Below, in pieces: positions 1-64,000 of a DNA stretch of 64,000 nucleotides (position 1 is its first letter; every line of letters begins with the position of its first letter). Made by a program: the position numbers and the translations under genes. The notes beneath the pieces were generated by a model. It was given only the letters and a program-made list of their open reading frames with translations. It made no database searches and was not told the DNA's origin. Source of the DNA: Sphingomonas pruni NBRC 15498 (lineage in GTDB: Bacteria > Pseudomonadota > Alphaproteobacteria > Sphingomonadales > Sphingomonadaceae); the NCBI RefSeq assembly GCF_001598455.1, contig NZ_BCYZ01000013.1, forward strand, positions 1 to 64,000, written 5' to 3'.

Positions 1-40
1 AGTCGGGGACGCTCCTTTGACGGACTCCCCCTCTCCCAAA

Positions 41-63
41 CCCTCTCCCCGGAGGGGAGAGGG
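41..63. repeat. REP-like hairpin carrying the aroC Shine-Dalgarno
   Basis: Ten-base arms, CCCTCTCCCC and GGGGAGAGGG, are perfect inverted repeats around a 3-base loop. The right arm is also the only good Shine-Dalgarno-like stretch before the aroC start at 72. A closely similar palindrome lies at 8681-8704. If the hairpin forms in the mRNA it would hide the ribosome binding site; that is inference. Confidence 0.6.
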
Positions 64-71
64 CTTTCCAG

Positions 72-1148
72 TTGAGCTACAACACCTTCGGTCACGTCTT
101 CCGCTTCTCGACCTGGGGAGAAAGCCATGGGCCCGCGATCGGCGCGGTCGTCGATGGCTGTCCGCCGGGGCTGAGCCTCAGCGAAGACGATATCCAGCCG
201 TTCCTCGACCGCCGCCGTCCAGGTCAGTCGCGCTTCACCACGCAGCGTCAGGAGCCGGACCGGGTCCGCATCCTGTCGGGTACGTTCGAGGGCCGCACCA
301 CCGGTACGCCGATCAGCCTGATGATCGAGAATGTCGACCAGCGGTCGAAGGATTATTCGGAAGTCGCCCAGGCCTATCGACCCGGCCATGCGGACTATGC
401 GTACGACGCCAAATACGGCTTCCGCGACTATCGCGGCGGCGGGCGCTCGTCGGCACGCGAGACCGCCAGTCGGGTCGCGGCGGGAGCGGTCGCCCGCCTG
501 GTTATCCCCGAAGTCTCGATCCTGGCCTGGGTAGAAGCGATTGGCGGGGATGCGATCGACCCTGCGCGGTTCGATCCGGCTGAGATCGGGAACAACCCGT
601 TCTTCTGCCCCGACGCCCAGGCGGCGGCACGCTGGGAAAAGCTGGTCGACGATGCGCGCAAGTCGGGATCGTCACTGGGCGCAGTGATCGCTTGCGAGGC
701 GACCGGGGTGCCGCCGGGCTGGGGTGCGCCGCTCTATGCCAAGCTCGATGCCGAGCTCGCCCATGCCTGTATGGGGATCAACGCGGTCAAGGGTGTCGAG
801 ATCGGCGACGGCTTCGCCGCCGCGACTTTGACCGGCGAGGACAATGCAGATGCGATGCGGCCGGGCAGCAACCAGACTGGCGGCCCGCATTTCCTGTCCA
901 ATCACGCCGGTGGTATCGCCGGGGGTATTTCCACTGGACAGCCCGTCCGCGTCCGCGTCGCGTTCAAGCCGACCAGTTCGATTCTGACCCCGGTCGAGAC
1001 GATCACGCGGGCTGGTGAGGCCACCGACATCCGCACCAAGGGGCGGCACGATCCGTGCGTCGGCATCCGCGGCGTGCCCGTCGTCGAAGCGATGGTGGCG
1101 CTGGTCCTGGCCGATCAAAAGCTGCTGCATCGGGCGCAAAACGGATAA
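72..1148 (+). CDS. aroC: Chorismate synthase
   Basis: Chorismate synthase converts 5-enolpyruvylshikimate-3-phosphate to chorismate with reduced FMN, the last shikimate-pathway step before the aromatic amino acids and folate. The 358-residue product has the normal family length. It shows the GESHG motif near residue 17, RPGHADY near residue 103, the Gly/Arg/Ser-rich [14 protein letters not shown] stretch near 121, and a late [14 protein letters not shown] motif. The start is taken as TTG at 72, because MSYNTFG is the usual N-terminus and a GGGGAGAGGG sequence lies 8 bases upstream. No partner gene lies directly downstream, but pheA, using the same branch point, is about 10 kb away. Confidence 0.96.
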
Positions 1149-1286
1149 GTTTCCGTCAGTTAGTCCCGATACAGGCTCAATCACCGGCAAGCCGTTCGAT
1201 TCAGTGGACGTAACGACCGGCGTGACGGAGCCTTTTAGGTACTGAGCCTTTTCCTTTCCGGTCCATTCAGGACAGGAGAGTATCGA

Positions 1287-1595
1287 ATGAAGCTTGTCAT
1301 GCTTGCGGGCGCCTTGATCATCGGCGTCTCGGGAGTTGCGGTGGCGCAAACCACCCCGGCGACCCCCGCAACGCCGGCTACGCCGGCAACGCCTGGCTCA
1401 ATGGGTACCCCGGCGGAACCCGCGACGCCGGCAACCCCAGCCACCCCTGCGACGCCCGACGCGACGGCGCCGAGCGCGACCCCCGACACCGCTACTGCGC
1501 CGTCGACTACGACGGACTCGACGGCGACGTCCGATACGTCAGCGTCGACCGACATGTCGGCGGATACGGGCAAGAAGAAGAAAAAGAAGCACTGA
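1287..1595 (+). CDS. Small exported Pro/Ala/Thr-repeat protein with lysine tail
   Basis: I do not recognise a named family. The 102-residue product begins with a signal peptide (MKLVMLAGALIIGVSGVAVAQ, probable cleavage after AVAQ). Repeats of the triplet A-T-P fill roughly residues 22-60, a Ser/Thr/Asp-rich stretch follows to about residue 94, and the end is a run of six lysines plus histidine. AGGAGAG lies 8 bases before the ATG, and a terminator-like hairpin with a T-run follows. Such proteins are usually extended, low-complexity periplasmic or cell-wall-associated peptides. The repetitive codons make length variation between strains likely. Function is unknown. Confidence 0.72.
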   Translation: MKLVMLAGALIIGVSGVAVAQTTPATPATPATPATPGSMGTPAEPATPATPATPATPDATAPSATPDTATAPSTTTDSTATSDTSASTDMSADTGKKKKKKH

Positions 1596-1658
1596 TAGCC
1601 CCAGCCCACCCCATGCAATCGGATCGTGCCTGACCAGGCGCGGTCCGTCGGGGCTAAT

Positions 1659-1720
1659 GGGCCTGTCCTCGCGGCCGGTGCTGGCGTGCACCGACTGCGG
1701 GGGCAGGCCCTATCTTTTTT
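1659..1720 (+). terminator. Rho-independent terminator after the PAT-repeat gene
   Basis: GGGCCTG (1659-1665) pairs with CAGGCCC (1704-1710). An inner CGGTG/CACCG stem (1676-1680 with 1689-1693) extends the structure. TATC plus six T follows. It lies on the plus strand between the small exported protein and the convergent purA. No matching T-run exists for the opposite strand. Confidence 0.6.
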
Positions 1721-1748
1721 AATTATGCTCGCGCTTCACTGAGCCGGG

Positions 1749-3050
1749 TCAGTCCGCGAACGGATCGCGCACCAGGATCGTGTCGTTGCGCTCGGGGCTG
1801 GTCGATACCAATGCCACCGGGCAACGAATCAACTCCTCGATGCGGCGGATATATTTGATCGCAGCCGCTGGCAGTTCCGCCCAGCTGCGCGCGCCGGCGG
1901 TCGATTCGGACCAGCCCGGCACCGTCTCGTAGATCGGCTCGACCGCGGCCTGATCGAGCGGATGCGGGGGCAGATAGTCATAGGTCTTGTCGCCCAGGCG
2001 ATAGCCGGTGCAGATCTTGATCTCGTCGAGCCCGTCGAGAATGTCGAGCTTGGTCAGCGCGATGCCGGTGATGCCGCTGACCGCCGCCGATTGCCGAACG
2101 AGGACCGCGTCGAACCAGCCGCAGCGCCGCTTGCGTCCGGTATTGACCCCGAACTCGCGCCCGCGGGTGCCGAGATATTCGCCGATCTCGTTATCCTGCT
2201 CGGTCGGGAAGGGGCCCGATCCGACCCGCGTCGTATAGGCCTTGACGATTCCCAGCACGAACCCGACCCGCGACGGACCCAGGCCCGACCCGGCCGAGGC
2301 GGTGCCGGCGACAGTGTTGGACGAGGTGACGAAAGGGTAAGTACCGTGATCGACGTCGAGCAGCACGCCCTGCGCGCCTTCGAACAGGATACGCTTGCCG
2401 CGCTCGCCGGCTGCGTTGAGCGTCACCCAGACCGGCTTGGCATAGGGCAGCACGAAATCGGCGATATCCTTCAGGTCGGCCAGCAAGGCCTCGCGGTCGA
2501 CCGGCGGCTTGCCAAAGCCGGCGAGCAGCGCGTCGTGATGGGCGCAAAGGCGATCGATCTGCGGTCCCAATTGGTCGAGATGGGCCAGGTCGCAGATGCG
2601 GATCGCGCGACGACCGACCTTGTCCTCATAGGCTGGGCCGATGCCGCGGCGCGTGGTGCCGATCTTCTGTCCCGAATTGCCGGCATCGAGCGCGTCCTCG
2701 CGCAGCGCGTCGAGATCGCGATGGAGCGGCAGGATCAGCGGGGCGGTCTCGGCGACGTGCAACAGATCGGGCGTGACCTTGATGCCTTGCTCGCCGATCC
2801 GCGTGACTTCGTCGCGGAAATGCCAAGGGTCGAACACGACGCCGTTGCCGATCACGCTCAGCGTGCCGCGCACGACGCCCGACGGCAGGAGGGCCAGCTT
2901 GTAGGTCTTGCCGTCGATGACGAGTGTGTGGCCGGCATTGTGCCCGCCCTGGAAGCGGACGACGACGTCGGCGCGCTCCGACAGCCAGTCGACGATCTTG
3001 CCCTTGCCTTCGTCACCCCATTGGGCGCCGATTACGGCTACGTTGGCCAC
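1749..3050 (-). CDS. purA: Adenylosuccinate synthetase
   Basis: PurA joins IMP and aspartate using GTP to form adenylosuccinate, the first committed step to AMP. The 433-residue length is standard. The N-terminus carries the nucleotide-binding [11 protein letters not shown] motif (residues 8-18) with the catalytic Asp, followed by [10 protein letters not shown]. Further in are the IMP-contact [14 protein letters not shown] and the FEGAQG region, and a [11 protein letters not shown] segment. The start is GTG at 3050. It is the last gene of a minus-strand run serC-serA-hisZ-purA; the 116-base gap from hisZ is filled by a REP-like element, so co-transcription with hisZ is possible but not shown. 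Confidence 0.97.
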
Positions 3051-3073
3051 TTGCTATTCCTTCGCTTCAGTTC

Positions 3074-3160
3074 GTCATGCCGGACTTGTTCCGGCATCCA
3101 ACCATCCACGGGCGACACCGCCTGAGGCTCGTTGGACCCCGGAACAAGTCCGGGGTGACG
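3074..3160. repeat. Paired REP-like palindromes (GTCATGCCGG type)
   Basis: Two short hairpins face each other: a CCGGACTTGTTCCGG unit at the left and a CCCCGGAACAAGTCCGGGG unit at the right, flanked by GTCA and TGAC. They fill almost the whole hisZ-purA gap. A related pair sits before folP at 14438-14531. Confidence 0.75.
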
Positions 3161-3166
3161 ATTGGG

Positions 3167-4279
3167 TTATGTGGTGATCGTGCGAACCTCACCATCGGCT
3201 AAAATATGCGTACACAATTGCGCCTCGGGCGTATCGCCGGCTTCGAGCGCGGCGACCGTGACCCAGCCTTCGCCGCGCAGCTTGGCAGCCAGCGCCGGAT
3301 CGCTGCCCAGCGGCACGAACAGCCGCCGCCGTTCGTCATGCGCCAGCCCCGCCGCGACGATCGCGTCGATATAGAGCGTGAAGCCGATCGCGGTTTCCTC
3401 ACTGCCGTCCTCGTGGACGATCATGTAACTGCCGCCACGTCCGATCTCGCCGCGCGCGCCATCGGCGAACAGCGAGAAACCGAGCCATGTCTGATATTCG
3501 AAGCCATGCCGCTCGGTCGGATCGAGCGTCAGCGCGACACGACCCTTCACCGCCTCGGCGACCTTCCACAGCCCGTCGAGCCGCGACCGCAGCGCGCCGC
3601 CGACATCGAAACGACAGAGTCGGTCGTGCGCCGTTTCGAAGGGTCCGGCCGCCTCGATCATCGGAAGATAGCTGGGCGCCAGCGCCGCGACGGCACCGGC
3701 GTCCTTGGCATCGAGCCGGTCGGCCAGATCATCGAGCGACACGCCGTCAAGCGGCAGCGGGCCGGCGGCGAGCGTGCTCAGCAAATCGGGCAGGGTGAAG
3801 TCGATCGAGATGCCCGTCACCCCAGCCGCTTCGAGCGCTTCGACTGCGACGGTGACGACTTCCTGCGCGGCGGCGATCGTATCGAGCCCGATTAGCTCGC
3901 ACCCGGCCTGGCGCCGCTCGCGTTCGGGCGACAGCTCCGACGCGCGCAGCCGCAATACCGATCCGGCGTAGCTCAGCCGCAACGGGCGCGGATGGTGCCC
4001 CATCCGCGTCGCCGCGATGCGTCCGACCTGTGCTGTGATGTCGGGCCGGATCGCCAGGGTTCGCTGGCTGATCGGATCGACGAAACGCACCGCGTCCTGC
4101 GCGCGCGCCGCTTTCAGCCGATGCGCCAACGCATCCTCGAATTCGGCAAGCGGCGGATCGACCCGCTCATAGCCATGCGCGTGCGCCGCATCGAGCACAC
4201 GCCGCTCCAACCGCGCCGCCGCATCGGCGTCGGGCGGCAACCGATCGTGAAAGCCGGAAGGGAGCAGAGCGTGAGTCAC
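3167..4279 (-). CDS. hisZ: ATP phosphoribosyltransferase regulatory subunit
   Basis: HisZ is a class II histidyl-tRNA-synthetase paralogue that lacks tRNA-charging activity and forms a complex with short-form HisG, the first enzyme of histidine synthesis. The 370-residue product opens with the synthetase-like LPSGFHDRLPPDA segment. It has the motif-2-like RFVDPISQRTLAIRPDITAQVGRI region (about residues 85-108) and RLSYAGSVLR, but it lacks the C-terminal anticodon-binding domain of HisS. It starts with GTG at 4279, only 24 bases after serA, suggesting a shared transcript. No hisG lies next to it in this window. A degraded HisS is less likely, given the intact length and alphaproteobacterial custom of encoding HisZ. 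Confidence 0.88.
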   Translation of the reverse strand: MTHALLPSGFHDRLPPDADAAARLERRVLDAAHAHGYERVDPPLAEFEDALAHRLKAARAQDAVRFVDPISQRTLAIRPDITAQVGRIAATRMGHHPRPLRLSYAGSVLRLRASELSPERERRQAGCELIGLDTIAAAQEVVTVAVEALEAAGVTGISIDFTLPDLLSTLAAGPLPLDGVSLDDLADRLDAKDAGAVAALAPSYLPMIEAAGPFETAHDRLCRFDVGGALRSRLDGLWKVAEAVKGRVALTLDPTERHGFEYQTWLGFSLFADGARGEIGRGGSYMIVHEDGSEETAIGFTLYIDAIVAAGLAHDERRRLFVPLGSDPALAAKLRGEGWVTVAALEAGDTPEAQLCTHILADGEVRTITT

Positions 4280-4303
4280 GTCCGCCCCCTTAGCGCGCCC
4301 GGC

Positions 4304-5881
4304 TCAGAACGACAGCCCCATCACCGTCTTCACGCCCGCCAATTGGCGCACGCGGGCGATCAGCTCGGCGTCTACCGCCTCGTCGACCGACAGCAACAGT
4401 ACCGCTTCGCCGCCGGCGGAGCGGCGGCCGAGATGGAAGGTACCGATATTGACGCCCGATTCGCCGAGCAGCGTGCCGAGGCGGCCGATGAAGCCCGGTG
4501 CGTCCTCATTGACGACATAGAGCATGTGCCCTGCCAGATCGGCTTCGACCTTGATGCCGAACAGTTCGACCAGGCGCGGCGCCTGATCGCCGAACAGGGT
4601 GCCGGCGACCGAGCGCTCCCCGGTCTCGGTCTTGACCGAGACGCGGAGCAGTGTGTGGTAATCGGCTTCCCGCTCGGTGCGCACTTCGCGCACCTCGATG
4701 CCGCGTTCCTTGGCGAGCAAGGGCGCGTTGACCATGTTCACCGTATCGGTCTGGGTGCGCAGGAACCCGGCCAGCACTGCCGAGACGATCGGCTTCTGGT
4801 TGAGCTCGGCAGCGGCGCCTTCGCTATGGATCGAGATGCGACCGATCGCGCCATGCGTCAGCTGCCCGACCAGCGAGCCGAGCTTTTCAGCCAGCGCCAT
4901 GTATGGCTTGAGGCGCGGCGCTTCCTCGGCCGACAGCGACGGCATGTTGAGCGCGTTGGTGACGCCGCCCGAGACGAGAAAGTCGGCCATCTGTTCGGCG
5001 ACCTGGATCGCGACATTGACCTGGGCTTCGGTCGTGGATGCGCCCAGATGCGGGGTCGAGATGAAGTTCGGCGTGCCGAACAGCGGGCTTGCCTTGGCCG
5101 GCTCCTCGACGAACACGTCGAGTGCGGCGCCGGCGATGTGACCCGAATCGAGACCTTCCTTGAGTGCGGCCTCATCGATCAACCCGCCGCGCGCGCAATT
5201 GATGATCCGCACGCCCTTCTTGGTGCGCAGCAGGTTATCGCGGCTCAGGATGTTGCGCGTCTGGTCGGTCAGCGGCGTGTGCAGCGTGATGAAGTCGGCG
5301 CGCGCGAGCAAATCGTCGAGATCGACCTTTTCGATGCCGAGCTCGACCGCACGCTCCGGGCTGAGGAACGGGTCGTAGGCGATCACTTTCATGCGCAGGC
5401 CGCGCGCACGATCCGCGACGATCGAGCCGATATTGCCCGCGCCGATCAGACCCAGCGTCTTCGAGGTCAGCTCGACGCCCATGAAGCGGTTCTTCTCCCA
5501 CTTGCCGGCCTGGGTCGACAGATCGGCCTCGGGCAGCTGGCGGGCGAGCGCGAACATCAACGCGATGGCGTGTTCGGCGGTGGTGATCGAATTGCCGAAC
5601 GGGGTGTTCATCACCACCACGCCCTTGGCGCTGGCGGCGGGGATATCGACGTTGTCGACGCCGATCCCGGCGCGGCCGACGACCTTGAGGTTGGTCGCCG
5701 CGTCGAGGATTTCCTTGGTCACCTTGGTCGAGCTGCGGATCGCCAGACCGTCATATTGGCCGATGATAGCCTTCAATTCCTCGGGCGTTTTGCCGGTGAT
5801 CTCGTCCACCTCGACCCCGCGTTCGCGGAAGATCTGGGCGGCCTTGGGGTCCATTTTGTCGCTGATCAGTACCTTGGGCAT
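4304..5881 (-). CDS. serA: D-3-phosphoglycerate dehydrogenase
   Basis: SerA oxidises 3-phosphoglycerate to 3-phosphohydroxypyruvate with NAD, starting serine synthesis. The 525-residue product is the long (type I) form. A substrate/NAD-binding core (residues about 1-310) contains GRAGIGVDNVD, the Rossmann GLIGAGNIGSIVADRARG, the NCARGGLIDEAAL catalytic region and the ISTPHLGASTTEAQ histidine motif. An intervening ASB-like domain follows, then a C-terminal ACT domain (NEDAPGFIGRLGTLLGESGVNIG) expected to bind serine. The downstream partner serC lies immediately upstream in transcription order, 106 bases away. The ATG sits inside a perfect hairpin described separately. Confidence 0.97.
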   Translation of the reverse strand: MPKVLISDKMDPKAAQIFRERGVEVDEITGKTPEELKAIIGQYDGLAIRSSTKVTKEILDAATNLKVVGRAGIGVDNVDIPAASAKGVVVMNTPFGNSITTAEHAIALMFALARQLPEADLSTQAGKWEKNRFMGVELTSKTLGLIGAGNIGSIVADRARGLRMKVIAYDPFLSPERAVELGIEKVDLDDLLARADFITLHTPLTDQTRNILSRDNLLRTKKGVRIINCARGGLIDEAALKEGLDSGHIAGAALDVFVEEPAKASPLFGTPNFISTPHLGASTTEAQVNVAIQVAEQMADFLVSGGVTNALNMPSLSAEEAPRLKPYMALAEKLGSLVGQLTHGAIGRISIHSEGAAAELNQKPIVSAVLAGFLRTQTDTVNMVNAPLLAKERGIEVREVRTEREADYHTLLRVSVKTETGERSVAGTLFGDQAPRLVELFGIKVEADLAGHMLYVVNEDAPGFIGRLGTLLGESGVNIGTFHLGRRSAGGEAVLLLSVDEAVDAELIARVRQLAGVKTVMGLSF

Positions 5882-5925
5882 GACGTTTGCCTTTCTGCAA
5901 ACGTCATCCTGACGAAAGTCAGGAT
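5881..5925 (-). promoter_or_regulatory. Double hairpin over the serA start codon
   Basis: Read on the minus strand, an 8-base stem ATCCTGAC/GTCAGGAT with a 4-base loop (5906-5925) is followed at once by a perfect 10-base stem TGACGTTTGC/GCAAACGTCA with a 6-base loop (5881-5906). The second stem takes in the first base of the serA ATG and places the AGAAAGG Shine-Dalgarno-like sequence at its loop. The first stem belongs to a REP-like unit. A role in translation control is inference. Confidence 0.5.
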
Positions 5926-5982
5926 CTCAGGCAGCAAGCGCGTCGCTTGTGGCGCGAGATCCCAGCTTTCGCTGGGATGACG
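5902..5982. repeat. Paired REP-like palindromes (GTCATCC type)
   Basis: A CGTCATCCTGACGAAAGTCAGGAT unit faces a GATCCCAGCTTTCGCTGGGATGACG unit about 30 bases away, filling the serC-serA gap. The two arms share the same outer bases in inverted order, as in a bipartite REP (BIME-like) element. Confidence 0.7.
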
Positions 5983-5987
5983 GGATA

Positions 5988-7151
5988 TTAGTTGGAAGCC
6001 TTGGCGGTCGCGTAGGCCCAGTCGAGCCAGGGCCCGAGCGCCTCGATATCGGCGGTGTCGACGGTCGCGCCGCACCAGATGCGCAGGCCGGGAGGGGCAT
6101 CGCGATAGCCGGCGACGTCGAACGCGGCGCCTTCCTTCTCGAGCGCGCTCGCCATCGCCTTGATCAGCGCCTCGTCGGCGCCCTCGACCGTCAGACAGAC
6201 GCTGGTCTTCGACCGCGACGCCTCATCCACCGCGAGATGGCCGAGCCAGTCGCGCTCGGCGACAATCTTGTCGAGCGCGGCGGCATTGGCATCCGAGCGC
6301 GCGATCAGGCCTGCGGCACCGCCAACCGATTTCGCCCATTCGAGCGCGAAGATCGCGTCCTCCACCGCCAACATCGACGGCGTGTTGATCGTCTCGCCCT
6401 TGAACACGCCTTCGGTCAGCGCACCCTTGGAGACGAGGCGGAACACCTTCGGCAGCGGCCAGGCCGGCGTATATTCGGTCAGCCGCTCGACCGCGCGCGG
6501 GCCGAGGATCAGGACGCCATGGCCGCCTTCGCCGCCCAGCACCTTCTGCCACGAGAAGGTCGCGACATCGATCTTGTCCCACGGCAGGTCATAGGCGAAC
6601 ACCGCGCTGGTCGCGTCGGCAAAGCTCAGGCCCTCGCGGTCTGCGGGAATCCAGTCGCCGTTCGGCACGCGCACGCCACTGGTCGTGCCGTTCCAGGTAA
6701 ATAGCACGTCGTTCGACCAGTCGACCTGGCTCAGATCGGGCAGCTGGCCGTAATCGGCACGGACGACGGTCGGTTCGATCTTGAGCTGCTTGACGGCGTC
6801 GGTCACCCAACCTTCGCCAAAGCTTTCCCAGGCGAGCGCGGTGACCTCACGCGCGCCGAGCATCGTCCACATCGCCATCTCAAACGCGCCGGTGTCTGAA
6901 CCGGGGACGATGCCGATACGATGCGTGTCGGGGAGCTTGAGCAGTTCGCGCATCAGATCGATGGCATATTGCAGCCGCGCCTTGCCGAGCTTCGAACGGT
7001 GCGACCGGCCGAGCACCTCGACCGCGAGCTTCGACGCGTCCCAGCCCGGAGGCTTGGCGCAGGGACCAGAGGAAAAATGGGGGCGGGCCGGCTTCGTAGC
7101 GGGCTTCGCAATGGACGCACGGGTAGCGACGGCAACGGTAGATTCAGTCAT
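5988..7151 (-). CDS. serC: Phosphoserine aminotransferase
   Basis: SerC transfers an amino group from glutamate to 3-phosphohydroxypyruvate, giving phosphoserine; it is a PLP enzyme. The predicted 387-residue protein has an alphaproteobacterial-type N-terminus ending in RPHFSSGPCAKPPGW. Further motifs are GIVPGSDTGAFEMAMW, the FTWNGTTSGVRVPNGDW region, the ATFSWQKVLGGEGGHG stretch with the PLP lysine, and a C-terminal YRDAPPGLRIWCG segment. A longer frame exists, but ATG at 7151 is chosen because GAGGAGAG lies 8 bases upstream. It heads the serC-serA pair. The leader can form a hairpin over this ribosome binding site. Confidence 0.95.
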   Translation of the reverse strand: MTESTVAVATRASIAKPATKPARPHFSSGPCAKPPGWDASKLAVEVLGRSHRSKLGKARLQYAIDLMRELLKLPDTHRIGIVPGSDTGAFEMAMWTMLGAREVTALAWESFGEGWVTDAVKQLKIEPTVVRADYGQLPDLSQVDWSNDVLFTWNGTTSGVRVPNGDWIPADREGLSFADATSAVFAYDLPWDKIDVATFSWQKVLGGEGGHGVLILGPRAVERLTEYTPAWPLPKVFRLVSKGALTEGVFKGETINTPSMLAVEDAIFALEWAKSVGGAAGLIARSDANAAALDKIVAERDWLGHLAVDEASRSKTSVCLTVEGADEALIKAMASALEKEGAAFDVAGYRDAPPGLRIWCGATVDTADIEALGPWLDWAYATAKASN

Positions 7152-7215
7152 GTAGTCTCTCCTCGCAGAGAGCGCGCGCGGCGTTGGGGCCGCGTGGCCC
7201 GTCGGCCGCCCTAAA
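7152..7215 (-). promoter_or_regulatory. Structured serC leader (serC-motif-like)
   Basis: The serC 5' region contains a CTCTC/GAGAG stem (plus coordinates 7157-7172) whose right arm is the serC Shine-Dalgarno, preceded by a GGGCC/GGCCC hairpin near 7187-7200. A conserved serC leader RNA motif has been described in Alphaproteobacteria. I cannot align it here, so identity with that motif is a suggestion. Confidence 0.4.
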
Positions 7216-7299
7216 GATATTGTGCGCCGCGTCAAGGAGCTTGCGCTGGACGGCGGCGAGCCGGCCCGGTTAGGTCACAGTACAAAGGGGGAGGCGAAA

Positions 7300-7941
7300 A
7301 TGTACGAATTCAAGGATCCCGGCGGGCGCGGCCGGGCTGCGATTATCGCCGTATTGGCGTGGCTTGCGGCGGATCTGGTCTATACGATCGGCGCCGCGAC
7401 GACGATAGCGGCGCTGAACGGCGCCGCCTCCGGCACGGGCCCAGCACCCGAAACGGCCGACATGATAACGGGCGCTGGCGGGGTCGCGCTGCTGGTAGCC
7501 ACGCTGAGCTCGATCATATTCGTCGCTCGTTGGATCATGCGGGTGAACGCCAACGCACATTCGATGTCCGATTCGATGACAGTCACGCCGGGATGGAATG
7601 TCGGCTGGTTCTTCATACCGGTCGCCCTTCTGTGGAAGCCATTCCAGGGGTTGCGTGAGGCTTGGCAGGCCAGCGTCAGTCCGCACGATCCGACTTCGGT
7701 CGCCGTGCCGCCGCTGATGCGGTGGTGGTGGGGGTTGTGGCTCGTGAGCAACGTCCTGGGCAACGTTTCGACTCGGCTCTCGTTTGGCAAGGCCGACGCC
7801 GCCAGCCTAATCGCGTCTAACTGGATCGACATCGCGACCTTGGCGATCGACATACCGTTGGCGATCGTGCTGATCAGGATGATTCAGCGGTTCGACGATC
7901 TTCAAGCCAGAGGACCAGATTACGCCGAGACCTTCGCCTGA
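7300..7941 (+). CDS. DUF4328-type integral membrane protein
   Basis: This 213-residue protein has about four hydrophobic segments: residues near 12-35, a second near 55-80, a third near 105-120, and a last pair near 150-200. The DUF4328-like core includes WIMRVNANAH and TPGWNVGWFFIPVALLWKPFQGLREAW, with the typical RWWWGLWLVSN segment. Members are widespread in bacteria and have no known function. ATG at 7300 is chosen for the GGGGGAGG sequence 4-5 bases upstream; a longer in-frame start at 7222 has no such site. It is transcribed divergently from serC. Confidence 0.8.
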   Translation: MYEFKDPGGRGRAAIIAVLAWLAADLVYTIGAATTIAALNGAASGTGPAPETADMITGAGGVALLVATLSSIIFVARWIMRVNANAHSMSDSMTVTPGWNVGWFFIPVALLWKPFQGLREAWQASVSPHDPTSVAVPPLMRWWWGLWLVSNVLGNVSTRLSFGKADAASLIASNWIDIATLAIDIPLAIVLIRMIQRFDDLQARGPDYAETFA

Positions 7942-7965
7942 CCGACAGCACGCGCCGTCGCAGGA

Positions 7966-7984
7966 TTAGCGATTCGTTAACCAT
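7966..7984 (+). promoter_or_regulatory. CtrA-like site before the extensin gene
   Basis: TTAG, seven bases, then TTAACCAT matches the alphaproteobacterial CtrA pattern TTAA-N7-TTAA(C) with one mismatch and contains the TTAACCAT half-site in full. It lies 15 bases before the ATG at 7999. Function is inferred from the motif only. Confidence 0.35.
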
Positions 7985-7998
7985 GTTCGCGCACATCG

Positions 7999-8670
7999 AT
8001 GCGCGTGAAGCGTCTCGTTCCCTTGCTCGGCTTCGTGCTGTCGGGTTGCCTGTTCGGCGGGGGAGGAAATGACCGCCTTCCGCCGCCGCGCCGTCCAGCT
8101 GGCGCGCCGCCGGTCACGCTCAACATGCCGACCAGCCGCGAGACGCAGATGTGCTACGCCGACTTGTCGCGCGAGCGGGTGCGCTATTCGCCGTTGCCCG
8201 ACCGCGATTATGGTGGCGGGTGCACCGTCATCGGCGCGGTGCAGCTGATCGATATCGGCGTTCCGGTTACCGGGCTGAAGGCCATGCGCTGCGGCCTCGC
8301 CGAAGAATTCATCGGCTGGACGCGCAATGCGGTCGCTCCCGCCGCCTATCAGATCCTGGGCAGCCGCCTGGTCAAGATCGAGACGTTCGGTACCTATGCC
8401 TGTCGCAACACGATCGGCACCCCGTTCGAGCGATTGTCGGGCCATGCCTTGGCCAATGCGGTGGATGTGTCGGCCTTCATCCTGGAGGACGGCCGGCGGG
8501 TGTCCATCGAGAATGACTGGCGGTCGGATAGCGACGATGTGCGGCGCTTCCTGGAGGTGATCCACACATCCGCATGCAAGCGGTTCGGAACGGTGCTCAG
8601 CCCCGATTATAATGCGGCGCACCACAACCACCTGCATCTCGAGGACGACCATAAGAGCTTCTGCCGGTGA
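7999..8670 (+). CDS. Extensin-family lipoprotein (D,D-peptidase-like fold)
   Basis: The 223-residue product starts with a lipoprotein signal, LLGFVLSGCLFG, with the lipobox cysteine near residue 17, so it should be anchored in a membrane facing the periplasm. The remainder is an extensin-like C-terminal domain. It has the metal-ligand pattern SGHALANAVDVSAF, then HHNHLHLEDD near the C-terminus, as in zinc D,D-carboxypeptidase/VanY-like folds, plus four conserved cysteines (CYADL, CTVIG, CGLAEE, CRNT). The family probably acts on or binds cell-wall peptides, but no substrate is established. A CtrA-like site just upstream suggests cell-cycle control. Confidence 0.85.
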   Translation: MRVKRLVPLLGFVLSGCLFGGGGNDRLPPPRRPAGAPPVTLNMPTSRETQMCYADLSRERVRYSPLPDRDYGGGCTVIGAVQLIDIGVPVTGLKAMRCGLAEEFIGWTRNAVAPAAYQILGSRLVKIETFGTYACRNTIGTPFERLSGHALANAVDVSAFILEDGRRVSIENDWRSDSDDVRRFLEVIHTSACKRFGTVLSPDYNAAHHNHLHLEDDHKSFCR

Positions 8671-8680
8671 TTTCCCAATT

Positions 8681-8704
8681 CCCTCTCCCGCACACGGGAG
8701 AGGG
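8681..8704. repeat. REP-like hairpin (CCCTCTCCC type)
   Basis: CCCTCTCCCG and CGGGAGAGGG are perfect 10-base inverted arms around a 4-base loop, 10 bases after the extensin gene stop. It is the second copy of the hairpin found before aroC at 41-63 and could serve as a weak terminator. Confidence 0.65.
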
Positions 8705-8775
8705 CTTAAGAGCTGCGGAGGAGGGCCTCTTTTTGAACCCTTCAATCCGTCACGACTTTGCTCTAACGCGCTGGG

Positions 8776-9711
8776 ATGACTGATACCCGAGTACCGTCGC
8801 GCGTCTTTCCGCGCGCGAAACAGGAAGCCGACCGCGCGAAGGGCGGTGTCTCCACCCCACAGACCCAGGACCCGGCCTATCGGCTCGCCTTCCAGGACAT
8901 GGACTTCCTGCTCCGCGAGGATCTGCGTCCGGTCCGATTCCAGCTAGAGCTCCTCAAGCCCGAACTGGTCATCGACGAAGCCGGAATCGCGTCCACCTTC
9001 GTGATGTATGGATCGGCACGCATTCCCGCGCCGGACAAGGCGCAGGCATTGCTGGATGCCGCGGCCGACGACACGTCACGCAAGATTGCCGAGCGGCTGG
9101 TCGCCAAGTCCAGATATTATGACGTTGCGCGCGAACTCGGTCGGCTGGCGTCGAGCTTCCCGGTCGACACTGATGGACGTCGCCATTTCGTCGTCTGTTC
9201 GGGCGGCGGCCCGTCGATCATGGAGGCGGCCAATCGCGGCGCGGCGGATGTCGGTGCCGAATCGATCGGTCTCAACATCGTGCTGCCGCACGAGCAGGCG
9301 CCGAATCCGTACGTGACGCCGCGGCTGAGCCTGCAGTTCCACTATTTCGCGCTTCGAAAGATGCATTTCCTGCTCCATGCGCGCGCACTGGCGGCGTTTC
9401 CGGGCGGTTTCGGCACGTTCGACGAATTGTTCGAGCTGTTGACGCTGATCCAGACCGGCAAGATTCAGCCGATTCCCGTTCTGCTCTACGGCAAGGAATT
9501 CTGGCAGCGCGTGGTAAATTTCGACGCGCTGGTCGAGGAAGGCGTAGTCAGTGCCAAAGACCTCGAGATCTTCAGCTATTGCGAGACCGCGGAAGAAGGC
9601 TGGGAATGCGTCCAGCGCTTCTATCAGGACCGGTCGATGGATATTGGCCTAGCCGAAGCGGAGCAGCACGCCGCGGAAGAGATCGCCGCGCAGGCTGACA
9701 CGGCGCGCTGA
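8776..9711 (+). CDS. LOG-family (TIGR00730-like) nucleotide phosphoribohydrolase
   Basis: This 311-residue protein carries the lysine-decarboxylase-like Rossmann fold of the LOG family. VMYGSARIPAPDKAQ lies near residue 76, the VCSGGGPSIMEAANRGA loop near 139, and the hallmark PGGFGTFDELFE near 211. LOG enzymes cleave nucleoside 5'-monophosphates to base plus ribose 5-phosphate (cytokinin activation in plants and some bacteria). The old label lysine decarboxylase is wrong for this motif set. The protein is longer than the roughly 190-residue minimal LOG proteins, having an extra N-terminal segment of about 70 residues seen in a larger alphaproteobacterial subgroup. Its physiological substrate is not known. 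Confidence 0.85.
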   Translation: MTDTRVPSRVFPRAKQEADRAKGGVSTPQTQDPAYRLAFQDMDFLLREDLRPVRFQLELLKPELVIDEAGIASTFVMYGSARIPAPDKAQALLDAAADDTSRKIAERLVAKSRYYDVARELGRLASSFPVDTDGRRHFVVCSGGGPSIMEAANRGAADVGAESIGLNIVLPHEQAPNPYVTPRLSLQFHYFALRKMHFLLHARALAAFPGGFGTFDELFELLTLIQTGKIQPIPVLLYGKEFWQRVVNFDALVEEGVVSAKDLEIFSYCETAEEGWECVQRFYQDRSMDIGLAEAEQHAAEEIAAQADTAR

Positions 9712-9741
9712 GCGGTTCGCCCGGTCCACGATAAAAATGCA

Positions 9742-9848
9742 CCTCCCCGGCGAAGGCCGGGGCCTAGTTCCACTGATGCCAGAAATGGCGCGACCGTCGT
9801 GCCATGGCAAAGACGTCGCGACTGGGCCCCGGCCTTCGCCGGGGAGGG
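9742..9848. repeat. Paired REP-like palindromes (CCCCGGCGAAGGCCGGGG type)
   Basis: Two inverted copies of CTCCCCGGCGAAGGCCGGGG face each other about 65 bases apart between two convergent genes. Further copies are at 42369-42470 and, cut by the window end, at 63980-64000. Spacer sequence is not conserved between copies. Confidence 0.8.
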
Positions 9849-9858
9849 ATGTTTCGGA

Positions 9859-10509
9859 TTACTTCTTCGCAGCCGGGGCCGCCGTATTCCCATCGGCAGG
9901 CGCTGTGGCATTGCCTTCAGCCGGCGCGGTGGTGTTACCGCCGGCCGGAGCCGCGGCATCCTTGCCCGCCGGGGCAGCGGCCGGCGCGGCCGGCAACGGC
10001 AGGTTCGAGCCCTGCTGGTTGAGATACAGGATCACGTCGGCGCGATCCTTCGGGTTCGACAAGCCCGCGAAGGTCATCTTGGTACCCGGCGCGAACTTAC
10101 GCGGGCTGGTCAGCCAGGCGTTGAGCGAATCGAAATCCCACTTGCCGCCCTTGGCCTTGAGCGCGTCGGAGAAGGCGAACCCGGCCTTGCCCTGGGCGAC
10201 CGCTTCGCCGACCGTCGCATACAGATTCGGGCCGATGCCGTTGGCGCCACCCTGGTTGATCGTGTGGCACGCCGCGCACTTCTTGAAGACTTCGGCGCCC
10301 TTGGTGGCGTCGGCGGTAGGCAGCAGGGCCGCGATCGGCACTTCGGCCGCGGCGCCACTGCCGCTACCTTCGTCCACCGCCTCAACCGGATAGCCTTCCT
10401 TCTTGGGCTCGCCGCTGTGGAACATCATCCCGCCAACGATCGTGGCGCCAAGCGCGACAAAGCACCCTGCGAGGGTCCAGCCAGCGATCGTGTTGGTCTT
10501 GTCGGACAT
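9859..10509 (-). CDS. Membrane-anchored class I cytochrome c (c552/CycM-like)
   Basis: The 216-residue protein has an N-terminal membrane anchor (residues about 10-30) and then a periplasmic cytochrome c domain. The heme site is CAACH at residues 78-82 and the probable sixth-ligand methionine is M145 in GTKMTF, followed by the usual DRADVILYLN helix. This is the layout of CycM/cytochrome c552, which carries electrons from the bc1 complex to cytochrome oxidase in alphaproteobacteria. Unusually, the last 40 residues are a low-complexity Ala/Pro/Gly/Thr tail with repeats of the type APAxGNxTA. ATG at 10509 is chosen because the sequence MSDKTNTIAGWT begins a typical anchor; a longer frame gives no sensible N-terminus. 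Confidence 0.9.
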   Translation of the reverse strand: MSDKTNTIAGWTLAGCFVALGATIVGGMMFHSGEPKKEGYPVEAVDEGSGSGAAAEVPIAALLPTADATKGAEVFKKCAACHTINQGGANGIGPNLYATVGEAVAQGKAGFAFSDALKAKGGKWDFDSLNAWLTSPRKFAPGTKMTFAGLSNPKDRADVILYLNQQGSNLPLPAAPAAAPAGKDAAAPAGGNTTAPAEGNATAPADGNTAAPAAKK

Positions 10510-10630
10510 GATTTTTCGCGTACGCCCCTGAATTGAGTAGCAGCCCTTTAGTAAGCGTATTCGCGGGGGGCAAGGTGGAGTGTTTGTTTGCGACCTGGCG
10601 GTCACGCGCGGTGCCGCCCTCCACAGCCTT

Positions 10631-10734
10631 TCCAACGATGCTGCGCATCGCCGGAACCTTGGGCTGCTCCGCCCGCACCCCCACCCGACCGCCCAATCAG
10701 CTTATATTATGGGCGGTCGGGTGGGGGCGCGGGC
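10631..10734. repeat. Long palindromic repeat, family P, copy A
   Basis: A lead-in of about 40 bases (CCAACGATGCTGCGCATCG...) is followed by 25-base arms at 10671-10695 and 10710-10734 that pair with one mismatch around a 14-base A/T-rich loop. The same lead-in recurs at 44274 and the same type of GGGTGGGGG arm at 44313-44374 and 49827-49905. This copy lies between divergent genes, so it is not simply a terminator. Confidence 0.75.
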
Positions 10735-10826
10735 TGGCACCGTCCCACGCGCTGGAGCGCGTCAAAAAAGCCTCAAGCAAAGCTCGGGTTGCTACTATGG
10801 GGGCACCTCTCTAATCGCCGCCGCCC

Positions 10827-11717
10827 ATGGAGAACTTCGCCGCACCCGCCCAGCCCATCGTTGCCGCGATGACCGAAGCCGCTGCCCGCGAGCCTGAGCG
10901 CGCGGTGGCGTTTCAGGGCGCGCCGGGCGCCAACAGCCATGTCGCGGTCGAGGAAACGTTCCCCGACGGACTGCCGTTGCCGTGCTTCAGCTTCGACGAC
11001 GCGATCGATGCGGTGAAGGAAGGACGCGCCGATTGCGCGGTCATCCCGATCGAGAACTCGCTCCACGGCCGCGTCGCCGACATCCATTTCCTGCTGCCCG
11101 AATCGGGGCTGGTGATCACCGGCGAGCATTTCCTGCCGATCCGCTACGCCCTGATGGGCGTCGGGCCGCTCGACGGCGTCAAGGAAGCGATGAGCCATCC
11201 CCAGGCGCTGGGCCAATGCCGCCATTGGCTGAAGGCGCATGGCATCACGCCGATCGCCTATCCCGACACCGCCGGCGCCGCCGCGTTGGTCGCCGAGATT
11301 AACGACCCCAAGGTCGCCGCGCTCGCGCCGCCTCCGGCCGCGAAGATCTACGGACTGCAGACGCTGGCCAGCGACATCGCCGATGCCGAGCACAATACCA
11401 CCCGCTTCGTGACCCTGGCGCGCGGCAGCCGGCCGCTGACCGGTGACGGTCCGTTCATGACGACGATCATCTTCGAGGTGAAGAACGTCCCGGCCGCGCT
11501 CTACAAGGCGATGGGCGGGTTCGCGACCAATGGCGTCAACATGACCAAGCTCGAAAGCTATCAACGCGGCGGCAGCTTCGCGGCCACCGATTTCTACGCC
11601 GATGTCGAGGGTCGGCCAGGCGACGAGAGTCTCGACCGCGCGCTGGAGGAACTAGGCTTCCATTCGAAATGGATGCGCGTGCTCGGCAGCTATCCGCAGG
11701 CGCGGAAACGGGGATGA
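10827..11717 (+). CDS. pheA: Prephenate dehydratase
   Basis: PheA decarboxylates and dehydrates prephenate to phenylpyruvate for phenylalanine synthesis. The 296-residue protein lacks a chorismate mutase domain, as usual in alphaproteobacteria. The catalytic domain runs from VAFQGAPGANSHVA (about residue 28) through ADCAVIPIENSLHGRV and HNTTRFVTLAR, the last containing the catalytic Thr-Arg-Phe motif. A C-terminal ACT domain (about 205-290, KNVPAALYKAMGGFATNGVNMTKLES) has the ESYQRG phenylalanine-binding signature. The stop overlaps the thiD start (ATGA), so the two are translationally coupled. A shorter start at 10869 is possible. Confidence 0.95.
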   Translation: MENFAAPAQPIVAAMTEAAAREPERAVAFQGAPGANSHVAVEETFPDGLPLPCFSFDDAIDAVKEGRADCAVIPIENSLHGRVADIHFLLPESGLVITGEHFLPIRYALMGVGPLDGVKEAMSHPQALGQCRHWLKAHGITPIAYPDTAGAAALVAEINDPKVAALAPPPAAKIYGLQTLASDIADAEHNTTRFVTLARGSRPLTGDGPFMTTIIFEVKNVPAALYKAMGGFATNGVNMTKLESYQRGGSFAATDFYADVEGRPGDESLDRALEELGFHSKWMRVLGSYPQARKRG

Positions 11718-12481
11718 CGCCCCGCATCCTGATCATCGCCGGGTCCGATTCGGGCGGCGGCGCGGGGATCCAGGCCGATATCAAGACCGTGACGATGCTC
11801 GGCGGCCATGCCATGACCGCGATCACTGCGATCACCGCGCAGAACACGCTTGGCGTCCAGGCGGTACTGACGGTGCCGACCGAGATGGTGATCGCGCAGA
11901 TCAACTCGGTGGTGACCGATATCGGTGTCGACGCGGTCAAGATCGGGATGATTGGATCGGCGGGGACCGCGAACGCGGTGGCGGACGTGCTCGAGTCGCT
12001 CGACGTGCCGATCGTGTTCGATCCGGTGATGGTCGCGACCAGTGGCGATACGCTCGCCGACGCGGAGACGATCGCCGCGTTCGAGCGGCTGATGGGCTTG
12101 GCGTCGGTGACGACGCCCAATATTCCCGAGCTTGAGGCGCTTGGCGGCAAGGACGCGGTGCTCGCGCACGGCACGCATCTGGTGGCGAAGGGCGGTCATG
12201 CCGAGGGCAATTGGATCGTTGACGAGCTCTACTCGCCGACTGGCCGTCTTCGCCATTGGGAAGCGAAGCGCTTCGATACCACCGATACCCATGGAACCGG
12301 CTGCACGCTTGCCAGCGCGATCGCGACCGGATTGGGCGACGGCATGACAATTGAGGACGCGGTCGAGCGCGCAATTCGGTTCGTGCGCATCGCGATCCTG
12401 TCAGCGCCGGGGTTGGGCGAGGGCCACGGGCCGTTGGGACACGCTCTTGGCGTGATCCCGTTCGACGAGATAGAAGGTTGA
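11714..12481 (+). CDS. thiD: Hydroxymethylpyrimidine/phosphomethylpyrimidine kinase
   Basis: ThiD phosphorylates HMP and then HMP-phosphate for thiamine synthesis. The 255-residue product has the ribokinase-fold motif IAGSDSGGGAGIQADIKT at residues 7-24, GGHAMTAITAITAQNT, KIGMIGS, DPVMVATSGDTL and the catalytic DTHGTGCTLASAIA near residue 197. The start is ATG at 11714, overlapping the pheA stop by 4 bases. The neighbours pheA and rnhB have no metabolic link to thiamine, so this is a housekeeping operon rather than a pathway cluster. Confidence 0.94.
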   Translation: MTPRILIIAGSDSGGGAGIQADIKTVTMLGGHAMTAITAITAQNTLGVQAVLTVPTEMVIAQINSVVTDIGVDAVKIGMIGSAGTANAVADVLESLDVPIVFDPVMVATSGDTLADAETIAAFERLMGLASVTTPNIPELEALGGKDAVLAHGTHLVAKGGHAEGNWIVDELYSPTGRLRHWEAKRFDTTDTHGTGCTLASAIATGLGDGMTIEDAVERAIRFVRIAILSAPGLGEGHGPLGHALGVIPFDEIEG

Positions 12482-12482
12482 A

Positions 12483-13100
12483 ATGCCCGGCCTCAAACAC
12501 GAGAAGCTCTGCCTCGCACCAGTTGCCGGCGTTGACGAAGCCGGCCGCGGGCCGCTGGCGGGCCCCGTGGTCGCGGCAGCGGTGATCCTGCCGACCAAGG
12601 GTATCCCACGCGGGCTCGACGATTCGAAGAAGCTCACCGCTGCCGAGCGCGCGCGCCTGCATGGCCGGCTGATGGACTGCGCGACGGTTGGCGTGGGGAT
12701 CGTCGAGGCCGACGAGATCGACAGCCTCAACATCTATTGGGCGACGATGAAGGCGATGACGCTGGCGGTCGAAGCGCTGGGATGCCCGCCGGGCCATGTG
12801 CTGGTCGACGGCAATCGCCTGCCGCGCTGGACCTATCAGGCGACCGCGATCGTCGGCGGGGACGGCATCAGCATGTCGATCGCCGCCGCCTCGGTCATCG
12901 CCAAGCATACGCGCGACACGATCATGATCACCCACGCCGAATCCTATCCGCATTACGGCTGGCACACGAACAAGGGCTATAGCGCGCCCGAACATTTGCG
13001 CGCGCTGCGCGAGCACGGACCCAGTCCGCTGCATCGGCGGAGCTTCGCCCCGGTCGCCCAAGCAGCGCAGTCACAAGAAATTTCGGTTCTGCCGTTTTAA
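12483..13100 (+). CDS. rnhB: Ribonuclease HII
   Basis: RNase HII cuts the RNA strand of RNA-DNA hybrids and starts removal of misincorporated ribonucleotides. The 205-residue protein shows the catalytic VAGVDEAGRGPLAGPVVAAAV motif at about residues 16-36, DDSKKL near 54, VDGNRLPR near 107, and SIAAASVIAKHTRD. The ATG follows the thiD stop by a single base, so it is part of the pheA-thiD-rnhB operon. Confidence 0.95.
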   Translation: MPGLKHEKLCLAPVAGVDEAGRGPLAGPVVAAAVILPTKGIPRGLDDSKKLTAAERARLHGRLMDCATVGVGIVEADEIDSLNIYWATMKAMTLAVEALGCPPGHVLVDGNRLPRWTYQATAIVGGDGISMSIAAASVIAKHTRDTIMITHAESYPHYGWHTNKGYSAPEHLRALREHGPSPLHRRSFAPVAQAAQSQEISVLPF

Positions 13101-14429
<1,329 letters not shown>

Positions 14430-14437
14430 CGATATTC

Positions 14438-14531
14438 GTCACCCCGGCCTTGTGCCGGGGTCCACCGTGCAGCAAACCCGAGACGTGCGGTTCGAGCCGC
14501 ACGGTGGATGCCGGGACAAGCCCGGCATGAC
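14438..14531. repeat. Paired REP-like palindromes (GTCACCCCGG type)
   Basis: A CCCCGGCCTTGTGCCGGGG hairpin faces GCCGGGACAAGCCCGGC about 50 bases on, with GTCA/TGAC at the outer edges. A second inverted repeat, CCACCGTG...CACGGTGG, lies between them. It fills the ccrM-folP gap and resembles the pair at 3074-3160. Confidence 0.7.
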
Positions 14532-14543
14532 GGAAGTAAGCGA

Positions 14544-15599
14544 ATGGCCAACCTCCATCTCCGACCCGTCCAGTTCGTCGATACGCCGATCGGCCGCGAT
14601 GGCGAGGTCGCGCGGCTGGCGGGCGGGATGCAATGGTTCGCCGCCTATGAAGTGATCGAAAATGGCGCCAGGCGAACCGTCCCGATCGCCGAATTCGAGC
14701 GGACGCTCGGCGCCGACAACGAACGTGCCGCCGCGCTTCACGCAAACATCACGCGCGCCCGCCCGCCGCTGACCCTGGGCGACCGGACGTTGCGCTTCGA
14801 TCAACCTTCGGTCGCGGGTATCCTCAACGTCACGCCGGATAGTTTCTCGGATGGCGGCGCGCAGGACGATCCGGTCGCCGCCGGCGTCGCGATGGCCGCG
14901 GCCGGAGCGGCGCTGATCGATGTCGGCGGCGAATCCACGCGGCCGGGCGCGGAACTGGTGTGGGAAGAGGATGAGAAGCGCCGCGTCGAACCGGTCATTC
15001 GCGGCCTCGCTCAGGCCGGGACCTTGGTGTCGGTCGATACGCGCAAGGCCGTGGTGATGGAGGCGGCACTCGCCGCGGGTGCCGCGATCGTCAACGACGT
15101 CGCCGCCTTGCTATGGGACGACCGCGCGCTCGACGTGGTGGCGAAAGCCGGCTGCCCAGTCGTGCTGATGCACTCGCCCGACCCGGCCAAGAGCCCGCAT
15201 GGCGGCGGCGGTTACGGCGACGTCCTGACCGAAGTCTATGACTGGCTCGACGCGCGAATCGCCGCCGTGGTCGCCGGGGGCGTCGATCGCGCGAAGATCA
15301 TCGTCGATCCGGGCATCGGCTTCGGCAAGTCTCTTCAGGACAATCTCGCGCTGCTGAACGGGCTCGCCATGTTTCATGGCCTGGACTGTCCGATCCTGCT
15401 CGGCGCCAGTCGCAAGCGGATGATCGGCGCGCTGTCGAACGAGGCGCCCGCCGACCAGCGACTCGGTGGCTCGATCGCCTTGGCGCTCAAGGGGGCGGAA
15501 GCCGGCGTCCAGCTGCTGCGCGTCCACGACGTGCCCGAAACGGTCCAAGCGCTCAAAGTGTGGCGTGGACTGCGCGACCAGGCGCTGGTTGGTCGCTGA
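14544..15599 (+). CDS. folP: Dihydropteroate synthase
   Basis: FolP condenses 6-hydroxymethyl-dihydropterin pyrophosphate with p-aminobenzoate in folate synthesis and is the sulfonamide target. The predicted 351-residue protein has an N-terminal extension of about 85 residues before the TIM-barrel core. The core begins at VAGILNVTPDSFSDGG and continues with IDVGGESTRPGAE, VSVDTRKA, NDVAALLWD, VLMHSP and DPGIGFGKSLQDNLALL. ATG at 14544 is the first methionine after the REP element. It uses p-aminobenzoate that derives from chorismate, the product of aroC in this window, but is not in an operon with it. Confidence 0.95.
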   Translation: MANLHLRPVQFVDTPIGRDGEVARLAGGMQWFAAYEVIENGARRTVPIAEFERTLGADNERAAALHANITRARPPLTLGDRTLRFDQPSVAGILNVTPDSFSDGGAQDDPVAAGVAMAAAGAALIDVGGESTRPGAELVWEEDEKRRVEPVIRGLAQAGTLVSVDTRKAVVMEAALAAGAAIVNDVAALLWDDRALDVVAKAGCPVVLMHSPDPAKSPHGGGGYGDVLTEVYDWLDARIAAVVAGGVDRAKIIVDPGIGFGKSLQDNLALLNGLAMFHGLDCPILLGASRKRMIGALSNEAPADQRLGGSIALALKGAEAGVQLLRVHDVPETVQALKVWRGLRDQALVGR

Positions 15600-15682
15600 T
15601 CGAATTGCTCTAGCGGCCTCGCCGCTTGACTTCTCCCATCACCGCGCCACGTTTCGCCGTACGATAACAGGGGCCCGACCGC

Positions 15683-16702
15683 ATGCCTCACCAGTTTGTC
15701 CGTCGCTTCGTCGCGCTGACAGCGGCGCTTGCTGTCAGCCTGTCACTCGCGAGCTCGGCCACGGGTCAGGCGACCAGCGCCTATGTCGCGCCCCAGCATA
15801 CCACCGCCTGGCCGGGTCTCGGCACCGGCGACGATCAAGGGGCGGCGGAAGCGTCGCTCGAGCTGGGCCCTGAACTCGAGCGCGATCGATCGCCGGTCTG
15901 GATGCTGGCCGACCAGCGCCGGCTCGACAAGGCGCTCGCTACGCTGCAGCCGCAGAAGAAGGGCGTGGTCGACGCCTATGTCCTGGCGGTCGGGCTCGAC
16001 AGCGATCCGATTTTCGGCCGTGAAGCGCGCGAGGCGGGCAAGGTGCTATCGCGGCGCTACAATGCGCTGGGACACACGATCGTGCTTGCCGGCACCGACG
16101 GCTCGGGCCCGAGCGACTTGCCCAACGGCACGCCGCGCGCGCTCGCGCTGACGCTCGCGCGGATCGCCGAGTTGATGGACCGCAACGAGGACGTGCTGGT
16201 GCTCTACACCGCCGGGCACGGCGCGCCGGTGGGCCTGGCGTATCATGACGGCGACGAGGGGTTCGGAATCATCTCGCCGGCGCGGATGGCGCGGATGTTC
16301 GAGGAGCTCGGGATCAGGAACCGGCTGTTGATCCTGTCGGCCTGTTATTCGGGTGTGTTCGTGCCGGCGCTGGCGAATGAGACGACCGCGTTATTCACCG
16401 CGGCCTCGGCCGATCGCACCTCGTTCGGGTGCGCCGCGGATCGCGACTGGACCTTCTTCGGCGATGCGATGGTCAACCATGCACTACGCCAGCCGGTGCC
16501 GCTCGCCAAAGCCGGGGAAGACGCGCGCGCGCTGATCGCGCAATGGGAAAAGCAGGCCGATGTCACGCCGTCGCAGCCGCAGATCTCGATCGGCAGCGGC
16601 GTCGGCAAGTGGCTCGCCCCGCTCGAAGCCCGCATGCCGAAGACCGTGACGGCGATGGTCGGCCGCCCGGCAATCTCGATTCTCAGCGACCAGGGGCGCT
16701 GA
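15683..16702 (+). CDS. Exported C13 (legumain-like) cysteine peptidase
   Basis: The 339-residue protein starts with a signal peptide (residues 1-29, ending SSATGQA). It contains the caspase/legumain-type catalytic pair: His179 in VLYTAGHGAP and Cys221 in LLILSACYSGVF, each following a hydrophobic strand as expected of clan CD. A downstream FTAASADRTSFGCAADRDWTFFGDAMVNHAL stretch is typical of bacterial C13 proteins. Substrate and role are unknown; export suggests a periplasmic or secreted endopeptidase with Asn/Asp preference, by family analogy only. Its last 20 bases overlap the 3' end of the convergent acyl-CoA ligase gene. Confidence 0.85.
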   Translation: MPHQFVRRFVALTAALAVSLSLASSATGQATSAYVAPQHTTAWPGLGTGDDQGAAEASLELGPELERDRSPVWMLADQRRLDKALATLQPQKKGVVDAYVLAVGLDSDPIFGREAREAGKVLSRRYNALGHTIVLAGTDGSGPSDLPNGTPRALALTLARIAELMDRNEDVLVLYTAGHGAPVGLAYHDGDEGFGIISPARMARMFEELGIRNRLLILSACYSGVFVPALANETTALFTAASADRTSFGCAADRDWTFFGDAMVNHALRQPVPLAKAGEDARALIAQWEKQADVTPSQPQISIGSGVGKWLAPLEARMPKTVTAMVGRPAISILSDQGR

Positions 16703-18410
16703 TTTTCGAACCGTCCGCTTCGGCCTGCACTTCGGCGACGAGCTCTTTGCGGCTGAGCTTGCCGACCAACGTTTTGGGCAGGGTGAGCCGCACGACGACC
16801 TGATCGACGCGCTCGTGATGGCCGAGCTGCGGATTGAGCCACGCCTTGATGTCGTCGCCGGTCGCGGTGGCGCCGTCGTTGAGCGTCACATAGGCACGTG
16901 GCTGCTCGCCGCGATAGGTGTCGGGAACGCCGATCACCAACGCCTCCTTCACCGCGGGATTGCGGTAGAGGACAGCTTCGACCTGGCTTGGGAACACCTT
17001 GAACCCGCTGACCGCGATCATGTCCTTCAGCCTGTCGACGACATGGATGAAGCCGTCCGCGTCGATCGTGCCGACATCGCCGGTGCGCAGCCAGGCGCCG
17101 CCCGCCTCCGGCACGAACACCTCCGCATCGGCGTCTGGCCGGTTCCAATAGCCCTTCATGACCTGAGGACCGCGGACCAGTATCTCGCCGGGCTGTCCGG
17201 CCGGGGCGGGACGCGACGCATCCTCCTTGTCGGCCAGCCGCACTTCGGTCGATGGGATCGGCTGGCCGATCGTGCCCAATTTGCCCTCACCCTCATAAGG
17301 GTTGCACGAGACGACACCCGAACTCTCCGACAGGCCATAGCCCTCGATCACCCGCGCGCCGGTCGCCGCTTCGAATTTGGCCTTGACCTCGGCGGGCAGC
17401 GGGGCGCCGCCCGAGATGCAATATTTGAGGCTGGAGAGGTCGGACGACGCCAGCTTGGGATGGTCGAGCAATGCCTGGTACATGGTCGGCACGCCGGGCA
17501 GCGCGGTCGCCTTGGTCCGCGCGATGGCGGCGAGCACCTGCGCGCCGTCGAAGCGCGGCAGCAGCACGATCATGCCGCCATTGGCGACCGTGCGGTTCAT
17601 CACGCAGGTGTTGGCGAAGACGTGGAACAGCGGCAGCACGCCGATGATCCGATCGTCATCGCCGGGGTGCGGATCCAGCCCTTCGACCTGACGGGCATTG
17701 GCCGACAGATTCTGGTGCGTCAGCATCGCGCCTTTGGGCGTGCCGGTCGTGCCGCCGGTATATTGGATCAGGGCGATCTGGGTCGCGGGGTCGATTGCCG
17801 GGAAATCGTGGACGCCATCATTGGCGATCAGCGCGGAAAAGGCGGTTATGCGGGGATCGTCGGGCCGCTTGGCCACTTCCTTGCCGCGGAACAGCCGATA
17901 GAAAAGCGATTTGGCCGCCGGCAACGCGCCCGCCACCGACCCCACCACCAGCCGTTCGAGCCCACTCTGGTCGAGCACCTTGAGCGCGGTCGGCAGCAGC
18001 GCGCTCGCCGAGAGCGTGAAGAGCAGCTTGGTTCCTGAATCCTCGACCTGATGCGCCAGTTCGCTGGCGGTGTAGAGCGGCGAGAAATTGACCGCCGTCG
18101 CGCCCAGCTTGAGCACGCCGAAATAGGCGGCGAGATAATGCGGGACGTTGGGCAGGAACAGACCGATCCGGTCGCCCGGCCCATAGCCCATCCGCGCCAG
18201 CCCGGTTGCGACGCGTGCGGCACCATCCGCCACCTCGGCATAGGAATAACGGCGGCCAAGGAAATCGAGCAGCGGTCGTTGGGGATAGGTTCGCGCGCTA
18301 TTCTCGAACATGTCCACCAGCGACAAGGGCGGAAAGTCTGTCGCCCATGGCGTGGGGTGACGATAGGCGCTGCCGCGCCACGGATTTTCCATATCTTGCG
18401 TCATTGACAT
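16683..18410 (-). CDS. fadD: Long-chain fatty-acid-CoA ligase
   Basis: This ANL-superfamily enzyme activates fatty acids to acyl-CoA through an acyl-adenylate. The 575-residue product contains the P-loop IQYTGGTTGTPKGAML near residue 213, YGLSESSGVV, the ATP-binding LRTGDVGTIDADGF, and VVDRLKDMIAVSGFKVFPSQVE with the hinge. The C-terminal LTLPKTLVGKLSRKEL carries the catalytic lysine. The N-terminal ENPWRGSAYRHPTPW is the form seen in many proteobacterial FadD proteins. Start is ATG at 18410 or 18404; neither has a strong Shine-Dalgarno. Symbol fadD is by family, not proven substrate range. Confidence 0.9.
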   Translation of the reverse strand: MSMTQDMENPWRGSAYRHPTPWATDFPPLSLVDMFENSARTYPQRPLLDFLGRRYSYAEVADGAARVATGLARMGYGPGDRIGLFLPNVPHYLAAYFGVLKLGATAVNFSPLYTASELAHQVEDSGTKLLFTLSASALLPTALKVLDQSGLERLVVGSVAGALPAAKSLFYRLFRGKEVAKRPDDPRITAFSALIANDGVHDFPAIDPATQIALIQYTGGTTGTPKGAMLTHQNLSANARQVEGLDPHPGDDDRIIGVLPLFHVFANTCVMNRTVANGGMIVLLPRFDGAQVLAAIARTKATALPGVPTMYQALLDHPKLASSDLSSLKYCISGGAPLPAEVKAKFEAATGARVIEGYGLSESSGVVSCNPYEGEGKLGTIGQPIPSTEVRLADKEDASRPAPAGQPGEILVRGPQVMKGYWNRPDADAEVFVPEAGGAWLRTGDVGTIDADGFIHVVDRLKDMIAVSGFKVFPSQVEAVLYRNPAVKEALVIGVPDTYRGEQPRAYVTLNDGATATGDDIKAWLNPQLGHHERVDQVVVRLTLPKTLVGKLSRKELVAEVQAEADGSKISAPGR

Positions 18411-18447
18411 GGATGTAAGCGCCCGGCCGGTCCGGCGGCAAGCGAAC

Positions 18448-18651
18448 TCAGCGGTCGATCGTGTTGCCGCCGGTCCAGGTCAGCAGGAACTTGACCGCGA
18501 CCACGCCCAGATCGACCGCCGCCTGGATACGGTGCGGCGTCGGATCGCCTTCGCGATGCGTCAGAATCTCGATATCGGCGGTCGGGTGACGCACGAGGGC
18601 GACGAGCGCAAGCAACGCCCCCAACGCGACCATCGAATTACGCTTACGCAT
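18448..18651 (-). CDS. Small membrane protein of unknown function
   Basis: A 67-residue product begins MRKRNSMVALGALLALVALVRH, a positively charged start followed by one hydrophobic segment, and ends with GVVAVKFLLTWTGGNTIDR, a second, weaker hydrophobic stretch. A GGAGG sequence lies 8 bases before the ATG at 18651, which makes this short frame credible; the longer frame to 18810 has no such site. It lies between a GGDEF cyclase gene and fadD on the same strand. I recognise no family. Confidence 0.55.
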   Translation of the reverse strand: MRKRNSMVALGALLALVALVRHPTADIEILTHREGDPTPHRIQAAVDLGVVAVKFLLTWTGGNTIDR

Positions 18652-18745
18652 TCCCGCGCCTCCAGCCGCTCCTATAAAGCGCGGTCGGGAAAGCGACAAG
18701 CTAAAGTCGCGGCGATCCGGCGCGATTGCGCAGGCGAAACGAGTA

Positions 18746-20440
18746 TCAGGCGGCGCGGACGGCGATCGCCGGCGCGAACCGGGCGCGGTCGCGGCCGGCC
18801 TGCTTGGCATCGAACAGAGCGCGGTCGGCGCGTCGATACATCGCTTTCCAATCGGCTTCGTTGGCGATCGGCCCGGTGCAGGCGCCGATACTGGCGGTCA
18901 CGGTCAAGTCGAACGGCATACGGGCCGACCGCAGCTTTGCGAGCACGGCATCGGGCGTGATCGCGCGGTCGGCGGGACTCAGGATGGCGAATTCCTCGCC
19001 ACCCATGCGCGCGATCAATGCGCCCGGCGCGGCCTGGCGCAGCACGCGAGCGAAGACGCGCAGCACCTCATCGCCACCATCATGACCCAATGTTTCGTTG
19101 ACTCGCTTGAAATGGTCGAGATCGGCCAGCATCAGCTGTTGCTTGCCCTCGCGGCCGATCGCCTGGCGCAGGAAGGCGCGGCGATTGAGCAGGCCGGTTA
19201 ACGGGTCGGTGTCGGCCAGCCGCGCAGCGATCACTTCGCGCTCGAGCGCGTCGTCGCGTTCGAGCGACAGGAGGCGGATGCGATAAGCGATCGCCAAGGT
19301 CGAGATGACCGCCTCGAACGCCATCGATACCAGGGTCGAATTGTCGAGCCAGAAACTCCAGGGGATGAGCGTCAGGTTGCCAAGCAATCGGAGGGTCGCG
19401 AACAGGATCGGCGCGGCCCAGGCGAGCGCGAACAGCCAGAGATAGGGGCTGCGCTCAGCGCGCGCGCGGCGGATGATGGGAACGACGACGACGATGATCG
19501 CCGCAAACGCCAGCGAGAACAGGGCGTCGAGTATGTGAATCTGCCAGGGCGCGAACAAGGCGACGAAAGCCGTTGCGACCACGGAGGCGGCGGTGATCGC
19601 GCTGATCGACTTGCCCACCCAGCCTGCGGTCACCGCAGGTACGAAGAAATAGCGTGCGAAGGTCAAGGCAGTGGCGGCTGCCGTGCACAGCAGCACGTAG
19701 TTGAGGCGCAAGCGGTCGTTGTTGAGCATCGTCGGGTTGAGCCAGGCGAGCGCGCCCGACGAGGTCAGCGCGTAGAGCATCAGCGCCCCAACCATTGCGC
19801 AATAGGCCAGCTGAAAGGGATGGCGTAACGCTCCCCACATCGCGAGATTGTAGATCAGCAATGCCAGGCACAGTCCCCCGAACCCGGCATATAGCGCTGC
19901 CATCTCCAGGTTCGCCTGGCCCGACTCATGCGGTGTGGCGATGGTCGGCGCGATCAGGATGCCGCGAAGATTGGCCGCTCCCTGGACATGCCACATCAGC
20001 CGTACCGGCGGACCGATATCGGTCGGCAGCGGCCATTCGATCATCGCGCCCAGCTGAAGATGGCGGGTCGCCTGGCGGCCGTCAAACCGCCAGCCGCGGA
20101 TCTTCCCGTCGGGATAAAGGGCATAGAGCGTCGTCGCTTCCTGCCACAGGCTGCCGACGCGCACGCGCGATCGGTTCTGCATGTCGGGAATCGCGCTCAG
20201 CGGCTGGGAAATCACCCAAAAATCGCCCGAGCCGAACCAGGTCTGGCGATGCGTGCAATCGAACCGCGCAGTCGCGCCGAACATGGCGCCTGGCCGGTCG
20301 CCCGCCCGCGCTGGGGCGATGCACGTCGACAGCGGCACGCCAACGACGGCACTCCGCGCCTGGGCCGGAACCGGCCATAGCGAGGAGATAGCCAGTAATA
20401 GGGCCGTCATCAGCAAGGCGGGCAGACCGGCTAAGCGCAT
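18746..20440 (-). CDS. 7TM-DISM diguanylate cyclase (GGDEF)
   Basis: The 564-residue protein has a signal peptide (to about residue 28) and a periplasmic sensor domain of the 7TMR-DISMED2 type (about 29-175). Seven hydrophobic segments follow (about 183-385), then a cytoplasmic GGDEF domain (about 405-550). The active site reads GGEEF at residues 480-484, which is a functional variant, preceded by DTDPLTGLLNRRAF and ADLDHFKRVNETLGHDGGDEVL. The RxxD inhibitory site normally five residues before GGEEF is absent (APGA is there instead), so product inhibition by that route is not expected. It should make c-di-GMP in response to a periplasmic ligand, probably a carbohydrate or other small molecule by family analogy. 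Confidence 0.9.
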   Translation of the reverse strand: MRLAGLPALLMTALLLAISSLWPVPAQARSAVVGVPLSTCIAPARAGDRPGAMFGATARFDCTHRQTWFGSGDFWVISQPLSAIPDMQNRSRVRVGSLWQEATTLYALYPDGKIRGWRFDGRQATRHLQLGAMIEWPLPTDIGPPVRLMWHVQGAANLRGILIAPTIATPHESGQANLEMAALYAGFGGLCLALLIYNLAMWGALRHPFQLAYCAMVGALMLYALTSSGALAWLNPTMLNNDRLRLNYVLLCTAAATALTFARYFFVPAVTAGWVGKSISAITAASVVATAFVALFAPWQIHILDALFSLAFAAIIVVVVPIIRRARAERSPYLWLFALAWAAPILFATLRLLGNLTLIPWSFWLDNSTLVSMAFEAVISTLAIAYRIRLLSLERDDALEREVIAARLADTDPLTGLLNRRAFLRQAIGREGKQQLMLADLDHFKRVNETLGHDGGDEVLRVFARVLRQAAPGALIARMGGEEFAILSPADRAITPDAVLAKLRSARMPFDLTVTASIGACTGPIANEADWKAMYRRADRALFDAKQAGRDRARFAPAIAVRAA

Positions 20441-20512
20441 GATTCAGCCCTAGGCCGGCGACCCCAAATTATTGGTAAATCTCGCGCAAGCCATGCTGAT
20501 TCGTCTACTTGC

Positions 20513-21718
20513 TCAGCACGGTTTGAATCCGCCTAGCGTAATCCGCGGTTTGCACTTCTTTTTCGGAGCTTCGTTGCCGCCATTGCCGTTCGCGGCGCCG
20601 CCGTCATTGTCGCCCATGTCCTCCATTCCCGGCATGCCGAGCATGACCGTAGTATTGGAGCGATAGCGGACCCTCGCCGTCCAGTCCGGCTTCCATGCCA
20701 GACGCGGATTGGCCGGACGCGGCGGATAGGCGAAATCGCGTTCGGGACCATAGGCATAGAGCTGGGTCATCATGAACCCGCCGGCCGCGCGCTTCACCTC
20801 GGCCGGGATTTGGCAACTCGTCTGGCTGGGCGGCATCACGATTTTACGCGCGATCAGGCCGGGAACCACGTCGGGGGCGATCCAGTCGGCCAGGCCGCCA
20901 CCGAATTGCTTGCCGCTCGCCGACGTCCACCACACCATGTCGGCGCCTTCGCCGCCCGATCCCTGCGCGCCGATCAGCCAGGCATAATAGCCGGTCGCTT
21001 GCGGTACCGAATTCCAGCTGAGCATCTGCGATCCGTCGGATTGCTCGCTGCCTCGCCCGTTCAGCGGCGCCATGAAATCCTGATCGAGCGCGAACTTGAT
21101 CTCCGGCGAATAATTGCCCGCGACGCGATGATCGCCGATCAGCGAGGAGCCGGGCTTGGCCGACTTGTTGGATTGGCTGTTGGGCCATTCGCCATAGGTG
21201 CGCGAGTTGCTCGCGGTCGGGCCGCGGTCGACCGGCACGTCGGCGGTGAACAGGCCCGGCGGAAATTGCTGTTGGCCGAGTTTGGAAAAGTCGACGATCA
21301 CCGGTTGGCCCGGCCCGACATGCGCGCCGCAGCCCCAGAAGATCAGCAGGCGGCCTTTGGGCCGGCGCATCTCGCCCGGCATCTCTCCGGTCGGCGTCGG
21401 CTGGGGCGACGTCAGTGGAACCGACGGGCCCAGCTGCATGCCAGCGGGCATGAAATGATCGGCCTGCGGCGCCCCTCCAGCCGGCGCCAGCGTCGAGCCC
21501 AGGCGCAGAATCAGCGTGTGCGCGACCGAACCTCCGCGACCGCCGCCGAACATCATCTTCATCGGATTGGCGCCGCCCGCGCCGAAGCCGGACGTGGTCG
21601 CGACGTCCATCTGGTAACGCGCCTTCGGAGCTGCCGCCGGCGGTGCCGAATAACCGATGCTGACGATCGTCGCGATGGCCGCGGTGCCGGCCGCTAACGG
21701 AATCAAATGGCGTCGCAT
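20513..21718 (-). CDS. Exported protein of unknown function, Gly/Met-rich
   Basis: I do not recognise a domain. The 401-residue product has a signal peptide (MRRHLIPLAAGTAAIATIVSIGYS), then a Gly/Met-rich patch with GANPMKMMFGGGRGG at about 51-65. The body contains WGCGAHVGPGQPVIVDFSKLG and the repeated Trp-rich LSWNSVPQATGYYAWLIGAQ and MVWWTSASGKQFGG. An Asn/Gly-rich stretch is followed by a basic KKKCKPRITLGGFKPC end. Four cysteines could form disulfides. The WNSVPQATGYYAWL pattern resembles a fibronectin-III-like strand used in extracellular proteins, but this is weak. It is divergent from the UrcA-like gene across a 147-base region. Confidence 0.7.
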   Translation of the reverse strand: MRRHLIPLAAGTAAIATIVSIGYSAPPAAAPKARYQMDVATTSGFGAGGANPMKMMFGGGRGGSVAHTLILRLGSTLAPAGGAPQADHFMPAGMQLGPSVPLTSPQPTPTGEMPGEMRRPKGRLLIFWGCGAHVGPGQPVIVDFSKLGQQQFPPGLFTADVPVDRGPTASNSRTYGEWPNSQSNKSAKPGSSLIGDHRVAGNYSPEIKFALDQDFMAPLNGRGSEQSDGSQMLSWNSVPQATGYYAWLIGAQGSGGEGADMVWWTSASGKQFGGGLADWIAPDVVPGLIARKIVMPPSQTSCQIPAEVKRAAGGFMMTQLYAYGPERDFAYPPRPANPRLAWKPDWTARVRYRSNTTVMLGMPGMEDMGDNDGGAANGNGGNEAPKKKCKPRITLGGFKPC

Positions 21719-21800
21719 GATATCTCCCCGCTTTGGTTTGCGGCGCTGGATACCATGATCGCCAAGTCCCCAGATTGGACGAACGCGACGGCCAGTTTGC

Positions 21801-21848
21801 TTGACTCGCGGACGGTTGGGGGTCGTTATGCGATCGGAACATGGTTAA
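21801..21848 (+). promoter_or_regulatory. Putative promoter with GANTC and CtrA half-site before the UrcA-like gene
   Basis: TTGACT (21801-21806), an 18-base spacer and GTTATG (21825-21830) fit a housekeeping promoter loosely. A GANTC site, GACTC, overlaps the -35 element (21803-21807) and ATGGTTAA (21841-21848) is the reverse complement of the TTAACCAT CtrA half-site. Motif reading only. Confidence 0.35.
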
Positions 21849-21865
21849 CGAAATGAGGTCGCGTG

Positions 21866-22414
21866 ATGACCCGATTGCTTATGCTCGCCCTGCCGGCCGT
21901 CCTGTCCGCTGCTGCGCTGATCGCGCCGGCGGCTACCGCCTCGGACTATTATGATCGCGACGTCCAGACGGCGGTGGTCGGCGTGGGCGATCTCGACCTG
22001 TCGACCGGCTGGGGGATGGACCGCCTGATCAAGCGGCTGCGCGGCCGCATCGACGAGATGTGCGGTGGGGATGAGGATTGCCGGGACGAAGCGTGGCTGA
22101 GCGCCGACTGGCAAGTCGCCCGTGCCGCCAGCCGCGACCAGTGGCGCCGCCGTATCGCGTTCGAGCGAGCGGCGGATCGGCGCTACTATCGAATGCGACG
22201 CTATACGCCGCCGCCGCCACCTCCGCCGCGGATGATGGCCGAGCCGCCGCGCATCGCTTATGCACCGCTCCCGGCAGCGCCCTCCCAGCTCGTGTCGAAG
22301 ACGACCAAGATCACCACGACGACGATCAAGACGACGACGATCACCCTGACCTATCGCACGCCGCCGGCAACGTTTCGTTCTGCCTGGAAGCCGCGCTGCG
22401 CCTGCGTGGAGTAG
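21866..22414 (+). CDS. UrcA-like exported protein with Pro- and Thr-rich tail
   Basis: The 182-residue product has a signal peptide (ending IAPAATASDYY). A short domain of about 45 residues follows, VVGVGDLDLSTGWGMDRLIKRLRGRIDEMC, which matches the UrcA pattern: Val, Asp-Leu-Asp-Leu-Ser-Thr, then an amphipathic helix and a cysteine. The second half is low complexity: a run of seven prolines, then K-T-T-K-I-T-T-T-T-I-K-T-T-T repeats, then a Cys-x-Cys end. UrcA proteins are small exported proteins of sphingomonads and caulobacters without a known role. ATG at 21866 is used; an overlapping GTG one codon earlier is possible. Confidence 0.65.
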   Translation: MTRLLMLALPAVLSAAALIAPAATASDYYDRDVQTAVVGVGDLDLSTGWGMDRLIKRLRGRIDEMCGGDEDCRDEAWLSADWQVARAASRDQWRRRIAFERAADRRYYRMRRYTPPPPPPPRMMAEPPRIAYAPLPAAPSQLVSKTTKITTTTIKTTTITLTYRTPPATFRSAWKPRCACVE

Positions 22415-22565
22415 TGGGAGGACGGACGCGTCGACGATAGGCTCTGCCGTCCAAAGGTTTGCCTAAGCCGATATCCGGTTGGGGCCAGATCATTGCGGGA
22501 CTGCGGCCACATTCGGATCACGAGCTTGTCGGGTCTGCGCGAGCATACTGCCCGCCACTCGCTAA

Positions 22566-22579
22566 TTGATTCTGATCAA
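22566..22579 (+). promoter_or_regulatory. FNR/FnrL-type box before the BLUF gene
   Basis: TTGAT, four bases, ATCAA is an exact match to the FNR/Anr consensus TTGAT-N4-ATCAA. It lies 64 bases before the BLUF start codon, a normal position for an activator near -41 if transcription starts about 25-30 bases before the ATG. No second copy was seen in the window. Oxygen control of the photoreceptor is inferred. Confidence 0.5.
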
Positions 22580-22643
22580 TCGCGAATTATCTGTTTTTTC
22601 GGTTTTGGCCGTTAGCGCGGGTCCGACAGCAAGGACCCCCTCG

Positions 22644-23048
22644 ATGATACGGTTGCTCTACATCAGCTCGACGCGAGAACCGCACTCTCGCGCTCGGTTG
22701 GACAATATTCTGTCGGTGTCCCGACGCAATAACGTCGCCGCCGATATAACCGGTCTGCTGATCGCCGGCGGGAACCGCTTCCTCCAGGTTCTCGAGGGGC
22801 CAGAGGCGCGTGTGCAGGAAACCTTTGAGCGTATTCGCTTCGACGAGCGCCACTTTGCGCCGGTCGTGCTCAAGCGGGAAGCGGTGGAAGAACGTCTCTT
22901 CGGAAAATGGGCGATGGGGTTTCAACCTGGCGGTGCCTTGAACCGAACCTCGACCATGACCGATGAAGTGGCCGGACTGGTGGCGCCAATCGATGATCCG
23001 CTTCTCAAGGCCTATTTCGAGGGGTTCGCGCGGCGGCACGCGGCATAA
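22644..23048 (+). CDS. Short BLUF-domain blue-light photoreceptor
   Basis: BLUF domains bind FAD and sense blue light by rearranging hydrogen bonds around the flavin. This 134-residue protein is a stand-alone short BLUF. All photocycle residues are present at the spacing of PixD: Tyr6 in LLYISS, Asn30 in SRRNN, Gln48 in FLQVLEG, Trp89 and Met91 in FGKWAMGF. About 40 residues follow the core as the usual two capping helices. It has no output domain, so it must act by binding a partner protein. ATG at 22644 is chosen because BLUF proteins begin a few residues before the Tyr motif and AAGGA lies upstream. A perfect FNR-type box precedes it. There is no neighbouring gene to suggest the partner. 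Confidence 0.92.
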   Translation: MIRLLYISSTREPHSRARLDNILSVSRRNNVAADITGLLIAGGNRFLQVLEGPEARVQETFERIRFDERHFAPVVLKREAVEERLFGKWAMGFQPGGALNRTSTMTDEVAGLVAPIDDPLLKAYFEGFARRHAA

Positions 23049-23245
23049 CGTTCGTCCGATTGGTCGGCGTTGCGAGCTATCGAAGGGACTGCACCCCATA
23101 ATATTCGCAAGTCCCGTGTCGCCGACCGATGCTCGCTTCCCAAGCGCTGGTGCGCGGAGAGCGCCGAGAAGTTGACCGCCCGATCCGGATTGCCGCCGCC
23201 CTGGAAGCAACTCGAGCAGCGATCGGCTCGGCGGGAATCCCCTCG

Positions 23246-24238
23246 CTATATGTCGATTACGATCTTCCCCGTCGCTTGCCTGGCGGTCACCATGGCATGC
23301 GCATCGCCGACGGTTTCCAATGAAAAGCTATGCGGGTGCAGGCGAGGCACGAGCTTGCCGGCCTCGGCCAAAGCTGCCGCGGCCCGCAATATTTTTCCAT
23401 GATGCTCGCGGCCGGCGCCGGTCAGCAGCGGAAGCAGGGTGAACACGCCCGAATAGGTGCCGCCCTTGAACGACAAGGGCCCAAGAGCATGCGTGCCCCA
23501 GCCCAATGCGCTGACCACATGGCCGAAGCGGCGCGCCGCGACGAAGGATGCGTCGAGCGTGGCGCCCCCCACCGTATCGTAGACGATGTCGAAACCTTCC
23601 CCGTCGGTAAGGCGGGCGACATAGTCCAACACGTCCTCCGCCTGGAAATCGATCGCGGTTGCGCCGAAGCCAGTGATGATCTCGCCATCCTTGGCGGTTC
23701 CGGTCGCGAATACCTGCGCACCGTATGCGCGTGCCAATTGGATGGCGACATGCCCCACGCCACCGGCGCCGCCCTGGACCAGCACGCGCTGACCCGCGCC
23801 CACGCGCGCGCGATCGACCAGGCCTTCCCAGGCCGTGATGACGGCCAAGGGCAGCGCCGCCGCCTGACGCATGCTCAGATTGGCGGGCTTGGGTGCAATC
23901 AGGCGCGCGTCGACCGCGGCATATTCGGCCAGCGAACCTTGGATGCCGCCCACGCCTCCCGTCATCCCGAACACCTCGTCGCCGACGGCGAACCCCGTCA
24001 CGCCGTCGCCTATCGCGACGATCGAGCCGGCAAGGTCGATACCGAGGATGGCGGGAAGCTCATGCCGGGCATGTGCCGCGGCCCCTGCGCGAATTTTGGT
24101 GTCGAGCGGGTTCACGCCGCTGGCATGAACCCGCACCAGAACTTCGCCCGCGGCTGCGACCGGGCGCGGCGCCTGAACCAGCACGAACGGCCCATTTGCC
24201 TCATTCACCACGGCGGCGATCATTTCGGATGCTGACAT
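23246..24238 (-). CDS. Zinc-independent NADPH:quinone-type oxidoreductase (MDR family)
   Basis: This 330-residue medium-chain reductase has the GroES-like domain (VRVHASGVNPLDTKIRAG, GIDLAGSIVAIGDGVTGFAVGDEV) and a Rossmann domain with VLVQGGAGGVGHVAIQLARAYGAQVFATG. No zinc-ligand cysteine set is visible, so it belongs with quinone oxidoreductases rather than alcohol dehydrogenases. ATG at 24238 is chosen because GGAG lies 8 bases before it; upstream methionines lack a site. The gene is divergent from a LysR-type regulator with 86 bases between starts, the usual arrangement for a regulator and its target. The substrate is unknown, probably an activated alkene or quinone. Confidence 0.88.
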   Translation of the reverse strand: MSASEMIAAVVNEANGPFVLVQAPRPVAAAGEVLVRVHASGVNPLDTKIRAGAAAHARHELPAILGIDLAGSIVAIGDGVTGFAVGDEVFGMTGGVGGIQGSLAEYAAVDARLIAPKPANLSMRQAAALPLAVITAWEGLVDRARVGAGQRVLVQGGAGGVGHVAIQLARAYGAQVFATGTAKDGEIITGFGATAIDFQAEDVLDYVARLTDGEGFDIVYDTVGGATLDASFVAARRFGHVVSALGWGTHALGPLSFKGGTYSGVFTLLPLLTGAGREHHGKILRAAAALAEAGKLVPRLHPHSFSLETVGDAHAMVTARQATGKIVIDI

Positions 24239-24316
24239 TTCGCGATCTCCAATCATCATGCGCACAAGATGGCTCGATCAGGATCGTTTTGCGATCAACG
24301 ATCTCGCATGTTATCC

Positions 24317-24330
24317 ATGCATTTATGCAT
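24317..24330. promoter_or_regulatory. ATGCAT-TT-ATGCAT repeat at the lysR start
   Basis: Two ATGCAT palindromes separated by TT overlap the start codon of the LysR gene (second ATG is the start). As both a direct and an inverted repeat it is a plausible operator for autoregulation or for the divergent oxidoreductase, but LysR sites usually carry T-N11-A and this is not proven. Confidence 0.3.
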
Positions 24331-25182
24331 GCGGACTGGGGTGATATTCGCATATTCCTGGCGATCGCGCGCGCTGGATCGCTCGGCGCCGCGGCCCGAT
24401 CTTGCGGGCTCACACAGCCGACCATGGGGCGACGACTAAAGGCGCTGGAGGACGCGACCGGCCATATCTTGTTCCAGCGCACCGCGCACGGCTTCGTCCT
24501 GACCGACGAAGGCAGCGCCATGCTTCCCCCCGCCGAGCGGATGGAGGAGGAATTCCTCTCGCTCGAGCGCGCGCTCATGGGCAGTGACCGGCAATTGCAG
24601 GGCGGGCTGCGGGTGACGTCTTCGGACTGGTTCGGCGTGCATGTGCTGACGCCGGTATTTTCGCGTTTTGCGGAGGTGCATCGCGATGTGACGATCGAAC
24701 TCGTCACCGACAGCCGGCTCTATTCGCTCTCGCGCCGCGAAACCGACCTGGCCTTTCGAATTACGCGGTTCGAGGAAGTCGACGTCATTCAGCGGCGGCT
24801 GATGCGGATCGGCTATGCTGCCTACCGCAAACGGGGCGCGAGTGGCGAGCCGAGGCTCATCACGATGGACGCGGCGCTGAGCCACATGCCGGACGCGATC
24901 TGGCTTCGCGAGCGACTGCCCGACGTGCCCGTCGCGTTTCGGAGCAACGACCGCCAGGCGCAAGCGCGCGCCTGTGGCGAGGGGATCGGCATCGCCGTGT
25001 TGCCATCCGCGCTAGGCGACAGCGAGCCCGAGATCGAGCGCTTGGACCTCGGCGGCGCGCCGCCATCGCGCGACGTCTGGATGGGGTATCACCGCGACCT
25101 GCGACGGCTGCCCCGCCTGCGTGCTCTGGTGGATTTCACGGTCGAGCTGCTGGCTGGCGAAGCCGCGGAAGTTCTGAATTAG
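24325..25182 (+). CDS. LysR-family transcriptional regulator
   Basis: The 285-residue protein has an N-terminal winged helix-turn-helix (residues about 5-62: DIRIFLAIARAGSLGAAARSCGLTQPTMGRRLKALED) and a LysR substrate-binding domain beginning near residue 90. The sequence LTQPTMGRRLKALE is typical of a subgroup that often acts next to oxidoreductases. ATG at 24325 is the only start that gives the normal N-terminus. It most likely controls the divergent quinone-type oxidoreductase. No inducer can be read from sequence. Confidence 0.9.
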   Translation: MHADWGDIRIFLAIARAGSLGAAARSCGLTQPTMGRRLKALEDATGHILFQRTAHGFVLTDEGSAMLPPAERMEEEFLSLERALMGSDRQLQGGLRVTSSDWFGVHVLTPVFSRFAEVHRDVTIELVTDSRLYSLSRRETDLAFRITRFEEVDVIQRRLMRIGYAAYRKRGASGEPRLITMDAALSHMPDAIWLRERLPDVPVAFRSNDRQAQARACGEGIGIAVLPSALGDSEPEIERLDLGGAPPSRDVWMGYHRDLRRLPRLRALVDFTVELLAGEAAEVLN

Positions 25183-25395
25183 GTAAGTCATCTGAACCCT
25201 GCTTCCGAACTTGGACAGGACCATAAGGCATGCCCGTTCCTGTCTTTCCTTGTCGAGCTTGACAGCCCACGTAGCGGCGGTTCGGTCATCCGTTTCGAAC
25301 CGATGAATGGTATCTGAAAACGGTCGTTCATCCGACGCGGAGTGACCGCTGTACCGCCTCCTTCGCGCGGGGGGATACTCCGGAACATCGCGCGG

Positions 25396-26031
25396 TCAGC
25401 GATGGCCTGGCAGCATCGCCGTCACCACTTGCCGTCCACTGCGGCGCGTTTCGAACACCACCCCAGCGAGATGCAGCGCGATGAGGACGTAAAGCAGATT
25501 GGCGGCTAGCTCATGGATCTCGCCCAGCGGCCCTTCCTCACCCTCTTCTCCTTTGCCCTCTTCCCGTTCTTCCGTTTCCCGCGCCTCGGCATATGAGCCA
25601 CCGGTCGCCGCGGCCGGGGCAGGCGTCGATCGCGTCTCGCGTGGCACGCCGGGGAGACCGGCCATGGCGATGCCGGTCGCGATGATGACCAGCAAACAGG
25701 ACCAGATGGCATAGACCATCAGGGCGCCGAGCGGGTTGTGCGAGCTATGAAGGCGCTTCTCCCCCGCCACGATCTCACGGATGTGCGCGATGGCCGCGCG
25801 CGGACTTGGCGGGAACGCCGAGAAGCGCGCTTCGGCAGGGCCGATCAATCCCCAAATCAGACGTGCGGCGAGGATTGCTGCAAGCGCATAACCCACCCAG
25901 ACATGCGTGCTCGACCCTTCCTCGGTGAAGACCGCGTTAACCAACACCGCGGCGACGATCGACCAATGGGTTATCCGAACGACGGCGTCCCAACGGCGCG
26001 GGCGCGGTGCATCAGTCGTCATCACGGTCAT
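25396..26031 (-). CDS. Cytochrome b561 with acidic loop
   Basis: The 211-residue membrane protein resembles prokaryotic cytochrome b561 / hydrogenase cytochrome b subunits. Four hydrophobic segments lie near residues 20-38, 45-66, 103-123 and 175-195. Candidate heme-ligand histidines are in VRITHWSIV, SSTHVWVGYAL, SHNPLGALMV, GEIHELAAN and LIALHLAGVV. Unusually, the loop between the third and fourth segments carries a strongly acidic Glu/Gly stretch, TEEREEGKGEEGEEG, not part of the core fold. AAGGAGG lies 7 bases before ATG 26031. The start overlaps the 3' end of a small exported acidic protein gene by 20 bases, so the two form an operon. It would pass electrons between the quinone pool and a periplasmic partner. 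Confidence 0.85.
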   Translation of the reverse strand: MTVMTTDAPRPRRWDAVVRITHWSIVAAVLVNAVFTEEGSSTHVWVGYALAAILAARLIWGLIGPAEARFSAFPPSPRAAIAHIREIVAGEKRLHSSHNPLGALMVYAIWSCLLVIIATGIAMAGLPGVPRETRSTPAPAAATGGSYAEARETEEREEGKGEEGEEGPLGEIHELAANLLYVLIALHLAGVVFETRRSGRQVVTAMLPGHR

Positions 26032-26242
26032 GGTCTTCCTCCTTCGCTGGATTGCCGGGTTTCTCGCAGCGCGCCGCGCTGCACGGCTCGGCGTCCGCCT
26101 TGGCGGCCTGCGGTGCCTTTTCCGCCGCCCGGTCCGCTGCCCGCGGCCCAGGCGAGGCAGCGGGCCGGTATGCGGCCAGCGCGGCAAATGCGATCGCGGA
26201 TAACGCCGCCACAGAGGCGATGCCGATAAGCTTCGAAACCAT
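26012..26242 (-). CDS. Small exported or membrane-tethered protein with acidic His/Cys tail
   Basis: The 76-residue product starts MVSKLIGIASVAALSAIAFAALAAYR, a signal peptide or anchor. An Ala/Pro-rich linker follows, then CSAARCEKPGNPAKEEDHDRDDD with two cysteines four residues apart and an acidic end with a histidine. GGAG lies 9 bases before the ATG. Its 3' end overlaps the cytochrome b561 gene by 20 bases, which strongly suggests joint function. I recognise no family. The tail could bind a metal ion or sit against the acidic loop of the cytochrome; that is speculation. Confidence 0.6.
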   Translation of the reverse strand: MVSKLIGIASVAALSAIAFAALAAYRPAASPGPRAADRAAEKAPQAAKADAEPCSAARCEKPGNPAKEEDHDRDDD

Positions 26243-26486
26243 GTTTCTTTCTCCAGGTTGGGAAGTCCCGACCTTCGCGGTTCGATCGCATTGCGCCATC
26301 GGCTAAGCGCTTATCCCGCCCGGCATACGCACTCGCTTAGGCGGCGATGTTCAGCGCCGAGAATGGGCACATTCAGGAATGGCCTGATGAAAATACGCGC
26401 GAAGAGCCTTGCCCCGAAATAGGGGAAGCTACGGATTTGGAGGTCATCGGGCGCCGTTTACTGCGGTGCGGAGCAGCACGGGGAAC

Positions 26487-27248
26487 GTGATCGTGGCAGC
26501 GCCACCGCAGACGGAGCCGGACGCGGTCGACCCGCACCTCGGGCGGCAGCTAATCTACCGCGTCGAGGATCTGGCGAAAGTCTATGGTTCGGGCGACAAT
26601 GCGGTCCATGCCCTTCGCGGCACGACGTTCGAGGTCGCCGAAGGAGAAATGCTGGTCCTGCTGGGCCCTTCCGGCTCCGGCAAGTCGACGTTGTTGAACA
26701 TCCTGGGCGGACTGGACCACGCCAGTGGCGGTAAGGTCTGGTTCTTCGACCGCGAGATCACCGCGTTCGACGATGACGCCTTGACTGAATATCGCCGCCG
26801 CAGCGTCGGCTTCGTCTTTCAATTCTACAATCTGGTGGCGTCATTGACTGCCCGCGAGAACGTCTCGCTGATCACCGAAATCTCCGAGGATCCGATGGAC
26901 CCGGTGGAGGCCCTGGCGATGGTCGGGCTGGAAGAACGGCTCGATCATTTTCCGGCACAACTTTCCGGTGGCGAGCAGCAGCGTGTGGCGATCGCACGCG
27001 CCATCGCCAAGCGCCCGCGGGTATTGCTTTGCGACGAACCCACCGGTGCGCTGGACAGCCAGACCGGTACGCGGGTGCTTGCCGCGCTCGACCAGGTGAA
27101 CCGGGAATTCGGCACCACCACCTTCATCATCACGCACAATGCGGTGATCGCCGACATGGCCGGCGAAGTCATGCTGTTCGGTGATGGACGGATCGCCGGA
27201 CATCGCCACAACCGCACCCGCAAGTCCCCGCTGGAGTTGAGCTGGTGA
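26487..27248 (+). CDS. ABC exporter ATP-binding protein (LolD/MacB type)
   Basis: The roughly 253-residue ATPase contains all ABC motifs: Walker [13 protein letters not shown]-loop [12 protein letters not shown], signature [14 protein letters not shown], Walker [13 protein letters not shown] and the switch histidine in FIITHN. The close resemblance to LolD/MacB ATPases and the following FtsX-type permease place it in a type VII ABC system. The stop overlaps the permease start by 4 bases. The start is uncertain: GTG at 26487 has GGGGAA close by, and an in-frame TTG at 26409 would add 26 residues. Confidence 0.92.
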
Positions 27249-29620
27249 TACGGCTGCGCTCGACGCTTACCGTAAAGCTGTTCCGCGACTTGTGGCGGCT
27301 ACGAGCGCAAGCAGTGGCGATCGCGCTGGTCACCGCGGCCGGTATCGCGACGGTGGTGATGGCGCAGGGGCTGATCCGCTCGCTCGACGCGACGCGCGCC
27401 GCCTATTACGATCAATATCGTTTCGCCGACATCTTTGCCCCGCTCGTGCGCGCTCCCGAGCCCGTAATCGCGGAGGTTCGCCGGCTGCCCGGCGTCGCGG
27501 CGGCCGACAGTCGGATCAGCGCGCGTGCAACGCTCGACCTGCCGCAGATCGGCGAGCCGGTGTCCGCGCGGGTGCATTCGCTTCCCGCCCCGACGGCCGA
27601 CGCGCTCAATCGCCTGGTGTTGCGCAGCGGTCGCTTTCCAGAGCCCGAGAACCCGAATGAGGTGGTCGCGAGCGAGCCCTTCGTGCTCGGCGCCGGGCTC
27701 CGTCTGGGCGACCGCTTCCGCGCCGTATTGTACGGCAAGCAGGTCGAGTTACGCCTGGTGGGAACGGTGCTTTCGCCCGAATATATCTATGCGCTCGCGC
27801 CGGGTCAGTTCATGCCCGACAATCGTCATTACGGTATCTTGTGGATGGCGCGCGAACCTCTGGCCGCGGCGCTCGATCGCAAACAGGCGTTCAATGAAGC
27901 GCTCGTCCGGCTCAGCCCCGGTGCCGATTCCGATGACGTGATTCGCCGGCTCGATCTGCTGCTGGCGCCCTATGGCGGGGTTGGGGCCTATTCGCGCAAG
28001 CAGCAGATATCTGACCGCTTCATCTCGAGCGAGATCGAGCAATTGCGGACCATGGCGGCGGTGCTTCCGCCGGTATTCCTGCTGGTCGCGGCGTTCCTGC
28101 TGAACATCGTATTGGCGCGGCTCGTCGAGACGGAACGCGAAATAATCGGCCTGATGAAGGCATTCGGCTTCCGTAACCGCGCGATCCTCCTTCACTATGC
28201 GGCGCTCGCTTTGCTGCTCGCCTTTGGCGGATTCGTTCTCGGTATCGGTCTGGGTATCTGGCTCGGGCGCGCGCTGTCGCAAGTATATCAGCGCTTCTAC
28301 ACCTTCCCGTTTCTCGCATTCCGCGCCGGCCTCGACGTTTATCTGCTCGCGGCGGCCGCGACGCTGGTTCCGGTTCTGCTCGGTGCAACAACGGCTGTCT
28401 GGCGATCGGCGCGATTGACGCCCGCCGCCGCCATGCAGCCGCCCAAGCCGGCGGACTTTTCGAGCGCGATATTGGGTCGGCTGACCAATCGGCTCGGTCC
28501 CGACGAGCCTAGCAGGATAATCTTGCGCGGGCTGCTGCGGCGTCCGCTGCGTACGGCATTGACCGTGCTTGGGCTGGCTTCGGCGCTGGCGCTCTATGTC
28601 GCCACCCAGAATGCGCCGGCGAGCATGAACCGGATGATCGAGCTGGGCTTTGGCGCCGCCGACCGATCGGACCTGATGGTCACCTTCGCCGAGGCGCGCG
28701 ACGCGCGCGCGCTGTTCGAACTGGCACGCATTCCGGGCGTGATCGCGGTGCAGCCGTTCCGGGCCACCGACGCACGCTTTCGAGCGGGCCATTACCTGCT
28801 GCGCGAAGGACTCGTCGGCGCCGAGCGCGACGCCGATCTCAGTCGGCTGGTCGACATGCAAGGCGACGCCGTGTCGTTGCCGAAGGACGGCGCGATCATC
28901 TCCGGTCGAATGGCACAGGCGTTGGACGTCGGCCGGGGCGATGTCGTCGAAGCGGAAGTGGGCGAGGGGGAGCGGCCCGTGCTGCGGCTACCCGTGGTCG
29001 GCGTGCTGGACAGCCCTTTCGGCGCGACCGCGACGCTCGATCGCGGCGCGCTCAATCGGCTGTTGCGAGAGGGAAACACCTTGTCCGGCGCCTATTTGGA
29101 GGTCGACCCGGCACGGCGTGCGGCGGTGGAGAAACGGCTCGAGCAGAGCCCGATGGTCGCCGGTATCAGCAGGAGCGCCGCTGCAGAGCGCGCGATCCGC
29201 TCGACGATCGAGGAGAATCTGCTGACCATGACGCTATTCTATAGCGGCCTTGCCGGACTCGTCGTCGCCGGCGTCGTCTATAACAGCGCGCGGATCAGCC
29301 TGTCCGAACAGGCGCGCGATCTTGCCTCGCTGCGCGTCCTCGGCTTCCGGCGGCGCGAAGTCGCCTTCGTCCTGTTGGGCGAGCAGGCCATCCTGCTTCT
29401 CCTCTCGCTGCCGCTCGGGCTCGTCGGCGGCGTGGAACTCTGGCGATATCTGGCCGGGCGTTTCAACAGCGACCTCTTCACCATTCCCGTAGTGATCGAC
29501 CCGCGCGTTCTGGGACAGGGGGTGATCGTCATGGCCGCCGCCGGCGCGGCAACCGCAATGCTGATACGCCGCCGCGTCGACCGGCTCGACTTGGTACGCG
29601 CCCTCAAGACGAGAGAATAA
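27245..29620 (+). CDS. ABC transporter permease, duplicated FtsX domains
   Basis: The 791-residue permease has an N-terminal membrane segment, then two MacB-PCD/FtsX halves. The first has a periplasmic domain (about 45-260) and three membrane segments near 275-385. The second has a membrane segment near 435-455, a periplasmic domain (about 465-655) and three segments near 665-780. This eight-to-ten-segment double arrangement resembles the YbbP/LolE-like and DevC-like permeases that use mechanical force on periplasmic partners rather than transport through the membrane. It sits between its ATPase (4-base overlap) and an HlyD-type adaptor (3-base gap). Confidence 0.9.
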
Positions 29621-29623
29621 GCC

Positions 29624-30832
29624 GTGCCAGCCAAACGCATCACCGGTCCTCGCATCCTGCTCGCGCTGATTGTCATCGCGTTGGCGGTCGCCGTCTATGT
29701 CGCCACGCGCGTCGCACCGGTGGAGGTCGAGGCGGGATCGGTCACCCGCGGGCCGATGACGGTGACCGTCGACGACTTGGCCGAAACGCGCGTGCGCGAC
29801 CTCTACACGGTCTCGGCGCCGGTCGGCGGCGAGCTGTTGCGGGTTCCGCTCAAGCCTGGTGCCCGCGTCGTCGCGGGCGTGACTGTGCTCGCGCGTATCA
29901 AGCCGCCCGAGCCGGCGCCGCTCGACGCCCGGACGGTCGCGCAGATCGAGGGGAATATAGCAACGCTCGAGGCGCAGGCCGATGCGGCCGATGCCCAGAC
30001 CGAAGCGGCGCGGACCGCGGTGACGTTGTCCGGTCGTCAGTTCACGCGCCTGACCACGCTCTACGGACGAGGGTTCGTCGCCCGCGCGGCTCTCGACGAG
30101 GCCGAGGCCGCTCGTGACCGGGCGAATGCAGGACTGCGTTCGGCGCGTCGCGCGGCCGAGGCGGCGCACGAAGCGGTGCGCGCGGCACGTGCGGGGTTGA
30201 TCCCGCCCCAGGCCGGCGGCGCTGGGCGCGGAATAGTCGATGTGCGCGCGCCGGTCAGCGGGTTCCTCCTGAGCGTGCCGCAGGAGAGTGCTCGCGTGGT
30301 GCTCGCCGGAACGCCGATTGCGGCCGTCGGCGACGCAACGCAGATCGAACTCGTCACCGACCTCTTGTCGGCGGATGCGGTCGAGGTGCAGCCAGGAGCT
30401 GCGGTCTCGGTCGAGGATTGGGGCGGAGCGAGACCGCTGGTCGGTCGGGTGCGCCTGGTCGAACCCTATGGTTTTCTCAAGGTGTCGGCTCTGGGCGTCG
30501 AGGAGCAGCGGGTGAACGTCGTCATCGATCTGCTCGATCCTCCATCCGTCTGGGCCCGGCTCGGTCACGGGTTTCGCGCGACGGTACGGATCACCGTGTG
30601 GTCGGCAAATGATCGGGTGCGCGTTCCGGTCGGGGCGCTGTTTCGCAAGGGCGACCAATGGCAGGTGTTTCGCATTTCGTCCGACCGGCGGGTTGACGCC
30701 GTGACCGTCAAAGTGGGCCACATGAATGCCGATTGGGCCGAAATACTCGCCGGGCTCAACCCCGGCGATCGGGTCGTTCTGCATCCCGGCGACAAGGTCG
30801 CGGACGGCACCCGTATCGCTGTACGCAAATAG
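29624..30832 (+). CDS. HlyD-family periplasmic adaptor
   Basis: The 402-residue product has one N-terminal membrane anchor (residues about 10-27). It then has a split biotinyl-lipoyl domain (VSAPVGGELLRVPLKPGARVVAGVTVLARI, and later VRAPVSGFLLSVPQESARVV) around an Ala/Glu-rich coiled-coil hairpin (about 105-195), and a C-terminal beta-barrel and membrane-proximal domain. Such adaptors link an inner-membrane ABC or RND pump to an outer-membrane duct. Start is GTG at 29624, three bases after the permease stop. No TolC homologue is adjacent, so a shared TolC is expected. The cargo is not predictable from sequence. Confidence 0.9.
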   Translation: MPAKRITGPRILLALIVIALAVAVYVATRVAPVEVEAGSVTRGPMTVTVDDLAETRVRDLYTVSAPVGGELLRVPLKPGARVVAGVTVLARIKPPEPAPLDARTVAQIEGNIATLEAQADAADAQTEAARTAVTLSGRQFTRLTTLYGRGFVARAALDEAEAARDRANAGLRSARRAAEAAHEAVRAARAGLIPPQAGGAGRGIVDVRAPVSGFLLSVPQESARVVLAGTPIAAVGDATQIELVTDLLSADAVEVQPGAAVSVEDWGGARPLVGRVRLVEPYGFLKVSALGVEEQRVNVVIDLLDPPSVWARLGHGFRATVRITVWSANDRVRVPVGALFRKGDQWQVFRISSDRRVDAVTVKVGHMNADWAEILAGLNPGDRVVLHPGDKVADGTRIAVRK

Positions 30833-30950
30833 GGCAGGAAGGCGCCCGCTTCTTTACGGCCGCCGCCATGTCGCCGCTACCCGGGAGAAACGCCCGCGCT
30901 AGGGTAATCTACCTAATGTGCCGCCGATCAAATGATGCGAAGCGATCGTC

Positions 30951-31652
30951 ATGTCTCGCTTGCATCTCCACGTCGAACGCCACACCGTCGAGCGCATCGG
31001 CTGGCTGCGTGCCGCGGTCCTCGGCGCCAATGACGGCATCGTTTCGACCGGCAGCCTGATCGTCGGCATCGCGGCGTCCTCGGCCGGAAAGGCGGAGGTA
31101 TTGCTCGCCGGCATCGCCGCGCTCGTTGCCGGTGCGATGTCGATGGCTGCTGGGGAATATGTCTCGGTCAGCTCACAGGCCGACAGCGAAAGGGCGAACC
31201 TCGCCAAGGAAAGTGGCGAACTTCGCGATCAACCCGAATTCGAGCGGGAGGAATTGGCCGGCATTTATGTAGCGCGAGGCCTCACTCCCGAACTCGCTGG
31301 TCAGGTTGCCGACCAATTGATGGCGAAGGACGCGCTCGGCGCTCACGCTCGCGATGAACTCGGCATCTCCGAGCTGTCGACTGCGCGTCCCCTCCAGGCT
31401 GCGTTCACGTCCGCGGCGACCTTCAGCGTCGGTGCGGCCGCGCCGCTGCTGGTGGTCGCGCTCGCTTCGACGGCTTTGCTCATCCCGCTCGTCACGGTCA
31501 CCTCGCTGGTCTGTCTCGCCATCCTCGGCGCATTGGGAGCCAAGGCCGGCGATGCCGCGCTGCTCAGATCGGTGGTGCGAGTGACGTTCTGGGGCGCGCT
31601 GGCGATGGCATTGACGGCGGGAATCGGCAAGCTCGTCGGGACAGCGGTCTGA
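30951..31652 (+). CDS. VIT1/CCC1-family membrane protein
   Basis: The 233-residue protein matches the VIT (vacuolar iron transporter-like) family. It starts with LHLHVERHTVERIGWLRAAVLGANDGIVSTGSLIVG, continues with GAMSMAAGEYVSVSSQADSERANLAKE, and has five hydrophobic segments (two near residues 22-70 and three near 145-230). The central cytoplasmic region is Glu-rich, EFEREELAGIYVARGLTPELAGQVADQLM, the segment that binds Fe2+ or Mn2+ in studied members. The role would be export or sequestration of divalent metal. It follows the ABC exporter by 118 bases and may have its own promoter. Confidence 0.9.
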   Translation: MSRLHLHVERHTVERIGWLRAAVLGANDGIVSTGSLIVGIAASSAGKAEVLLAGIAALVAGAMSMAAGEYVSVSSQADSERANLAKESGELRDQPEFEREELAGIYVARGLTPELAGQVADQLMAKDALGAHARDELGISELSTARPLQAAFTSAATFSVGAAAPLLVVALASTALLIPLVTVTSLVCLAILGALGAKAGDAALLRSVVRVTFWGALAMALTAGIGKLVGTAV

Positions 31653-31759
31653 CGCCGCTGGAACCGGGCGAGCCTTACCGCCAACCCGATCAAAACGCGA
31701 AATGAAACGGGCCGAGGATCGCTCCCCAGCCCGCATGCATTTCCGGCTGAGGTCTCGGC

Positions 31760-34075
31760 CTATTTGGCCTCGGCCTTGGCGGTCTTGCCGCCCTTCTTGC
31801 CCGGCTTCTTGGGCGCCGCCGGGGTGATCTCGAAGGCCAGTGCGCCGTCCTTCATCTTCACCACCACTTCGCCGCCATGGACCAGCTTGCCGAACAGCAA
31901 TTCCTCGGCGAGCGGCTGCTTGATCTTCTCCTGGATCAGGCGGCCCATCGGGCGGGCACCGTAGAGCTTGTCATAGCCCTTGGTGGTCAACCACTTCTTC
32001 GATTCGTCATCCAGGCTGATATGGACGTTGCGGTCCGCCAGCTGCAGCTCGAGCTGCAGGATGAACTTCTCGACCACTCGGGCGACGACCTCGGGCGGGA
32101 GGTAGCCGAACGGGACGATCGCATCGAGGCGGTTGCGGAATTCGGGCGTGAACATCCGCTGCACCGCCTGTTCGTCCTCACCCTCGCGAGTCAAATTGCC
32201 GAAGCCCACCGTCTCGCGCGCCATGTCGGACGCGCCGGCATTGGTCGTCATGATCAGGATGGTGTTGCGGAAATCGACCGTCTTGCCGTGATGATCAGTC
32301 AGCTTGCCGTTATCCATCACCTGCAACAGGATGTTGAACAGGTCCGGATGCGCCTTCTCGATCTCGTCGAGCAGCAGCACCGAATGCGGCTGCTGGTCGA
32401 CCGCGTCGGTCAGCAGGCCGCCCTGATCGTAACCGACATAGCCCGGAGGGGCACCGATCAGCCGGCTGACCGAGTGACGCTCCATATATTCGGACATGTC
32501 GAACCGCTGCAGCGGGATGCCCATGATCGACGCGAGCTGACGCGCGACCTCGGTCTTGCCGACACCGGTCGGGCCGGTGAACAGATAGTTGCCGATCGGC
32601 TTATCGGGATCGCGGAGACCAGCGCGGCTGAGCTTGATCGCCGAGGCGAGCTTTTCGATCGCGTCATTCTGCCCGAACACGACACGCTTCAGGTCGGTCT
32701 CGAGCGTCTCGAGCGCCTTCTTGTCGTCGGTCGACACCGATTTCGGTGGGATGCGCGCCATCGTCGCGATCACCTGCTCGATCTCGCGGGTGGTGATCGT
32801 CTTCTTGCGGCGGCTCGGCGGCACCAGCATCTGCATAGCGCCGACTTCGTCGATCACGTCGATAGCCTTGTCCGGCAGCTTGCGGTCGTTGATGTAGCGC
32901 GCCGACAGTTCGACCGCCGACTTGATCGCGTCCGGCGTGTAGCGGACCTGATGATGCTCCTCGAACGCAGAGCGCAGGCCGGCCAGGATCTTCACCGTAT
33001 CCTCGATCGTCGGCTCGTTGACGTCGATCTTCTGGAACCGGCGCAGCAAGGCGCGGTCCTTTTCGAAATGGTTGCGGAATTCCTTGTAGGTGGTCGACCC
33101 GATGCAGCGGATCGTGCCGCCCGACAGAGCCGGCTTGAGCAGGTTCGACGCGTCCATCGCGCCGCCGCTAGTCGCGCCGGCACCGATCACCGTGTGGATC
33201 TCGTCGATGAACAGGATCGCGTCGGGCATCTTTTCGAGCTCGGTCACGACCTGCTTCAGCCGCTCCTCGAAATCGCCGCGATAGCGCGTGCCGGCGAGCA
33301 ACGCGCCCATGTCGAGCGAATAGATCACCGCGGGCTTCAGCACGTCGGGCACGTCGCCCTCGACGATCTTGCGCGCCAGACCTTCGGCGATCGCCGTCTT
33401 GCCGACGCCGGGATCGCCGACATAGAGCGGGTTGTTCTTCGAACGGCGGCATAGGATTTGTACCGTACGGTCGACCTCCGCCATGCGGCCGATCAGCGGA
33501 TCGACCTTGCCGTTCTTGGCCTTCTCATTGAGGTCAACGGTGAACTGCTTGAGCGCGCTTTCGTTCTTGCCCTTCTCGCTCTTGGTCGACTTCTCTTCCT
33601 CGGCGCCCTTGGGAGTCGAGGCCTCGACCGGCGCGCCGCCTTTGCCGACGCCGTGCGAGATGAAGCTGACCGCGTCGAGCCGGCTCATATCCTGCTGCTG
33701 CAGGAAATAGACCGCGTAGGATTCGCGCTCGCTGAACAACGCGACCAGCACGTTGGCGCCGGTCACTTCGTCGCGGCCCGATGACTGGACGTGCAGGATC
33801 GCGCGCTGGACGACGCGCTGGAACCCGCTGGTCGGCGACGGATCGGTCGCCTTGTCGACCTTGAGCGCATCGAGCTCGGTGTCGAGATATTGCGCGACGG
33901 TCATCTTGAGCTCGTCGAGATCGACGCCGCACGACGCCATCACCTTGGAGGCGTGTTCGTCATCGACCAGCGCAAGCAGCAAATGCTCGAGCGTCGCATA
34001 TTCGTGGCGGCGCGACGAAGCGGCTTCGAGCGCCTTGTGGAGAGTGGTTTCGAGCGCGGAGGCGAAACTCGGCAT
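31760..34075 (-). CDS. clpA: ATP-dependent Clp protease ATP-binding subunit ClpA
   Basis: ClpA unfolds substrates and feeds them to ClpP; with ClpS it degrades N-end-rule proteins. The predicted 771-residue protein has the Clp-N domain (about 1-140), a first AAA+ module with GDPGVGKTAIAEGLA and a second with FTGPTGVGKTEVARQLA, each with Walker B (ILFIDEIHT; VLLLDEIEKAHPD). The C-terminus ends in a Lys/Ala-rich tail (KKPGKKGGKTAKAEAK). ATG at 34075 gives the family N-terminus MPSFASALE and has AGGAG upstream; the frame could start 9 codons earlier. No clpS lies in this window next to it. Confidence 0.97.
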   Translation of the reverse strand: MPSFASALETTLHKALEAASSRRHEYATLEHLLLALVDDEHASKVMASCGVDLDELKMTVAQYLDTELDALKVDKATDPSPTSGFQRVVQRAILHVQSSGRDEVTGANVLVALFSERESYAVYFLQQQDMSRLDAVSFISHGVGKGGAPVEASTPKGAEEEKSTKSEKGKNESALKQFTVDLNEKAKNGKVDPLIGRMAEVDRTVQILCRRSKNNPLYVGDPGVGKTAIAEGLARKIVEGDVPDVLKPAVIYSLDMGALLAGTRYRGDFEERLKQVVTELEKMPDAILFIDEIHTVIGAGATSGGAMDASNLLKPALSGGTIRCIGSTTYKEFRNHFEKDRALLRRFQKIDVNEPTIEDTVKILAGLRSAFEEHHQVRYTPDAIKSAVELSARYINDRKLPDKAIDVIDEVGAMQMLVPPSRRKKTITTREIEQVIATMARIPPKSVSTDDKKALETLETDLKRVVFGQNDAIEKLASAIKLSRAGLRDPDKPIGNYLFTGPTGVGKTEVARQLASIMGIPLQRFDMSEYMERHSVSRLIGAPPGYVGYDQGGLLTDAVDQQPHSVLLLDEIEKAHPDLFNILLQVMDNGKLTDHHGKTVDFRNTILIMTTNAGASDMARETVGFGNLTREGEDEQAVQRMFTPEFRNRLDAIVPFGYLPPEVVARVVEKFILQLELQLADRNVHISLDDESKKWLTTKGYDKLYGARPMGRLIQEKIKQPLAEELLFGKLVHGGEVVVKMKDGALAFEITPAAPKKPGKKGGKTAKAEAK

Positions 34076-34229
34076 TAGACTATTACTCCTGACGGGCCGC
34101 ATGAACGCACGGCCCTTTGCCCTAATGTCGGGTGGGGAGGGCCCCGCATCAAGCGCCGGCCATTATTCGCATCGTCATGTCGGCCAGCCATGAGTGAAAG
34201 CCGGGCCGGCGCGAAGATGCGATTCGCGC

Positions 34230-34424
34230 TCATCGCTTGAATAGAGAGTCAGCGCTTGCGCGATGGTTAACGGCGCGTTGCATATGATTTTTGATGCGTG
34301 CGATCTCGCCTTCGAGGATAGCGATACGCTCCTCGAGCTCGGCCACCGAGAGCGGATCGAGGTCCTGTTTGACCAGGAGCGCGATCGGGTCGCCGGGGCG
34401 CGGGAGATTCTCTTCGGAATCCAT
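34230..34424 (-). CDS. DUF1192 small protein
   Basis: The 64-residue product begins MDSEENLPRPGDPIALLV and has the DUF1192 core LDPLSVAELEERIAILEGEIARIKNHM followed by a C-terminal RASADSLFKR. It is a short cytoplasmic coiled coil found in most alphaproteobacteria, without a known function. It lies between clpA and, divergently, a quinone oxidoreductase. The ATGGTTAA sequence at 34263-34270 is inside this gene and is not taken as regulatory. Confidence 0.88.
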   Translation of the reverse strand: MDSEENLPRPGDPIALLVKQDLDPLSVAELEERIAILEGEIARIKNHMQRAVNHRASADSLFKR

Positions 34425-34493
34425 GAGCGTGAACGTTGACCCTGGGCCGGGCGATGTCAATAACCCCAGCGGGTTTCCGACGAAGGGGTGCGA

Positions 34494-35495
34494 ATGAACG
34501 CGATACCGACCGTGATGCGCGCGATCGATCCTGAAGAGCCGGGCGGACCCGAGGTGCTGCGGGTCGTCGAACGCCCCGTGCCGGCGCCGGGCGAGGGCGA
34601 GGTGTTGATCCGGGTCGCCGCCGCTGGGATCAACCGTCCCGAAGTGCTGCAGCGAATGGGCGCCTATCCGCCGCCGCCGGGCGCGCCGTCGATCCCGGGG
34701 CTGGAAGTCGCCGGCACGATCGTCGCCACCGGCGCGGGCGTCGAGCGCGATCTGATCGGCCAACCGGTCTGCGCGCTGATCGCCGGCGGTGGCTACGCGG
34801 AATATGCCGTCGCGCCCTACGGCCAATGCCTGCCGGTGCCCGAGGCGCTGACCATGATCGAAGCGGCGGCGATGCCCGAGACTTTGTTCACCGTGTGGAC
34901 CAATCTGTTCGAGCGCGGCTTTGCGGCAGAGGGCGATACCGTGCTGGTCCATGGCGGCACCAGCGGCATCGGCACGATGGCGATCGCCCTGTGCAATGTG
35001 TTCGGCGTGGAGGTGATCGTCACCGCCGGGTCCGACGAGAAATGCGCGGCGGCCAAAGTGGTCGGCGCCGACCACGCGATCAATTACAAGACGCACGATT
35101 TCGTCGAAGAGGTGAAGACGATCACCGGCGGCAAAGGCGTCGCGGTGGTGCTCGACATGGTCGGCGGCGACTATGTGCCGCGCAATTTGCAGTGTCTCGG
35201 CGATGACGGCCGCCATGTCTCGATCGCGGTGCAGGGTGGCGGCCAGGCGACGATCCCGATCTTCGAGATCATGCGTCGCCGGCTGACGCTGACCGGATCC
35301 ACGCTGCGTCCGCGTTCGGTCGCGTTCAAGACTGCCGTGGCCGATGAACTCGCCCGTACGGTGTGGCCGCATGTCGAGGCGGGCCAGTTGAAGCCGGTGA
35401 TCGACACCGTGTTCGCCTTCGATCGGGCGCCCGATGCGCACAGGCTGATGGAATCGGGCAATCACGTCGGCAAGATAGTGCTGGAGATCGCGTAA
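34494..35495 (+). CDS. NAD(P)H:quinone oxidoreductase, PIG3-type
   Basis: The 333-residue medium-chain reductase carries VAAAGINRPEVLQRMGAYPPPPGAPSIPGLEVAGTIVATG, the PIG3-family N-terminal pattern. It then has the Rossmann motif VLVHGGTSGIGTMAIALCNVFGVEVIVTAGS and a typical DMVGGDYVPRNLQCL segment. It should reduce quinones with NADPH. ATG at 34494 follows AAGGGG; an in-frame GTG two codons earlier is also possible. It is divergent from DUF1192 and followed by a GST gene 104 bases downstream. Confidence 0.92.
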   Translation: MNAIPTVMRAIDPEEPGGPEVLRVVERPVPAPGEGEVLIRVAAAGINRPEVLQRMGAYPPPPGAPSIPGLEVAGTIVATGAGVERDLIGQPVCALIAGGGYAEYAVAPYGQCLPVPEALTMIEAAAMPETLFTVWTNLFERGFAAEGDTVLVHGGTSGIGTMAIALCNVFGVEVIVTAGSDEKCAAAKVVGADHAINYKTHDFVEEVKTITGGKGVAVVLDMVGGDYVPRNLQCLGDDGRHVSIAVQGGGQATIPIFEIMRRRLTLTGSTLRPRSVAFKTAVADELARTVWPHVEAGQLKPVIDTVFAFDRAPDAHRLMESGNHVGKIVLEIA

Positions 35496-35599
35496 CGGAT
35501 GGCCGCCATAAGCCGTGCTGATCAACGGCCGAGCGAATTTGGTTGGACGGACGACGCGGCCTGCGCTTTTGCTCGCGCCGCACCGGAAGGGAGAGTTCG

Positions 35600-36217
35600 A
35601 TGGCCAATCTGATCCTGCACGAATATTCGGCGTCGGGAAATTGCTACAAGATCCGGCTGACCGCGGCGCATCTCGGGCTGAAGCTCGAGCGGCGCGAATA
35701 TGACATCATGCAGGGGGAGACGCGGTCGGACGCATTCCTGGCGGACGTGAACGCCAATGGCCGCATCCCGGTGCTCCAGGTCGGTGACGACTTCCTGCCG
35801 GAAAGCAGCGCGGCGTGCTTCTACCTTGCCGACGGCTCAGCCCTGATTCCGGCCGACCGGTTCGATCGCGCCGATATGCTGCGCTGGATGTTCTGGGAAC
35901 AATATAATCACGAGCCCAATATCGCGACGATCCGCTTCTGGACGACCTTGGTCGGTGAAGCCAATCTGACCGAGCTGCAGCGCGCCCAATTGCCGGTCAA
36001 GCGCGCGGCGGGGGACGCGGCACTCACCCTGATGGATGAGCATCTGGCGCAGACGCCGTTCTTCGTCGGGGGCCGCTTCACCCTCGCCGACATCGCGCTC
36101 TATGCCTATACCCATGTCTGCGAAGAGGGCGGGTTCGAGCTCCATCGCTATCCGGCGGTCCAGGCGTGGATCGAACGGGTCGCCGCATTGCCGGGGCATA
36201 TCGCCATCACCGATTGA
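35600..36217 (+). CDS. Glutathione S-transferase
   Basis: A 205-residue cytosolic GST. The thioredoxin-like N-terminal domain has the ILHEYSASGNCYKIRLTAAHLG segment and the cis-Pro NGRIPVLQVGDDFLPESSA motif with the glutathione-binding Glu-Ser. The all-helical C-terminal domain has FFVGGRFTLADIALYAYTHV, the N-capping box. The start ATG at 35600 has GGAAGGGAGAG upstream. It follows a quinone oxidoreductase gene, so a role in electrophile detoxification is reasonable, but the substrate cannot be read. Confidence 0.92.
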   Translation: MANLILHEYSASGNCYKIRLTAAHLGLKLERREYDIMQGETRSDAFLADVNANGRIPVLQVGDDFLPESSAACFYLADGSALIPADRFDRADMLRWMFWEQYNHEPNIATIRFWTTLVGEANLTELQRAQLPVKRAAGDAALTLMDEHLAQTPFFVGGRFTLADIALYAYTHVCEEGGFELHRYPAVQAWIERVAALPGHIAITD

Positions 36218-36307
36218 TTAGTTGGTGTATTTCAAGTCATCGCGATTCTGTTTGTAACATAACTTCGTCATAGGCCGGCCAACGTCATCCGTCGGGGCTC
36301 GTGACGC

Positions 36308-37189
36308 ATGAATGAAATGACGAAATTGTTACAGGACGGTACTATCGCCGACCTGGCGGACTTCGCGAATTCGAAGCCCGCTATTCCAGAGCGGGCGACG
36401 CATAGCCGTCGTCAGTACAGGACTATCTGGATCAGCGACGTTCATTTGGGGACGCGGGGCTGCAATGCCGAAATGCTGATCGACTTTCTCGACCATGTCG
36501 ACAGCGAAAAGATGTATCTGGTCGGCGACATCATCGACGGCTGGCGGCTCAAGAAGAAACTCTATTGGCCGGCCGCGCATAACGACGTGGTGTGGCGGTT
36601 GCTCAAGCGTGCCAAGCGCGGTGCCGAAGTCGTCTATATTCCGGGCAATCACGACGAAGTCGTGCGGCAATTCTGCGGGCTCGATTTCGGCGGCGTGGCG
36701 ATACGGCGCAACGCGATCCATGAAACCGCCGACGGCCGTCGGTTGTTGGTGCTGCATGGCGACGAATTCGACGCGATCACGCTTTCCCACCGCTGGCTCG
36801 CCCATGTCGGCGACGCGGCGTACGAAACGATGATGGCGCTCAACCGGCTGGTCAATCGCTGGCGGCGCTTCTGGAACATGCCCTATTGGTCCTTGTCGAA
36901 GCACGCCAAGGCCAAGGTCAAGAACGCGGTCGAGTTCATTTCGAATTACGAAGACGTCGTTGCCCAGGCAGCGGCGCATCGCGGCGTCGACGGCGTGGTG
37001 TGCGGCCATATCCACACTGCGGAATACCGTGAAATTCACGGCGTTCAGTATTATAACGACGGCGATTGGGTCGAAGGCTGTACCGCATTGGTCGAGCATT
37101 TCGATGGTCGGATGGAGGTGTTGCACTGGGCCGACGAAATCAAAGGAAGGCAGGCCCAAGTCCCCTGCTTGACGCTAGCGGCGGCCTGA
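36308..37189 (+). CDS. LpxH-like metallophosphatase
   Basis: The 293-residue calcineurin-like phosphoesterase carries the full metal-ligand set: SDVHLGT (about residue 43), GDIIDGW, GNHDEV, HGDEFD and CGHIHTAEY. This is the UDP-2,3-diacylglucosamine diphosphatase-like subgroup common in alphaproteobacteria. It includes an inserted Trp/Arg-rich MMALNRLVNRWRRFWNMPYWSLSKHAKAKVKNAVEF segment that probably contacts lipid. True LpxH function in lipid A synthesis is not certain, since alphaproteobacteria usually use LpxI. It is followed after 5 bases by a glycosyltransferase gene, a conserved pairing that suggests membrane glycolipid work. Start 36308 (ATG); 36317 is also possible. Confidence 0.85.
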   Translation: MNEMTKLLQDGTIADLADFANSKPAIPERATHSRRQYRTIWISDVHLGTRGCNAEMLIDFLDHVDSEKMYLVGDIIDGWRLKKKLYWPAAHNDVVWRLLKRAKRGAEVVYIPGNHDEVVRQFCGLDFGGVAIRRNAIHETADGRRLLVLHGDEFDAITLSHRWLAHVGDAAYETMMALNRLVNRWRRFWNMPYWSLSKHAKAKVKNAVEFISNYEDVVAQAAAHRGVDGVVCGHIHTAEYREIHGVQYYNDGDWVEGCTALVEHFDGRMEVLHWADEIKGRQAQVPCLTLAAA

Positions 37190-37194
37190 CGAAC

Positions 37195-38217
37195 GTGCGG
37201 ATCGCGGTCGTCACCGATGCCTGGAGCCCGCAGGTCAACGGCGTCGTGCGTACCTTGCAGTCGGTCCGCGACGAATTGATGCGTCAGGGGCATGATGTGC
37301 TGATCGTATCGCCAGATCTGTTCTACTCGATGCCCTGTCCGACCTATCCCGAAATCCGGCTGGCCTTCGCCTCGACCGGATCGGTCGGCCGCATGCTGGA
37401 GGAATTCAGCCCCCAGGCGATCCACCTCGCGACCGAGGGGCCGGTATGTCTTGCCGCGCGGCGCTGGTGCCTGGCGCGCGATTTCCCCTTCACCACCGCC
37501 TATCACACGCAATTCCCCGATTATGTCGCGGCGCGTACCGGCGTGAACCCCGAATGGGTGTGGCGCTATATCCGCTGGTTCCATTCGCCCGCTCAGTCGA
37601 TCCTCGCCTCCACCGCCTCGATTGCCGAGACGCTCAAGGCGCATGGTCTGACCCAGATCCGCCATTGGGGCCGTGGCGTCGACCTGTCGACCTTTGGCGA
37701 TCCGACGCCCGATCCCGCGATCCGCGCCTTGCCAGGCCCGATCCAACTCTATGTCGGCCGCGTCGCGATCGAGAAGAATATCGAGGCGTTCCTGACCGCC
37801 AAGCATCCGGGATCCAAGGTGATCGTCGGCGACGGTCCGGCGCTCGCCTCGCTCAAGGCCAAATATCCCGACGCGCATTTCCTCGGACCCAAATTCGGCG
37901 CCGACCTCGCCGCCGCTTATGCTGCCGCCGACGTCTTCGTCTTCCCCAGCAAGACCGACACGTTCGGGCTGGTGATGATCGAGGCGCTCGCCTGTGGCAC
38001 ACCGGTAGCCGCTTATCCGGTCACCGGGCCGATCGACGTACTGACGCCCGAAACCGGCGCGATGCATGACGATCTCGACCAGGCGATCGCCGCGGCGCTG
38101 ACCCTCGACCGCGCCGCATGCCGTGCCTATGGCCAGAGCTTCACCTGGGCCAAGAGCGCGCATCAGTTCCTGCATGCGCTGGTGCCGGTTGGCGGCGACG
38201 AGGCGCTGGCGGCGTAA
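37195..38217 (+). CDS. Glycosyltransferase family 4 (mannosyltransferase-like)
   Basis: The 340-residue GT-B enzyme has an N-terminal domain starting RIAVVTDAWSPQVNGVVRTLQSV. Its C-terminal nucleotide-sugar domain has LYVGRVAIEKNIEAFLTAK, VIVGDGPALASLKAKYPDAHFLG and the E-x7-E motif in FPSKTDTFGLVMIEALACGTPVAAYPVTGP. It resembles GDP-mannose-dependent alpha-mannosyltransferases and glycolipid glucuronosyl/galactosyl-transferases of alphaproteobacteria. The start is GTG at 37195, 5 bases after the LpxH-like gene, so they are co-transcribed. Acceptor lipid is unknown. Confidence 0.88.
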   Translation: MRIAVVTDAWSPQVNGVVRTLQSVRDELMRQGHDVLIVSPDLFYSMPCPTYPEIRLAFASTGSVGRMLEEFSPQAIHLATEGPVCLAARRWCLARDFPFTTAYHTQFPDYVAARTGVNPEWVWRYIRWFHSPAQSILASTASIAETLKAHGLTQIRHWGRGVDLSTFGDPTPDPAIRALPGPIQLYVGRVAIEKNIEAFLTAKHPGSKVIVGDGPALASLKAKYPDAHFLGPKFGADLAAAYAAADVFVFPSKTDTFGLVMIEALACGTPVAAYPVTGPIDVLTPETGAMHDDLDQAIAAALTLDRAACRAYGQSFTWAKSAHQFLHALVPVGGDEALAA

Positions 38218-38262
38218 AGCTTGCCCCGCGCGGCCAATCGGATTAAGTCGAGCGCAACGACA

Positions 38263-38294
38263 GGCCGCTCCGCGAGGGGCGGCCCTATTTATTT
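38263..38294 (+). terminator. Hairpin with T-rich tail before trcR
   Basis: GGCCGCTCC (38263-38271) and GGGGCGGCC (38276-38284) pair around a GCGA loop, followed by CTATTTATTT. It could end the LpxH-like/glycosyltransferase transcript. It lies just before the trcR ribosome binding site, so it may also be part of the trcR leader. Confidence 0.5.
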
Positions 38295-38309
38295 CTGACG
38301 GAGATTTTC

Positions 38310-38996
38310 GTGGCTCAGCCGCTCATGCCCCATGCGACCGCTTCCTGGCTGGTCGACAATACCTCGCTCAGCTTCGAGCAGATCGCCGAATTCTGCGGCC
38401 TGCACATCCTGGAGATCCAGGCGATCGCCGACGACACTGCTGCGACCAAGCTGACCGGCCGCGATCCGGTACGCGCGCATGAGCTCACGATGGACGAGAT
38501 CGAAAAGGGCCAGAAGGACCCGAACTACGTCCTCAAGATGTCGAAGGGCCCGGAGCAGATCCGTCGCACCAAGGGGCCGCGCTACACCCCGGTGTCGAAG
38601 CGCCAGGACAAGCCGGACGGCATCGCCTGGATCATCCGCAACCACCCGGAAATCTCGGACGGCCAGATCTCCAACTTGATTGGCACCACGCGAACGACGA
38701 TCGCGGCGATCCGCGACCGCACGCACTGGAACATCGCCAACATCACCCCCAAGGATCCGGTGACGCTCGGCCTGACGACGCAGCGCGAGCTCGACGCCGC
38801 GGTGACCAAGGCGGCCAAGGCGCACGGCATCGAGGCGCCGGTCGACACAAGGCTGGAGGGCGACCGCGAGGCGCTGATCGAACAGCTCCGCGCCGAGCGC
38901 GACCAGGCCGCACGCGACGCCGAAGCCGCGGCGGGCGAGGGTGAAGGCGAAGCGGCACCGGTGGTGCATACCGCGGAGACGCTGTTCAAGCATTGA
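38310..38996 (+). CDS. trcR: Cell cycle transcriptional regulator TrcR (DUF1013)
   Basis: The 228-residue product matches the DUF1013 family, known in Caulobacter as TrcR. Conserved stretches are LMPHATASWLVDNTSLSFEQIAEFC at the N-terminus, LTGRDPVRAHELTMDEIEKGQKDP, and a helix-turn-helix-like PEISDGQISNLIGTTRTTIAAIRDRTHWN near residue 112. The C-terminal third is an Ala/Glu-rich coiled coil. The family is nearly universal in alphaproteobacteria. GTG at 38310 is chosen for GGAG 8 bases upstream. It is a single-gene unit between two hairpins. With ccrM and cpdR it makes the third cell-cycle regulator in this window. Confidence 0.9.
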   Translation: MAQPLMPHATASWLVDNTSLSFEQIAEFCGLHILEIQAIADDTAATKLTGRDPVRAHELTMDEIEKGQKDPNYVLKMSKGPEQIRRTKGPRYTPVSKRQDKPDGIAWIIRNHPEISDGQISNLIGTTRTTIAAIRDRTHWNIANITPKDPVTLGLTTQRELDAAVTKAAKAHGIEAPVDTRLEGDREALIEQLRAERDQAARDAEAAAGEGEGEAAPVVHTAETLFKH

Positions 38997-39023
38997 TCCG
39001 CCGAAGCGCGCCTCGGCGAACAG

Positions 39024-39058
39024 GAAAGGGCGGGGGACCTCCGTCCGCCGCCCTTTTT
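39024..39058 (+). terminator. Rho-independent terminator of trcR
   Basis: AAGGGCGG pairs with CCGCCCTT about 16 bases later, and the right arm runs into five T. It lies 30 bases after the trcR stop. Its position between convergent genes makes termination its most likely role. Confidence 0.7.
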
Positions 39059-39077
39059 GCTGCCGAAGGCCGATTGG

Positions 39078-39407
39078 TCAGTGCGGCGCGGCGCGCGAGA
39101 ACAGGTTCATGACGGTCACCCCGGCGATGATCAGCGCTATGCCGACCAGCGCAGCGATATCGAGCTTTTGGCCTTGGAATATCCAGGCGACGCCTGCGAT
39201 CAGCACGATCCCCACGCCGGACCAGATCGCGTACGCTATTCCGGTCGGGATCGTGCGTAATGTCAGCGACAGCGCGTAGAATGCGATTGCATAAGCTAGG
39301 ATCGTCACGATTGCGGGGCCCGGCCGCGTGAATCCCGCCGATGTCTTCATGAACGACGTACCGATCACCTCGGCGACGATCGCGATGGCGAGATAAAGAT
39401 AGGCCAT
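39078..39407 (-). CDS. Small multidrug resistance (EmrE-type) efflux protein
   Basis: The 109-residue protein has four transmembrane segments and the SMR signature. The essential glutamate is Glu13 in AIVAEVIGTSFMK, followed by YAIAFYALSLTLRTIPTGIAYAIWSGVGIVLI, which is the EmrE/QacE drug-transport pattern rather than the guanidinium exporter Gdx pattern. It would exchange protons for lipophilic cations in the inner membrane. A perfect 15-base palindrome lies 24-39 bases before the ATG. Confidence 0.93.
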   Translation of the reverse strand: MAYLYLAIAIVAEVIGTSFMKTSAGFTRPGPAIVTILAYAIAFYALSLTLRTIPTGIAYAIWSGVGIVLIAGVAWIFQGQKLDIAALVGIALIIAGVTVMNLFSRAAPH

Positions 39408-39431
39408 ACGCGGGGCCTAGAATGCTCCATG

Positions 39432-39446
39432 GAACATGTCATGTTC
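39432..39446. promoter_or_regulatory. GAACATG-T-CATGTTC palindrome
   Basis: Perfect 7-base arms with a single central base lie between the divergent efflux gene and the MBL-fold hydrolase gene. This fits an operator for a TetR-, MarR- or ArsR-type repressor. It does not fit the alphaproteobacterial LexA direct repeat GTTC-N7-GTTC. No regulator gene is adjacent. Confidence 0.45.
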
Positions 39447-39533
39447 GATTTCTGGGTATCGGAACACTTGTAGGCGAAGAGGCATCGATTCGTTTCGCTG
39501 GTATCTCATCGCGACGCTTGCTACCGCCCGATC

Positions 39534-40640
39534 ATGGCCACCGCCCGCACGCCCGACGCCGCGTTCGTCGCCGACGAGAGCTTCGTTCCCACCAGCCATA
39601 AGGGCCTGACCTATCCGTTCGGCGGGAAAGAGCCCGGCGATGGGGAGGTGATGCAGGTTGCGCCGGGGGTGCGCTGGGTCCGGCTGAATGTCCCCGGACC
39701 GCTCAAGCACATCAATTGCTGGCTGATCGACGACAGTGACGCCCGCGGCGACGGGGTCGCGCTGGTCGATGCCGGGATGAACCGGACCGAGACGCGAGAG
39801 GCGTGGAAGTCGGTGTTCAAGGGACCGCTCGCCGGCGTGCGCGTGACGCGGATGATCGGCACGCATTTCCACCCCGACCATATCGGGCTCGCCGGATGGA
39901 TGTGCGACCATCACCAGGCGCCTTTATGGATGACGCGCGGCGAGTGGCTGACCGCGCAGATGCTGGTCGCCGATGCCCGGCCCGAGACACCGCAAGAGGT
40001 CAATGATTTCCGCCGGGGCTGCGGCTGGAGCGACGAGCAGATCGACCTGGCCGCGGCGCGCGGCTGGTCGAATTTCGGGCGCATCGTCCGGCCGATGCCC
40101 TTGTCATATCGCCGGATGGTCGATGGGGAGACGATCACGATCGGCGCGCGCGCCTGGCGGGTGATCACCGGATCGGGGCACAGTCCCGAGCATGCCTGCC
40201 TGCTCGACGAGGCGGGTAAGGTATTCATCGCCGGCGACCAAGTCCTGCCGCGGATCAGTCCCAACGTCTCGCTCGGTATCACCGAACCCGACGCCGATCC
40301 GCTGGGCGAATGGTTCGACTCGATCGCCAAGTTGAAGCGCGAGGTTCCCCCCGACGTGCTCACCCTGCCGGGGCATGGCGACCCCTTCCTGCATCTTCAC
40401 ACACGCCTTGACGCGATGGACCGCGAGCATCGCTCGCGGCTCGACGAGCTCGAGGTGTTCCTGGAGGAGCCGCGCCGGGTGGTCGATTGCTTCGGCCGCC
40501 TGTTCCGCCGGGCGATCGGCCAGGAGGTGCTCGGCATGGCGACTGGCGAGGCGATGGCGCATTTGAAGCGCCTCGAGGTCGAAGGACGGGCGAAGCGCGA
40601 AACGGGCAGCGACGGCGTGTGGCGCTGGCGCGTGACCTGA
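39534..40640 (+). CDS. MBL-fold hydrolase with C-terminal winged helix
   Basis: The 368-residue protein has the metallo-beta-lactamase metal motif THFHPDHIG near residue 109, INCWLIDD and ALVDAGMN before it, and GSGHSPEHACLLDEAGKVFIAGDQVLPRISPNVSL, LTLPGHGDPFLHLHTRLDAMDREHRSRLDELEVFL after it. The last 60 residues resemble the LACTB2-type winged-helix (BLACT-WH) domain with MAHLKRLEVEGRAKRE. Related enzymes hydrolyse thioesters or RNA; the substrate here is unknown. Confidence 0.88.
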   Translation: MATARTPDAAFVADESFVPTSHKGLTYPFGGKEPGDGEVMQVAPGVRWVRLNVPGPLKHINCWLIDDSDARGDGVALVDAGMNRTETREAWKSVFKGPLAGVRVTRMIGTHFHPDHIGLAGWMCDHHQAPLWMTRGEWLTAQMLVADARPETPQEVNDFRRGCGWSDEQIDLAAARGWSNFGRIVRPMPLSYRRMVDGETITIGARAWRVITGSGHSPEHACLLDEAGKVFIAGDQVLPRISPNVSLGITEPDADPLGEWFDSIAKLKREVPPDVLTLPGHGDPFLHLHTRLDAMDREHRSRLDELEVFLEEPRRVVDCFGRLFRRAIGQEVLGMATGEAMAHLKRLEVEGRAKRETGSDGVWRWRVT

Positions 40641-40715
40641 ACGCCGGCGCGGCTCGCGCGGAGCGTCGCATCGTCATAGGATGAGTCCGAATCGAGCCAC
40701 CCAGGGAGAGATCGC

Positions 40716-41588
40716 ATGTGCGACGAGCATACAGCGGAGGATAATGATCGTTTCCTGGGCATTGCCCATCCGTCGCGCCGCCAGTTCGGAATGATGACCG
40801 GAGTCGCGGGACTGATGGCGGTGCTGCCGGTTCCCGCCAATGCCGCGTCGATCAAGGGCCGCGATGTCGTGATCGACACGCCCGAGGGGAAGGCCGACGC
40901 CTATTTCGTCGCGCCGGCGACGGGCAAGCATCCCGGCGTCTTGATCTGGCCCGACATCATGGGCCTGCGTCCGGCTTTCCGGCAGATGGCCGAGCGGCTG
41001 GCGCAGTCGGGCTATGCCGTTTTGGTGGTCAACCAATTCTACCGCTCGACCAAGGCACCGTTCCTCAAGTCCGGCGAATCGTTCGACCAACCCGAGGTGC
41101 GGGCGAAGATCATGCCGTTCGTCGAGAAACTGACGCCGGCCGAGACGGTCAGCGACGCCAAGGCGTTCACGACGTTCCTCGATGCGCAGAAGGAAGTCGA
41201 CACCAAGCGCGGGCTCGCCAGCACTGGCTATTGCATGGGCGGGCCGATGGTGTTCCGCACCGTCGCCGCGCGCGCCGACCGCTATCGCGCGGGCGGGACG
41301 TTCCATGGCGGCGGGCTAGTCGGTGACAAACCGGACAGCCCCAACGCGCTGATTCCGCAGATGAAAGCGAGCTTCCTGATCGCCATCGCCGAGAATGACG
41401 ACCAGCGCGCGCCGACCGACAAGGATGTGCTGAGGAAAGCGTTCGACGACGCCAAGCTGCCGGCCGAGATCGAGGTCTATAAAGGCACGATGCACGGCTG
41501 GTGCCCGCCCGATAGCAAGGTTTACAACGCGGCGCAGGCGGACCGCGCCTGGGAGCGTCAACTGGCATTGTTCCAGAAGGCGCTGTGA
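40716..41588 (+). CDS. Exported dienelactone hydrolase family protein
   Basis: The 290-residue alpha/beta hydrolase has a twin-arginine-like signal near residues 20-43 (SRRQFGMMTGVAGLMAVLPVPANA), so export in folded form is likely. The nucleophile is Cys173 in STGYCMGG, where true dienelactone hydrolases also use cysteine; the acid is in the AENDDQRAP region, and the histidine in KGTMHGWCPP. WPDIMGLRPAFRQMAERLAQSGYAVLV is the family pattern. An exported location is unusual for an aromatic-degradation enzyme, so the physiological substrate may be different. A GST gene follows 43 bases later. Confidence 0.88.
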   Translation: MCDEHTAEDNDRFLGIAHPSRRQFGMMTGVAGLMAVLPVPANAASIKGRDVVIDTPEGKADAYFVAPATGKHPGVLIWPDIMGLRPAFRQMAERLAQSGYAVLVVNQFYRSTKAPFLKSGESFDQPEVRAKIMPFVEKLTPAETVSDAKAFTTFLDAQKEVDTKRGLASTGYCMGGPMVFRTVAARADRYRAGGTFHGGGLVGDKPDSPNALIPQMKASFLIAIAENDDQRAPTDKDVLRKAFDDAKLPAEIEVYKGTMHGWCPPDSKVYNAAQADRAWERQLALFQKAL

Positions 41589-41631
41589 CCGGCGGGCATC
41601 CCGCCCGCCAATGTTCCCGAGGGAGAGGACG

Positions 41632-42255
41632 ATGAGCGACCTGATCTTGTACACCAACCCGATGTCGCGCGGCCGCATCGCCCGCTGGGCGCTGGAGGAA
41701 GTCGGCGCGCATTACGAAGTCCGTGTGATGAACTATGCCGATAGCATGAAGAGCGACGATTACCTGTCGATCAACCCGATGGGGAAGGTGCCGGCGATCG
41801 AGCACAAGGGCAAGATCGTCACCGAATGCGCGGCGATCTGTGCCTATCTCGGCGATGCCTTTCCCGATGCGGGTCTGGCGCCCGCGCTGGCCGATCGCGC
41901 CGATTATTACCGCTGGTTGTTCTTCGCTGCCGGTCCCGTCGAACATGCCGTGACGAACAATAGTGCCGGCTTCGTCCCCCAGGCCGACCAAGGCAGGATG
42001 TTCGGTTACGGCAATTACGACCAGACGATCGAGGTGCTCGAACACGCCGTGTCGCGATATGATTATGTGGCCGGTGACGCCTTTACGATGGCGGATGTCT
42101 ATGTCGGCGCGCAGGTAATCTGGGGCAACCAGTTCGGCTCGATCCCGAAGCGCGACGCTTTCGCCGCTTATGCAGCGCGACTGACCTCGCGCGATGCCTA
42201 TCAGCGGGCGAACGAACTGGACGATGCGCTGATGGAAACCAACCAGCTCGCCTGA
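41632..42255 (+). CDS. Glutathione S-transferase
   Basis: The 207-residue GST has the thioredoxin-like domain beginning LILYTNPMSRGRIARWALEEVGAHYEV with the GSH-site MGKVPAIEHKGKIVTECAAICAYLGDAFP, and a helical C-terminal domain with YVAGDAFTMADVYVGAQVIWG. The N-terminal NPMSRGRIARWALEE form belongs to a beta/theta-like group common in proteobacteria. GAGGGAGAGG precedes ATG 41632. It is the second GST in the window and is not closely similar to the one at 35600. Confidence 0.92.
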   Translation: MSDLILYTNPMSRGRIARWALEEVGAHYEVRVMNYADSMKSDDYLSINPMGKVPAIEHKGKIVTECAAICAYLGDAFPDAGLAPALADRADYYRWLFFAAGPVEHAVTNNSAGFVPQADQGRMFGYGNYDQTIEVLEHAVSRYDYVAGDAFTMADVYVGAQVIWGNQFGSIPKRDAFAAYAARLTSRDAYQRANELDDALMETNQLA

Positions 42256-42368
42256 CATCGCAGTGCTCCTGCGAACGCAGGAGCCCAGAGTTGCGAAGGG
42301 ATTCGCCCGGGACCTTGAACTCTGGCTTCCGCAGCAATTCCAGAGGTTGATCGCGTCCAAAGGAAATA

Positions 42369-42470
42369 CGCTTCCCCGGCGAAGGCCGGGGCCCAGCGGC
42401 GATGAAGACGATGAGTGGGGATGCCTTCTCATTTCGTCGGTACTGGACCCCGGCCTTCGCCGGGGAAGCG
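42369..42470. repeat. Paired REP-like palindromes (CCCCGGCGAAGGCCGGGG type)
   Basis: CGCTTCCCCGGCGAAGGCCGGGGCCCAG at the left and its near-perfect inverse at the right enclose about 50 unrelated bases, between convergent genes. This is the same element as at 9742-9848. Confidence 0.8.
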
Positions 42471-42491
42471 TGCAATTGATTGGCCTGCCGC

Positions 42492-42680
42492 CTAGCGCTC
42501 CGGCAGTTCCGCCATCACTCGATCGCGCTCCGCCGGCGTCATGCTCGTCCAGCGCGCGACTTCGTCGACCGTGCGGCGGCAGCCTTCGCATAGCCGGTCC
42601 TTGCCGATCCGGCAGATATTGACGCACGGGCTGACGATCGGTTCGACCGGCACCAGGCTGATGAAGTCGGGCAGGCTCAC
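42492..42680 (-). CDS. DUF1289 Cys-rich protein
   Basis: The 62-residue product has the DUF1289 pattern: PIVSPCVNICRIGKDRLCEGCRRTVDEVARWTSMTPAERDRVM, with four cysteines in C-x3-C-x8-C-x2-C spacing that probably bind a metal or an iron-sulfur cluster. The gene follows the DEAD-box helicase gene by 7 bases on the same strand, so they are co-transcribed. Function is unknown. Confidence 0.93.
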   Translation of the reverse strand: MSLPDFISLVPVEPIVSPCVNICRIGKDRLCEGCRRTVDEVARWTSMTPAERDRVMAELPER

Positions 42681-42687
42681 GCGTGCC

Positions 42688-44121
42688 TCAGTCGCTGGTC
42701 AGCACCACGCTGAGGAAGTCGGGCACCGGCCCGTTCCAGCCTTCGTCCGGACCATCGTCCTGCTCGCGGCCGCGGCGCGGGCGGCGGTCGTCGTTGCGGG
42801 AGCGTGGCTCTTCCCGGGGATGGCGCGGCGGATCGCTGCGCGGGCGCGGTTCCTCGCGGCGCGCCGGCTTTTCCGCGCGCGGTGCAGGCGCGTCGGGCGT
42901 TTCTTCCTCGGCGGCCTTTCGGCGCGGCGCGGCGCGCGCGCGTTTCGGCTTTTCCTCTCTTGCGGAGCGTCCGCGCGGTGCCTCCTCGGCTTCGGGCGGC
43001 GGGCCGCCTTCCAGCCGGGGGATCTTCATGCCGGTCAGCTTCTCGATATTATCGATATTCTCGGCATCCGCGCTCGACGCAAAGGTATAGGCGACGCCGG
43101 TTGCCCCGGCACGGCCGGTGCGGCCGATGCGGTGGATATAATCGTCCGGGTGCCAGGGCGCGTCGAAATTGAAGACGTGGCTGACGCCCTTGATGTCGAG
43201 CCCGCGCGCGGCGACGTCGGACGCCACTAGGATGTTGATCTCACCCTTTTTGAACCGCTCGAGCTCGGCGATCCGCTGCGGTTGTTCCATGTCGCCATGA
43301 ATCTCACCGCTCGAAAAGCCATAGCCTCTGAGGCTCTTGTTGAGCTCGCGCACCGTCGTCTTGCGGTTGCAGAAGATGATCGCGTTCTTGACCTCTTCCT
43401 GGCCCAGCAACTGGCGCAGCGCCGCGCGCTTGGCGTGGCTCGCGCTGCCGACCGGCACCACATATTGGGTGATGTTGATATTGGCGGTGGCGGGGCGCGC
43501 GACCTCGATCGTCTTGGGATTCGACAGGAACTTGTCGGCCAGCTTCTTGATCGGCGGCGGCATCGTGGCTGAGAACAGGAGCGTCTGGCGATTGGCCGGG
43601 AGCTTGGTGCAGATATTCTCGATATCGGGAATGAACCCCATATCGAGCATGCGGTCGGCTTCGTCGATCACCAGCAGGTTGCACTGGGTCAGCAGGATCT
43701 TGCCGCGCTCGAACAGGTCCATCAGCCGGCCCGGCGTTGCGATCAGCACGTCGACGCCCTTTTCCAGCGCCTTGACCTGATCGCCCATCTGCACGCCACC
43801 GATCAGCAGCGCCATCGAGAGCTTGTGATACTTGCCGTATTTCTCGAAATTCTCGGCGACCTGAGCGGCCAATTCGCGCGTCGGCTCGAGGATAAGGCTG
43901 CGCGGCATCAGCGCGCGGCTGCGCCCATGGCCCAGGATATCGATCATCGGCAGCACGAACGCGGCGGTCTTGCCCGTGCCGGTCTGGGCGATACCGATGA
44001 TGTCGCGCATCATCAGCACGCTGGGAATGGTGGCGGCCTGAATCGGAGTCGGTTCGGTATAGCCCGACTCGCCTACGGCGCGGAGCAACTCATCTGAAAG
44101 GCCGAGGTCGGCAAAGGGCAT
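42688..44121 (-). CDS. DEAD-box RNA helicase (RhlE type)
   Basis: The 477-residue helicase has the Q motif (FADLGLSDELLRAVGESGYTEPTPIQ), motif I AQTGTGKTAAFVLP, Ia LEPTRELAAQV, DEAD motif VIDEADRMLDMGF, SAT motif SATMP, and in RecA domain 2 ARGLDIKGVSHVFNFD and HRIGRTGRAG. A C-terminal tail of about 100 residues is rich in Arg, Pro and Glu, as in RhlE and CsdA-like enzymes, and probably binds RNA. Such enzymes act in ribosome assembly and mRNA turnover, often in the cold. It forms an operon with DUF1289. Confidence 0.94.
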   Translation of the reverse strand: MPFADLGLSDELLRAVGESGYTEPTPIQAATIPSVLMMRDIIGIAQTGTGKTAAFVLPMIDILGHGRSRALMPRSLILEPTRELAAQVAENFEKYGKYHKLSMALLIGGVQMGDQVKALEKGVDVLIATPGRLMDLFERGKILLTQCNLLVIDEADRMLDMGFIPDIENICTKLPANRQTLLFSATMPPPIKKLADKFLSNPKTIEVARPATANINITQYVVPVGSASHAKRAALRQLLGQEEVKNAIIFCNRKTTVRELNKSLRGYGFSSGEIHGDMEQPQRIAELERFKKGEINILVASDVAARGLDIKGVSHVFNFDAPWHPDDYIHRIGRTGRAGATGVAYTFASSADAENIDNIEKLTGMKIPRLEGGPPPEAEEAPRGRSAREEKPKRARAAPRRKAAEEETPDAPAPRAEKPARREEPRPRSDPPRHPREEPRSRNDDRRPRRGREQDDGPDEGWNGPVPDFLSVVLTSD

Positions 44122-44273
44122 CCATAAATCCGGAAAAATGGGCGGCGCGCAGGTGCGCCATCCAACAACGTGCGCGCTTGCCGATCAGTTGCCGAAAGTC
44201 AAGCTTGAGCGTCTTTTTGCGAAACTTGCGGAAGCGCGAGTTTCGGTCGCGGCACCGCCCTTCGCAGCCATTC

Positions 44274-44374
44274 CAACGATGTTGCGCATCGCCGGAACCT
44301 CGGGCTGCTCCGCCCACTCCCCCACCGGGCCTCCCATAAGATACGCTGTTTGGAAGGCCGGGTGGGGGAGTGGG
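44274..44374. repeat. Long palindromic repeat, family P, copy B
   Basis: The lead-in (CCAACGATGTTGCGCATCG, then GCCGGAACCTCGGGCTGCTCCGCCC) matches copy A at 10631 with two differences. The 24-base arms at 44313-44336 and 44351-44374 pair with two mismatches around a 14-base loop. It lies in the gap between the helicase start and the next minus-strand gene end. Confidence 0.75.
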
Positions 44375-44408
44375 CCGGTGCCGCTCGGCGCCGTGAGGCG
44401 TCAACGAC

Positions 44409-44870
44409 TCACTTTTTGGCGACCAGTTTCTTGAATTTCCTGATCGTGCATTGGTCGCCCGAGCGCGTACGGATCGAATCGCGTCCGGCGCAGACCTGGC
44501 CGTCGGCCGACGGTTTGACGTAGAAACCGCCGTAATAACCCAGCCCGGAACAATCGCCGTCCAACTCTGCCCGGACGCGGTCGCCGCCGCGCAACACCAG
44601 ATCGACATAATCGGCCGCGACGATCGCCCCGCCCAATTGGTCGGCGGCGATGCACTTGGGACCCTTTTTCTCGGCCCATTTGATCGGTCGCACCGGTGTG
44701 GGTTGTTGGGCGGGCGCGCCACGCAATCTGCTGGGGACGCGGATGATGATCCGTCCGCGAATCGTCACTTGCGCCAGTTCGATGCCGGTCACCTGGCCGG
44801 CGGGCGCGGGAGTAGCGGCCGCGGCGATGGAGGCAATGAAGGCAAAGGCGGCAAGGGACGGATTCGGCAT
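44409..44870 (-). CDS. Exported hypothetical protein
   Basis: The 153-residue product starts with a signal peptide (MPNPSLAAFAFIASIAAAATPAPAG). A segment IRGRIIIRVPSRLRGAP and then KKGPKCIAADQLGGAIVAADYVDLVLRGGDRVRAELDGDCSGLGYYGGFYVKPS follow, with four cysteines that can make two disulfides (KCIA, DCSG, QVCAG, QCTI). I know this type only as a conserved sphingomonad exported protein of unknown function. ATG at 44870 is chosen to place the signal peptide at the N-terminus. It is divergent from the FAD-linked oxidase gene. Confidence 0.68.
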   Translation of the reverse strand: MPNPSLAAFAFIASIAAAATPAPAGQVTGIELAQVTIRGRIIIRVPSRLRGAPAQQPTPVRPIKWAEKKGPKCIAADQLGGAIVAADYVDLVLRGGDRVRAELDGDCSGLGYYGGFYVKPSADGQVCAGRDSIRTRSGDQCTIRKFKKLVAKK

Positions 44871-44949
44871 GAAGCGCGCCTTGGTAAGGCCATAATTTGA
44901 ACACGCAATGAATTGGATGCGCGCGCCCGGCCATGCTAGCGCCATTGCC

Positions 44950-46398
44950 ATGACACCCGCACAGGCCGAGTTGGTCGCCGCCGTCCGCGCAGCGCTGGGC
45001 GAAAAGGCAGTCGTCACCGATCCGGCGGATATCGCCCCGTGGCTGACGGACTGGCGCGGCCGTTTTCATGGCAGCAGCCCTGCGATCCTGGCGCCCGACA
45101 CGGTCCCGGGGGTGCAATTGGTCGTGGACAGGGCGCGCGAGCTTGGCGTCGCGCTGGTGCCGCAGGGAGGCAATACGTCGATGGTCGCCGGTGCCACGCC
45201 GCCGACCGACGGCTCGGCGCTGATCCTGTCGACGCGGCGGCTGAACCGTATCCGCTCGCTCCGGCCGGCCGACGCCCTGGCGGTGGCAGAGGCAGGCGTG
45301 ATCCTGTCCAATCTTCACGACGCGGCGCTGGCCGAGGGAATGCGCTTCCCGCTCACCCTGGGCGCAAAGGGCAGCGCAACGATCGGCGGCCTAGCCTCGA
45401 CCAACGCTGGCGGCACGCAGGTGCTGCGGTTCGGGACGATGCGCGGGCTGGTCGCGGGGGTCGAGGCGGTGTTCCCCGACGGTACCGTCCACAACGGGCT
45501 CGCCGCGCTCAAGAAGGATAATCGCGGCTACGATCTCAACCAGTTGCTGGTGGGCGCGGAAGGCACGATCGGGGTGATCACTGCGGCAACGCTACGGCTC
45601 GTCCCGGCGATCCTCGATCGGGCGGTGGCCTGGGTCGGCCTGGCCGATCCCGAACGCGCGCTGGCGCTGTTGCGGCGGCTGCAGGCCGCTACCCAGACGG
45701 TCGAGAGCTTCGAGATCATTCCGCAAAGCTTTCTCGATGCGGTGATCCGCCATTTCCCCGCCACGCGCACGCCGCTGGGCGGCAATCATGGCTGGCACGT
45801 CCTGATCGAAGCGACGCGTGCGGCGCCCTCGGACGAGCCGCCGACGGCTCTGCTCGAACGGATGATCGGCGACGCACTCGCGGCAGGAGAGGTCGAGGAT
45901 GCGGTCGTTGCGGCAAGCGAGGCGCAAGCCGACGCCTTGTGGAAAATCCGCGAAACCATCCCGGAAGCGTCGCGTGCCGAAGGGCCCGCCTTACAGCACG
46001 ACATCTCGGTACCCGTCGCCGGCATGCCGCGCTTCCTAACCGAAGGCGCGAGGACAGTGGAGGCGCGCTTTCCCGGAACGCACGCGGCCGGGTTCGGCCA
46101 TCTCGGCGACGGCAATGTCCATTTCCATGTGCGGGCGCCGGTCGACACCGACGGTCCCCGCTGGTACGATCAGGATGGCCATGTCATCTCGGCGTTCGTC
46201 CACGATCTCGTCGTCGCCGCCGGCGGATCGATTTCGGCCGAGCATGGCATCGGCCAGCTGAAGCGGGACGAGCTGGCTCGCCTGTCCTCGCCGGCGCGGA
46301 TGATGGCGTTGCGAGCGATCAAACGGGCCTTTGATCCGAGCGAATTGATGAATCCGGGCAAGCTCGTTATCCTTGCGCCCGACGGCGCCACCCCTTAG
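44950..46398 (+). CDS. FAD-linked D-2-hydroxyacid dehydrogenase (GlcD/D-2HGDH type)
   Basis: The 482-residue flavoenzyme has a PCMH-type FAD domain, with VPQGGNTSMVAGATPP, AEAGVILSNLHDAAL and GAKGSATIGGLASTNAGGTQVLRFGTMRG. A FAD-oxidase C-terminal domain ends in FGHLGDGNVHFHVRAP, GGSISAEHGIGQLKRDEL and AFDPSELMNPGKL, where the histidines are catalytic. The closest enzymes oxidise D-2-hydroxyglutarate or D-lactate and pass electrons to an ETF or cytochrome. It may scavenge D-2-hydroxyglutarate made as a side-product by serine-pathway SerA, but that link is inference. ATG at 44950 is chosen to match the family start. Confidence 0.92.
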   Translation: MTPAQAELVAAVRAALGEKAVVTDPADIAPWLTDWRGRFHGSSPAILAPDTVPGVQLVVDRARELGVALVPQGGNTSMVAGATPPTDGSALILSTRRLNRIRSLRPADALAVAEAGVILSNLHDAALAEGMRFPLTLGAKGSATIGGLASTNAGGTQVLRFGTMRGLVAGVEAVFPDGTVHNGLAALKKDNRGYDLNQLLVGAEGTIGVITAATLRLVPAILDRAVAWVGLADPERALALLRRLQAATQTVESFEIIPQSFLDAVIRHFPATRTPLGGNHGWHVLIEATRAAPSDEPPTALLERMIGDALAAGEVEDAVVAASEAQADALWKIRETIPEASRAEGPALQHDISVPVAGMPRFLTEGARTVEARFPGTHAAGFGHLGDGNVHFHVRAPVDTDGPRWYDQDGHVISAFVHDLVVAAGGSISAEHGIGQLKRDELARLSSPARMMALRAIKRAFDPSELMNPGKLVILAPDGATP

Positions 46399-46462
46399 GG
46401 CGCACGGCCACGTGCGGCTTCTTGGGGGAGCCGCGTTCAAGAGATTCGATTGGAGTAGGATA

Positions 46463-47233
46463 ATGGCCAGCGCGCCGCAGTCGCTTCCGCTTTTCTATAA
46501 TGCGCTCGAGCCGCTTTCGAGCGAACAGCACGGCAATTTTCGCATCCGCCCGTCCAACGGCGCGCCGTTTCTGGCCAACCAGCACGCGATCCCGCTGACC
46601 GTGGACGAATTCCCGATGGCGCAGCGCAACATGCCGATCGTCTTCTCGCAAGGCGATGATGGCGTGCCGCTGGCGCTGATGGGCCTGAACGAGGGCGTCA
46701 ACGTCTTCATCGACGAGAAGGGCCAGCTGCGTGAGCCCTATACCTATGTGCCGGCCTATATCCGCCGCTATCCGTATTTGCTCGCACGCCTCCGTCCGGA
46801 AGCCGAAGAGCTGACTTTGTGCTTCGATCCGAGCTCGGAGACGATCGGTGCGTTCGACGACGGTGAGCCGCTGTTCGCCGACGGCGCGCCGACCGACGTC
46901 ACCAAGAACATCCTCGAGTTCAATCAGCAGTTCGAGGAAGCCGGCGCGCGTACCGCGGCATTCATGAACGAGCTGCGCGAACTCGACCTGTTGATGGACG
47001 GCGAAGTGACGATCCAGCCGGACGGCGCCGACAAGCCGTTCGTCTATTCGGGCTTCCGCATGGTCAACGAACAGAAGCTCAACGAACTGCGCGGCGACCA
47101 GCTGCGCAAGATGACCCAATCGGGCCTGCTGCCGTTGATCTACGCGCATTTGTTCTCGTTGTCGGTGATGCGCGAGATCTTCACGCGCCAGATGCAATTG
47201 GGGCTGATGCCGGCTCCGCAGCTCGTCGCCTGA
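46463..47233 (+). CDS. sapC: SapC-family protein
   Basis: The 256-residue product has the SapC pattern: LPLFYNALEPLSSEQHGNFRIRP at the start, LTVDEFPMAQRNMPIVF, YVPAYIRRYPYLLARL, GEPLFADGAPTDVTKNILEFNQQFEEAGARTAAF, and a C-terminal LLPLIYAHLFSLSVMREI. SapC is named from Campylobacter surface-array work but in alphaproteobacteria its role is unknown; it lacks a signal peptide and looks cytoplasmic. TGGAGTAGGA precedes ATG 46463. The symbol follows the family name only. Confidence 0.88.
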   Translation: MASAPQSLPLFYNALEPLSSEQHGNFRIRPSNGAPFLANQHAIPLTVDEFPMAQRNMPIVFSQGDDGVPLALMGLNEGVNVFIDEKGQLREPYTYVPAYIRRYPYLLARLRPEAEELTLCFDPSSETIGAFDDGEPLFADGAPTDVTKNILEFNQQFEEAGARTAAFMNELRELDLLMDGEVTIQPDGADKPFVYSGFRMVNEQKLNELRGDQLRKMTQSGLLPLIYAHLFSLSVMREIFTRQMQLGLMPAPQLVA

Positions 47234-47252
47234 CGGTGTCCGGGCGCGCTGA

Positions 47253-47813
47253 GTGACGAGGATGACGCTGATCCGAACCGACCGCTATTCGTGGGGCGCG
47301 ATCTGGCTCCATTGGGCGATTGCGCTCCTGGTCCTCGTCAACCTCGCGCTCGGGCTGTTCCACGAATCGCTGCTCGACGGCATCAAATGGGTGATGCCGG
47401 TCCACAAGTCGATCGGGATCACCGTGCTGGCACTGACGCTGCTGCGGCTGGGCTGGCGGCTGATGCATCGACCGCCGCCGCTGCCAGCCGACGTGACGGG
47501 CTGGGAGCGGACGGCGGCAAAGGCGACGCACTGGGCCTTCTATGCGCTGTTGCTGGCGTTGCCGCTGACCGGCTGGATGCTGTCGTCCAACCCGGCGCGG
47601 CTGCGCCCGATGGCATGGTTCTGGCTGTTCCCGGTTCCGCCGCTGCCGATATCGGGCGCGGCGGCGAAGCTGGGCAGCAATCTCCACGGCGTGATCGGCT
47701 ATATCATGCTCGCGCTGGTCGTGCTGCACATCGCGGCGGCACTGCGCCACCATTTTCTACTGCGTGACAGCGTGCTTGCCCGGATGGCGCCGGGATTGAA
47801 CCGAAACGGATGA
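47253..47813 (+). CDS. Cytochrome b561
   Basis: The 186-residue four-helix membrane protein has the typical di-heme b561 pattern: IWLHWAIALLVLVNLALG, MPVHKSIGITVLALTLLRLGWRL, KATHWAFYALLLALPLTGWML and NLHGVIGYIMLALVVLHIAAALRHHF, with the heme-ligand histidines in each helix. It oxidises ubiquinol, and in studied members reduces superoxide. It differs clearly from the b561 at 25396, which has an acidic insertion. Start is GTG at 47253 or ATG at 47262. Confidence 0.93.
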   Translation: MTRMTLIRTDRYSWGAIWLHWAIALLVLVNLALGLFHESLLDGIKWVMPVHKSIGITVLALTLLRLGWRLMHRPPPLPADVTGWERTAAKATHWAFYALLLALPLTGWMLSSNPARLRPMAWFWLFPVPPLPISGAAAKLGSNLHGVIGYIMLALVVLHIAAALRHHFLLRDSVLARMAPGLNRNG

Positions 47814-47845
47814 AATTCTCCGTTGAGAACGTTCAAGTCCGAGTC

Positions 47846-47874
47846 TTGAAACGGTAATCTCATCGACCTATGTT
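47846..47874 (+). promoter_or_regulatory. Promoter of the small RNA
   Basis: TTGAAA (47846-47851), a 17-base spacer and TATGTT (47869-47874) fit a sigma-70 promoter. The overlapping CTTG and CCTATGTT also match the looser RpoH-type pattern of alphaproteobacteria. The predicted start is near 47881. Confidence 0.5.
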
Positions 47875-47880
47875 GCTTGA

Positions 47881-47989
47881 GTACGGCTTCGTGTCCCCCC
47901 TTTCGCGAGGTCGTGCAGACACGCTTTCGAGCGTGTCTCCTCCCTGAACCTTGGCCACCTCGGGCATTTGCCCGAGGTGGTTTTTTATT
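47881..47989 (+). ncRNA. Trans-acting small RNA candidate with CCUCCC motif (alphaproteobacterial ar14/CcsR-like)
   Basis: About 110 bases with no reading frame carry a compact RNA architecture. A CCCCCC tract comes first, then a small CCT/AGG hairpin, then a perfect 8-base stem AGACACGC/GCGTGTCT (47917-47924 with 47931-47938). The single-stranded CCTCCC motif (47939-47944) follows directly, then TGAACCTTGG, then a perfect 11-base terminator stem CCACCTCGGGC/GCCCGAGGTGG (47955-47965, 47970-47980) with six T. CCTCCC is complementary to Shine-Dalgarno sequences. This plan, including the TTGG-CCACCTCGGG terminator entry, recalls alphaproteobacterial ar14/MmgR and CcsR small RNAs that block translation. 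I cannot align it to confirm. It stands between a cytochrome b561 gene and a hypothetical gene, with its own promoter. Confidence 0.68.
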
Positions 47990-48006
47990 GGGCGGCTGCA
48001 TAACAG

Positions 48007-48459
48007 ATGGCGATGACCGGGCCGGCGGCTGATTCAGCGACTTCCTATGAGAAGTTCTTGCGTATGCTTCCCGGCGGCGCCGAGGTGGTCGACTGGTTCG
48101 GCTTCGCACCCTCTTTCCACGATGCCACGCTGGAACGCCTGGAACTGGCTAACAATTCGGCAACACTCGTGCTTGCCGCCTTCCGAATGACCGACAAGGT
48201 CGACGATCGGGGCTTCGTCGTTCTGGACAAGCACGCGCTGATAACGATCGCCCTTCGACGGGTCAGCGGGGTCTCGCTCACCGGAGATGCCGGATCGATC
48301 GTTTCCAGTCTGACAATCGCTGCCGTCACGTCCGAATCCAGGTGGCGTTCCGTCCGTGGTCCGGCGATCGGCGATTTCCAGATTAGCTGGGAAAGCAGCT
48401 ACGGTCTGGAAGGCGTATTATTCGCACCCGAACTGTTGCTCTCGCTGCAACCTCAATAA
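48007..48459 (+). CDS. Hypothetical protein, weakly Imm50-like
   Basis: The 150-residue cytoplasmic product has no signal peptide. Its core, VDWFGFAPSFHDATLERLELANNSATLVL, resembles the FHDA pattern of immunity protein 50-like families, in which a Trp/Phe-His-Asp motif is followed by beta strands. The similarity is weak, and no toxin gene or polymorphic toxin module is adjacent. The gene starts about 20 bases after the small RNA terminator and runs convergent with the amidohydrolase gene 24 bases later. Confidence 0.55.
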   Translation: MAMTGPAADSATSYEKFLRMLPGGAEVVDWFGFAPSFHDATLERLELANNSATLVLAAFRMTDKVDDRGFVVLDKHALITIALRRVSGVSLTGDAGSIVSSLTIAAVTSESRWRSVRGPAIGDFQISWESSYGLEGVLFAPELLLSLQPQ

Positions 48460-48483
48460 GTGCTTTTTTTGTTGGTTCCGGCC

Positions 48484-49332
48484 TCACTCGGCCGCCAGTG
48501 CCAGCCCACCAGTCAACAACTCATCGGTGGCGGCATCGATCATTCGACGTAGCAAGGCGGCGGTGCCGGCCAGACCCTTGCCAGGCGCGGTCAGGCTGGG
48601 GTCGAGATAAAGTCGCCGGTCGATCTCGATCTGGATCGCGTGGATATGCTCGTGGGGGCGGCCGTGGCGGGACAGAATATACCCACCCGGATAGGGCGTG
48701 TTGAGCGCCGCGCGATGGCCTGCGGCGACGACTTCCCCTTCCAGCCGATGGACCAGCCGTCCGCCCGCGCTGCGGCCGAAGCGGTCACCGATTACCACGC
48801 GCGCGGCGGCCCCTCCGGGCAATGGCGGCATCGAATGTATATCGAGCAACAAAGCGGCCCCGAACCGCTCGCGCGCCGCCGCTAGCGCCTCGGCCAGCGC
48901 GGAGTGATAGGGTCGGTGATCCTGGGCGATGCGCTGCCGCACCTCGTCGTCGCCCAGCCGTCGGTTCCAGATCGCGATACCGGGCGCCGATCGTCGTGGC
49001 ACCAGGCCCAGCCCGCTGCGCAATTTGGTTGCCGCCGCGCCGGCCGGAATCGGCCGCGCGCCGTCGTCGATCATCGGGTCGCGTTCGTCCTCGCCGCGAT
49101 TGAGGTCGATCCAGGCGCGCGCGCGGCGCTGCACGAACACGGTCTCGTCGATCCGCGCGGCCAGCGCGACATCGTCGGCATGGCGATCCTCCAGCGCCAG
49201 CATCGACGCGACCGGCACGGCGGCGGCGGCGCGCAACTGAAGCGGATAATCGCGCCCGGCATGCGGCACCGACAGGATTACCGGGCTGTCCGGCGGGATT
49301 GGTCCGACGCGGTCGAACGAGGGAACTGCCAT
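48484..49332 (-). CDS. N-formylglutamate amidohydrolase
   Basis: The 282-residue protein has VILSVPHAGRDYPLQL near residue 18, ARAWIDLNRGEDERDP, SGLGLVPRR, ALLLDIHSMPP and a late FGRSAGGRLVHRLEG plus GYILSRHGRPHEHIHAIQIEI. This is the FGase family pattern with zinc-binding histidines and Glu. The enzyme removes formate from N-formylglutamate in the HutF-type histidine pathway, but no hut genes are adjacent here. ATG at 49332 is chosen; an in-frame TTG 12 codons earlier is possible. Confidence 0.9.
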   Translation of the reverse strand: MAVPSFDRVGPIPPDSPVILSVPHAGRDYPLQLRAAAAVPVASMLALEDRHADDVALAARIDETVFVQRRARAWIDLNRGEDERDPMIDDGARPIPAGAAATKLRSGLGLVPRRSAPGIAIWNRRLGDDEVRQRIAQDHRPYHSALAEALAAARERFGAALLLDIHSMPPLPGGAAARVVIGDRFGRSAGGRLVHRLEGEVVAAGHRAALNTPYPGGYILSRHGRPHEHIHAIQIEIDRRLYLDPSLTAPGKGLAGTAALLRRMIDAATDELLTGGLALAAE

Positions 49333-49443
49333 GCCGGCAAATCTACTCGTCGTATCGCATCGGGGCAATCGTCGCGCGACGCTGGAAAATCTTAAGCCCT
49401 TGGGGCATAAAAAGCTTCGCGGGACACGAGGCAGCGGACGGGC

Positions 49444-49821
49444 ATGATCAGGATTTTATTGGCCGAAGACGATTCGGTGATGCGCGAATATCTGACGCGC
49501 GCGCTCGAACGCTCGGGCTATGCCGTTACCGCCGTCGATCGCGGCACTGCCGCGCTGCCGCTGATCGAAACCGAGCATTTCGATTTGCTGCTGACCGACA
49601 TCGTCATGCCTGAGATGGACGGGATCGAATTGGCGCAAAAGGTGTCCGACATCGCGCCCGATATGCGCGTAATGTTCATCACCGGATTCGCCGCGGTAAC
49701 CCTGCGCGCCGGCAAGCAGATGCCCAACGCTCGCGTGCTATCCAAACCGTTCCATCTTAAAGATCTCGTGATCGAGGTCGACCGCCTGTTCGAGGTCGAA
49801 AGCGCCAACGGCGGGCTTTAA
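49444..49821 (+). CDS. cpdR: Cell cycle response regulator CpdR
   Basis: The 125-residue single-domain receiver matches CpdR: ILLAEDDSVMREYLTRALERSGYAV at the start, phosphoacceptor Asp52 in LLLTDIVMPEMDGIELAQ, MFITGF and the conserved Lys in VLSKPFHLKDLVIEVDRLF. In Caulobacter unphosphorylated CpdR brings the ClpXP protease to the pole to destroy CtrA and other proteins; phosphorylation by CckA-ChpT blocks this. It has no output domain. It is a single gene followed by a family P palindrome. Together with ccrM and trcR it marks cell-cycle control in this window. Confidence 0.93.
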   Translation: MIRILLAEDDSVMREYLTRALERSGYAVTAVDRGTAALPLIETEHFDLLLTDIVMPEMDGIELAQKVSDIAPDMRVMFITGFAAVTLRAGKQMPNARVLSKPFHLKDLVIEVDRLFEVESANGGL

Positions 49822-49826
49822 TAAAA

Positions 49827-49905
49827 CGGTGCCAGCCCGCTCCCCCACCCGGCCTCCCAAAGGATAATTAATTGGGTGGCCGGGTGGGGGAGCGGGCCGG
49901 CACCG
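49827..49905. repeat. Long palindromic repeat, family P, copy C
   Basis: 33-base arms at 49827-49859 and 49873-49905 pair with two mismatches around a 13-base A/T-rich loop. The arms share the CCCCCACCCGGCC core with copies A and B, but this copy lacks their lead-in. It follows cpdR and may also act as its terminator, although no T-run follows. Confidence 0.75.
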
Positions 49906-49922
49906 TCACATGACAAACTCGC

Positions 49923-49951
49923 TTGCACAGCGGCGGAAGCGCCGCTACAGG
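49923..49951 (+). promoter_or_regulatory. Putative tRNA-Val promoter
   Basis: TTGCAC (49923-49928), a 17-base spacer that itself is a GCGGCGGAAGCGCCGC palindrome, and TACAGG (49946-49951) lie 14 bases before the tRNA. The match to consensus is moderate. Confidence 0.35.
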
Positions 49952-49964
49952 GCGCCCTCCCCGT

Positions 49965-50039
49965 GGGCGTGTAGCTCAGTGGTAGAGCACTGTGTTGACA
50001 TCGCAGGGGTCGCAAGTTCAATCCTTGCCACGCCCACCA
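49965..50039 (+). tRNA. tRNA-Val (anticodon GAC)
   Basis: The cloverleaf can be drawn completely. The acceptor stem GGGCGTG/CACGCCC, D-arm GCTC/GAGC, anticodon stem CTGTG/CGCAG (with one G-T pair) with anticodon GAC at 49997-49999, and a TTC-containing T-arm are all present. The 3' CCA (50037-50039) is encoded. It reads valine codons GUC and GUU. No other tRNA was found in the window. Confidence 0.96.
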
Positions 50040-50043
50040 TCGA

Positions 50044-50080
50044 AAGCCTCGGGAAACTCCGGTTTCCCGAGGCTTTTGTG
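50044..50080 (+). terminator. Rho-independent terminator after tRNA-Val
   Basis: AAGCCTCGGGAAAC and GTTTCCCGAGGCTT form a perfect 14-base stem with a 4-base loop (50058-50061), followed by TT GTGT. It lies five bases after the tRNA CCA end. Confidence 0.85.
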
Positions 50081-50140
50081 TATCTCGTCCATAGGGGCCG
50101 GCGTGGCGCGGCCAGGCCAGGCGCGGAGCCACGATGCGAT

Positions 50141-52558
50141 CTACCAGCCAAAACCAATGCCTAACCTGGCGTTACGGGGGCGCAACGGCGTGGTCTGGTC
50201 ACGATAGGTCAGCGAAAACGGATTGCCATAGGCAAACCGATTTGCCGCACTGTTGGTCAGGTTGTCGACAGCAAGATCGACCCGCAATCCGCCACGACGC
50301 ACACCGGCCGACAGGCCCAAAAGCCAGTAATTTCCCTGGCTCACGTCGAGAAGGTCGCCCGTGCCGAGAACGGATCGGCCGACATAATCGGCGCCGATTC
50401 GGATTCGCGGCGCAAGTCCGCGCGTGGCCCATTCGTACGACAAGCCCCAATGACCGGCGAACGGCGGCGTCTCCGGCAATCGACGGTTATTGCGCGTCGA
50501 CTGATCGGCGATCGGGCCGGAGACTTCATTGGCCGTAAGCAGGAAGGAAGCCTCGGCGTGCAGGCCTGCGACCGGTACCCAGTCGATTGTGCATTCGGCC
50601 GCTTCGATCCGGGCATTTCCGATATTGTCGGTATAGGGCTGGCCACGACGGTTGATCAGGTCCGCCTGGATGTTGCTCCAGAGCGCCATCGAAATGCTGC
50701 CCGAAAATGCCAGGCCCATCGGACCGTCGCGTAGCTTGCGCATCCCGATTTCGCCGACGGTGATCGCGTCGGATCGATAATCGGCAACCCGGCCAACGCC
50801 GGTCGCGACCGCGAGCCCCCCCGTTCGGTATCCGGTCTGGAACCGCGTGAACAAGGCAAGACGCGGCGAGACTTGCAGCGAAAAGGCCAATGTCGGATCA
50901 AATCGCCGGCTCAACCGGCCTTTGACGAAATTCGCCGATTGCGGGGCGGACGAGGGATCGCCATCGGTTCGGGCCATGGTGGCACGTCCGCCGGCGGTGA
51001 CCGAAAGACTCGGCAACAGGGCAATCGTCGCCTCGCCGAACAACGAGGCAGCCTTGGTGACGTTGGTCACGCCGATAATGTCGAACGAATTCCCCAGCGA
51101 ACCGACGGCGCGCGACAATATGTCCTGATCCCTGGCTAGGGTGAAGCCCACGACCCAGGAATTGCCGTTCGGCAACGAGCGCGACAGCCTCGTTTCCTGG
51201 CTCAACAACCATTTGTCGCGGTTCGCGATATACATGACCGGCGGCGACTTCGAACTAAGCGGGCGCCGCGGCGTGGCATCGAACTGGTCTGTCGACTGAT
51301 AGCCGACGATGCCCGTCGCCGAAAAGAGTCGCAGCCCGCTGTCCCACTCCCGGCTGACCGTCAGGCGACCGAACAGCAAGCGGTTGTCGAACGGTTGAGC
51401 TATGCGCGAGCGCCTCGTCAACGGCCCCTCTGCGGCTTCGGCATATTGGCCGTCTCGCGTGTCGATCCATTGCCCCGCCCCGCTCGCCTCGATCCGCCAG
51501 CCGGCGCCGGGGTCGATCCGTAACGCCAGCCGTCCTCCGACGGTGTCGCTGCGGTTGACGTTCCTCAGGCCGCGTCTGACATCGTCCAGATAGCCGCCCT
51601 CATGGACGGTATAGGCGACCGCGCGCATCCCCATCCGGTCCTTCAGTATCGGCAGGTTGACCATGCCGGCGACATCGAAACCGGTGCTTCCCCCTTGCGT
51701 CGCGGTGACGCCGCTCGACGCCGCGCCCGCTATCGCAGAGAGATCGGCCGGGTTGGAAGTCAGCCGGATCACGCCCCCGATCGCGCCCGAACCGTATAAT
51801 GTGCCCTGCGCGCCCTCCAATATTTCGATCCGGCGCATGTCATATAGCCGCAAGCCGGGATCGGGTCCGGAATAGGTCAGTTGCACGTCGTCGAGATAAA
51901 TGCTGGTTGGCGACTGCGTGGTGCCGCTGAAACTGCTGTCGGCGATACCGCGGATGAATACCTTGTTACGTCCGGCGCCCAGTTGGGTGCTTTGCAGGAT
52001 CGGGATGCCAGGGGCGAGGTCGGTCATCGTTCCCGCCGCCGAGGGGGGCGATCGTTCCGTCTCGGTCACCATGAGGCTCCCGGGGTAGCGCAACAGCGAG
52101 ATGCGCTGTTTGCTGGCCGTGACGATGATGTCGGGCTGCGGGGAGGACGGCGACGACGTCACCGCCGGTCGTGTCTTGCGTGGCGCCGCGCGAGCCGGCG
52201 CCCGCACGATACGATAGCCGCCGGTGATCGCGATCGCGCGATAGCCGGTATCGGCAAGGAGGCGGTCGAGCGCCTTGCGCACCGGCATGTGTCCCAGGAC
52301 CGGTTCGGTTCGGATTGATCGCAATCCCGATTCGGTGCTGATGATCTCGACCCCTGTTTCGCGCGCCAGCGTCACCAGGGCGATGTCGAGGGTGGTCGGC
52401 GGAATCGAAATCGGGACGTCGCGAGCAAGGGCGGTCGCGGGCGAGCAAGTCCCCAGTGCGAGCAGGAAGGCAGCAAGGCCAGGGCGTTGTCGCCGAAATC
52501 GACGCCCATTAGCGCGGGATCGACGCCCCGTCAGACAGGACCCATCGCTCACCGTCAC
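50141..52558 (-). CDS. TonB-dependent receptor with STN signalling domain
   Basis: The 805-residue product has an N-terminal signal region (about 28-46) and a secretin/TonB short N-terminal (STN) domain (about 50-120: IPPTTLDIALVTLARETGVEII ... ALDRLLADTGYRAI). After a Pro/Ser linker comes the plug domain (from DIIVTASKQRIS, with FIRGIADSSF and DMRRIEILEGAQGTLYGSGAIGGVIRLTS), then a 22-strand barrel ending in RLGIGFGW. STN receptors signal ligand binding to a FecR-type anti-sigma factor. Here FecR and the sigma factor are directly upstream; the start overlaps the fecR 3' end by 50 bases if GTG 52558 is used (52552 is also possible). The ligand is unknown; FecA-like iron chelates or glycans are options. 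Confidence 0.92.
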   Translation of the reverse strand: MTVSDGSCLTGRRSRANGRRFRRQRPGLAAFLLALGTCSPATALARDVPISIPPTTLDIALVTLARETGVEIISTESGLRSIRTEPVLGHMPVRKALDRLLADTGYRAIAITGGYRIVRAPARAAPRKTRPAVTSSPSSPQPDIIVTASKQRISLLRYPGSLMVTETERSPPSAAGTMTDLAPGIPILQSTQLGAGRNKVFIRGIADSSFSGTTQSPTSIYLDDVQLTYSGPDPGLRLYDMRRIEILEGAQGTLYGSGAIGGVIRLTSNPADLSAIAGAASSGVTATQGGSTGFDVAGMVNLPILKDRMGMRAVAYTVHEGGYLDDVRRGLRNVNRSDTVGGRLALRIDPGAGWRIEASGAGQWIDTRDGQYAEAAEGPLTRRSRIAQPFDNRLLFGRLTVSREWDSGLRLFSATGIVGYQSTDQFDATPRRPLSSKSPPVMYIANRDKWLLSQETRLSRSLPNGNSWVVGFTLARDQDILSRAVGSLGNSFDIIGVTNVTKAASLFGEATIALLPSLSVTAGGRATMARTDGDPSSAPQSANFVKGRLSRRFDPTLAFSLQVSPRLALFTRFQTGYRTGGLAVATGVGRVADYRSDAITVGEIGMRKLRDGPMGLAFSGSISMALWSNIQADLINRRGQPYTDNIGNARIEAAECTIDWVPVAGLHAEASFLLTANEVSGPIADQSTRNNRRLPETPPFAGHWGLSYEWATRGLAPRIRIGADYVGRSVLGTGDLLDVSQGNYWLLGLSAGVRRGGLRVDLAVDNLTNSAANRFAYGNPFSLTYRDQTTPLRPRNARLGIGFGW

Positions 52559-53480
52559 GCCGCCACGTTGCCCCGATCATCTCTGCCAGATGCGGGATAT
52601 CCCGCTCGGCGACCCCCGAGAAACGGACCATGCCGGTAAAGGGGCGCTGGGACAAGCGGCTGTCCAGTTCCAGTTCGAATCCGTAGAGCCGCTTGAGCGC
52701 CGCGACGACGTCGCCGACCTTTCGGCTGTCGAAGCTCAACATGCCGGTGCGCCAGCCGCCGATCAGCTTGGGCGCGACCCTATTGACGACGACCTCTCGC
52801 CCGTTGTCGCGCAGCGCCAGCGAGTCGCCTGCGCCGAGCCTTCGCGCTTCACCGTCGGGTTGGAGCAGTACCGATCCCTCGGCGACCGCGATCGTCAGGT
52901 CGTTGCCCTCGCGGGCGACGTTGAAGACGGTGCCGAGATCGCGGATCGTCATCGCGCCTGCGGTCATGGTGAATGGATGCGCGGCGTCGTGGACGACATG
53001 GAACAGCGCCTCGCCGCGATCGAGCGTCGCGGTGCGTGGGTCGGCGCGATCGAGGCGCAATACGGTACCGCCGCTCAATTCGATGCGGGTACCGCTCTGC
53101 AGCGCGACCGTGCGACGCTCGCCGGCCTTCGTCGCCACCACATAAGGATAAGACCGCGGCGCGACCAGCGACGGGACCAGCATCGCGACGCCGATGGCGG
53201 CTGCCGCCAGTCCGGGGATCAGCCACGGCCGGTGGCGGCGGCTCGGAATATTGTCGTTGCCGGCGGCCGGCCCAAGCGTAGGGAAATGCCCGCGATCGAT
53301 CAGGCGATCGTCCGTGGCGATCGCGTCATAGGCCGCGGCGTGGGCGGGGCTGGCTTCCAGCCAAGCGATGAACTCGGCCCAGCCATGCGCGTCGGCCTCG
53401 GCGAGGCGAAGATGCCAGCCAACTGCCTGTTCCACGATGTCTGACCGTTCACCCTGCACGATCCGCGCCCCTTTCTTCAT
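52509..53480 (-). CDS. FecR-family anti-sigma factor
   Basis: The 323-residue product has an N-terminal DUF4880-type cytoplasmic sigma-binding domain (about 10-60: VEQAVGWHLRLAEADAHGWAEFIAWLEASPAHAAAYD). One membrane segment lies near 90-110 (WLIPGLAAAAIGVAMLVPSLV). A periplasmic FecR domain follows (about 120-220: VALQSGTRIELSGGTVLRLDRAD, GEALFHVVHDAAHPFTMTAGAMTIRDLGTVFNVAREGNDLTIAVAEGSV) and then an STN-contacting C-terminal domain. It keeps the upstream sigma factor inactive until the receptor signals. ATG 53480 overlaps the sigma gene end by 32 bases. Confidence 0.92.
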   Translation of the reverse strand: MKKGARIVQGERSDIVEQAVGWHLRLAEADAHGWAEFIAWLEASPAHAAAYDAIATDDRLIDRGHFPTLGPAAGNDNIPSRRHRPWLIPGLAAAAIGVAMLVPSLVAPRSYPYVVATKAGERRTVALQSGTRIELSGGTVLRLDRADPRTATLDRGEALFHVVHDAAHPFTMTAGAMTIRDLGTVFNVAREGNDLTIAVAEGSVLLQPDGEARRLGAGDSLALRDNGREVVVNRVAPKLIGGWRTGMLSFDSRKVGDVVAALKRLYGFELELDSRLSQRPFTGMVRFSGVAERDIPHLAEMIGATWRRDGERWVLSDGASIPR

Positions 53481-54006
53481 GCTGACGACGCGCCGTTTCG
53501 GAATCCTCAGCAAATCGGTCCAACCGGTCGTGAATTTTGCGATAGGCGCGCTGCAACAGCTTTTCGACGCCGCTGACGCTGATTCCGAGATGCTCAGAGA
53601 TCGCGCGTTGGGACTGATCCTCCAGCCGGAACATGCGCAGTGCAGTCGCCATTCGCTCGGGCATGTCGGCAATGGCTCCTTCGACCTCTTGCCATTGGCG
53701 CTGCGCCATCAGCGTCCGTTCTGCGTCCGGCAGCTCGTCCGCTTGCGGTTGGCTATCGATCCAGACCGCGTCGCGCGCGCCGCGACGGCCGGTCGCGATC
53801 CGGCGGTCGGTCGCGAGATTGGCCGCGACGCGGTAGAGGAATGCCGCCGGCTGGGCCACCGGCTGGGCAGCGAGCCGGTCGATCCGCAGCCACATGTCCT
53901 GCAACACATCCTCGGCGTCTTCGCGATTGCCGAGTCGGGCGACCAGCAGACGCAACAGCATCGGGCGCTGCGCAAGAAAAATGGCCTTGAGACCGCCGTC
54001 TGCCAC
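53449..54006 (-). CDS. ECF RNA polymerase sigma factor, FecI type
   Basis: The 185-residue protein has sigma region 2 (FLAQRPMLLRLLVARLGNREDAEDVLQDMWLRIDRL, with AAFLYRVAANLATDRR for the -10 contact) and region 4 (IADMPERMATALRMFRLEDQSQRAISEHLGISVSGVEKLLQRAYRKIHDRL, with a helix-turn-helix). It is typical of the FecI group. GTG at 54006 is chosen because AGGGACG lies just upstream and the resulting length is normal; a longer frame to 54153 runs through the upstream gene. It is followed by FecR and an STN-type receptor, the complete surface-signalling set. Upstream, 17 bases away, ends a deacetylase gene, which is not usual for such a set. Confidence 0.9.
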   Translation of the reverse strand: MADGGLKAIFLAQRPMLLRLLVARLGNREDAEDVLQDMWLRIDRLAAQPVAQPAAFLYRVAANLATDRRIATGRRGARDAVWIDSQPQADELPDAERTLMAQRQWQEVEGAIADMPERMATALRMFRLEDQSQRAISEHLGISVSGVEKLLQRAYRKIHDRLDRFAEDSETARRQHEERGADRAG

Positions 54007-54023
54007 CGTCGTCGCGTCCCTGG

Positions 54024-54827
54024 TCAGGCAGGGAACGCCAGACCTTCGATGGCGGCCATGTCGGCGATCGGCCAATTGCGCAAGGCTTCGGCTTCGCGTG
54101 ACCTCGCCGTAGCGATCGCATCGCCGGGTCGTACGCCCGCGCCGGGGTGGCACATCACGAGATGAGTTCCGCCGGGCTTGCGCAGGAAACGGGGGAAGAG
54201 AGCCCGATAGTCGCCGGCAAAGTCATAATGACCGGCGAAGCTCTCATTGGTCGCGAGTCCGACCGCGGCCGCGGCGCGACGCAATCCGCGCGAATGCCAG
54301 GCGCTGCCGATCGCCTTGCCGGCGAAGGGACGCGCCAGCATAGCCGCCAATCGGTCGGTGCAATCGCGGATCCATGCCTGTGGTGCGCGCAATGCGGTTT
54401 CGGCCAGGACGAGGTCGCGAATACCCGGCAGGGCATGGGCGTGCTGATGCCCGTCGACAAAGGCAGGGGGACGGCCAAGCGCCGCGATGAAGGCATCGAA
54501 CTGCGCCGCGATCTCCGCCGCCGTCTCATCGAGCGGTATCCGACCACGTGCCGCCATGCGGCCGAGCGGGTTGATCGCCGGCAATCGGCCGGCGGCGGCC
54601 AGCCGCGGCATCGGAGTCAGGGGAACCTCGTCGGTCAACGTCAGGTGGAGTCCGATCTGAACATGGACGGGCAGGCCGCGGAGCAACTCGCTGTCGGCGC
54701 CCCAGCCTGGCATCGCCGCCATGCAGCTGATGGCGTTGATCTTTTCCGCACGCGCCAGGTCGGCGATCGTCTCACTAACGCCGCGCGAAAAGGCGAAATC
54801 GTCAGAACACAGGATGAGGCGGGCCAA
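54024..54827 (-). CDS. ChbG/HpnK-family carbohydrate deacetylase
   Basis: The 267-residue YdjC-fold protein has the metal/catalytic ILCSDDFAFSRGVSETI near the N-terminus, VQIGLHLTLTDEVPL, FVDGHQHAHALPGIRDLVL and a C-terminal MCHPGA. This is the ChbG/HpnK family, whose members remove acetyl groups from chitobiose (ChbG) or from N-acetylglucosaminyl-bacteriohopanetetrol (HpnK). TTG at 54827 is preferred because AAGGA lies 7 bases upstream and it starts the protein just before the metal motif; GTG at 54863 is the alternative. It overlaps the glycosyltransferase gene by 26 bases and lies 17 bases before the sigma factor gene. Hopanoid or glycan target is not known. Confidence 0.85.
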   Translation of the reverse strand: MARLILCSDDFAFSRGVSETIADLARAEKINAISCMAAMPGWGADSELLRGLPVHVQIGLHLTLTDEVPLTPMPRLAAAGRLPAINPLGRMAARGRIPLDETAAEIAAQFDAFIAALGRPPAFVDGHQHAHALPGIRDLVLAETALRAPQAWIRDCTDRLAAMLARPFAGKAIGSAWHSRGLRRAAAAVGLATNESFAGHYDFAGDYRALFPRFLRKPGGTHLVMCHPGAGVRPGDAIATARSREAEALRNWPIADMAAIEGLAFPA

Positions 54828-55674
54828 ATACCGGTCCTTCGAGATGATGATATTGCCGTTCACGGATGCGGTTGCTGAGAAGGCGTCGCCGTCTCAACCG
54901 CGGGGCCAGGAATGAATAGAAGAACCAATCCCCCGCCTTGGGGGCGGCTGCGGCATACACCAGCCGCTCGAGCAACGTCCAGCGGATCGAGTCACGGTCG
55001 CGGTCGCGCTTCGACGGCGCACACCAATAGTCGCGCGCATATCCCATTGCGCCGGTCCGCATCACCCGATGAACGATTTCGTGATCCTCGAGCACGTAAT
55101 TCCAGCGATCGGCATCGAACCCGCCGGCAGCGCGCAAGGCGGACGTCCGGAAGGCCTGACCCGCGCCGCCGGTATGCGACTGGCGAGGCAGCAAGCGTGC
55201 GACGGTCAGGAACCGACGCGCCGCGGTCTGGCGCGCCCGCTCGTCGATACCCGGCGCGACGAAATAGGCTCCGGCGGCGACGCAGCCGGGTTTTGTCAGG
55301 ATCGCTTCGGCAGCGGCGAGGTAGTGCGACGGATAGAGCGTGTCGGCATCGCAGGTCGCCACCCACGGCGTGCGCACCCAACCGAGACCGGTGCGCAGCG
55401 CGGCGACCTTACCCGGCAAGGGTTCGGTGATCAGTAGATAATCGAGACCATGATCGCGGCACGCTGCGCGCGCGATCATCGCGCTGCCGTCGGTCGAGCC
55501 GTTATCGATCAGGATCAGCGTCATCGATACCGATTGCGCCGCAAGGCTGGCGATCGTTGCGGGAAGATAGTCGCTTTCATTGAAGAAGGGTAGCAATATG
55601 CTCCAGGCAGGCGCGGTCCGCCCGTCGATGCGGCTGGCATTGCGGGATCTGACCGGATCGAGATCGAGATACAT
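54802..55674 (-). CDS. Glycosyltransferase family 2
   Basis: The 290-residue GT-A enzyme has WSILLPFFNESDYLPATIASLAAQSV, LIDNGSTDGSAMIA and the metal-binding DxD-like CDADTLYPSHY. Later come FDADRWNYVLEDHEIVHRVM, the ED motif, and a basic C-terminal region (APRLRRRRLLSNRIRERQYHH) that could bind the membrane surface. No membrane helix is clear. ATG at 55674 is chosen; it follows a divergent gap. It is the first gene of the minus-strand chain glycosyltransferase-deacetylase-sigma-FecR-receptor. The sugar is unknown. Confidence 0.88.
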   Translation of the reverse strand: MYLDLDPVRSRNASRIDGRTAPAWSILLPFFNESDYLPATIASLAAQSVSMTLILIDNGSTDGSAMIARAACRDHGLDYLLITEPLPGKVAALRTGLGWVRTPWVATCDADTLYPSHYLAAAEAILTKPGCVAAGAYFVAPGIDERARQTAARRFLTVARLLPRQSHTGGAGQAFRTSALRAAGGFDADRWNYVLEDHEIVHRVMRTGAMGYARDYWCAPSKRDRDRDSIRWTLLERLVYAAAAPKAGDWFFYSFLAPRLRRRRLLSNRIRERQYHHLEGPVFGPPHPVF

Positions 55675-55973
55675 TGACGGCCGTCCATGGGAAGCGGGAC
55701 GGGATGGAAGATGGCGGCCGCACAAGACCCGGACCGACGTGTCGCTCCGCGGGTTCCCCCTGATCGTGCCGGCGCCACTTCCGCCCCACATAAATGACGA
55801 CGCGCATGCCGGCGATCCGCACTGAATGACGCGAAAAAATCGATCCTGGTGATCTCACTGGGTTCGTCGCGCGGCTCGATCCCAGCAGACGACGTGATTG
55901 TGCAATTCCGCACTTCGATCACGAAAAATATGTCGCATGACGCCACCGTCACCGCCCCTTAAGTGGATCGGCC
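55675..55973. other. Divergent intergenic region, no gene
   Basis: This 299-base gap separates the family 2 and family 39 glycosyltransferase genes. I see no reliable reading frame, RNA gene or strong hairpin. It holds a GTGC-N6-GCAC inverted repeat at 55900-55913 that could be an operator. Promoters for both strands are expected here but none stands out clearly. Confidence 0.4.
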
Positions 55974-57467
55974 GTGGCGACGGCGGCATTCATCGATCGA
56001 TCAGCAATCAATGCGCCGGTGCGGCTGCCGCGCATCGGCCTTGCGCTGCTGTTCATGGCGGTGGCCATCGCGGTTCGGGCGCGCGACTTCGGTAACCCGA
56101 TCATCCATGTCGACGAGCAATATTACCTGCTGGTCGCCGACCACTTTCTGCATGGCGCGCTTCCCTACGTCGATATCTGGGACCGCAAGCCCATCGGGCT
56201 GTTCCTGATCTTCGCGGCGATCCGTCTGCTCCCAGGCGACGGCATCCTGGCTTATCAAGTGATCGCGACCGCGTTTGCCGCTGCCACCGCTCTGCTCATC
56301 GCGCTCGGCGGCCTGCGGCTGGGCGCGGGCCGGGCTGGCGCCATAGCGGCCGGCCTGGCCTATATCTTCTGGCTCTCGCTGCTCAGCGGCCGCGGCGGGC
56401 AATCGCCGGTCTTCTACAATCTGTTCATGGCCGGGGCGGGATTGCTGACCTTGCGGCTGCCGGAGCTTGCCAGGCGCGCCGATCGGCAGGCGATCCTGGC
56501 TAGTGGCTGCGCCGCTTGCCTGCTCGCCGGCCTGGCGATCCAGACCAAATACACACCCATGGTCGAAGGCGCGTTCTTCGGGCTCGCCCATCTCTGGTTC
56601 CTGCGGCGCGCGGGGGCAAACTGGGCGGCGCTGGCCGGCGCCGGCGCGATCTGGGTCGCGCTGGGTATCGCGCCGACTGCTGCGGTCGTCGCGAGCTATT
56701 ACGAGCGCGGCCCCGCCGACTTTCAAGCGTTTTGGTTCGCCAACTTTGCGTCGGTTGCGCTGCGCAAGGGGTATCCGGCGGCCAAGATCATCTCGCGGCT
56801 GGCGGGCACGACGCTGCAATTATCGCCGTTCATCGGCTGCGCGATCGTGGCCTGGCGGACGCGGCTGAACCGGGCGGAGATGCTGCTCGCCTTTGGCTGG
56901 CTTGTCGCGGCGTTGGTCGCTTTCGCGATGATCGGCGCGTTCTTCGATCATTATGCGCTGCCGCTGATGGTGCCGCTGGCGGTGATCGCCGCGCCCGTGC
57001 TGGGACAGCGCAGGCTGGCCTTGATCGGCACCGCCATAGTCGGCGCGCTGCTGGCCGTTTTCCACCTTGCCACCGAACCTGACGATCGCGGTTCGGCCTA
57101 TCTCGTTGCCCAGGCGATGGTCGCGAATGACGGCGACGAATGCCCTTACGTCTTCGCCGGGGACTCGATCCTATATCATCTCGCGCACGCCTGTCTGCCG
57201 ACCGCTTATGCTTTCCCATCGACACTCGCTTACGAGCCGGAACAGGGAGCGACCGGAATCGATGAGGCGGCGGAAGTGCGGCGCATCATGGCCCGCCGCC
57301 CGCCGGTGGTGGTGACGTTGGACCGTCCGCTGGCGCCCTGGAACCGCGACAGCCTCGCGATCGTGACGGGCGCCTTGGCGCGAGATTATCGCCTCATCCT
57401 CTCGGCCCCGCGCGAGGATGGACATCTGCTCGTCTACTGTCGCCGCGATCGGCCGCGAGCGCGATGA
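55974..57467 (+). CDS. Multi-pass glycosyltransferase (GT39/ArnT-like)
   Basis: The 497-residue membrane protein has about ten hydrophobic segments. Its first periplasmic loop carries the acidic motif HVDEQYYLLVADHFLHGALPYVDIWDRKPIG, where the DE pair and the following Asp-Arg-Lys match the catalytic loop of the GT-C fold (PMT/ArnT). Such enzymes take polyprenyl-phosphate sugars and glycosylate lipid A or other periplasmic acceptors. A soluble C-terminal domain of about 110 residues follows (MVANDGDECPYVFAGDSILYHL onward). GTG at 55974 has a GGAT sequence nearby. It is divergent from the family 2 glycosyltransferase, which could make the polyprenyl-sugar donor. That pairing is inference. Confidence 0.85.
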   Translation: MATAAFIDRSAINAPVRLPRIGLALLFMAVAIAVRARDFGNPIIHVDEQYYLLVADHFLHGALPYVDIWDRKPIGLFLIFAAIRLLPGDGILAYQVIATAFAAATALLIALGGLRLGAGRAGAIAAGLAYIFWLSLLSGRGGQSPVFYNLFMAGAGLLTLRLPELARRADRQAILASGCAACLLAGLAIQTKYTPMVEGAFFGLAHLWFLRRAGANWAALAGAGAIWVALGIAPTAAVVASYYERGPADFQAFWFANFASVALRKGYPAAKIISRLAGTTLQLSPFIGCAIVAWRTRLNRAEMLLAFGWLVAALVAFAMIGAFFDHYALPLMVPLAVIAAPVLGQRRLALIGTAIVGALLAVFHLATEPDDRGSAYLVAQAMVANDGDECPYVFAGDSILYHLAHACLPTAYAFPSTLAYEPEQGATGIDEAAEVRRIMARRPPVVVTLDRPLAPWNRDSLAIVTGALARDYRLILSAPREDGHLLVYCRRDRPRAR

Positions 57468-57546
57468 AAGATGCGAGGGGCAGGTGTGGGTCGGATTGGT
57501 CGGCGACGTCTGATTATCGCCTTCCTTACCATCCGGACCGGATCTG

Positions 57547-58068
57547 ATGCGCTCGAACATTCTCGTCGCCGGCCTTGTTGCTTCCTTCCTCGCCATCAAT
57601 CCCTCTTCGGCGGGAGCCGAACAGATCGGTCAGGACGCCGACATGTGCAGGGCCGGTCGTGGCCCAGCCATTCAGGTCAACGTTCAAGGGCTGAAGGACC
57701 GCAGCGGGGAATTGTGGCTGGAACTCTATCCCCCGACACCGGACGATTTCCTGAGCGCGGACACCGACCTGATAGCTCAAGGCAAAATCTTCCGCCGCAC
57801 CCGGTCGCGGCTCCCGGCGGTCGGCAGCGTTGAAATCTGCATTCGGGTGCCGCGTCCGGGCCGCTACGCGCTGATGCTGCGCCACAATCGTGTCGAGCGC
57901 GACAAATTCTCCTTTTGGAACGACGGGGCAGGGGTACCGGCCAACCGGTCATTGGGCCGTAGCAGGCCTCGGCTCGATCAGGCTCTCGTCAATGCGGGCC
58001 CAGGCGTAACCGTCGTCGCGATCAAGATGCAATATCTGCGCGGCCTCGGCTTTTCACCGCTGGACTGA
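57547..58068 (+). CDS. DUF2141 exported protein
   Basis: The 173-residue product has a signal peptide (residues 1-24, ending SSAGAEQ) and a DUF2141 beta-sandwich: IQVNVQGLKDRSGELWLELYP, GSVEICIRVPRPGRYALMLRHNRVERDKFSFWNDGAGVPANRSLG, VVAIKMQYL. Members are periplasmic or outer-membrane-associated proteins of unknown role. It lies between a GT-C glycosyltransferase and a RodZ-like HTH gene on the same strand. Confidence 0.87.
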   Translation: MRSNILVAGLVASFLAINPSSAGAEQIGQDADMCRAGRGPAIQVNVQGLKDRSGELWLELYPPTPDDFLSADTDLIAQGKIFRRTRSRLPAVGSVEICIRVPRPGRYALMLRHNRVERDKFSFWNDGAGVPANRSLGRSRPRLDQALVNAGPGVTVVAIKMQYLRGLGFSPLD

Positions 58069-58128
58069 CGCCATGGCCGTCGTGACGCGATATTTGCGGT
58101 CAATCCTCCTCACCCAGCCGGCAGGCAG

Positions 58129-58509
58129 ATGTTCGTGACCGAGTCCCATGCGGCGCGCGGCGCGCAGCCGCCCGGATGGGCGATTTCAATCCAGGCCGGC
58201 GAGGCATTATGGCGTGGACGGCTGAGGGTCGGCTTGTCGTTGGACGACATCGCCGCGCGAATCGGCGCCGATCCGGACATGGTCGGCGCACTTGAGAATT
58301 CGGATTTCGACAGGCTGCCATCACGCGATTTGTCGATCGCCATGGCGAGAGCCTATGCGGAGATCGTCGGACTATCGAGGAAATGGGTGGCCCTGGCGCT
58401 TGCCAAGGAATTGGTTCGACGGGATGAAGACGCGGGGTTCGACCATCGTGTCGAGCATCCTCCATTTGTACGGATTCGACTCCTTATGAGGCTATATCTT
58501 GGGGTATAA
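58129..58509 (+). CDS. RodZ-like helix-turn-helix protein
   Basis: The 126-residue product has a five-helix Cro/RodZ-type HTH in LRVGLSLDDIAARIGADPDMVGALENSDFDRLPSRDLSIAMARAYAEIVGLSRKWV, very like the N-terminal domain of RodZ. It lacks the transmembrane helix and periplasmic part of a full RodZ, so it is a short relative or a free regulator. Its C-terminal third contains a basic RRDEDAGFDHRVEHPPFVRIRLLMR region. A small Cys-containing frame and a polysaccharide deacetylase follow. Role unknown. Confidence 0.68.
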   Translation: MFVTESHAARGAQPPGWAISIQAGEALWRGRLRVGLSLDDIAARIGADPDMVGALENSDFDRLPSRDLSIAMARAYAEIVGLSRKWVALALAKELVRRDEDAGFDHRVEHPPFVRIRLLMRLYLGV

Positions 58510-58595
58510 GGACATCGGCGCATCCGATCGGATATCCAATGGCAATCGGCAAGATTCTTTGTTCGTTCGGCCGACACCTACCGGATCCGGGGCAT

Positions 58596-58718
58596 ATGAA
58601 CTGGGGCAATTCGACTTCAGGGTCCGGTTTCGACGTGAGCCATTGCAGCCGCTGCGGGATCGAACTGACCCGTCGGCGGGGAAGCAAATGGCGGGCGACC
58701 CCTCTTGCCGACCGCTGA
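58596..58718 (+). CDS. Possible 40-residue CxxC micro-protein
   Basis: A frame of 40 codons starts with ATG after GGATCCGGGG and encodes MNWGNSTSGSG, then FDVSHCSRCGIELTRRRG, then SKWRATPLADR. The Cys-x-x-Cys-Gly motif recalls half a zinc ribbon, and the product is basic. It fills the gap between the RodZ-like gene and the deacetylase. Evidence is only the frame and motif, so it may be chance. Confidence 0.3.
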   Translation: MNWGNSTSGSGFDVSHCSRCGIELTRRRGSKWRATPLADR

Positions 58719-58765
58719 ACTGGAGAGGTGACGTTCATCGGCGCCGCGGATCGATAATAGGTACG

Positions 58766-59722
58766 GTGACGTCGCTATTCAGGGCGATGCTGGCGGTCGC
58801 CGTTCTGATCGTCAGCCAACCGGCCGCCGCTCGGGCACGGGAAGGCAGGATCGCGCTCACGTTCGACGACCTTCCGGCACTGACTATTCTCAACGATCAA
58901 GCCTATGTCGATTATCTCAACGTCATGATTCTGCGGGGACTGAAGCGCCATCATTTCCCCGCGACGGGCTTCGTCAACGGGGGCAAGCTGGATGAACTGA
59001 ACCGAGACCGGCAAATCGCCAATCTCAAGCGGTGGCTCGACGCCGGAATGGATCTTGGGAACCACACATTTTCACATGAATCCCCCAATACGCTTGGCGC
59101 GAAGGCCTATATAGCCGACATCATTCGCGGCGAGCCGGCCACCGCTGACCTTCTTCGTTCGCACGGCCAAAGGCTGCGCTGGTTCCGGCATCCCTATCTC
59201 GAAACGGGCTTCCCGATGTCGGTCAAGCGGACGATCGACGGCTGGCTTTCGGGACACGGCTACCGCATCGCACCGGTCACGGTCGATGCGGACGACTGGG
59301 AGTTCGCCGAACCTTATGACGATGCCATCGCGCGCAAGGATGTCGCGCGCCAACGGCGGATCAAGGCGGAATATCTGGCTTATACCGCCCGCCGGATCGA
59401 GTGGTCGATCCGGAGCGGGCGCGTCCTGTTCGGGCGCGATATCGCCCAGGTCATGCTCCTGCATTGCACTCGCCTCAACGCGGATTCGATCGACGATCTC
59501 GCATCCTTGTTCCGGCGCTTTCGTTTGCGCCCAGTGAGCCTCGATCGCGCGATGCGCGACCCCGCTTATCGCACGCCCGACACCGTCGCGGAAAAAGAGG
59601 GGATGGACTGGCTCGAGCGCTGGGCTGCGGTGAAACACAAGGATCTACCCGAAGAAGGCGACGACGACCCGCCCGCCGATATTCAGGCTGCTTACGATCG
59701 GGTCGACAATGATCGGCACTGA
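58766..59722 (+). CDS. Exported polysaccharide deacetylase (NodB-type)
   Basis: The 318-residue product has a signal peptide (ending QPAAARAREG) and the NodB homology domain with all five motifs: LTFDDLPAL (catalytic Asp pair), NHTFSHESP (zinc histidines), WFRHPYLETG, VDADDW and VMLLHCTRLN. It is a carbohydrate esterase family 4-type enzyme acting on N-acetyl sugars outside the cytoplasm. The frame extends upstream to 58499, but this would give an unlikely N-terminus. GTG at 58766 has AGG upstream, and ATG at 58787 is also possible. It is the last gene of the plus-strand group here. Confidence 0.87.
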   Translation: MTSLFRAMLAVAVLIVSQPAAARAREGRIALTFDDLPALTILNDQAYVDYLNVMILRGLKRHHFPATGFVNGGKLDELNRDRQIANLKRWLDAGMDLGNHTFSHESPNTLGAKAYIADIIRGEPATADLLRSHGQRLRWFRHPYLETGFPMSVKRTIDGWLSGHGYRIAPVTVDADDWEFAEPYDDAIARKDVARQRRIKAEYLAYTARRIEWSIRSGRVLFGRDIAQVMLLHCTRLNADSIDDLASLFRRFRLRPVSLDRAMRDPAYRTPDTVAEKEGMDWLERWAAVKHKDLPEEGDDDPPADIQAAYDRVDNDRH

Positions 59723-59902
59723 CCGATCGATATCCTGAACCCGGGCCCATGACGGCCTCCGAGATAGCTAGCTCAACGCAGGGCCGCCCCTTGGGATGAG
59801 CATCGTGATCTCCCGTAATCGCCTCCGCGATGATGGACCCGCGGGTCCCATCGAGGGGTGACAAGCGATCAGATTATCGACCCCCTGGTTCGTCGGAACA
59901 AC

Positions 59903-59926
59903 TTAATTCACTATTGTGTGAATTAA
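59903..59926. promoter_or_regulatory. Perfect 24-base palindrome before the second TonB-dependent receptor
   Basis: TTAATTCAC (59903-59911), six bases and GTGAATTAA (59918-59926) are perfect inverted arms. They lie about 80 bases before the receptor ATG in the only A/T-rich patch of a 284-base gene-free region. This is the pattern of a dimeric repressor site such as TetR or GntR. The rest of the region (59723-60006) holds a GGACCCGCGGGTCC palindrome at 59835-59848 and the GGGAGGG ribosome binding site. Confidence 0.55.
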
Positions 59927-60006
59927 TATTGCAACGGGCCGCGCTTTGCGGCAGTTTCCCGGGCACCGGCGCCGGAGAGCGCGATGTGATCTGTGGGAGG
60001 GATGCA

Positions 60007-62280
60007 ATGAAGGTTCGTGCGTTGTGGCTGGGCGCATCCGCGCTCGCTCTTACCTGGAGCGGCGGCGCTGCCGCTCAAACCGCTCCTCAATCCACGCCGG
60101 CAGCCGCGCCGCAGGACGAGAGTCAGGCAGCGACCGACAACAGCAATTTGCCCGGCGACATCGTCATCACCGCGCAGCGTCGCAGCGAAGACCTGATGAC
60201 GACCGCGGTATCGGCGTCGGTGCTGAGCGGCACCGATCTGGGCAACAAGGGCGTCGCCAATGTCGACGCGCTGCAGTTCGCGATGCCAAGCGTCGTGGTG
60301 AACAATTTCGGCCAGGGCAACGATTTCAATATTCGCGGCATCGGCAAGGCCGAGCACAATACCCAGACGACGACGGGCGTGATCACCTATCGCGACGGCG
60401 TGCCGACCTTCCCGGGCTATTTCCAGATGGAGCCCTATTTCGACGTCGCCAACATCCAGGTGCTGCGCGGCCCGCAGGGCACGATCGTCGGCCAGAATTC
60501 GACTGGCGGCGCGGTGTTCGTCAACACCAACGACCCGATCGTCGGCGGCGAGATCCACGGCTATTTCAACGCCAATTACGGCAATTACAACGACGCCGGC
60601 ATGCAGGGCGCGATCAACCTGCCGATCAGCGACACATTCGCCGCGCGGGTCGCCCTGTTCGCCGAGCGCCGCGACAGCTTCTTCAAGGTTCATGGCGCCG
60701 GCGGCACCGCTTATCCGTACGACAGCGGCAAGATGGGCTATCTGGCCGGGCGCGTGAGTTTCCTGTGGAAGCCGAGCAGCCAGTTCTCGGCATTGTGGAA
60801 GACCGATTTCGACGCGCTCGATTCGGGCGCCTATCCCGCGTCTCCGTTCTGGCAGCACAGCGACGCCTATCCGGCGCTCAAGCGCGACCTCTACGATATT
60901 CAACTCAACGCGCCGCAGGATGCCCGCGACACCTTCGTGCGCTCGGTGCTGAAGCTGGAGTACGATACGACCGGCGGCGTCAAGTTCAGGTCGATCACCG
61001 GGTTCCAGAACGGAACCACCCTGTATCGCGCCGACCTGGACGGCACGGCATCGAACATCGTCGATCCGGTCTCCAAGACGATCAAGAACTGGAGCTTCTT
61101 CGACAAGGTGGTCGAGACGCAGTTCAGCCAGGAATTCAACATCATCTCGCCCGACAATCAGCGCTTCACCTGGCTGCTGGGCGGGTTCGGGATGTGGAAC
61201 GCCTATTTCTTCCCGAAGCCGTTCAGCAATTTCACGATCAACGCCTGCTATCCGACGACGACGGTTCCCGCCTGCCTCTACCAGTTGGCGGGCCGCAATC
61301 CGGAGCGCAACCTTGCCGCTTTCGGCCAGGTCGGCTTCCAGATCACGCCGAGCCTGAAGCTGGAACTCGGCGGCCGTTACACCGCGAGCCGCTCGACCAA
61401 CTATGTCAACGTCCTGCAATATGGCCTGCCGATCAGCCAGGTGCAGTCGGTGTCATCGGACAATTTCTCGTACAAGGCGTCGCTGGGCTGGAAGATCAAT
61501 CGCGACCAGTATCTCTATGGCTTCGTCGCTTCCGGTTTCCGTCCGGGCGGGCTCAACGTCCCGGTCGGCCTGGGCCTGCCGGCGCCGTTCAAGCCGGAGA
61601 CGATCACCTCGTACGAAGCGGGCTGGAAAGCCACTTGGGCCGGCGGCCACGTTCGGACAACGGTGACCGGTTTCTACAACGACTATAAGAATTTCCAGGT
61701 CATCATCGGCTATCCGACCTTCCCGACCTTCGGCATCGAGCTGAACGTCCCCGACAAAACCAAGATTTATGGGTTCGAGGCCGAGGCGGAGGTTACCCTC
61801 GGCGGCTTCAAATTCGACGCCGGCGTCAACGTCCTGCACAGCGAACTGGGTAGTTTCTTCGCCAGCGATCCTCGCGTGGCCGCGTTCGGTGCGTGCGACC
61901 CGATCAAGGGCGGCTCGCCCGCCGCCACGAACTGCATCAACCTGAACGGCCGTCGCCAGACCTATGCGCCCAATGTCACGTTCAACGTGAGCGGCGAATA
62001 TACCTTTAAATTGGGCGACGGGAGTTCGATCACACCGCGCGCCAATTTCGGCTATGTCGGCAGCCAGTGGGCGACGCTGTTCCAGAATACCAACCTCGGC
62101 GATCGGCTCGACGCGCGTAAGATCCTCAATGCCCAGCTTGCTTACGCCAAAGGCAGCTGGACGATCACGGCCTATGGCACCAACCTGACCAACCAGCATT
62201 ATGTCGCGGCGCTCAATAGCGGGCTCTATTTCGCCGGAGCCCCGCGCCAATACGGCGTCAAAGTACTCAAGACCTTCTGA
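60007..62280 (+). CDS. TonB-dependent receptor
   Basis: The 757-residue outer-membrane receptor has a signal peptide (residues 1-24, ending GGAAAQ) and a TonB-box-like GDIVITAQRRSED near residue 50. The plug domain contains VNNFGQGNDFNIRGIGKAEHNTQ and FDVANIQVLRGPQGTIVGQNSTGGAVFVNT. A beta barrel follows, ending in the aromatic VKVLKTF. No STN domain is present, so it does not signal to a sigma factor. GGGAGGG lies 7 bases before the ATG; the frame could start much earlier but that would lose the signal peptide. It shares a direction and probably a transcript with the following acyl-CoA synthetase, suggesting uptake of a lipid- or aromatic-acid-like substrate. Confidence 0.93.
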   Translation: MKVRALWLGASALALTWSGGAAAQTAPQSTPAAAPQDESQAATDNSNLPGDIVITAQRRSEDLMTTAVSASVLSGTDLGNKGVANVDALQFAMPSVVVNNFGQGNDFNIRGIGKAEHNTQTTTGVITYRDGVPTFPGYFQMEPYFDVANIQVLRGPQGTIVGQNSTGGAVFVNTNDPIVGGEIHGYFNANYGNYNDAGMQGAINLPISDTFAARVALFAERRDSFFKVHGAGGTAYPYDSGKMGYLAGRVSFLWKPSSQFSALWKTDFDALDSGAYPASPFWQHSDAYPALKRDLYDIQLNAPQDARDTFVRSVLKLEYDTTGGVKFRSITGFQNGTTLYRADLDGTASNIVDPVSKTIKNWSFFDKVVETQFSQEFNIISPDNQRFTWLLGGFGMWNAYFFPKPFSNFTINACYPTTTVPACLYQLAGRNPERNLAAFGQVGFQITPSLKLELGGRYTASRSTNYVNVLQYGLPISQVQSVSSDNFSYKASLGWKINRDQYLYGFVASGFRPGGLNVPVGLGLPAPFKPETITSYEAGWKATWAGGHVRTTVTGFYNDYKNFQVIIGYPTFPTFGIELNVPDKTKIYGFEAEAEVTLGGFKFDAGVNVLHSELGSFFASDPRVAAFGACDPIKGGSPAATNCINLNGRRQTYAPNVTFNVSGEYTFKLGDGSSITPRANFGYVGSQWATLFQNTNLGDRLDARKILNAQLAYAKGSWTITAYGTNLTNQHYVAALNSGLYFAGAPRQYGVKVLKTF

Positions 62281-62290
62281 TTCCCAGCCT

Positions 62291-62333
62291 GGCCGGGCGT
62301 CCGCGTGCAATCGCGGGTCCCCGGCCTTTCTTT
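62291..62333 (+). terminator. Possible terminator or attenuator after the TonB-dependent receptor
   Basis: GGCCGGG pairs with CCCGGCC and an inner CCGCG/CGCGG stem extends it, followed by TTTCTTT. It lies within the 75-base gap to the next gene. It may end part of the transcripts. Confidence 0.5.
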
Positions 62334-62355
62334 CCCCGCTTTCTCTCAAGGTATC

Positions 62356-63954
62356 ATGCAACCCTACGGCCTGACGGTAGACAAGTTCCTGGATCACGCC
62401 GCCAAGTGGTTCCATGATCGTGAGGTCGTCGGCGCCGAAGCGGGGCAGGTGCGTGCGCGCGCGACCTATGCCGAGCTCAGGGAACGCAGCAATCGGATGT
62501 CGGGCGCGCTCGCGGCGCTCGGCATGAATCAGGGCGACCGCGTTGCGACGCTCGCCTGGAACACGCCGCATCATTTCGAACTCTATTATGCCGCAATGGG
62601 GATCGGGCTGGTCTGCCACACGCTCAATCCGCGGCTGACCGTCGCGCACCTCGCTGCGATGATCGACGAGGCGGAGGACCGCGTGCTGGCGGTAGCGGCC
62701 GACCTCGTACCGCTCGCAAGCGAACTGGTCGCGGCGTGTCGGTCGATCGATCATGTCGTCGTACTCGACAGTCCGGCGTTCGACATCGCCGCTGTCGGCC
62801 GGGCAGATATAGGGTTGTGGGGCCATGACGCGCTGCTCGACGCGCACGGCGCCGAGGTGGTGTGGGGCGAGTTCGACGAGAATCTGCCGGCGGGGTTGTG
62901 CTACACGTCGGGCACGACCGGCAGCCCCAAAGGCGTGGTCTACACCCACCGCTCGAATTACCTACACACGCTGCGCGCGCTCCAAGCCGATGCGATCGCG
63001 CTGACGGCGCGCGATGTCCTTCTGCTCGCGGTGCCGATGTTCCACGCCAATGGCTGGGGGCTGCCGTTCGCGGCGCCGGCGGCAGGCACCAAGCTGGTGC
63101 TGCCGGGGCGTGTGATCGACGGTGCCAGCCTGGCACGATTGATCCGCGACGAGGATGTGACCGTGGCGGTCGGCGTGCAGACGGTATGGCTCGCACTTGC
63201 CGACCATGTCGAGGCGACCGGAATCGACTTGCCCAGTCTGAAACGCGTGGTGATCGGCGGGTCGACTTGCCCCGACGCGCTGATGCGGCGGCTGGAGGAC
63301 AAGCTCGGTGCCGAAGTGCAGACGAGCTGGGGGATGACCGAATTGTCGCCGGTGGGCACGATCGCCGCGCCCGGCACCACCGATCCTGCCCGTGGATCGG
63401 GGCGGCCGCCGATCGGGCTCGATCTCAAGCTGACCGATACTGATGGGGCGACGTTGCCGGAGCAGCGCGGCGTCCAGGGGCATCTGAAGGTTAAAGGCGC
63501 GAGCGTGATCGACCGCTATTTCCGCGCCGAAAGCGACGCGCTCGATGAGGAAGGCTATTTCGACACCGGCGACCTCGCCACGATCGACGCAGCAGGCAAC
63601 CTTACCATCTGCGGGCGTGGCAAGGATTTGATCAAGTCGGGCGGCGAGTGGATCAATCCCAATGAGATCGAAACGATCGTCGGCACGCATCCGGCGGTGC
63701 GCCATGTCGCGGTGATCGGCCGGCTCGATGCCAAATGGGGCGAGCGCCCGGTGCTGATCGTCGAAAGCGACGGCAAGGCAGATGCGCGCGTGCTGCTCGA
63801 CCTGCTGTGCGGCAAGGTCGCCGACTGGTGGATTCCCGACCGCGTGGCTGAGATCGCGGCGATGCCGCTCGCCGCCTCCGGCAAGATCGACAAGAATCGA
63901 CTGCGCGCGGATTACGAGGCAGGGAAGATCGCGGCCGTCGCGATGGGGCGGTAA
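62356..63954 (+). CDS. Acyl-CoA synthetase (AMP-forming)
   Basis: The 532-residue ANL enzyme shows the P-loop LCYTSGTTGSPKGVVYTHRS near residue 185, FHANGWGLPFA, SWGMTELSPVG, YFDTGDLATIDAAGNLTICGRGKDLIKSGGEWINPNEIE, and the catalytic lysine region LAASGKIDKNRLR. It resembles medium- to long-chain fatty-acyl and aryl-acid CoA ligases of the 3-methylmercaptopropionyl-CoA ligase-like type. ATG at 62356 has AAGG upstream; an in-frame GTG at 62305 is less likely. It follows the TonB-dependent receptor, so both may handle one imported carboxylate. Confidence 0.9.
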   Translation: MQPYGLTVDKFLDHAAKWFHDREVVGAEAGQVRARATYAELRERSNRMSGALAALGMNQGDRVATLAWNTPHHFELYYAAMGIGLVCHTLNPRLTVAHLAAMIDEAEDRVLAVAADLVPLASELVAACRSIDHVVVLDSPAFDIAAVGRADIGLWGHDALLDAHGAEVVWGEFDENLPAGLCYTSGTTGSPKGVVYTHRSNYLHTLRALQADAIALTARDVLLLAVPMFHANGWGLPFAAPAAGTKLVLPGRVIDGASLARLIRDEDVTVAVGVQTVWLALADHVEATGIDLPSLKRVVIGGSTCPDALMRRLEDKLGAEVQTSWGMTELSPVGTIAAPGTTDPARGSGRPPIGLDLKLTDTDGATLPEQRGVQGHLKVKGASVIDRYFRAESDALDEEGYFDTGDLATIDAAGNLTICGRGKDLIKSGGEWINPNEIETIVGTHPAVRHVAVIGRLDAKWGERPVLIVESDGKADARVLLDLLCGKVADWWIPDRVAEIAAMPLAASGKIDKNRLRADYEAGKIAAVAMGR

Positions 63955-63979
63955 GAAGTCAGATCCCATTCAACCAATA

Positions 63980-64000
63980 CGCTTCCCCGGCGAAGGCCGG
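63980..64000. repeat. REP-like palindrome cut by the window end
   Basis: CGCTTCCCCGGCGAAGGCCGG at the window end matches the left arm of the elements at 42369 and 9742. The right arm would lie beyond the window. Confidence 0.75.

Follow-up and report, generated by a model that had tools for sequence, protein, structure and literature searches.

Within the window analysed here, a stretch of DNA of 64,000 nucleotides taken as a whole, we find a five-gene chain whose function is best read as remodelling the amino sugars of an outer-membrane glycolipid under the control of a surface signal, and we put the probability that it is an autoregulated cell-surface-signalling operon targeting a membrane-glycolipid modification path at about one in two. 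The best-known role of FecI/FecR/TonB-dependent receptor (TBDR) signalling is in nutrient capture; here it seems to be tied, by gene order and shared promoter-like elements, to enzymes that would alter envelope glycolipids. ORF read-out of the window places five minus-strand ORFs exactly where the initial annotation had put them, all coordinates, overlaps and gaps being confirmed, and the glycan genes do come first, with the sigma factor gene in the same chain (Table 1).

Table 1. Genes and promoter-like elements of the cassette and its divergent flank (positions in the window).
Feature	Coordinates	Strand	Remarks
GT2 glycosyltransferase	54802..55674	-	First in chain; Pfam Glycos_transf_2 1.5e-20, alignment, model, fold comparison
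YdjC/ChbG-family deacetylase	54024..54827	-	TTG start; 26-base overlap with GT2; Pfam YdjC 5.4e-45; alignment; solved relatives
ECF sigma factor, FecI-like	53449..54006	-	GTG start; 17-base gap to YdjC; Pfam Sigma70_r2 and r4_2
FecR anti-sigma/sigma regulator	52509..53480	-	32-base overlap with ECF; Pfam FecR 8.1e-16 and DUF4880
TBDR	50141..52558	-	GTG start; overlap with FecR of up to 50 bases; Pfam TonB plug and barrel
GT-C glycosyltransferase	55974..57467	+	Divergent from GT2; alignment, model, fold comparison; no element before gene
DUF2141 protein	57547..58068	+	Pfam; signal-like N-terminus by eye, probably secreted
P1 proximal element	55796..55822	-	148 bases before GT2; the genome's only exact consensus match
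P1 distal element copy	55888..55913	-	Spacer one base shorter
Degenerate element before FecR	53484..53510	-	Within ECF 3' end; under matrix threshold in this copy
Element before DUF2141	57484..57512	+	Two mismatches; 63 bases before DUF2141

The arrangement is not peculiar to one strain, the outcome that had been named in advance as fatal to the idea. The YdjC deacetylase is present in 77 of 295 congeneric genomes, 73 of which keep the order GT2-YdjC-ECF-FecR-TBDR, and Sphingobium and Novosphingobium carry it as well. S. melonis, S. trueperi and S. sanguinis are among the species with the cassette. Going by predicted starts in 72 cassettes, GT2 shares bases with YdjC in 67, YdjC and ECF lie within 50 bases of each other in 71, ECF and FecR overlap in 69 and FecR and TBDR in all 72. 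YdjC is absent from six of 20 related sets that retain GT2, and in an ECF tree (FastTree, 108 proteins) such YdjC-less sets nest within a clade with support 0.85, whose 87 members include the 79 cassette factors and also L174, which is without GT2; the factors of L152, L153 and L333 fall outside it, and the fragments L332 (30 residues) and L400 (84 residues) were too short to place. As an obligatory partner the GT-C gene was rejected, not being found in part of the cassettes (19 of 73, counting only the retrieved stretches, some of them at contig ends); related copies also occur in genomes that have no cassette. Among the best-ranked matches in open-licence PMC full text no title or abstract opening describes such a cassette, which leaves room for an earlier description.

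Conserved residues accompany the family assignments of the enzymes. The DAD and ED residues of GT2, which we take to be catalytic, are invariant across 28 aligned relatives, and the second enzyme belongs to the YdjC family by Pfam, with D9, D10, H61, H127 and H131, presumably its metal site, invariant across 26. The divergent gene had no match in a Pfam search and scores 17.4 bits with the ArnT equivalog (cut-off 567). Its initial assignment as a GT-C glycosyltransferase is upheld by the predicted structure, which is consistent with the GT-C fold when compared with ArnT (5ezm; Z 21.8, rmsd 4.3, 430 aligned) and Pmt4 (9i5k; Z 25.5, rmsd 4.2, 353 aligned); D47, E48 and K72 are invariant across 24 aligned relatives.

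For the signalling part, the sigma factor scores 63.1 bits with the NCBIfam sigma70-ECF model (cut-off 42.9), and FecR (58.7 bits) and DUF4880 (31.1 bits) both exceed their Pfam cut-offs. FecR may alternatively start at the GTG of codon 8, which follows AAAGGGG. The receptor had been called STN-type, a label that stands for its relatives, 22 of the 25 receptors in the alignment showing an STN domain; in the window's own copy Pfam returned no STN match at E ≤ 0.01. The cassette has in common with FecI-FecR-FecA an ECF sigma factor, a FecR with DUF4880 and an STN-type TonB receptor in the same order, but differs in that its putative output is a set of glycan/lipid enzyme genes ahead of the sigma gene, with a promoter-like element before them.

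Alignment of upstream regions gave this element the consensus GTGYGGRTC-N10-GCGTCGTC, and a matrix was built from 43 GT2-upstream sites only. Scanning with it placed the element before GT2 in 72 of 82 windows (circular for the 43 training sites), before FecR in 47 of 94 and before DUF2141 in 19 of 27, as against none of 95 before ECF, none of 59 before GT-C and no window before YdjC or TBDR; 20 permuted matrices yielded at most 1 match per gene set. The element stands before GT2 and not before ECF, and the sigma gene therefore probably has no promoter of its own and would be transcribed from the autoregulated one of the glycan genes, which fits the earlier proposal that the sigma factor is read from their transcript. 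DUF2141 is likely a member of the local regulon. Elsewhere, an unlinked GT4-membrane-protein operon bears the element in six of eight genomes, and a membrane-protein gene between GT-C and GT2 is preceded by it in L022, L119, L120 and L137. Of 24 cassette genomes scanned with a strict pattern, only 6 gave a match at the cassette, and in the held-out cassettes L264 and L335 the element was not found near GT2 or FecR. Across the genome itself, allowing up to 3 mismatches to the consensus gives 30 matches (1 exact, 5 with 2 and 24 with 3 mismatches), where the reversed consensus pattern gives 2, and a looser pattern has 5 exact matches, one being the window's P1 site; as GC-rich coding sequence often contains TCGTC, we read only the exact P1 site and the two-mismatch DUF2141 site as meaningful. 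A presumed FecI-like motif showed no conservation (23 of 74 regions held one or more scattered matches) and was discarded.

A modified glycan, suggested at the outset as output or trigger, is best read as the output, though it may serve as trigger as well. Lipid A, one of the candidates, was rejected, since LpxC was found neither in the genome itself nor in any of the 44 cassette genomes searched (a control search recovered it from 4 of 14 control genomes, including E. coli and Caulobacter). The outer membrane of Sphingomonas has sugar-bearing sphingolipids in place of the usual lipopolysaccharide. With no lipid A path detected and glycosphingolipids known to be used in this family, an outer-membrane glycosphingolipid is the most likely acceptor, by an argument from association; glucosaminyl-phosphatidylglycerol or a polymer are alternative acceptors. 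Glycosphingolipids of sphingomonads contain glucosamine (GlcN), as a passage of PMC6445935 states.

Such an operon could work as follows. A ligand from outside would bind the STN-type receptor, which would signal via FecR and release the sigma factor. The latter would read the tandem elements before GT2, raising GT2, deacetylase and its own level, the element before FecR, raising FecR and receptor, and that before DUF2141, with further elements before more glycosyltransferase and membrane-protein genes in some species. GT2, acting on the cytoplasmic side, may attach an amino sugar in N-acetylated form to a lipid of the membrane or to polyprenyl phosphate; removal of the acetyl group by the YdjC enzyme would then leave a charged amine. 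Passage across the envelope may be aided by two proteins whose genes are linked in relatives, one an undescribed membrane protein and the other an LptF/G-type permease, and at the periplasmic side a sugar would be added or transferred by the GT-C enzyme. Sphingomonas may in this way re-decorate its surface lipids upon an outside signal.

Recurrent partner genes bear on the choice between a lipid and other acceptors. Cassette-type enzymes recur beside DUF2334 deacetylases, the undescribed membrane-protein family and LptF/LptG-type permeases; the permeases adjoin DUF2141 or GT-C in seven cassettes (three Pfam-confirmed, plus L093). In other genera, relatives of GT2 have the membrane family, DUF2141 and a GT4 as neighbours, and GT4, DUF2334 and the membrane family co-occur in other Sphingomonas loci. 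The genome's other FecR sets were viewed within 1.5 kb flanks, except for one (C46), a second sensor set that adjoins the membrane family, a GT4 and MlaA. It is conceivable, if unlikely, that the same signalling operon acts not on a membrane lipid but on a polysaccharide or glycoprotein that is secreted or stays at the surface, GT2, YdjC and GT-C modifying a lipid-carried unit of it ahead of export: a related sigma lineage lies behind a Polysacc_synt_3-type flippase (Pfam-tested at L166 only, in the lineage without GT2, similar ORFs elsewhere being recognised by eye), with GT4, GINT1_N and Glyphos_transf nearby, and GT-C enzymes of such a fold can, from structure titles, use protein or glycan acceptors. 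The deacetylase, the LptF/G-type permease and the MlaA beside the second set nevertheless point to lipids, and no polymerase stood out in the neighbourhoods of the cassettes.

Glycan scavenging, in which amino-sugar oligosaccharides would enter through the receptor and be deacetylated by YdjC in the manner of ChbG, with GT2 incidental, appears distinctly improbable. YdjC resembles a solved chitooligosaccharide deacetylase (E 4e-27), and plant-carbohydrate uptake by a TBDR is described in PMC1790865, but the 75.4 bits with ChbG chitin disaccharide deacetylase are far under the NCBIfam equivalog cut-off of 227, and the partners are biosynthetic, with GT2 overlapping YdjC in most cassettes and kept without it in several related sets. 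Still harder to credit is an ordinary iron/siderophore-type FecIRA set whose glycan genes are neighbours merely sharing the operon: the receptor's best NCBIfam matches are siderophore and haem receptor families, all below cut-offs, yet the glycan genes stay in front in nearly all genomes with the deacetylase, and the element precedes GT2, DUF2141 and, in six genomes, the unlinked glycan operon. An HpnI-HpnK-type change to hopanoid head groups, hopanoids having been raised in the initial annotation, would pair a GT2 and a YdjC-family deacetylase by the same logic, but YdjC matches HpnK weakly (52.7 bits, cut-off 232.6) and GT2 scores 18.2 with HpnI (cut-off 310; both NCBIfam), so that we rejected hopanoid as target and find the idea barely credible.

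Among known systems, ArnC-ArnD-ArnT and NaxD-type enzymes modify lipid A with amino sugars under envelope control by a two-component system, and share with the cassette the three-step logic of GT2, deacetylase and GT-C. ArnD is not known to belong to the YdjC family, and the cassette differs in its YdjC-family deacetylase, its ECF sigma control and its genomes, in which LpxC was not detected. According to PMC12713373, the Pseudomonas aeruginosa gpgSDF operon for GlcN-phosphatidylglycerol comprises a GT4, a COG3233 deacetylase and a UPF0104 protein. There too a glycosyltransferase is followed by a deacetylase, with a membrane protein as proposed flippase and an amino-sugar lipid as product, whereas the cassette has GT2, YdjC and GT-C with a dedicated sensor set. 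With these enzymes, and with the linked membrane family giving no UPF0104-type match in Pfam or NCBIfam, the cassette does not amount to a gpgSDF-type gene set (GT4, COG3233-type deacetylase, UPF0104). Stepwise sphingolipid glycosylation under an environmental cue, which the cassette would share, is described for Caulobacter, where Sgt1 and Sgt2 add hexuronic acid and hexose upon phosphate starvation; that path differs from the cassette in that the consulted passages of PMC6445935 mention neither deacetylase nor surface signalling.

More tentatively, and with somewhat less confidence than an even bet, we suggest an inducible glycosphingolipid head-group switch, in which a TBDR-sensed ligand acts through the dedicated sigma factor and the constitutive sugars are replaced or capped by the charged amino sugar of GT2 and YdjC, several sensor sets sharing one toolbox (GT4 or GT2, DUF2334 or YdjC, the undescribed membrane family, DUF2141, LptF/G and GT-C). 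If true, this would do for sphingolipids what Arn-type modification does for lipid A, and the toolbox would hold unnamed enzymes for glucosamine-containing glycosphingolipids. Of the sugar transferases for bacterial glycosphingolipids, no more than the first one or two are named in the consulted portions of PMC6445935 and PMC13318209, and an enzyme for a glucosamine step is not among them. Together with its relatives, the cassette makes a short, testable list of candidates, with the sigma factor as a handle for switching the cassette on. The membrane family was considered as UPF0104-like and this was rejected, no such Pfam or NCBIfam match appearing even at E ≤ 5; the cassette relatives define an uncharacterised membrane-protein family, present in all 77 genomes searched.

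The five linked minus-strand genes described in the initial annotation were re-found in the window with the same coordinates and overlaps, and Pfam assigns them to GT2, YdjC, ECF sigma, FecR with DUF4880 and TonB receptor. We read this cassette as a new variant of cell-surface signalling. Its closest named relatives belong to Sphingomonas, the S. mali deacetylase being 90% identical. Considering species representatives, uncorrected for kinship, the deacetylase is present in 77 of 295 congeneric genomes (E ≤ 1e-40), and inspection of its neighbourhood in all 77, window included, returned the one-strand order GT2-YdjC-ECF-FecR-TBDR (TBDR, TonB-dependent receptor) in 73. The four deviating loci are two contig ends (L116 and L138), one with ECF-FecR ahead of GT2 (L152) and one with extra genes between YdjC and ECF (L153). 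The set is absent from two loci outside the 77, L025 (other family) and L154 (a second copy within one genome). Starts outside the window are predicted, so overlap sizes there are approximate.

Coordinates of the cassette, its surroundings and related features
Feature	Sequence	Position	Strand
GT2	window	54802-55674	-
YdjC/ChbG-like deacetylase	window	54024-54827	-
ECF sigma factor	window	53449-54006	-
FecR	window	52509-53480	-
TBDR	window	50141-52558	-
GT-C candidate	window	55974-57467	+
DUF2141 gene	window	57547-58068	+
P1 element, proximal copy	window	55796-55822	-
P1 element, distal copy	window	55888-55913	-
HTH_25 protein, polysaccharide deacetylase, second TonB receptor	window	58129-62280	
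Second ECF-FecR-TBDR set, own genome	L400 (contig C46:6000-25900)	7999-15534	
Membrane family, example	L120	4939-5889	
Membrane family, example	L343	7330-8262	
~250-residue protein (oriented coordinates)	L093	2149-2901	
~250-residue protein (oriented coordinates)	L094	3614-4366	
~250-residue protein (oriented coordinates)	L102	1813-2568	
Penicillin-amidase family gene	L155	88-1575	
Penicillin-amidase family gene	L158	109-1392	

A search with the sigma factor was positive in 79 of 201 genomes (E ≤ 1e-30), and the full order stands in all of the 30 best loci, the window's included. Among 20 further loci chosen for having this sigma factor and no deacetylase match, GT2 lies ahead of ECF in six and is missing in 14; four of those six also carry a GT-C gene upstream of GT2 in the same direction. 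Two YdjC-less sets have penicillin-amidase family genes past the receptor. Outside Sphingomonas, the cassette is present in Sphingobium (L245, L257), Novosphingobium (L263, L264) and one genome of another genus (L335). A Sphingomonas cassette was found on a record titled Arthrobacter sp. TPD3018 (L258, QDFQ01000001.1), a title that is probably wrong. Across the 73 cassettes the GT-C gene is divergent in 52, past the receptor in two and not found within the fetched stretch in 19, some of these being contig ends; whole-genome searches of 29 cassette or deacetylase genomes gave, for several, only a paralogue of ~40-45% identity.

The divergent gene of the window has no match in Pfam, and its AlphaFold model (pLDDT 85.6) resembles GT-C enzymes, such as Pmt4 (9i5k; Z 25.5, rmsd 4.2, 353 aligned) and ArnT (5ezm; Z 21.8, rmsd 4.3, 430 aligned). 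The GT2 model (pLDDT 82.1) resembles many GT-A enzymes, with PcManGT on top (6yv7; Z 22.0, rmsd 3.5, 223 aligned); these matches of a predicted fold do not indicate the acceptor. Residues taken to be catalytic are unchanged throughout the GT2, GT-C and YdjC alignments. Among 25 receptors aligned, 22 show a scoring STN domain; the window's receptor does not.

Alignment of 15 GT2 upstream regions revealed a promoter-like element, GTGYGGRTC-N10-GCGTCGTC, in two copies. A matrix built from 43 GT2-upstream sites was scanned over windows ahead of predicted starts and passed before GT2 in 72 of 82, a partly circular count since the 43 sites are the training set. Independent of training are the passes before FecR (47/94), where the site overlaps the 3' end of the ECF coding sequence, and before DUF2141 (19/27). 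There were zero passes before GT-C (59 windows), YdjC (76), ECF (95) and TBDR (92), and with 20 permuted matrices no gene set had more than one match. In the window itself the best site lies 148 bases upstream of GT2, a two-mismatch element stands 63 bases upstream of DUF2141, and the one before FecR is degenerate and sub-threshold; only P1, before GT2, matches the consensus exactly anywhere in the genome. Six non-training loci from Sphingobium, Novosphingobium and other sets were checked: the element precedes FecR in L245, GT2 and FecR in L257 and GT2 in L263, falls within the start region of a membrane-protein frame in L332, and is absent from those positions in L264 and L335. A strict pattern returned 12 matches in 32 genomes (24 with the cassette): six at the cassette, three at one unlinked locus type and three elsewhere. 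That unlinked locus consists of a GT4 gene (by Pfam in L411) followed by an undescribed membrane family in 8/8 fetched genomes (L410-L416, L418), and an element of 23-33 bits precedes the GT4 gene in six, L415 and L418 being the exceptions. A sigma-type element also lies 46-47 bases upstream of the gene for a ~250-residue protein in L093, L094 and L102; its N-terminus is lipoprotein-like by eye, and Pfam gives no match for the copy in L102.

The simplest reading of the element positions would be a positive feedback loop, in which the sigma gene, having no element of its own, would be transcribed downstream of GT2 and YdjC, and FecR-TBDR would have an additional internal element. As with the ligand, sugar, acceptor and reaction order, dependence of the element-bearing genes on the sigma factor is what we would infer from comparative sequence evidence, the basis of the whole analysis. 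The core of the initial proposal, that glycan genes and sigma factor form one regulated unit with a glycan as the output of signalling, appears to be right.

Across the order, GT2 relatives (E ≤ 1e-60) turn up in 47 of 396 genomes and 19 of 84 genera, and six other-genus loci (L343, L351, L352, L367, L368, L369) combine GT2 with the membrane family, DUF2141 and GT4. In two other Sphingomonas loci (L404, L405) the membrane family, DUF2141 and GT4 are grouped with a DUF2334 deacetylase and a GT-C paralogue. In the deviating L153 a single run reads GT2-YdjC-membrane family-GT4-DUF2334-ECF-FecR-TBDR, and in L152 ECF-FecR-DUF2334-membrane family-GT2-YdjC-GT-C, with GT4 divergent. The second ECF-FecR-TBDR set of the own genome has the membrane family ~25 bases downstream and, farther out, a GT4 in divergent orientation plus an MlaA gene, a layout shared by L428 of another genome. 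The membrane family (~315 residues) lies beside glycosyltransferases in many loci and has no meaningful match in Pfam or NCBIfam; because it is present in all 77 Sphingomonas genomes searched (44 with the cassette, 33 without), it is not cassette-specific. Seven cassettes (L093, L102, L111, L112, L115, L117, L121) have an LptF/LptG-like permease adjoining DUF2141 or GT-C, Pfam LptF_LptG matching all four tested (L093, L111, L115, L121), and such a permease also flanks the L025 cluster. A related sigma lineage lacks GT2 (L160, L162-L173); there, a Polysacc_synt_3 flippase gene runs into the ECF gene in L166, with a GINT1_N gene nearby, and L171 and L164 hold Glyphos_transf-like genes. After DUF2141 in the window come genes for an HTH_25 protein, a polysaccharide deacetylase with a counterpart beside the S. 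mali cassette (L222, 81% identity) and a second TonB receptor.

A hopanoid, one of the targets initially suggested, finds no support. Neither does lipid A: searches for LpxC came up empty in the own genome and in each of 44 cassette genomes, and the control search was positive in 4 of 14 genomes, including E. coli and Caulobacter. Published sources describe Sphingomonadaceae as having glycosphingolipids instead of LPS (PMC7956469), with GlcA, Gal, GlcN and Man as sugars and with Sgt1 and Sgt2 named as the first known enzymes (PMC6445935); a Caulobacter sphingolipid gene region holding second versions of LptC, LptF and LptG, with a proposed transport role (PMC11324152); and GlcN-phosphatidylglycerol made by a GT4 and a COG3233 deacetylase in P. 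aeruginosa (PMC12713373). From these sources and the LpxC result, we infer that the cassette performs an amino-sugar modification of an outer-membrane glycolipid. A glycosphingolipid would be the likeliest acceptor, phosphatidylglycerol or a polymer coming next, and the proposed link of surface signalling to glycosphingolipid remodelling is testable.

The tetrasaccharide lipid of sphingomonads contains alpha-linked GlcN, and GT2 enzymes are known as inverting, GT4 enzymes as retaining. On these grounds a constitutive GlcN step would be the better match for the GT4/DUF2334 loci, and a different, inducible sugar would come from the GT2/YdjC cassette.
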